A stretch of 22,255 nucleotides of DNA from positions 15,966 to 38,220 of IMG/VR virus record IMGVR_UViG_3300030329_004081, one strand, 5' to 3'. The notes beneath the pieces were generated by a model, which worked only from the letters and a program-made list of their open reading frames with translations, was not told the DNA's origin and made no database searches. The DNA is from a virus. Shown piece after piece: positions 1-22,255 of this stretch. The position numbers and the translations under genes were made by a program. The number at the start of each line of letters is the position of its first letter. Position 1 is the first letter of the stretch.

Positions 1-3000
1 TCTGATGATTAGCTAATGATGCAACTAGCCATCTACTTTGAGGCACTTTCCATGGATGCCAATTAGATCCATATGATGATATTGGAAGATGATATCCATA
101 TCCAGTCCCAGCCGTAATTAATGGGTTATCATGGGCCCATGATCCTATGAATGATGTGGCGGCTAATCCAAAAGGCCAAGAGACAGTATGCCAATTATTA
201 TTAGGATCATTTAACTCACAACTAGTAATACTTGTACCACTCAGAGGAGGCTGAGTCCCAGGTCCATTAATTGCTGATCCACAACCTGAATATGAAATTC
301 TTTCAGTTGGAGAATTGCGGAAAATACCGAATTGATTTCTCGGACCTAAAAATCCATGAGATGGAGTAGGCCAATTCGGATCTGGCTGCCCACCATCAAG
401 AGCTATCCCCATATCGTGATAGTTTCCAATTATAACGCTACAATCATAATCACAAGTAGGAACACAATCCATAACATCATTAAAGTAATCAACATTAAGT
501 ACCGCGCCTACTGGTATATTTGAAACGGCTACAGCTTGACAAACGCTCATTGCTCCATTACACATCCAAACAGGTGGAGGTGGTCCACAATCATCCATAC
601 AGTCATTATAATCAGTATAAGTTGTGAAACTAGCAATATTAGTACCTTGACAAGCTGGACTACTATTACATTCATAATATGGAAAACTTCCAGGAGAACA
701 AGATGCTTGACATAAGTGAAGAGCAGTAAATGTTCCAGTACCGTTACCAGGATTTACACATACGTTATTAATACAATTGTATGATATAGGATAAACACAC
801 GAGCCATCATCTATAGTACATGTTGGACAATAGTTAACTGCTGATGGATCTGTACAACCATAAACATTAGCACAATTTGCATCGCAATCATTAGGATCTG
901 TCCATGCACCAAGACCGTTTCCAGGATCATAACATTCACCAGGTAATACTGCTGTTGGGTACCCAGCCGACCAATCATCACAACCACTACTTGCTGGTGG
1001 ACAACAATCGTATGTAGGTATCACAGGTGAGCAACTACCAGCACAAGCCGCTTCTGTTAACGCTGGATCAAAACTATAATCTTGACCTTCAAAAGGTAAA
1101 CTATTACCATGTACACCATAACAACTTCCTACGTTAGCAGTCGTACTAGTTATAACATCATTACAACCATTAGGATCTGTACAACAACCATATGAAAAGT
1201 GTGAACCTGTAGTACCGCAAAGTGAATCACAAGTAGATTGAGATGGATAATAAGGACCATTAGGACCTGTTCCACCACTACCATCATTAAAGCAATTGTT
1301 TACTGGTGTAAGCGTTCCTGAGTTAGGATTTGTCCAATCTATACACCCATTCATAGTAACATCATAACCAGGTTTACTAGTATCACAACAAGACCAATGT
1401 GGCGTTGGAGGCTGAACAGGACATCCCGGTGTGTAAGGCCCAAATAAACCGTAACAACATGATTGTGTACCTCCATGCTCGCAAACTTCAAACCCCCATT
1501 GTCTAGTGGCATCAGGTGGGTTCCAAGTAGCTGGCGGGTCCCCATTAACACGCATAGTACCATCTACATATATTGGTAAAAGCGTGCCAGAAGCATAACC
1601 TGTAGGATCCCACTCAAACCATTTTATAGTCCAATGTGTACTTCCAAGAACATTACCACCGCATCCTAAACCAATACCAAGTTGTACACTAATAACACCA
1701 TTATTACATATTGGATAATTAGTTGCTGGTAGTTGAGTTACTGACATGGTATGTGGTGGGCATGTCCCATCAACTGGAGCACCTGGACACGATTGAGGTA
1801 ATACACAGTCTATTGTGAAAAGTGTATCAGTAAAGCAACCAAAATTATCAGTTACTCTAATATAATAGTCTCCATCTATAAATCCTGGAGGAAAAGCTAA
1901 TAACATCGTTTGAAGCGTTACAAATGAAGTATTTGTTGTATTACCAGAATAAGTTTGAGGATCCGTAGCTAATAAATTACCTGCGGCATCAAACCATTCA
2001 ACCGTCCATGTAGAAGCACCATTTAGCAATATAACATCTATATAAGCGTTACCATCATAATTACAATTAGGTGCTTTTCCTGTTGCGTCGGTTTTAAGCA
2101 CAGTGATATCATGAGGTGTACCAGTACAAGGTGCTATTGGAGCACAACTAGGAGAGTTTGCTATACACGTTGCTTCATCAGGATGTGGACCTGTTGTAGA
2201 ACCTAATAATTCTACACATTGAAAACCAGTACTTGTTACCGCGTTTTGAGGATTAGAACAGTTAGTGTAAGGGCAAGGGCATTGGAAAGTTGAAGCCGAC
2301 ACGTTCCATAAAAATCTTTGCTCACCAATACGTCCGTCGGGATCTGGACTACTAAAAAGAAGACCAACAGCATCTAAAAACTGAGTATAATTCATACCAA
2401 GATAAACTGGATACCATGTAGAATAATAATTTATTATTTCTTCCGCTGTGTAGAATTTTGGAGGCATTACATACGGTGTTATATGAAAAGGTGCTGTATT
2501 AATTCCATCTCCTTGTATATAATCCCAACCAAAATAGGTACAATTAATACAACCACCACTAACATCTGTACCACACCACTGTGATGCGTAATCTTCAAAT
2601 CTAAAACTTTGTCTAGAAGGTACGTCAAAAAACCATCTTAAATATTCTTGAAAACCTGCATCAGTAGTTCCTAATGGAACTTGAGGCAAATTACAATCTG
2701 TTTGATGATTACCATGTCTATTGTGTCCATCTGGAGAAGGTCCATTTTGTACTATAACATTCCTACCTGTATTAGGATTTACACAAGCATATGTAACAGG
2801 TTGACATTCCCAACTAGTTCCAGTTAAACCACATGGAGAGTTCACATCAGATAAACAACTTGGTTCATCTGCATAAGCACCACTCTGGTCATTTAATTTA
2901 ACACAAGTAGGCATAGATGAGCCAGCTATTTGATTATGGTGTACTACAAGGTTTATATCAATACCGTTAGCATTAAGAATATCTTTTACTCCAATTCTGG

Positions 3001-6000
3001 TTGGACCCATTCCTGAAATTGTTTCTTGCTCCCAAAGTAGATCTTGGGAAAGTAGTTTTGCTACTGTTAATTGACCACCAAATGTACCATATTGATTTTG
3101 TAGAAGCATAACAAGTCTAAGAGGATCACAGTATTCAAACACAGTGGAACCTGTAGTACACGTGCAATTGTTGTGTGTAGAACAATTAATATTATCAGTA
3201 ATATAAAAACCTGCTTTGATATTTGGATTAGGTGAACTTGAAGTAGCTGTAATATCAACTAAATTACAACCAAATTCATTATAATGATTTGCATAATCTG
3301 GATGTGTACTTGCTAAAACACCATCTATAGTTGTTGAGGTATCGTTTGCCCATTCTCCACCAAAAAGTGACATATAATGACCATCTGTATTATCTACACC
3401 ATTAACATAATGTGGATTTGGATTAAACGTAGCATCTACAGGACCCATTTCTATCCAAGAATTATGTAATCCAAAGTCAATTCCCGGTATATATACTGAT
3501 GTACCGTAGCTAGCAAACCATTGGTTCATGTAAGTTGGATTCATTCCAGGATTATGTGTGTATTCATTACCAAGAAGTGGTTTTGAATAAACAGGAACGT
3601 TTTGTTGACAATCCCAAGACGTGTAACCGCCAACTGTTGTTGATACACTACCCTGACCTATACCTTGGAATGAAAACTCTCTACCATCTAAATTTCCAGC
3701 TGTACCATCATCAGTCCACTCTGTATATTGACCTTTAACTTGAGAAAACCATTTACCTTCTTTTTCTTTAAATTCTTGTATATCTCCTTCTTGTAAATCA
3801 CTATTTATTGTGCTAACATACCAACCATTTTTAGCATAATTATCCCAGTATTCTCCAGAATCAGTTAAATTTTCTGTTACTTTAGCTTGACTACCTTCAT
3901 AATTAAGTGTTTGAAAACTTTTTACACTACCAGGTTGCTCGTTAAGCATAACCGTAACACTAGATTCACTTTGAGTATTGTGGAAATTATTTCTTACAAG
4001 ATTAGTATGGTGTTCCCATAAATCACCGTTTTTAATTGTATAATAACTATTATTTAAACTTATAGCATTTTCTGCTATCCATGATTTAAAACTAACCCAA
4101 CCCCTATTTATTTCAGAAAAAGACACTGTAGTATCAGTACTATCGGCTGGAGGTGTATATGTAGAAATAACCTCACTAGGATTATAAAATATTAATCTTG
4201 TATTCCAATATCCTAAACAGTCTACACATCCTGCTCCTGAAGTAATTGTTATAACGCCACCAACACCACCTAAACTAGCAACATCAACTAAACCTCCAGC
4301 TATACTTAATTCTAATTCTAGCATATCTATGCCATCATATGTAACATTTTGTACACTTAATATTTCAGCACCATCTGCAACACCGGCACCTTGTACTAAA
4401 CTACCAACTTGAACGTTTGTACCAAGATCAACCGTTATTTTATTTGTAGGTTTCCACGTTTGATCTGGTGCTGAGTTATCACAAGGTAGTGTTTTACAAT
4501 TAGCTAGCACCCACGCATAATACTGTGCGCTATATGTTGGAGGAAGTGTAATAGGAAAATCAGTATGATTTAAAGATATATTGTATTCTTTCTTTCTATC
4601 ATCAAAGCTACCATAAATTCTATTAGATAATGGTAATTTATCAGAGAACCAATCATGCATACCAGCATCAGATATTGGTGTTAATCCATCTTTTGATAAT
4701 CTTAAAACAGCTCCTCTACTTTTATCCGTAAAGTATGCTCTAAAGTTTTCCGTAGCAAATGATTCTGGATTTTTAGATATACCATACTCACCAGCATAAG
4801 GTTGTGCTTCACCTAAAACTCTATTTGTAGATATTAATTGTGGGTTACCATCAGCATTATATAAAGCGTCTTTATTTGCTAATATTTTTAAAACTCTATC
4901 TTCACAAAAAGCTGTTAATGTAAAGTTTCTTTGATGTAGTTTTTGTATACTACCATAAGTTGGGTTTAAATCTTTTGTAATTTTTTCTGCTTGTATAAAT
5001 TGATTTAAATTATTTATACCAGCTACAGAATTATATATACCAGAGTATATTAAACCACTACTTCTTCTTTCTTCTAAATAAGGCTCTTCTAATACTGTCG
5101 ATGCTTTTGCACCATTATCTATAGTAACTTGATTAAAGTCATCTCGTATTCTATCAGATTCAACACCATTACCAAACGAATAACAATTATGCCAAGGTAG
5201 TGTAACCTCGTAATTATGTAACTCAGTATCTAATATATATCCATTAGTGTTTTTCATATCATAACCAATAACAGTAGTTTCGGTTTTACTACCATTAGCT
5301 CTTGTAAATACTAATCTACTATTTATCGGTGGGAAATCAGGACCACTACTTCCATCGTGATTCAAACCAGCACCATTAACATCTGTTAAAAGTACTATAT
5401 CATCAACAGCGCCAAAAACTCTTATGTCGTCGTTATTTGGTATTGGAACTGCTGGAAATCCAGGATGTGTATCAAGTGTAACTGTACCGCCAGCAGGATC
5501 GTAACATGTTACATAACTATTTTCTTTTAGTTCAGCATGTATAGGTCCTAAAAATTGTTCGTTAGTATTATTATCTAACTTTATAGGATATGTTTGACCA
5601 ACTTCATAATATATATCTAAATCAACTTCTTCTTTAGGTTCTGTTTCCCATATAGCTGGATTAGTGCTTGCTGGATTTTCGTCGTCATAACTAAAATAAG
5701 GTGATAATACTTGCCAAGTTACAGAACCTGGAGCTGGTGATTGTATAGAACTACTATCAACCTTTTTTAAGTGTGGTATAGTTGTTTCAGTAATACTATT
5801 AAAACTATAACTACCACCAGGATAAGCGTGACCAGAATACATACCGTCATTACGTATACCAGGTGCTGGTGTCGTTGGTAAGTTCGTACCTGTTAAAACA
5901 GCTCCATTAACATCAAAGTGAGCGTCTAATGTGCTATCATTTGTTGGTGAATAATAATGAGGGCCAACTTGACCTATACTATAAGTTTGTCCACCACTAT

Positions 6001-9000
6001 CTGTTTGTAAACTTTCAGCATAAAATGTATATCTTCTTCTTTTCGCTCTAGAATGATCCCAATCAAGCGTATTACAAGGATACCTGTGATGAGGATCTGT
6101 TTCGTATATTATCCCGAATGACGATGTCGTACATAGATTACCCACACCTGGACAACCTATTGTCGTACTACTTGGAGAACCCCATCCACCAGAAGTTTCT
6201 AAAGGTTGTTCACCACTATTGCTATGATAAATTAAACCATCTTCAGGTGGGTATGTACCGGCGGTCCATTGGCTAAGCATAGTTGTAGGTGCACTACAAC
6301 CATTGTACATCTCTTGAGAAACCCAATTATGATGTTGAAACCCTGCAGGTGTTCCTGGGTGGTCATGAGCAACTGGATAATCCCCAAAATTAGCATAATT
6401 ATAAAGAAAAACACCTTTTTCACTAGGATTAAACATATAATCTTGTTGATTAAAAGACCATTCTGATGATGAAAATTCTACCATAGGTGCAACAAGAGGA
6501 AAAGGTGGAGTTTTTGTTCTATAAATAACCTGCCCTGGGTCTTCTCTCCATCTCCATATTGTACCAGGTGTTGTAATAGCGTTTATAAAATCCATTTCGG
6601 CAACTTTATCTACAGCCCACGTAGCAGCTGGCATGTTAAAGCTCGAAGCAACATGAGATAAACTAGTTAAATTACTTCCGTTAGCATTATTGTTATATTG
6701 ATTATTTTCGCCATAACCAGCTTTAGATAATGTTATAACGTTATAATTTGCACTATTATAGACACCACCAAGGGCAAAAACATGACCAACATTGTTAGCG
6801 TCAACACCATGTACAGCGCTACCTGAGGGTATTCTACCAAAATTAGAAGCTGAAGTATTTTGTAATCTACCCCACCTAGGCGATGGAAACATAGATCCTG
6901 GTCCTATCTGAAAACCATTATTATCATAAAAAGGACTTCTCATATCTGTTATACCTAAATAACCTTGTGGTAAACCACCACCCATGTATTCGCCAGTAGG
7001 TTGAACTTGCATACCCATATCTTCATTTCCACCAGCGTTTATTGCCATTTCTTCATGAGTTACCCCATAGGTATAATCACAAAGATAAGTAAGTTCAAGC
7101 CAACATTTATTGATAGGATGGTTTAAATCTATAACATTTGTTCTTGGTACAGTATATTGAGATTTAAAATCATGTCCATACCATTCATCTGAATTAAAAA
7201 ATGGTCTAAATCCTTCTATTTTATCTATAAACCAACCATTAGAAGCCGTTGTGTTTGATTGTCCAGATACGTGGTCCCAATATGCTTCACCCTCTCCAGG
7301 TCCACCAGCACAAAAAGGTGTCGCACCATTATCTGAACTAATAGATATTTTTTGTTCACCACTAGATCCTGGTCCAAAACCTGGATCAAAACCAAACCAT
7401 CCGTTACCATATCCAATTGGATTCATTGCGCTTGGTATATTAGTGTTTATATATTGCGAAGTAATAGATTGTACTACATTATAATTTGAAGAAGTACCAA
7501 AACCTGTTACTACAAAATTATCTATAAATTGATCTCTTTTAATTTTAGCAAAAAATCTACCTTGAAATTCTGGTTTACTTAATACTTCTTGTTTACTTAA
7601 TAATAATTCTAAGTTTGTTACAGCAGTAGCAAAACTTCCATCAGTTGATGTTATATTAACATCAGGACCTAAAGACTTTTTAAATACTATTTTGTAAGCG
7701 CCATTATTACCATTTGGCATAGGATGATTACCTAGTTCTATTACACTTTTTATCTCATAAGCTTTACTAACTCCATAGCTGGATTTAAATCTTAATCTAT
7801 ATTCATGCAAATGCCCTTGTTCCATCTCTACTAATCTAGTTTTCCAATGACTATCAAAATCACCTTGATAAACATATATAAAATCTCCGCCATCAAGTGG
7901 AAAACCATCACCATTAGCCTGTCCTATAATTTGTGGTGTACTAGCACCTTCATCAACAATACTAGGTTGTGGTTTTTCAAAAGTTTTTATAAATTGTGGA
8001 GCTTCATTTTCTATTGCTATAACTTTATATCTTGCTGGTCCTGAAATAAACTCATCACTATCATGTCCTTTTTTAAGTATTAAATACGTATCTAAATCTA
8101 ATTTATTTCTTTCAGCAGATGGAAAAGATAACCATATATTACCATCTTCAGCATCATACCAACGATCCATAGCTAAATTGTAGTATTCTCCAGATGTTTC
8201 TTTTATATAAAATTTAAATGATTTTGCCCATTCAGGATAAGTATTAAATATTTGGGCTTTTAATTTTGTTTGCTGATTAGCTGTATCTTTGTTAACATAT
8301 ATAGAATTTTTATCAGAATTACTATCTGAAAACACTGGTGTTTCTCTACCAAGTTCATCTATATAAACAACACCAATTTGATAATGTCTTAATGTTTTTA
8401 TTGATTTAGCCGGTACATATGAATATGCTCTTTTTGGATTATATTGTTCAGGAATAACACTTCCAACGTCGTTGGTTCTTATTGATGTTTTTATTTCAAT
8501 ATTTATATCACTTTCTGCATCTAAAATAGAAGGACTAAATACTCCAGTACTGTCAACCTTTCCCAAAGCAATAGAACTAATAGGGACAGAATTAAATAAA
8601 TTATAGTTTTGTAAATAGTTACCATAAACTAATCTATTACCAACAAGTTCTTGACCTAAAGCTTTTCTAGGTACGTTATCATAAGGTCTTAATAATTGGT
8701 TTGACGGAAGAATAGCATGTATCATTTCCGTTGTTATTTTTACAAAACCTGATGTTCTTATAGCGCTTAAGCTTGGTAAAATAGTATCTTCACTATTAGC
8801 ATTCCACTCTTCGTATTTACCAGTTGGATCTGGTAACGTACGTTTTATTGTTTTTACAGAATATATATTTGGAGAGTTGGATTCTTTATATAATATATCT
8901 ATAGCAACAACATCACTAGGTATTTGTCTGTGATCAACAAAATCTTTAATAACTAAATTTCTTAGTCTATTAACCATACCTAAATTATAAGCTTCTTTAG

Positions 9001-10105
9001 GTAGATAATCAAATTTATCTGGTAAAAAAGCTACTTCTGTAAAAGGTGAAAACGTTGAATATTCACCGTCTTCATATTTATACCTATAAGCAAATCTTGG
9101 AAATTTAAACCTAAATAAGGCTTTTTCTTGTTCTAACTCTGATAAAAATTCATAATTTGAAGAAGCAAAATACATATTACCAGATATTATTTTTACCAAA
9201 CATTCTCCATCCCAACCAGGCTGTATTATTTCACCATCTATTATTTCTACTCTAATAGATTGTTCGTTACCACTAGCTTTTATAATTAATATATCTCCAT
9301 CTTTATAATCTGGATAATTAGGACCATCAAATTGTATGCTAATAGGTGTATCATATAGTTCACCAGTTGTTGAATTTATAAATATATTTTCAGGAACTGA
9401 TATAATACCATTTAATTCACCACGTCTACTATCCTCATCTAAATCCTCTCTATCTGTATTTATCATTTCTAAACTTGGAGCTGTAGGTGGGGCTTTTTTA
9501 ATAACAGTTAAATGCTCGTGTTGAATAGGACCACTTGCTCTATATTGTATTTGATTTATAGATGTTAAATTATCTCTTACGTAAAATTGAGTTTGTGTAG
9601 TAAAATCTACAGAACCCATTTTACATCTTGGTATATTTATTCTTTTTGGCTCCGTATTGTTATCTGTCCAAAATAATATATCATCAACAATATTAATACC
9701 AGTAATTAAGAAAGCTTTATCAAAATTAAGAGCTCTACCACTTTCATTATAAGCTATTGTATTAGGAGCAAATATATCAACAACTACCGGAGAAACTGTT
9801 TGTGTTTTATAATCGTATTCTGCAATAACATCTATACTTTCACCAGCTAATAGCCAATATAGTTTATCATTTTTTTCATCAGTTATACTACCAACACAAA
9901 AAAATGTTTGATTATTTCCTGGATCTATAACTGAAGAAGATAAATCAGTGTTACCTAACAAGGTTTGTAAAGTTCCCATGTTAGAACTTTCAGAAGTAGC
10001 AACTTCAACATTTACAGCATGTCTATATTCGCCCTGTGGTACTAATCTTTCATCAAGGTCTTTGTTCATTCGACCTTTCATGAAGTTGTGCTTCAATTCC
10101 GCCAT
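1..10105 (-). CDS. Giant tail structural / host-contact protein, 3' end beyond the window
   Basis: An ATG at 10105 opens a frame that stays open to base 2, giving 3,368 codons; the true stop is off the left edge. I checked the frame line by line at the distal end and at sampled points elsewhere. The start follows the previous gene's stop by 4 bp and has an A/T-rich leader. Residues 1-1900 look like one structural-protein family: an N-terminus with MNKDLDERLVPQGEYR, a WTDNNTEPKRINI motif near residue 135, a block with KFYIKETSGEYYNLAMDRWY near 625, and NFRAYFTDKSRGAVLRLS near 1780. From memory, similar sequences occur in large proteins of uncultured marine phages. From about residue 2400 the protein becomes rich in Cys, Gly, Pro and Asn. 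It holds SprB-like modules (about 2664-2765, possibly 2785-2880) and a Cys-rich block (2903-3222). I infer a conserved tail-attached base and a diversified distal host-binding part. No transmembrane segment or enzyme motif was recognised. Confidence 0.88.
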   Translation of the reverse strand, partial: MAELKHNFMKGRMNKDLDERLVPQGEYRHAVNVEVATSESSNMGTLQTLLGNTDLSSSVIDPGNNQTFFCVGSITDEKNDKLYWLLAGESIDVIAEYDYKTQTVSPVVVDIFAPNTIAYNESGRALNFDKAFLITGINIVDDILFWTDNNTEPKRINIPRCKMGSVDFTTQTQFYVRDNLTSINQIQYRASGPIQHEHLTVIKKAPPTAPSLEMINTDREDLDEDSRRGELNGIISVPENIFINSTTGELYDTPISIQFDGPNYPDYKDGDILIIKASGNEQSIRVEIIDGEIIQPGWDGECLVKIISGNMYFASSNYEFLSELEQEKALFRFKFPRFAYRYKYEDGEYSTFSPFTEVAFLPDKFDYLPKEAYNLGMVNRLRNLVIKDFVDHRQIPSDVVAIDILYKESNSPNIYSVKTIKRTLPDPTGKYEEWNANSEDTILPSLSAIRTSGFVKITTEMIHAILPSNQLLRPYDNVPRKALGQELVGNRLVYGNYLQNYNLFNSVPISSIALGKVDSTGVFSPSILDAESDINIEIKTSIRTNDVGSVIPEQYNPKRAYSYVPAKSIKTLRHYQIGVVYIDELGRETPVFSDSNSDKNSIYVNKDTANQQTKLKAQIFNTYPEWAKSFKFYIKETSGEYYNLAMDRWYDAEDGNIWLSFPSAERNKLDLDTYLILKKGHDSDEFISGPARYKVIAIENEAPQFIKTFEKPQPSIVDEGASTPQIIGQANGDGFPLDGGDFIYVYQGDFDSHWKTRLVEMEQGHLHEYRLRFKSSYGVSKAYEIKSVIELGNHPMPNGNNGAYKIVFKKSLGPDVNITSTDGSFATAVTNLELLLSKQEVLSKPEFQGRFFAKIKRDQFIDNFVVTGFGTSSNYNVVQSITSQYINTNIPSAMNPIGYGNGWFGFDPGFGPGSSGEQKISISSDNGATPFCAGGPGEGEAYWDHVSGQSNTTASNGWFIDKIEGFRPFFNSDEWYGHDFKSQYTVPRTNVIDLNHPINKCWLELTYLCDYTYGVTHEEMAINAGGNEDMGMQVQPTGEYMGGGLPQGYLGITDMRSPFYDNNGFQIGPGSMFPSPRWGRLQNTSASNFGRIPSGSAVHGVDANNVGHVFALGGVYNSANYNVITLSKAGYGENNQYNNNANGSNLTSLSHVASSFNMPAATWAVDKVAEMDFINAITTPGTIWRWREDPGQVIYRTKTPPFPLVAPMVEFSSSEWSFNQQDYMFNPSEKGVFLYNYANFGDYPVAHDHPGTPAGFQHHNWVSQEMYNGCSAPTTMLSQWTAGTYPPEDGLIYHSNSGEQPLETSGGWGSPSSTTIGCPGVGNLCTTSSFGIIYETDPHHRYPCNTLDWDHSRAKRRRYTFYAESLQTDSGGQTYSIGQVGPHYYSPTNDSTLDAHFDVNGAVLTGTNLPTTPAPGIRNDGMYSGHAYPGGSYSFNSITETTIPHLKKVDSSSIQSPAPGSVTWQVLSPYFSYDDENPASTNPAIWETEPKEEVDLDIYYEVGQTYPIKLDNNTNEQFLGPIHAELKENSYVTCYDPAGGTVTLDTHPGFPAVPIPNNDDIRVFGAVDDIVLLTDVNGAGLNHDGSSGPDFPPINSRLVFTRANGSKTETTVIGYDMKNTNGYILDTELHNYEVTLPWHNCYSFGNGVESDRIRDDFNQVTIDNGAKASTVLEEPYLEERRSSGLIYSGIYNSVAGINNLNQFIQAEKITKDLNPTYGSIQKLHQRNFTLTAFCEDRVLKILANKDALYNADGNPQLISTNRVLGEAQPYAGEYGISKNPESFATENFRAYFTDKSRGAVLRLSKDGLTPISDAGMHDWFSDKLPLSNRIYGSFDDRKKEYNISLNHTDFPITLPPTYSAQYYAWVLANCKTLPCDNSAPDQTWKPTNKITVDLGTNVQVGSLVQGAGVADGAEILSVQNVTYDGIDMLELELSIAGGLVDVASLGGVGGVITITSGAGCVDCLGYWNTRLIFYNPSEVISTYTPPADSTDTTVSFSEINRGWVSFKSWIAENAISLNNSYYTIKNGDLWEHHTNLVRNNFHNTQSESSVTVMLNEQPGSVKSFQTLNYEGSQAKVTENLTDSGEYWDNYAKNGWYVSTINSDLQEGDIQEFKEKEGKWFSQVKGQYTEWTDDGTAGNLDGREFSFQGIGQGSVSTTVGGYTSWDCQQNVPVYSKPLLGNEYTHNPGMNPTYMNQWFASYGTSVYIPGIDFGLHNSWIEMGPVDATFNPNPHYVNGVDNTDGHYMSLFGGEWANDTSTTIDGVLASTHPDYANHYNEFGCNLVDITATSSSPNPNIKAGFYITDNINCSTHNNCTCTTGSTVFEYCDPLRLVMLLQNQYGTFGGQLTVAKLLSQDLLWEQETISGMGPTRIGVKDILNANGIDINLVVHHNQIAGSSMPTCVKLNDQSGAYADEPSCLSDVNSPCGLTGTSWECQPVTYACVNPNTGRNVIVQNGPSPDGHNRHGNHQTDCNLPQVPLGTTDAGFQEYLRWFFDVPSRQSFRFEDYASQWCGTDVSGGCINCTYFGWDYIQGDGINTAPFHITPYVMPPKFYTAEEIINYYSTWYPVYLGMNYTQFLDAVGLLFSSPDPDGRIGEQRFLWNVSASTFQCPCPYTNCSNPQNAVTSTGFQCVELLGSTTGPHPDEATCIANSPSCAPIAPCTGTPHDITVLKTDATGKAPNCNYDGNAYIDVILLNGASTWTVEWFDAAGNLLATDPQTYSGNTTNTSFVTLQTMLLAFPPGFIDGDYYIRVTDNFGCFTDTLFTIDCVLPQSCPGAPVDGTCPPHTMSVTQLPATNYPICNNGVISVQLGIGLGCGGNVLGSTHWTIKWFEWDPTGYASGTLLPIYVDGTMRVNGDPPATWNPPDATRQWGFEVCEHGGTQSCCYGLFGPYTPGCPVQPPTPHWSCCDTSKPGYDVTMNGCIDWTNPNSGTLTPVNNCFNDGSGGTGPNGPYYPSQSTCDSLCGTTGSHFSYGCCTDPNGCNDVITSTTANVGSCYGVHGNSLPFEGQDYSFDPALTEAACAGSCSPVIPTYDCCPPASSGCDDWSAGYPTAVLPGECYDPGNGLGAWTDPNDCDANCANVYGCTDPSAVNYCPTCTIDDGSCVYPISYNCINNVCVNPGNGTGTFTALHLCQASCSPGSFPYYECNSSPACQGTNIASFTTYTDYNDCMDDCGPPPPVWMCNGAMSVCQAVAVSNIPVGAVLNVDYFNDVMDCVPTCDYDCSVIIGNYHDMGIALDGGQPDPNWPTPSHGFLGPRNQFGIFRNSPTERISYSGCGSAINGPGTQPPLSGTSITSCELNDPNNNWHTVSWPFGLAATSFIGSWAHDNPLITAGTGYGYHLPISSYGSNWHPWKVPQSRWLVASLANHQ
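440..1399 (-). repeat. Cys-rich imperfect repeat block in the giant tail protein (residues 2903-3222)
   Basis: I count 35 Cys in 320 residues. The block consists of about six imperfect modules. Each opens with an aromatic residue and then one or two Cys (HWSCC, YGCC, YDCC, YNC, YEC, WMC). Each continues through a Gly/Asn/Pro-rich stretch and ends with two spaced Cys (for example TCDSLC, DCDANC, LCQASC, DCMDDC). The third module carries an extra unit at residues 3083-3106 beginning GCTDPSAVNY and ending TIDDGSCVYP. From memory, units of this CTDP...DDGSC type recur in secreted proteins of marine Bacteroidota. Repeats differ in sequence and length at DNA level, so they are old or diversified rather than recent tandem copies. 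Disulfide bonding outside the cell or metal binding is possible; neither is shown. Confidence 0.75.
1811..2116 (-). other. SprB-repeat-like (adhesin-type) module inside the giant tail protein
   Basis: Residues 2664-2765 have the layout of the repeat found in SprB-type gliding adhesins of flavobacteria. A Cys followed by an Asp-Gly (NCNYDGNAYIDV) opens the domain, a WTVEWFDAAGNLL strand lies in the middle, and the module closes with GDYYIRVTDNFGC followed by a short strand. The family signature as I know it is Cys...DG near the start and a G-Y-x-h-x-V-T-D-x-x-G-C ending. Both are present. A second, more divergent copy may follow at residues 2785-2880, with an ICNNGVISV opening and a WTIKWFEWDP strand, but it lacks a clean VTD-GC ending. 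The match is by eye only. Confidence 0.6.
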
Positions 10106-10109
10106 TTAA

Positions 10110-11525
10110 TTAATGTTTTATTTGTTTTGATTTACCTCTAAATACTTGAGTAATCTCTTCTAATTTAATATTTGATAATCTTAATTTTGCTTTTCTAGTT
10201 TCAGCAAACTTTTCCTTTTTAAATCTTCGCATTACATATTCTGGAATACCCATTCTAGCAGATAAACATCCATATATTATCCACTTGTAAATAGCTTCTT
10301 CTGCGAATTTATGTACTATTTTTTCATGATCTCTACCTAAACTATCACTTATATATTTTAATATTATAGTTTTTCCAGATAAATTTGAACTAAAATGTAT
10401 CATTCCAGAATCACAATCTATAAAATAAGAACCATTAATATGGGCTCTTTCAGGATCTAAACCATATCTTTGCCCTATATTAGGCCAATATGTATCATCT
10501 TCATAATCATCGTTATTATTTTCTGAAGGTGTAGATGATTTGTAATTAGTCCATGTATCAGATGTTGTTATCAGCGATCTAAAAGTAATCTCACCGTTCA
10601 GAAGTGCTGGTGATCCACTACAAGTTGGTTTACGGTTAACAGCTATAATAGTATTATTCACACTTACAACTCTTGTTTCTGGAGGATAACACTCGTGAGA
10701 TACTTTCATGCCAGGTTTTATATCAGATATATCATCAGCTGAAGTAGCTGTTATATGATTAGTATTTACAGTAAAAGTTAAACCTTCTACAATATGTGTT
10801 GACTCTGTTTGTCTTCTTACACTTGCTCCACTTGGATATATTCTTATTGTTTGTTGTGATCCTGTTGAAGCCCCAGTCCAAGTTGCTCCTGTTATGTTAA
10901 CAGGACTTGGAGTTGCGCCTCCACTTTCTAATGTTATTCTTGTTATACCTCCAGAATTGTATGTACTCTCTACAAATGTATTATTTGGTATATGTTGTCC
11001 TATAACACGATCACCAACCATTATTTCTTTATATTCACCATCTAAAGGAAGTACATTAGAACCATCAGTTAAAGTTGCTACTGCCTCTATTTCATAATCA
11101 CCGTCATCAGATTGTAATATAGGAAAAGGAGCTGATGTATCTCTAGTAGGATATATTATACGTTCTATACCAGATGAATCAACTCTTGTTAACTTTACAT
11201 AATTAACATAATCTTGTGGTAAAGGCATTTTTAATGTGGCTGGTACTTCTATTTCTTGTGATTTACAAGATTTTAATGTATCAAAACTTAGTTCCGCTAA
11301 AGCTCTATTAGCATGAAATATAATATCACTAAGACTTACATTCTCTAATATTTTACCTTCACCAACGTATGTTGCGTGAAAATTATCTATAATATTATTA
11401 CCATTAGTACTACTTGGTCCTAGTGGTATAAATTGATAATTACCATAAGTAGAAGTAGCGGTATTACTATTTTGATTACTATTTTGTTGATAATATTCTG
11501 ATGGTGATTGATTTAATAATGCCAT
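10110..11525 (-). CDS. Structural protein, probable neck/tail adaptor
   Basis: This 471-residue protein lies between the 238-residue ring-like protein (4-bp gap) and the giant tail protein (4-bp gap), so it should belong to the head-tail joint or upper tail. The N-terminal 50 residues are rich in Asn, Gln and Ser and look disordered. A likely globular part follows (about 51-130) with helical NVSLSDIIFHANRALAELSFD and the strand-like LPQDYVNYVKLTRVDSSG. Residues about 140-335 are Gly/Thr/Ser-rich and look like a beta-rich insertion. The C-terminus returns to a compact fold with DCDSGMIHFSS and a basic helical end rich in Lys and Arg. The order conserved core, beta insertion, basic helical tail would fit a ring protein that docks on another ring and exposes a loop domain, but that is inference. 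No enzyme motif is visible. The ATG has an A/T-rich leader. Confidence 0.6.
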   Translation of the reverse strand: MALLNQSPSEYYQQNSNQNSNTATSTYGNYQFIPLGPSSTNGNNIIDNFHATYVGEGKILENVSLSDIIFHANRALAELSFDTLKSCKSQEIEVPATLKMPLPQDYVNYVKLTRVDSSGIERIIYPTRDTSAPFPILQSDDGDYEIEAVATLTDGSNVLPLDGEYKEIMVGDRVIGQHIPNNTFVESTYNSGGITRITLESGGATPSPVNITGATWTGASTGSQQTIRIYPSGASVRRQTESTHIVEGLTFTVNTNHITATSADDISDIKPGMKVSHECYPPETRVVSVNNTIIAVNRKPTCSGSPALLNGEITFRSLITTSDTWTNYKSSTPSENNNDDYEDDTYWPNIGQRYGLDPERAHINGSYFIDCDSGMIHFSSNLSGKTIILKYISDSLGRDHEKIVHKFAEEAIYKWIIYGCLSARMGIPEYVMRRFKKEKFAETRKAKLRLSNIKLEEITQVFRGKSKQIKH

Positions 11526-11529
11526 TTAT

Positions 11530-12246
11530 TTACATTTTTTCTTGTTGAATTTTTTTAATTTGCTCTTGATCAGCGATTTGTACTAAACCAGGTTTATTAA
11601 CAATAATACCACTTAGCTCTAGTATTTTTAACACTAGATTTGTCTCTTCTGAGTCGTGAAGTTCAAAATCAGTTGATCTAGCAACATTATACATCGCTCT
11701 TTCGTTTACAACATCATAACCCCACTCTACTTTTATTGGTTTATCTATTACTTCAACTTTTACATCTCCAGTTGTAGTTATTGGATTTTGACCCGCTTGG
11801 CCAGCTGTAACATGTATATCTTCTCCATTAAGTGGAGACTCGCAATATACTGGTTGTTTAATTAATCCTTGTCTATGAAATAATGAAGCAAATAAACGAT
11901 TATTAACATCTATATTATCTACTTTTTTTGCTTCAACCCAGCCAGCTCCACGTCTAACAAAAACTTTACCAGTTCTATAGTTTTCTGGAAATATTTTTGC
12001 ACCAGCAAGATCTTGTATACTGGTAAATGAAGATAATTTTCTTTTTATAAGTTCTACAGTATCTGACATAGTACCGTCGTCAGTAGGTCTTCTTTTAAAT
12101 TGATCTAAATCATAAAAATACTGTTCAAATATTTCCATTTGAGCTTGATTAGCTAATAAATTAAATTCCAAAGGAGTTATATAACCTCTTTGTTCTTTAT
12201 TTATTATTGCTAAAACTCTTTGATATACCGTATCTATACTTACCAT
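11530..12246 (-). CDS. Probable portal-proximal ring / head-tail connector protein
   Basis: This 238-residue protein opens with MVSIDTVYQRVLAIINKEQR and then YITPLEFNLLANQAQMEIFE, two amphipathic helices of the kind seen in small phage adaptor proteins that bind below the portal. A mixed middle part with several short beta strands (about 80-185) follows. The C-terminus has FELHDSEETNLVLKILELSG followed by a charged helix. I recall similar N- and C-terminal patterns in structural proteins of crAss-like and uncultured marine phages, but could not run a search. Its place in a tight cluster with the 471-residue protein and the giant tail protein supports a connector role. It could instead be a tail-completion protein. 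The ATG start lies 5 bp after the stop of the 61-residue gene, and the leader has no Shine-Dalgarno sequence. Confidence 0.55.
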   Translation of the reverse strand: MVSIDTVYQRVLAIINKEQRGYITPLEFNLLANQAQMEIFEQYFYDLDQFKRRPTDDGTMSDTVELIKRKLSSFTSIQDLAGAKIFPENYRTGKVFVRRGAGWVEAKKVDNIDVNNRLFASLFHRQGLIKQPVYCESPLNGEDIHVTAGQAGQNPITTTGDVKVEVIDKPIKVEWGYDVVNERAMYNVARSTDFELHDSEETNLVLKILELSGIIVNKPGLVQIADQEQIKKIQQEKM

Positions 12247-12251
12247 TTATT

Positions 12252-12437
12252 TTATTTTTTATAAGGAAATGCTTTATTTAAAGTTTCTTGTCTTTTTTTA
12301 CATCCACAACCTTTTTTACCCATAGCTTTAGCTCCTATTTGTGCTAAATTATCTATACCAGTAGCTCTTGTGAATTTTGCTATTGAATCTCCTAAACCTC
12401 TAGAAGGTCCAGCATAATGTCTTAAATTATTTTTCAT
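12252..12437 (-). CDS. Small conserved phage protein with a Cys-Gly-Cys motif
   Basis: This 61-residue basic protein has two visible parts. An N-terminal segment contains SRGLGDSIAKFTRATGID, which is probably helical. The C-terminal segment is KGCGCKKRQETLNKAFPYKK, with a Cys-Gly-Cys pair followed by a basic helix and an F-P-Y end. I have the impression that small phage proteins with a GLGD segment and a CGC..RQ..LN..FPY end are widespread in environmental phages, with no function known to me. Two Cys are too few for a zinc ribbon in a monomer, so metal binding would need a dimer or partner. It is the first gene after an intrinsic terminator and heads the neck/tail cluster. The leader is A/T-rich. 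A role in DNA or head-tail assembly is possible but unsupported. Confidence 0.7.
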   Translation of the reverse strand: MKNNLRHYAGPSRGLGDSIAKFTRATGIDNLAQIGAKAMGKKGCGCKKRQETLNKAFPYKK

Positions 12438-12451
12438 ATTATTATATTTTT

Positions 12452-12479
12452 AATAAAAGGGTTACCCCGAAGGGTAACC
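12452..12479 (-). terminator. Intrinsic terminator with UUCG tetraloop after the 284-residue gene
   Basis: Read on the minus strand, GGTTACCC (12479-12472), TTCG (12471-12468) and GGGTAACC (12467-12460) form a perfect 8-bp stem closed by the very stable C(UUCG)G loop. CTTTTATT follows. The hairpin begins 11 nt after the TAA of the 284-residue gene. The U-tract is short and interrupted, so termination may be partial, allowing some read-through into the 61-residue gene. No other hairpin of this quality lies nearby. Confidence 0.85.
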
Positions 12480-12490
12480 ACTATTATATG

Positions 12491-13345
12491 TTATTGATTC
12501 AATCTTTTTTCTATATTTGAATATATTTCCATACCTTCATCAGTTTTAAACCAAGCGGCTAAAGCTGAATATGGGTGTTCATCAAATGGAACGTTCATTA
12601 GTTTTCTATCATTAGAACCCCAACTAAATGTTCTTTGGTCAGAAGATAATTTAATTATCCCCATTTCTGTTGCTTTAATACCAAAATTTCTAAGTTGAAC
12701 ATTTTCATCATTAACTAAATCTAAGAACAATTGAGGGTTTTTCTTAGCATATACTAATAAATCTCTTCTAAGTTCCTTAGAACTCATCGTAGATACCTCA
12801 GAACCTTTTTCAACACGTAGTACAGCTTCCGCCATATCAATATCAAGATTTTGAGCAGCGTTTAACGCTTGTATTTCTAACTCTATAATCTCTACTTCAT
12901 TTTGTGCTTGAACTTGAGGTTTGTGTTCTTCATATATATGCTTTCTACCTGGGTGATATAAAGATAATAGTTTTTGTAAAGTTTGCTTTTCTCTAGGTAC
13001 ATGTAATATACCTCTTCTAAAAATTATATGTGATAACCTTTGATCACCTTGCATTTCATCAACGAAACAAGTTCTTTGATTTTCACAATATTTTAATTCT
13101 CTTTCGTATCCTTTTTCTTCGTCAAAATAGTAAATACCAGCACTTTTTATAGATCTAGATAAAGATTTTTTAGCTTTACCTCTTAAATAATAAGTTCTAT
13201 TTTTTATTTCCCAAGTATCTTTCTTTGGTTTTGGTACTTCAACAACTATTTCTTTTTTTGGTTGTTCTACAACTATCTTTTCAGTATGCTCATCACCAGG
13301 ATCTCCTTGGTAAGAAGCTGTTTTTGTTTTTTGTTTTTTTGCCAT
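12491..13345 (-). CDS. Unrecognised conserved-looking protein downstream of the major capsid gene
   Basis: This 284-residue protein has a Lys/Glu/Val-rich, probably flexible N-terminus (1-42). A compact domain follows (about 43-135) with WEIKNRTYYLRG, IYYFDEEKGYERELKYCENQ and IIFRRGILHVP, which alternate short strands and turns. An acidic Gln/Glu/Ala-rich helix links (about 140-180) to a C-terminal helical domain (about 188-284) with LLVYAKKNPQLFLDLVND and AAWFKTDEGMEIYS. I recall the YFDEE.GY-R-L-Y..NQ pattern from capsid-proximal genes of uncultured marine phages, always without an assigned function. It sits alone between two intrinsic terminators, so its dosage may be set separately from capsid and tail genes. 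Candidates are a head-decoration, vertex or internal head protein; none is demonstrated. The ATG has an AT-only leader similar to that of the scaffold gene. Confidence 0.6.
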   Translation of the reverse strand: MAKKQKTKTASYQGDPGDEHTEKIVVEQPKKEIVVEVPKPKKDTWEIKNRTYYLRGKAKKSLSRSIKSAGIYYFDEEKGYERELKYCENQRTCFVDEMQGDQRLSHIIFRRGILHVPREKQTLQKLLSLYHPGRKHIYEEHKPQVQAQNEVEIIELEIQALNAAQNLDIDMAEAVLRVEKGSEVSTMSSKELRRDLLVYAKKNPQLFLDLVNDENVQLRNFGIKATEMGIIKLSSDQRTFSWGSNDRKLMNVPFDEHPYSALAAWFKTDEGMEIYSNIEKRLNQ

Positions 13346-13371
13346 AATATAATATATAATAAAATTAATAA
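13346..13371 (-). promoter_or_regulatory. AT-only leader with elements shared with the scaffold gene leader
   Basis: Directly upstream of the ATG the minus strand reads ATATTATATT (13355-13346), preceded 7 nt further up by TTATTAATT (13371-13363). The scaffold gene has the same two elements at the same place with a 6-nt spacer. Because a strong terminator lies just upstream, this is where a promoter or translation enhancer for the 284-residue gene would be needed. The DNA is very AT-rich, so coincidence is a real possibility. Confidence 0.3.
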
Positions 13372-13422
13372 AAAAAAAAGAGGAAGACGGAGAACGTTTA
13401 CGTGTATGCCGTCCTCCTCTTT
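13370..13422 (-). terminator. Strong intrinsic terminator after the major capsid gene
   Basis: On the minus strand AAAGAGGAGGACGG (13422-13409) pairs with CCGTCTTCCTCTTT (13390-13377) over 14 bp with one G-U wobble, around an 18-nt loop. The descending arm runs into a T10 tract (13379-13370). The hairpin begins 12 nt after the TAA of the capsid gene. It fits the need to make far more capsid message than downstream message. The loop contains two ACGT tetramers, which may fold further. Confidence 0.92.
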
Positions 13423-13434
13423 AAATATAAATGT

Positions 13435-14946
13435 TTACTTCATTAACATAAAGTTGTTAGCACCTTGAGTAACTAAACATCTTTCAGATAAGAAGTTCAT
13501 TTGCATTGCATCTAAGTCAGATGTTACAGCTCCAACAGAACCAGTAGTCCAAGTTTTCATGTATCTACTTTCTGTTTGAGAAGCTCTATATCTAACATGT
13601 AAGAAAGGACGTTTCATATTCTTTCCTAACATTTGATCATAAACTGAAGATACACCAGCTGGAATAAATATACCACGAACAGCATCAGATGTTGCAGCAG
13701 CATTAATACCACCTCTAGTAGCTTTATCGTTTAGATATTTCCAATCAGACTTATAGAAGTCATAAGAACCTCTACGGAATCCAGAGAAACCTAAATTTAA
13801 CGCCATATCCTCAGAGTTATCAAATACTCCATAAGAAGTACCACCAGAACCATAAGAATTCATACAAGCTAGCATATCATCAACAGCTAGAGCTGTACTT
13901 CTGTTTAAGAACATCATGTTTTCTTCAATAGCACCTTGATTATCAAACTCAGCTAAGATAGCATCAAATTCAGCTAAATCAGTAGCACAGTTAACACCTG
14001 TAACACCTGAAGTTAAATTACCTCTGTTTTCAACAGCGTAGAATAAACCATCCATACCACCTGGATTTCTACCAGAAGAGTAATAAGCAGCATCATCAGT
14101 CTCACCTGCATCTAAGATATGTGATTCAGCGTTAACTGGCTCAGCTTCAATACACATCATCTCTACGTAATCAGAGAAACGCATTCTCACGTCACTAGCA
14201 GCTTTTAAATACCACATGTAACCACTAGTACCATCTTCACTAGCAACTTCAACCCAACCAATTTGAGAAGCATCAGATCCAGAGATCTCATAATAATCTT
14301 TCATGATTACAGGTTTGTTAGTAAGTGATTTGAAAGTTGGTGTAATAGCTTTAGCTGAACTATTAGCTGGTGTAATACCACCTAATCCAGTAGAACCTTT
14401 TTCCCAATCAGAACCAATAACTACAACTTGCGTATTTGCTAAAGTTGCATTTGATCCGTGGAACGGAGCATCAGCCCAAGTTTCTTCACCATAAGGCGCA
14501 ATAGTAATAGCTGTACCATTAATTAAAACTACTTGACCAGTACCTGACCAACCAGCGTTAGATACTAAACATACATCATATAGTCTAGCACCATGATTAG
14601 CGATAGTAAACCCATCACCAGAAACATTTCCATCACCGTCACTAACTACAGTGAAAATGTTTGTGTTTGTTACAAGTGATCCAATTAATGAAACGTGTAA
14701 CCTTCCTTGTTCAGACCATACGACTTGATCAGACGCCATAGCCTCTTCAGCTCCTACTTGTGATAAGAAACCTGAGATAGTTCTGTTTCCAAAAACCTCA
14801 GCTTCTTTCTCCATAAGATCTGGTAAATATTGTTGCGCCCAACCGTCCGAAGAACCAGCTGTCGCAAAATCGATATAATTTGAAACTAACGTTTGCTTTT
14901 GTGAAGCTGCAACGCTATTCAAATTAGTTCCTGCAGTAATTGCCAT
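13435..14946 (-). CDS. Major capsid protein
   Basis: This 503-residue protein lies right after a scaffold-like gene and ends at the strongest terminator in the window, the classic setting of a major capsid gene. The N-terminus (MAITAGTNLNSVAASQKQ, then a region with WAQQYLPDLMEKEAEVFGNR) looks like the N-arm and early P-domain of an HK97-fold capsid protein. Residues about 95-185 are Gly/Asn/Val/Thr-rich with alternating strands, which suggests an inserted beta domain on the capsid surface. The remainder is mixed alpha/beta. It closes with RPFLHVRYRASQTESRYMKT and a segment ending NNFMLMK. HK97 fold is inferred from position and size; I do not claim recognised key residues. No protease gene is visible between portal and capsid genes, so N-terminal processing need not occur. 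The leader before the ATG (TAAAAATATTTAAAA) has no Shine-Dalgarno sequence. Confidence 0.85.
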   Translation of the reverse strand: MAITAGTNLNSVAASQKQTLVSNYIDFATAGSSDGWAQQYLPDLMEKEAEVFGNRTISGFLSQVGAEEAMASDQVVWSEQGRLHVSLIGSLVTNTNIFTVVSDGDGNVSGDGFTIANHGARLYDVCLVSNAGWSGTGQVVLINGTAITIAPYGEETWADAPFHGSNATLANTQVVVIGSDWEKGSTGLGGITPANSSAKAITPTFKSLTNKPVIMKDYYEISGSDASQIGWVEVASEDGTSGYMWYLKAASDVRMRFSDYVEMMCIEAEPVNAESHILDAGETDDAAYYSSGRNPGGMDGLFYAVENRGNLTSGVTGVNCATDLAEFDAILAEFDNQGAIEENMMFLNRSTALAVDDMLACMNSYGSGGTSYGVFDNSEDMALNLGFSGFRRGSYDFYKSDWKYLNDKATRGGINAAATSDAVRGIFIPAGVSSVYDQMLGKNMKRPFLHVRYRASQTESRYMKTWTTGSVGAVTSDLDAMQMNFLSERCLVTQGANNFMLMK

Positions 14947-14966
14947 TTTTAAATATTTTTAAGTTA

Positions 14967-16154
14967 TTATTTATTTCTATTTTTAATTTTAAACTTAAAA
15001 TCAGAAGAATTATCACCTAACACTTTAAATTTAAGACCACCAGTTTTTACTTCACCATGACTTTGTCTTGGATTCATATTAACGTTTTTGGCTTTAGCAA
15101 CGCTATCTTTCATAGCATCAGCTTTACCTTGCTCATAAAAATGTTTTGCAATAGCATCTGCATTCATTGCTGTATATAAAGACTTATGATAACCCTTAGC
15201 ATCTTCCATTGTATTTTGTTTATTCAAAAACTTTTTGACAAAATTATTAATGTCGCTTTGTGTTTCTTTTACTTTATTAGCATCTTTAACATTAAATCTA
15301 AACTTTTTATCACCAACGTTATATTCAAAACCTTTGAAATTATTGTTAAAAACTTGATCAGTTTTCTTTAAAAAAGTTGATTTACTAGCTTCTGCTATTT
15401 TTTGATTTTCTTCAGATTCCTTGTTATATCTATTAAAGAAATCCATAGCTTTTTGTTGTTCGGGCGTAAGCTTTGAACCAGCTTTAATTTCTTCATAGTA
15501 TTTGGACTTTTGCCCGTCCAAGTGGCTTTTAGCGCTGGCAACTTGCTCTTTTAACGCTAATTTTTTTCTTCTTATATCTCTTTCATCGTCTTCATCTTCG
15601 CTGTAAGAGAATTGATCTTCCATTAGGAAGTTAATTTCTTCTTCATTTAGATGTTTTTTAGTTTGTCTATAGTATTCTCTTAATAAAGAATCGTCATCTA
15701 ATTTACTATAATCTTGATTAATTTTTACATAATCTTCTAAAGTACCACCAGTTTCTTCCATAAAGTCTACTAACTTTTGAATATTTTCAGGAAGTGGTTT
15801 TCCAGTTTCTATATTCTCTTTAATAGCTTCTTCAGCTTCTTCAGCTATTTCTTCTACTTCTTCTTCAGAAATTTCTTCTAATACTGGAGTTTCTTGTGTT
15901 TCTGCTTCCGGTTGTACTTCTTCTTGTTTTTGTGGGGAGTCGGTGTCTTCAGACTCTGCAACCACTCCGCTGTCGTCAGCGTTATCTTCTTTAGTTTCAT
16001 TTTTTTCTTCTTTTGGTGTTGGTGGTTTACTTAAATCTACTTTAATAACGCTATCATCTCCAGCGCTTTCAAATTTTGATTCATCTATTTGAGGAGTTTC
16101 CTCGGTTTGTTCTTGCGTAGTTTCTTCAACTACGTTTTCTTTATTTTCTTCCAT
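14967..16154 (-). CDS. Probable head scaffolding protein
   Basis: This 395-residue protein has no globular signature but the shape of a capsid scaffold. The first 120 residues are extremely acidic and rich in Glu, Thr and Gln (for example EEISEEEVEEIAEEAEEAI). A helical middle follows (about 125-290) with QKLVDFMEETGGTLEDYVK and a charged DEDDERDIRRKKLALKEQ stretch. The C-terminus is basic, with LKFKVLGDNSSDFKFKIKNR. Phage scaffolds commonly bind the inner face of the capsid protein through a basic C-terminal helix. Its position between portal and capsid genes is the usual one. I see no serine-protease motif, so a protease-scaffold fusion is unlikely but not excluded. It lies 27 bp after the portal stop and 20 bp before the capsid ATG. 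Confidence 0.75.
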   Translation of the reverse strand: MEENKENVVEETTQEQTEETPQIDESKFESAGDDSVIKVDLSKPPTPKEEKNETKEDNADDSGVVAESEDTDSPQKQEEVQPEAETQETPVLEEISEEEVEEIAEEAEEAIKENIETGKPLPENIQKLVDFMEETGGTLEDYVKINQDYSKLDDDSLLREYYRQTKKHLNEEEINFLMEDQFSYSEDEDDERDIRRKKLALKEQVASAKSHLDGQKSKYYEEIKAGSKLTPEQQKAMDFFNRYNKESEENQKIAEASKSTFLKKTDQVFNNNFKGFEYNVGDKKFRFNVKDANKVKETQSDINNFVKKFLNKQNTMEDAKGYHKSLYTAMNADAIAKHFYEQGKADAMKDSVAKAKNVNMNPRQSHGEVKTGGLKFKVLGDNSSDFKFKIKNRNK

Positions 16155-16179
16155 AATATAATATAATAATAATTAATAA
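16155..16179 (-). promoter_or_regulatory. AT-only leader of the scaffold gene, similar to the leader at 13346-13371
   Basis: The minus strand carries ATATTATATT (16164-16155) directly before the ATG and TTATTAATT (16179-16171) further up, separated by 6 nt. The same pair precedes the 284-residue gene. It could be a translation-initiation element of the Bacteroidota type or part of a phage promoter. Low base complexity makes the match weak evidence. Confidence 0.25.
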
Positions 16180-16181
16180 AT

Positions 16182-18602
16182 TTATCTAGGATCAAACGCG
16201 CCTAAATCAAATCCGCCTCCTAGTATATCATTACCTGCGGACTCAAAGTTTTTAGGTGGCTTACCTGTTTTTCTTTGCTCAATCATCTCACTTTGTTGAG
16301 TTGCTTGAATCTTTGTTCTTTGATCTTTTCTATTTTCTTTTTCAGTTTCTCTACTTCTAGCACCTTGAACTTCCATACTTTTTAACTGCATGTTCATTTG
16401 GAACTCTAAATGCATGAGTTCTTTTTTGTGTTCAACTTCTTGCATCATTTTTTGAGAATCAATTTGAGCTTTCATTTGTTCTAGTTGAGCTTCAGCCTGA
16501 ACTTTAGCTTGATTTTTTTGCATTTCAGCATTAGCAGCAGCTTCAGTTGCTTGTATATTAGACTCTGTTTGTTGTTGCATGTTTTGCTGTTGAATCTGTT
16601 GATCTCTAGCAAGTTTCTTTTTTCTACGAACTTTTAAAAGTTGATTAGCTAGTTTAATATTATTTATTTCTCTAAGATCAATAGCATCTTCCATTTCTAT
16701 ATTTTGTTGTTGTAATGCCATTTGAATATTATTTTCAAGCATTGCTTTTTCTTCTTCATCTGGTAATAGTTCTATAAATATACCAAAATCATATAAATGA
16801 AGATTTTTCATTTCATCTAATGTAGCTACATTATGAGAACCTATAGCTTGAATAAATGCGTCTCTTGTTGGAGAATATTCTATAATATCAGATATTCTAA
16901 GCGATAAACATTCAGCTGTTTCTGCTGTTAAATATAATCCAGCTTGTAATATATGTCTTGTAGCTGTGTTACTATTAGCTGCTGCCATTTTTTGAACACC
17001 AACTAAAGCATTTTTATCAGGCGTTGCGGCATCTCTTGCTTCATTTAATCCGGTTACATCTCTTATCATTTGTAGATAATAATTATAATTACCTATAAGA
17101 GCTTGCATTTTATTACCACCGCTACCACTTGTTATTTCTTGAATAGGTACTTTACCAGGATTCATATCACCATCTTGAGTAAATGATCTACCAATTACCG
17201 AACCAGTTTGGAAGAACATGTTTAAAGCTTCTTGTGGATTATAATTAGTTCCATTACCTAAATCTATTTCTGCTAAACCGTCAGCGTCAAGATAAACACC
17301 ATCTGGTACCATTCTTGATAATACTTGTTGTAGTTTTAAATGTGTTAACTGAATCATATCAGCAAAACCAGTAATTCTACTTACTAAAGATTCTATTTTA
17401 CCCTCGTACATTCTAGGTGCTACAATAGAATAATTCATTTTAACTTTAGTAAAATCACTTTTAGGACGCATCATGTTTTTAGACATTTCCCATTTAAGTA
17501 ATTTATTTGTACCTAAAATTAAAGCGCCCTCGTATATAGTTTCTATAGATCTTAATAATTTAGAATAACCACCCTCCATGTCTTCTGGTGGGTTAAATTG
17601 ATCATCTTTAGGTATAATTTTATCAGCGCCAGTACCAGTTTCTTTCATTTTATAAACCTCATTCATATAGGTTTTATAATTAAAATAAAGAATATCTACT
17701 TTGTTATTATCTTCATCTACATTACGATCATTATATCTACTAGATGCGTTGCTACTAGTTTTTATAATTTCTTCTAAATCTTCATGTTCTAAGTGTGGAA
17801 ATTGTTTTACAAGTTCATTGATAGGTATAGATTTCATTTCACCAACATAATATATATCATCAAAATAAGGAGATTCAGTATAAGAATATACTAAATCAGC
17901 TGGATCAACATAATCAATAGTAACACCTTCAGAAGTATTAAAATTAGTTTTAACAGCACCTATACCTAAAACCGCTAAATCATAATAAAATCTTTTCTTT
18001 GTTAACTCGTATTTATTACCTTCAAACAAAACTTTTAAAGCTTGTTCTTCAGCTAACTCTACAGTTTGTTTATAACTTAGAGCCATATGTAAATCTAGTT
18101 CTTCCTGAGAATCTGGTAACGTTTCTTTTTCGTTTTCATAAAGATTTATATTGAAATTACTTAAAGCAAATTCATTAAAATCTTTAGTAGCCATGTCCTT
18201 CATTATAGATTCCATGTACTCGGTTCTTTTACTAACACCAAATGGATCTTGAGAATAAGCTTTTATATCGTACATTCTTTCAGCTATACCATTAACAACT
18301 ATATCTACAAATTTAGGTATAATTGGAACTGGTTTCCAATCTAAATTTAAATAGGACAAATCACCGTTTATAGATAACTCATCCTTATATTTTTGTATAG
18401 ATTGTTCTCCACGAGCATACAATCTTAAATTATGAAAATTATTTTTATTATTCTTATATCTACCACCTTTTATATTATTTTCACCATAAAACCATTCGTT
18501 TTCAATAGCTTTAGCTACTTTTAACCCATAGTCAAAGCTCAACTTTTCAGCGTCACTTACGACTTGGCTTGGAAAATATTTTTTTACAACAGACTCTGCC
18601 AT
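16182..18602 (-). CDS. Portal protein
   Basis: This 806-residue protein sits between the large terminase (2-bp gap) and the scaffold gene, and its size matches the large portals of podovirus-like and crAss-like phages. The N-terminus contains helices typical of portal wing and clip regions (NFHNLRLYARGEQSIQKYKD, then WKPVPIIPKFVDIVVNG). A core follows with DLAVLGIGAVKTNF and IDYVDPADLVYSYTESPYFD, the usual portal pattern around a Y-x-D-P-x-x-hh motif. From about residue 664 to 775 the chain is an almost continuous Gln/Glu/Ala/Met/Lys-rich helix, consistent with a long C-terminal barrel or coiled coil extending into the capsid. The last 30 residues are Gly/Pro/Asp-rich (DILGGGFDLGAFDPR) and probably flexible. 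It would form the dodecameric DNA gate at one capsid vertex and dock the terminase. The ATG lies in an AT-rich leader. Confidence 0.87.
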   Translation of the reverse strand: MAESVVKKYFPSQVVSDAEKLSFDYGLKVAKAIENEWFYGENNIKGGRYKNNKNNFHNLRLYARGEQSIQKYKDELSINGDLSYLNLDWKPVPIIPKFVDIVVNGIAERMYDIKAYSQDPFGVSKRTEYMESIMKDMATKDFNEFALSNFNINLYENEKETLPDSQEELDLHMALSYKQTVELAEEQALKVLFEGNKYELTKKRFYYDLAVLGIGAVKTNFNTSEGVTIDYVDPADLVYSYTESPYFDDIYYVGEMKSIPINELVKQFPHLEHEDLEEIIKTSSNASSRYNDRNVDEDNNKVDILYFNYKTYMNEVYKMKETGTGADKIIPKDDQFNPPEDMEGGYSKLLRSIETIYEGALILGTNKLLKWEMSKNMMRPKSDFTKVKMNYSIVAPRMYEGKIESLVSRITGFADMIQLTHLKLQQVLSRMVPDGVYLDADGLAEIDLGNGTNYNPQEALNMFFQTGSVIGRSFTQDGDMNPGKVPIQEITSGSGGNKMQALIGNYNYYLQMIRDVTGLNEARDAATPDKNALVGVQKMAAANSNTATRHILQAGLYLTAETAECLSLRISDIIEYSPTRDAFIQAIGSHNVATLDEMKNLHLYDFGIFIELLPDEEEKAMLENNIQMALQQQNIEMEDAIDLREINNIKLANQLLKVRRKKKLARDQQIQQQNMQQQTESNIQATEAAANAEMQKNQAKVQAEAQLEQMKAQIDSQKMMQEVEHKKELMHLEFQMNMQLKSMEVQGARSRETEKENRKDQRTKIQATQQSEMIEQRKTGKPPKNFESAGNDILGGGFDLGAFDPR

Positions 18603-18604
18603 AT

Positions 18605-20824
18605 TTATTCTTTAATTATTTTAGACACATTACCTTTATTTTGATATTTAGAAATGTGTATATTTAATTTTGGTTTTTCAATTTTTGCATTTGGCGCATA
18701 CAAATGTCTATTACAACCCATTATAGCTAAACCGCTACTTATCGTTGCATCAAACTTTGTTCTTTTATTTATATCAAATCTACTCCAATCATTTAGTAAA
18801 GTATTAAAATAAAGATTTCCAAATGTTCCATCTTGCTTCATGCCCACGTGATCTTGTATATACATTTCAATAGCAGCTGCATGAGCTTGTTTTATATCCT
18901 CACTTGAGTTTGGTATACCTCCAACTTCTTTTTCAGCTGTAGATAGTTTGTTCCAAATTTTATCAGGTCTATTCATACTAAAACCTCTATAACCTCTTCT
19001 TCTTAAGTAGTATAATAATCTAGGTTTATTATTCTCCGCAAGTATTGGCATTCCATAAAATACTAATGCCATTAAAACATCTTCAAAAAATATCTCAGCC
19101 GTAGGCGGTCTTGATAAGTATTCTAAAAAGAAGCTATTTGCAGGAGCGTCCTCCATGCTGAACTTTGTTAGTCCGTGGAGAGCTCCTTTAGAACCTTCAC
19201 CATCTACGGTTCCTGATATATCATAAGAGTCGCAACCAAAGGCCCCCATATGTTCATTACCAGGATATTTTATGCCATTTTTTAGTATAACTCTATTTTG
19301 TAATTCTTGTTTAGGAACCCAACTTATTTTAAATCTTCCTTTTGGATCAGGATAAAATATTACTTGTGAATCTTTTATACCACCAACCCATTGAAAATTA
19401 CCAGTTGTAATACCTAATGTTCTAGACATTTCTTCGTTATAATCTATTTGTTCATATATTTTAACTAAGTTAAATATACTATTTTTAGTTTCATCACGAA
19501 AAGCATGCTCTTCAGTTCTAGGAAATTGGCGATAAAATTCATTTAAAGCATCTTGATCATCTTTTAAACCATCAGCTTCATTTTGCCAATTATCAATTAC
19601 ACCTATATCTATTAATTCGCCGTCTGGGGCGAGTATATCTGAGTCAGGAGTAGTAAATACTGGAAATCCGTACTCATCAATAAATCCTTCGTAGTTCCAT
19701 TCCATTGGGACAAACAAAGAGTATAAACCAGATTTTGTTTGACCATTTCTATTTCTTTTAGTGACATCGGATGCTTTGTATAGTTTTTTAAAATTGTCTC
19801 CACCTTTATCTAATGCGTTTGAAGTAGAGCCCATCATGCATTTACCAACTATTCTACTACCTAGTCGCAAACATGTTTTTGTAACTCTCCAGTTATTTAA
19901 AATATTATCGGGTCTTTCCCATTTACCACTTTCATCATGCACTAGTAAGTTTAGTTTTTCACCATCATAACTATTATCACCAGTATTCTTCCAATCAATT
20001 GTTGTATCTAAACCTTGTAGATCTTCTAATTTTTCGTTAGACGTTATTTTTTTACGAGTAAATTTACTTGCTGGCACTCTATATGCTAACTCTGATTTAG
20101 GTCTATCCATACCATCTTGTATAGGTTTAAAAAAGAACGGGTAGTTTATACTTATCGGAACTACTTTGTCAGTAAACATCTTCTTAGCATCTGAACCTGT
20201 TTTAGATAGGATACCATATCTACTATCACTCGCAAGAGTGGCTAAATTAACTGTTTCTGCACTCGACATAAAAGAAAATCCAGAACGACGATTTTTAAGA
20301 TAACACATGCCATAACATCTTTTATCAGCTTTACAAGCTTCCCAGAATATATAAAACAATCTATTTGCCTCTCTAAAATCTGGAGCACCTACATCTATCT
20401 TGCTCCATTGAAGATACATATAATGTGTACCTGTTAAATATGTTGGTTTGTTTTTATTTATAAACCAAAAACCCTCATCTCTACGTTTAAACTCTTCATC
20501 TATATAATCAAACCATTGATCTTTAGCTTCGTCTGGATAATTTCTCCAATCAAATATGTTTTTTAAACGAGTTAATTCTTTTGGTTGTTCTATTTTTGAC
20601 CACTTATTCCCTTGCAGTTTATGTACTTGCACGGGCACAGATGGTAAAGCAATTCTAAGATTTTGGATTTCATATATTTCGCCTATTTTACCTGTTTTAG
20701 ATATAACAATAACATCGTGTTCTTTATTATATCCATACTTCCATTTTTTACCACGATTCATTCTAGTTATCGTAGTTTTTTTAATGGGTTCTATTATTTT
20801 AACTAATGTTTGCTCGTAACTCAT
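18605..20824 (-). CDS. terL: Terminase large subunit (ATPase-nuclease packaging motor)
   Basis: This 739-residue protein has both halves of a DNA-packaging terminase. In the ATPase domain, a Walker-A-like segment LKNRRSGFSFMSS lies at about 176-188, followed by Walker B with catalytic acid LLVHDE at 293-298 and a coupling-motif-like MGSTSN at 331-336. In the C-terminal RuvC-like nuclease domain the candidate acidic residues are D532 (GCDSYD), E597 (ILAENNK) and D692 (FDATISSGLAIMG). The Walker A is atypical: KNRRSGFS instead of GxxxxGK[ST], a kind of deviation known for terminases, where an upstream basic residue can stand in. There is no sign of an intein or frameshift. It overlaps the upstream 91-residue gene by 4 bp (ATGA), suggesting translational coupling, and precedes the portal gene by 2 bp. 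It should work at the portal vertex, driving DNA into the prohead and cutting concatemers. From memory it belongs to a large uncultured marine phage terminase group. Confidence 0.92.
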   Translation of the reverse strand: MSYEQTLVKIIEPIKKTTITRMNRGKKWKYGYNKEHDVIVISKTGKIGEIYEIQNLRIALPSVPVQVHKLQGNKWSKIEQPKELTRLKNIFDWRNYPDEAKDQWFDYIDEEFKRRDEGFWFINKNKPTYLTGTHYMYLQWSKIDVGAPDFREANRLFYIFWEACKADKRCYGMCYLKNRRSGFSFMSSAETVNLATLASDSRYGILSKTGSDAKKMFTDKVVPISINYPFFFKPIQDGMDRPKSELAYRVPASKFTRKKITSNEKLEDLQGLDTTIDWKNTGDNSYDGEKLNLLVHDESGKWERPDNILNNWRVTKTCLRLGSRIVGKCMMGSTSNALDKGGDNFKKLYKASDVTKRNRNGQTKSGLYSLFVPMEWNYEGFIDEYGFPVFTTPDSDILAPDGELIDIGVIDNWQNEADGLKDDQDALNEFYRQFPRTEEHAFRDETKNSIFNLVKIYEQIDYNEEMSRTLGITTGNFQWVGGIKDSQVIFYPDPKGRFKISWVPKQELQNRVILKNGIKYPGNEHMGAFGCDSYDISGTVDGEGSKGALHGLTKFSMEDAPANSFFLEYLSRPPTAEIFFEDVLMALVFYGMPILAENNKPRLLYYLRRRGYRGFSMNRPDKIWNKLSTAEKEVGGIPNSSEDIKQAHAAAIEMYIQDHVGMKQDGTFGNLYFNTLLNDWSRFDINKRTKFDATISSGLAIMGCNRHLYAPNAKIEKPKLNIHISKYQNKGNVSKIIKE

Positions 20825-21096
20825 TTTGATCTTCCTTCGGCAAATCCTTTAAACACTCTTTCTTTTTTTTCTTCAGGTTCTTTGCCTTCCAAAATGTTTT
20901 CTTCTTCTTGAATTCTATTAAGTATTTCAAATGCGTCAAATATAGCTAGTTTTTTAGTTGCTGCAGCATTTTTTAATCTATCAGCAGATATATCATCATC
21001 AGAATCAACAATAGCTTCTTTAGCTACTTTAATTAATTCCTCAACTGCTTTGTGCCCAGCTTGGATTATACGTTTCTTCGTCTCCTTGATGTTCAT
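20821..21096 (-). CDS. Small helical protein, candidate terminase small subunit
   Basis: This 91-residue protein is predicted to be almost all helix: an N-terminal basic helix (MNIKETKKRIIQAGHKAVEE), an acidic turn with DSDDDISADRLK, and a second long helix with AATKKLAIFDAFEILNRIQE followed by a Glu/Lys-rich end. Position directly before the large terminase, with an ATGA overlap, plus its size and helicity make a small terminase subunit the first guess. I do not recognise a helix-turn-helix with confidence, so the call is positional. Its start lies 56 bp inside the upstream gene, and no other good Met start is present downstream of it, so the overlap looks genuine. An alternative is a small regulator of packaging or an unrelated late protein. 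Confidence 0.45.
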   Translation of the reverse strand: MNIKETKKRIIQAGHKAVEELIKVAKEAIVDSDDDISADRLKNAAATKKLAIFDAFEILNRIQEEENILEGKEPEEKKERVFKGFAEGRSK

Positions 21097-21646
21097 ATTT
21101 GATTGTAATTAAATTTGATAAAACTCTATATAATCTGTTTCCATCTACCATAAATTCAGATTGTGTTTTAGGTTGATAACCTATAATATCTCCTATATTT
21201 ACAGTACCGTCAGAATATTTTACAACGCCAACAAATTGTTTTTCTTTATCTATACTAAACTTATCTTTATCTACAATTGGTTCTACAAAACAATAACCTT
21301 TTGGAGCATACCAATTATTATCAGAAAAACTATTACAGTATTTTACTAAAAATATTTGATCTTGATCTATAATATAAGTGTTTTCATTGAAATAACTTCT
21401 ACTATTCTTTTCTTCACCTCTAACATTATGCCATCTACGAAATACGTTATGATGCACAATAACTTCATCCCCTGGTTTTAAATCAGTTTCTATCGCGATA
21501 GGCGTAGAGACTATTATAGCAGTCTTATTTATATATTGATGATTAAAAATTTCGGTGTTAAGTATAAGTTCTTTATCACCTATCTTTTTCTTATTGTTGT
21601 ATCTCCCTCCTTTTGGTTTTACAACAAAGTTGTAAACACTTCTCAT
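21041..21646 (-). CDS. Two-domain GroES-like co-chaperonin
   Basis: This 201-residue protein seems to hold two chaperonin-10-type halves. In the first (about 1-103), VYNFVVKPKG matches the opening strand of GroES. A Gly/Lys/Asn-rich loop then carries KELILN (25-30), where GroES has its mobile loop with IVL and T4 Gp31 has IIL. Next come the strand TAIIVSTPI, then DLKPGDEVIVHHN (compare VKVGDxVxF), and YIIDQDQIFLV at the end (compare the GroES ending near SDILAIV). In the second half (about 116-187) GYCFVEPI, FVGVVKYSDGTVNIGDIIGY and RLYRVLSNLITIKYE repeat the same order without an obvious mobile-loop anchor. A GroES-like protein would cap the host GroEL to fold the phage capsid protein, as T4 Gp31 does, and it lies just before the head genes. 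The start overlaps the previous stop (TAATG). Fold assignment is by eye. Confidence 0.6.
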   Translation of the reverse strand: MRSVYNFVVKPKGGRYNNKKKIGDKELILNTEIFNHQYINKTAIIVSTPIAIETDLKPGDEVIVHHNVFRRWHNVRGEEKNSRSYFNENTYIIDQDQIFLVKYCNSFSDNNWYAPKGYCFVEPIVDKDKFSIDKEKQFVGVVKYSDGTVNIGDIIGYQPKTQSEFMVDGNRLYRVLSNLITIKYEHQGDEETYNPSWAQSS

Positions 21647-21867
21647 TAGTATTCAAGATTATATTCTACAGATACCGCCATGTTTTTATTAAAGTCTTTC
21701 CAAGGTAATACATCTTTATTTTTCTTAATATAAACAGAATATTTTTCATCTTCTTCTATTATATCACAAATTGTATGTCCACCATAAACTTCTTGGCCTA
21801 CAGCATAATGCATTGCATCGTTTTTATAATCTTTACCTACACTAATCTTTCTTATTAGCTTCGCCAT
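21646..21867 (-). CDS. Small protein of unknown function upstream of the GroES-like gene
   Basis: This 73-residue protein begins MAKLIRKISVGKDYKNDAMH and continues with YAVGQEVYGGHTICDIIEED, YSVYIKKNKDVLPWKDF and a C-terminal SVEYNLEY. The alternation of short strands and turns suggests a small beta-barrel-like fold. No catalytic or metal-binding motif is visible. It overlaps the preceding gene by 26 bp and shares one base with the GroES-like gene (TAATG), so the three are probably translated from one message. A partner or regulator of the co-chaperonin is conceivable only from position. I recall similar small proteins next to GroES-like genes in uncultured phages but cannot confirm that. Confidence 0.65.
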   Translation of the reverse strand: MAKLIRKISVGKDYKNDAMHYAVGQEVYGGHTICDIIEEDEKYSVYIKKNKDVLPWKDFNKNMAVSVEYNLEY

Positions 21868-22255
21868 TTTCAGTTGGATTATTTTGAGGAGCAGGATTTG
21901 GATAATTTATCACTCCATCTTGTAAATTTATATTGTCAGTACCATATTTAGTTTGCATAGCTGCTCTTTGTCCTTCTAATCTAGTTTGAACACCTTCCAT
22001 AGCTTTCATTAAAGCATGCTTTCTAACTTCTATCTGACCAATTTCATTAGTTAATTGTTCTATAGTTTTAACCATAGATTGTATCATAGCTAACTCCTGT
22101 TCTTCTATTTTTTCAGGTTTTTCTACATCAGATTTAAAATCTTGTAAATTTACTGCACCGCTAGAAGTAGTAGGTGGCACGGTATCAACACCTTCTGAAA
22201 AATCACTCTTAAAAACTACTTTTTTATCCTTAGATTCTTCTACTATTTTATCTAA
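21842..22255 (-). CDS. Coiled-coil phage protein, 5' end beyond the window
   Basis: The frame is open from the right edge to a TAG at 21842, giving 137 visible residues. A GTG at 22180 could start a 112-residue form, but the frame continues upstream with ordinary coding sequence (VVFKSDFSEGVDTV) and no stop, so the real start almost certainly lies outside the window. The centre is a probable coiled coil (about 50 residues, with MIQSMVKTIEQLTNEIGQIE and then RKHALMKAMEGVQTRLEGQR). A YGTDNINLQDGVINY segment and a Pro/Asn-rich disordered end follow. This layout, helix pair and then an YG..NI...DG motif, is one I associate with small virion-associated or assembly proteins of unknown function. It overlaps the 73-residue gene by 26 bp. 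Confidence 0.75.
   Translation of the reverse strand, partial: LDKIVEESKDKKVVFKSDFSEGVDTVPPTTSSGAVNLQDFKSDVEKPEKIEEQELAMIQSMVKTIEQLTNEIGQIEVRKHALMKAMEGVQTRLEGQRAAMQTKYGTDNINLQDGVINYPNPAPQNNPTENGEANKKD

Follow-up and report, generated by a model that had tools for sequence, protein, structure and literature searches.

Sequence evidence for a diverged SprB-type repeat in the C-terminal extension of a crassvirus-type muzzle protein

Introduction

The window analyzed here spans 22,255 nucleotides (bases 15966-38220) of a virus record that is 38,220 bases long (IMGVR_UViG_3300030329_004081), and its minus strand contains most of the gene of a giant protein. A preliminary description had pointed out in this protein a segment laid out like the repeats of SprB, the very large surface adhesin of gliding flavobacteria. 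The locus raises the question of what kind of protein carries the segment, whether the likeness to SprB reflects common descent, and what such a module could do on a phage.

Carrier protein and gene neighborhood

The carrier gene and its surroundings comprise the following features (window coordinates, strand in brackets).

2..10105 (-): muzzle-type tail-tip protein, 3,368 residues inside the window (open reading frame (ORF) list and translation)
3677..10105 (-): muzzle core, residues 1-2143 (alignment A3 with five GenBank relatives of 1,324-1,612 aa)
3734..3994 (-): crassvirus muzzle C-terminal domain, residues 2038-2124 (PF25729)
2..3676 (-): C-terminal extension after the muzzle core, residues 2144-3368, running on to about residue 3650
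16182..18602 (-): portal protein (phrog_6547, 503 bits)
18605..20824 (-): terminase large subunit (phrog_6681, 569.5 bits; 62.9% identity to MW202828.1)

The ORF 2..10105 was matched by the PHROGs family phrog_14478 (virion structural protein) at 430.8 bits, and the Pfam family PF25729 (crAss_MUZ_C) scored 28.9 bits in the window protein (cut-off 27, E 1.6e-6) and 24.5 bits, against the same cut-off, in a homologue from IMG/VR (L002). A related muzzle (L213) carries both crAss_MUZ_C (37.3 bits) and crAss_MUZ (56.6 bits). The gene lies among portal, terminase and further structural genes, the neighborhood of a crassvirus-type muzzle, and within the muzzle core alignment A3 shows insertions specific to the window protein, chiefly at residues 880-1603 (approximate limits). 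The muzzle homologues of the Cellulophaga phages phi40:1 and phi18:3 are virion proteins proven by MS/MS. A search of solved structures with the whole protein and with the muzzle alignment yielded no match. What the preliminary description had left as an unspecified phage tail protein is, judged by PF25729, phrog_14478 and the domains of L213, a crassvirus-type muzzle (tail-tip gatekeeper) of a Pervagoviridae/Pachyviridae/Elemovirus-like phage. In crAss001, the muzzle forms a tail-tip hexamer that acts as a gate for the channel and probably makes contact with the cell (PMC10172136).

At its C-terminus the protein is truncated by the edge of the window, and a run of 10 Ns with a frame break lies just beyond it, outside window position 1 and inside the muzzle gene (contig bases 15956-15965); this run is a gap in the record rather than the true end of the gene. 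The homologue in L002 is intact, with one continuous ORF of 3,652 residues, and the extension has a length of about 1,500 residues.

With the terminase or the muzzle core as query, tblastn found matches in 87 GenBank phages, namely phages of Flavobacterium, Cellulophaga, Tenacibaculum and Maribacter plus one uncultured record; those examined belong to Pervagoviridae, Pachyviridae or Elemovirus or are unclassified. The nearest cultured relatives stand outside the order Crassvirales in the NCBI taxonomy, and phi13:2 has been treated as an outgroup (PMC10172136).

Some neighboring genes may be mentioned. A GroES-like co-chaperonin gene (21041-21646 (-); phrog_13932, 55.5 bits) is found near the terminase gene, and cpn10 is a listed core protein of Pervagoviridae. 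Downstream of the muzzle, locus L001 encodes a 2,496-aa protein (L001:2632-10122 (-)) with a HEVLH motif and hydrophobic stretches; relatives have a giant gene at the same place, and the product is possibly an ejected virion cargo protein. By eye, L001:25-393 (-) encodes a thermonuclease-like protein and L001:572-913 (-) a small, thioredoxin-like protein that probably has a signal peptide and could matter for the disulfides of a Cys-rich tail.

Module 1 and its relation to SprB repeats

1805..2119 (-): module 1, diverged SprB-type Ig-like repeat, residues 2663-2767 (profiles, shuffles, reciprocal searches, AlphaFold)

Residues 2664-2765 of the minus-strand ORF 2..10105 correspond exactly to window positions 1811-2116, and the SprB-like layout noticed earlier is real and located there, with C18..DG21-22, W37-x-x-x-W41 and a closing G82-D-Y-Y-I-R-V-T-D-N-F-G-C94 (module numbering). 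The conserved Cys, the Trp and the closing G-x-Y..D..GC stand in co-linear order with the SprB repeat (alignment A5 and profiles). The W-x-x-x-W strand, which had been named as a SprB feature, is present but not in itself typical of SprB; only its second W aligns with the SprB Trp (alignment A5), the first one occupying the position of the Tyr in the SprB motif GGxxPY. The core motif GG-x-x-PY-x-Y is absent from the window module, which reads NGASTWTVEW at that place.

The profile search proposed in the preliminary description gave no significant result: PF13573 (gathering score 28 bits) matched neither the module alone (E<=10) nor the whole protein nor the whole record, while bacterial positive controls were matched. 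The PF13573 model spans 37 residues including GGxxPYxYxW, the very part altered in the phage module, and a full-repeat profile was therefore built (72 columns, 1,146 repeats from 80 bacterial loci; the loci were collected with a consensus-like SprB query, and only locus sequences entered the profile). This profile scored the module at 15.9 bits in the window and 16.8 bits in L002, scores that none of about 3,000 shuffles of each module reached, and the best-scoring 110-aa stretches along the whole protein all cover the place of module 1.

In the reciprocal direction, a profile of the window and L002 modules (A1) was searched in 396 Flavobacteriales genomes, where its matches fall in large repeat ORFs; within the retrieved loci, nearly every A1 match overlaps a SprB repeat and keeps its register. 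In bacterial ORFs picked without A1, the best A1 matches were all SprB, with modest single scores. A contig search with the two-row module alignment gave no match, and in muzzle proteins A1 detected the same kind of module in L214, L221 (two copies) and L216. The resulting six-row phage profile (window, L002, L214, L221 twice, L216), whose rows were chosen without using SprB, produced 428 matches (E<0.01) across 328 ORFs of bacterial loci with SprB repeats, every one of them inside SprB repeats, which make up 35% of the residues of those ORFs; none of 60 column-shuffled profiles gave any match at that threshold. Its best score was 25.6 bits (L038, co-linear over the whole repeat) versus 9.2 for shuffled columns. 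A profile of the four other phage modules, excluding window and L002, found the window module at 37.6 bits, exactly at residues 2664-2767.

The phage and SprB profiles are not perfectly specific, since the SprB consensus gives weak matches to Ig domains of the Hoc-like and tail-tube kinds in enterobacterial phages, and an eight-row phage profile, two rows of which were chosen by eye, gives weak matches to T9SS sorting domains, which are sandwiches as well. Taken together, the home-built profiles, shuffles and reciprocal searches bear out the homology proposed earlier and identify residues 2664-2765, on profile evidence, as a diverged SprB-type repeat below Pfam detection; Pfam alone misses this family relation. 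As a side observation, hmmscan gave no SprB match in the 900-aa tail of L216, yet its last 556 residues scored 41.8 bits, so that SprB repeats within long proteins rich in Cys can be lost to the filters of HMMER.

Predicted fold

An AlphaFold model from 32 rows (phage modules and SprB repeats) had a pLDDT of 76.2 and a pTM of 0.71 and showed a seven-strand sandwich; the two phage rows alone gave an all-beta model with a pLDDT of 45, which is unreliable. Module 1 is accordingly modeled as an Ig-type beta-sandwich, the fold that the preliminary description had expected, from an alignment whose SprB rows favor a sandwich outcome. The Foldseek neighbors were Ig, PKD and related sandwiches of a generic kind, and no neighbor reached E<=0.001.

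Remainder of the extension and host-type modules

Beyond module 1, the extension contains the following features.

1421..1762 (-): module 2, a paralogous, more diverged copy, residues 2782-2895 (module-2-row profile)
452..1294 (-): Cys-repeat array, residues 2938-3218, with six C-x(n)-C-x3-C units (2938-2963, 2995-3025, 3058-3078, 3111-3136, 3146-3173, 3189-3218)
797..862 (-): YGCTDPSAVNYCPTCTIDDGSC motif, residues 3082-3103 (from the sequence; recurs in host ORFs)
2..430 (-): start of the C-terminal region, about residues 3226-3652 in L002 (window phage and L002 only)

The module-2 profile matches module 1 of the window and of L002 at 22-23 bits (E about 1e-7). A direct match of module 2 to SprB was considered and rejected, as the profiles give none; its kinship to module 1 alone holds. 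A profile of 21 host Cys units scored 25.5 bits at residues 3108-3136 and 16.5 bits at 3054-3078 in the window and 27.5 bits in L002, compared with 13.3 bits for the best of 986 Cys-fixed shuffles, which marks these units as host-type Cys repeats; the remaining four window units were assigned by pattern only. The motif, which reads GCTDPSAVNY..DDGSC in the window and has the general form GCTDPxAxNY..DDGSC, occurs likewise in six host ORFs (L199, L201, L202, L204, L206, L207). Among the 81 muzzle proteins compared, none but the L002 protein itself matches its C-terminal 322 residues.

The Cys-rich region matches 104 of the 396 Flavobacteriales genomes at E<=0.001, mostly genomes of 1-2 Mb. In the best host ORFs (L196-like), an FG-GAP region and four or five tandem Cys repeats directly precede a Por_Secre_tail T9SS sorting domain, and in L199 and L207 a SprB-type repeat adjoins GCTDP motifs in one protein. 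All three kinds of module in the phage tail (SprB, Cys, GCTDP) therefore occur in exported proteins of the host order; this modular tail of three host-type kinds had been missed in the preliminary description. The flavobacterial host hint given there holds up, both from the 87 GenBank phages and from the 104 genomes, and for contigs lacking cultured hosts it points to marine, mostly small-genome Flavobacteriales.

Extensions among relatives and origin of the modules

An IMG/VR scan with the muzzle alignment found 592 relatives, of which the best 80 were taken, so that 81 muzzle proteins were compared. Within this set the end of the core could be placed in 72 of the 81; 33 of the 72 have a tail of at least 200 residues, and 19 of those 33 carry at least one of the three module kinds. 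Among the same 72 proteins, 84 of 85 module matches lie after the muzzle core, and the number and order of modules vary between phages. The tail of L216, for instance, has Cys repeats and a diverged module and terminates in a SprB repeat of Pfam grade (41.8 bits). In the GenBank phage collection, the cultured relatives (1,324-1,612 aa) have no counterpart of the window residues after about 2143, and no GenBank phage matched the module or the extension. The extension as such has a homologue only in L002 of IMG/VR, and many uncultured relatives have muzzle tails that are similarly placed. As these relatives infect with muzzles that lack it, the extension is not essential for muzzle function. Another related muzzle (L213:10001-19087) ends, after Cys repeats, in a Hint/pretoxin-HINT domain at about residues 2887-3026 (PF07591, 38.4 bits, cut-off 27.7; PF01079, 32.8 bits), a self-cleaving domain unexpected at the end of a phage tail-tip protein.

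In a tree with a first set of bacterial SprB repeats, the diverged phage modules stood separate (96/92) and the canonical repeat of L216 fell among the bacterial rows, which suggests more than one origin of the modules; repeated acquisition is likely. Once repeats of marine hosts were included, the phage modules had no resolved base. The GC content at fourfold sites was 0.14 in the modules, 0.07-0.10 in the core and Cys repeats and 0.16 in the terminase gene; this lends no support to a recent transfer, the value of the modules not being distinctive. Capture of the module from a host, as first suggested, is plausible, with its direction not resolved by the trees and no clear foreign footprint in the fourfold-site GC.

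Proposed role

Established by sequence are the homology of the module, its place after the core, the modular variation and the sharing of modules with T9SS-exported host proteins. We consider that the muzzle extension, in which module 1 is a diverged SprB-type repeat and the first of a tandem pair, probably acts as host-contact arms. The extension strings together modules of extracellular type (SprB-like repeats, disulfide-type Cys repeats and the GCTDP/DDGSC motif) and would remain on the virion; by analogy with the crAss001 hexamer, six copies would project as flexible arms around the tail tip. The arms could make the first contact with the host envelope or extracellular matrix, probably directed at glycans or surface proteins, and this contact could bring the muzzle close enough to open the gate. 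The modules would vary between phages with the host surfaces, and the different assortments found at the same place in relatives suggest an exchangeable surface-contact device. As a wider and more tentative proposal, the muzzle C-terminus may be a cassette site in uncultured marine crassvirus relatives, at which adhesin modules from the T9SS surface proteome of the hosts are gained and exchanged and the arms set which flavobacterial surfaces are stuck to, the SprB-type repeat being one such cassette.

The main rival to host-contact arms is a passive spacer or stabilizer, in which the modules would be filler that provides length, disulfide stability and weak, Hoc-like stickiness to the matrix, with no specific receptor role. 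Ig domains are widespread as phage decorations (Hoc-like matches), the modules vary in number and order, the muzzle cores of cultured relatives work without them, and tail proteins of crAss001 are stabilized by disulfides (PMC10172136). However, the modules are not arbitrary Ig domains but belong to kinds that the likely host order employs in its exported surface proteins, and they sit on a protein thought to touch the cell; we regard the spacer as rather unlikely.

The preliminary description had proposed that the module binds the same polysaccharides as SprB or competes for SprB partners, which found no support here. Docking of the module onto partners of the host gliding adhesin, or competition with them, would agree with the homology of the module to SprB repeats and with reports that genes of the gliding machinery affect phage adsorption in Cellulophaga, being needed for adsorption by Cellulophaga phages (PMC13288928). 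Such mimicry nevertheless appears improbable: the phage has one or two diverged repeats, Pfam found no T9SS tail domain in the window protein, and many exported Bacteroidota proteins carry SprB-type repeats, so that the resemblance does not single out partners of SprB.

A coincidental Ig-like similarity, with G-x-Y..V-T-D..G-C reached by convergence rather than by common descent with SprB repeats, would fit the modest single-sequence scores (16 bits), the failure of PF13573 and the slight overlap of the profile with other beta-sandwich families. It is very hard to reconcile with the silence of all 60 shuffled profiles, the placement of 428 of 428 matches inside SprB repeats, co-linear matches over the whole repeat such as that of L038, and the L216 extension, where a SprB repeat of Pfam grade occurs together with a diverged module. 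Finally, an assembly artefact joining a phage contig to a bacterial adhesin gene, which the run of Ns and the broken frame next to the window might suggest, can practically be dismissed given the continuous 3,652-aa ORF of L002 on an independent contig from another metagenome (about 73% identity over the module, thus no copy), the same downstream genes in the same order, and the further muzzles with such tails.

Comparison with known systems

The SprB repeat (PF13573), found in exported adhesins of Bacteroidota including SprB of Flavobacterium johnsoniae, is like module 1 a co-linear repeat of about 70-100 aa with an early Cys, a Trp beta-strand, a closing G-x-Y-x-x-x-V-T-D-x-x-G-C and an Ig-type sandwich model, whereas the phage module lies below Pfam detection, lacks GGxxPYxY and has a loop longer by about 20 residues. 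Unlike the SprB adhesin, the phage has two modules only instead of long arrays, and its carrier is a virion protein without a signal peptide whose N-terminus is the conserved muzzle start; Pfam found neither Por_Secre_tail nor CHU_C in the window or L002 protein.

With the crassvirus muzzle (crAss001 gp44; PF25731, PF25729) the window protein shares an N-terminal core, the MUZ_C domain and the gene order beside portal and terminase, and with the muzzles of Pervagoviridae, Pachyviridae and Elemovirus (phi40:1 gp097, phi18:3 gp114, elemoF) a core of about 30% identity and neighboring structural genes. The latter are 1,324-1,612 aa long without extension, whereas the window muzzle is more than twice as long as those of cultured relatives and has a modular C-terminal extension; the published length variation of muzzles concerns the crass and IG2 domains (PMC10172136), not such tails. 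Hoc-like and other Ig decorations of phages likewise place Ig-type modules with a presumed adhesion role on virions, but they are different proteins with different Ig families and are mostly borne on the capsid or tail tube. The FG-GAP, Cys-repeat and Por_Secre_tail proteins of marine Flavobacteriales (L196, L197, L200, L205) have the same Cys repeat of about 30 aa (x-Y-x-C..C-x-DPG-x-G-x-G-x-Y..C-x3-C); unlike the phage protein they are bacterial, with a signal peptide and a sorting domain.

SprB repeats on phages are not new as such, because at least 99 IMG/VR contigs encode them and 'SprB repeat' is already among the names in a viral structure library, for an uncultured phage protein. The literature searched for SprB repeats together with phage yielded no description of muzzle tails built from SprB and other T9SS-type modules. 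The window muzzle connects phage tail tips with the range of modules seen in adhesins exported by type IX secretion, and it points to a concrete, testable candidate site of host-contact variability in uncultured marine crassvirus relatives, which are abundant.

Two further groups of SprB-bearing loci were seen in IMG/VR. The first (L146:5011-7467 and about 25 similar loci among L118-L162) encodes a protein of about 820 aa with SprB repeats, a PKD-like domain and the type IX secretion signal CHU_C; next to its gene lie genes for a baseplate hub, a tape measure and two tail sheaths. Either this protein is an adhesin that a phage encodes as T9SS cargo, or it belongs to a contractile injection system wrongly classed as viral. 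The second (L129, L135-L140, L165-L178) encodes proteins that lack a signal, carry six or seven SprB repeats and frequently begin with MACxxGLTDGVYxYxDCCG; this group is apparently another phage family with SprB arrays.
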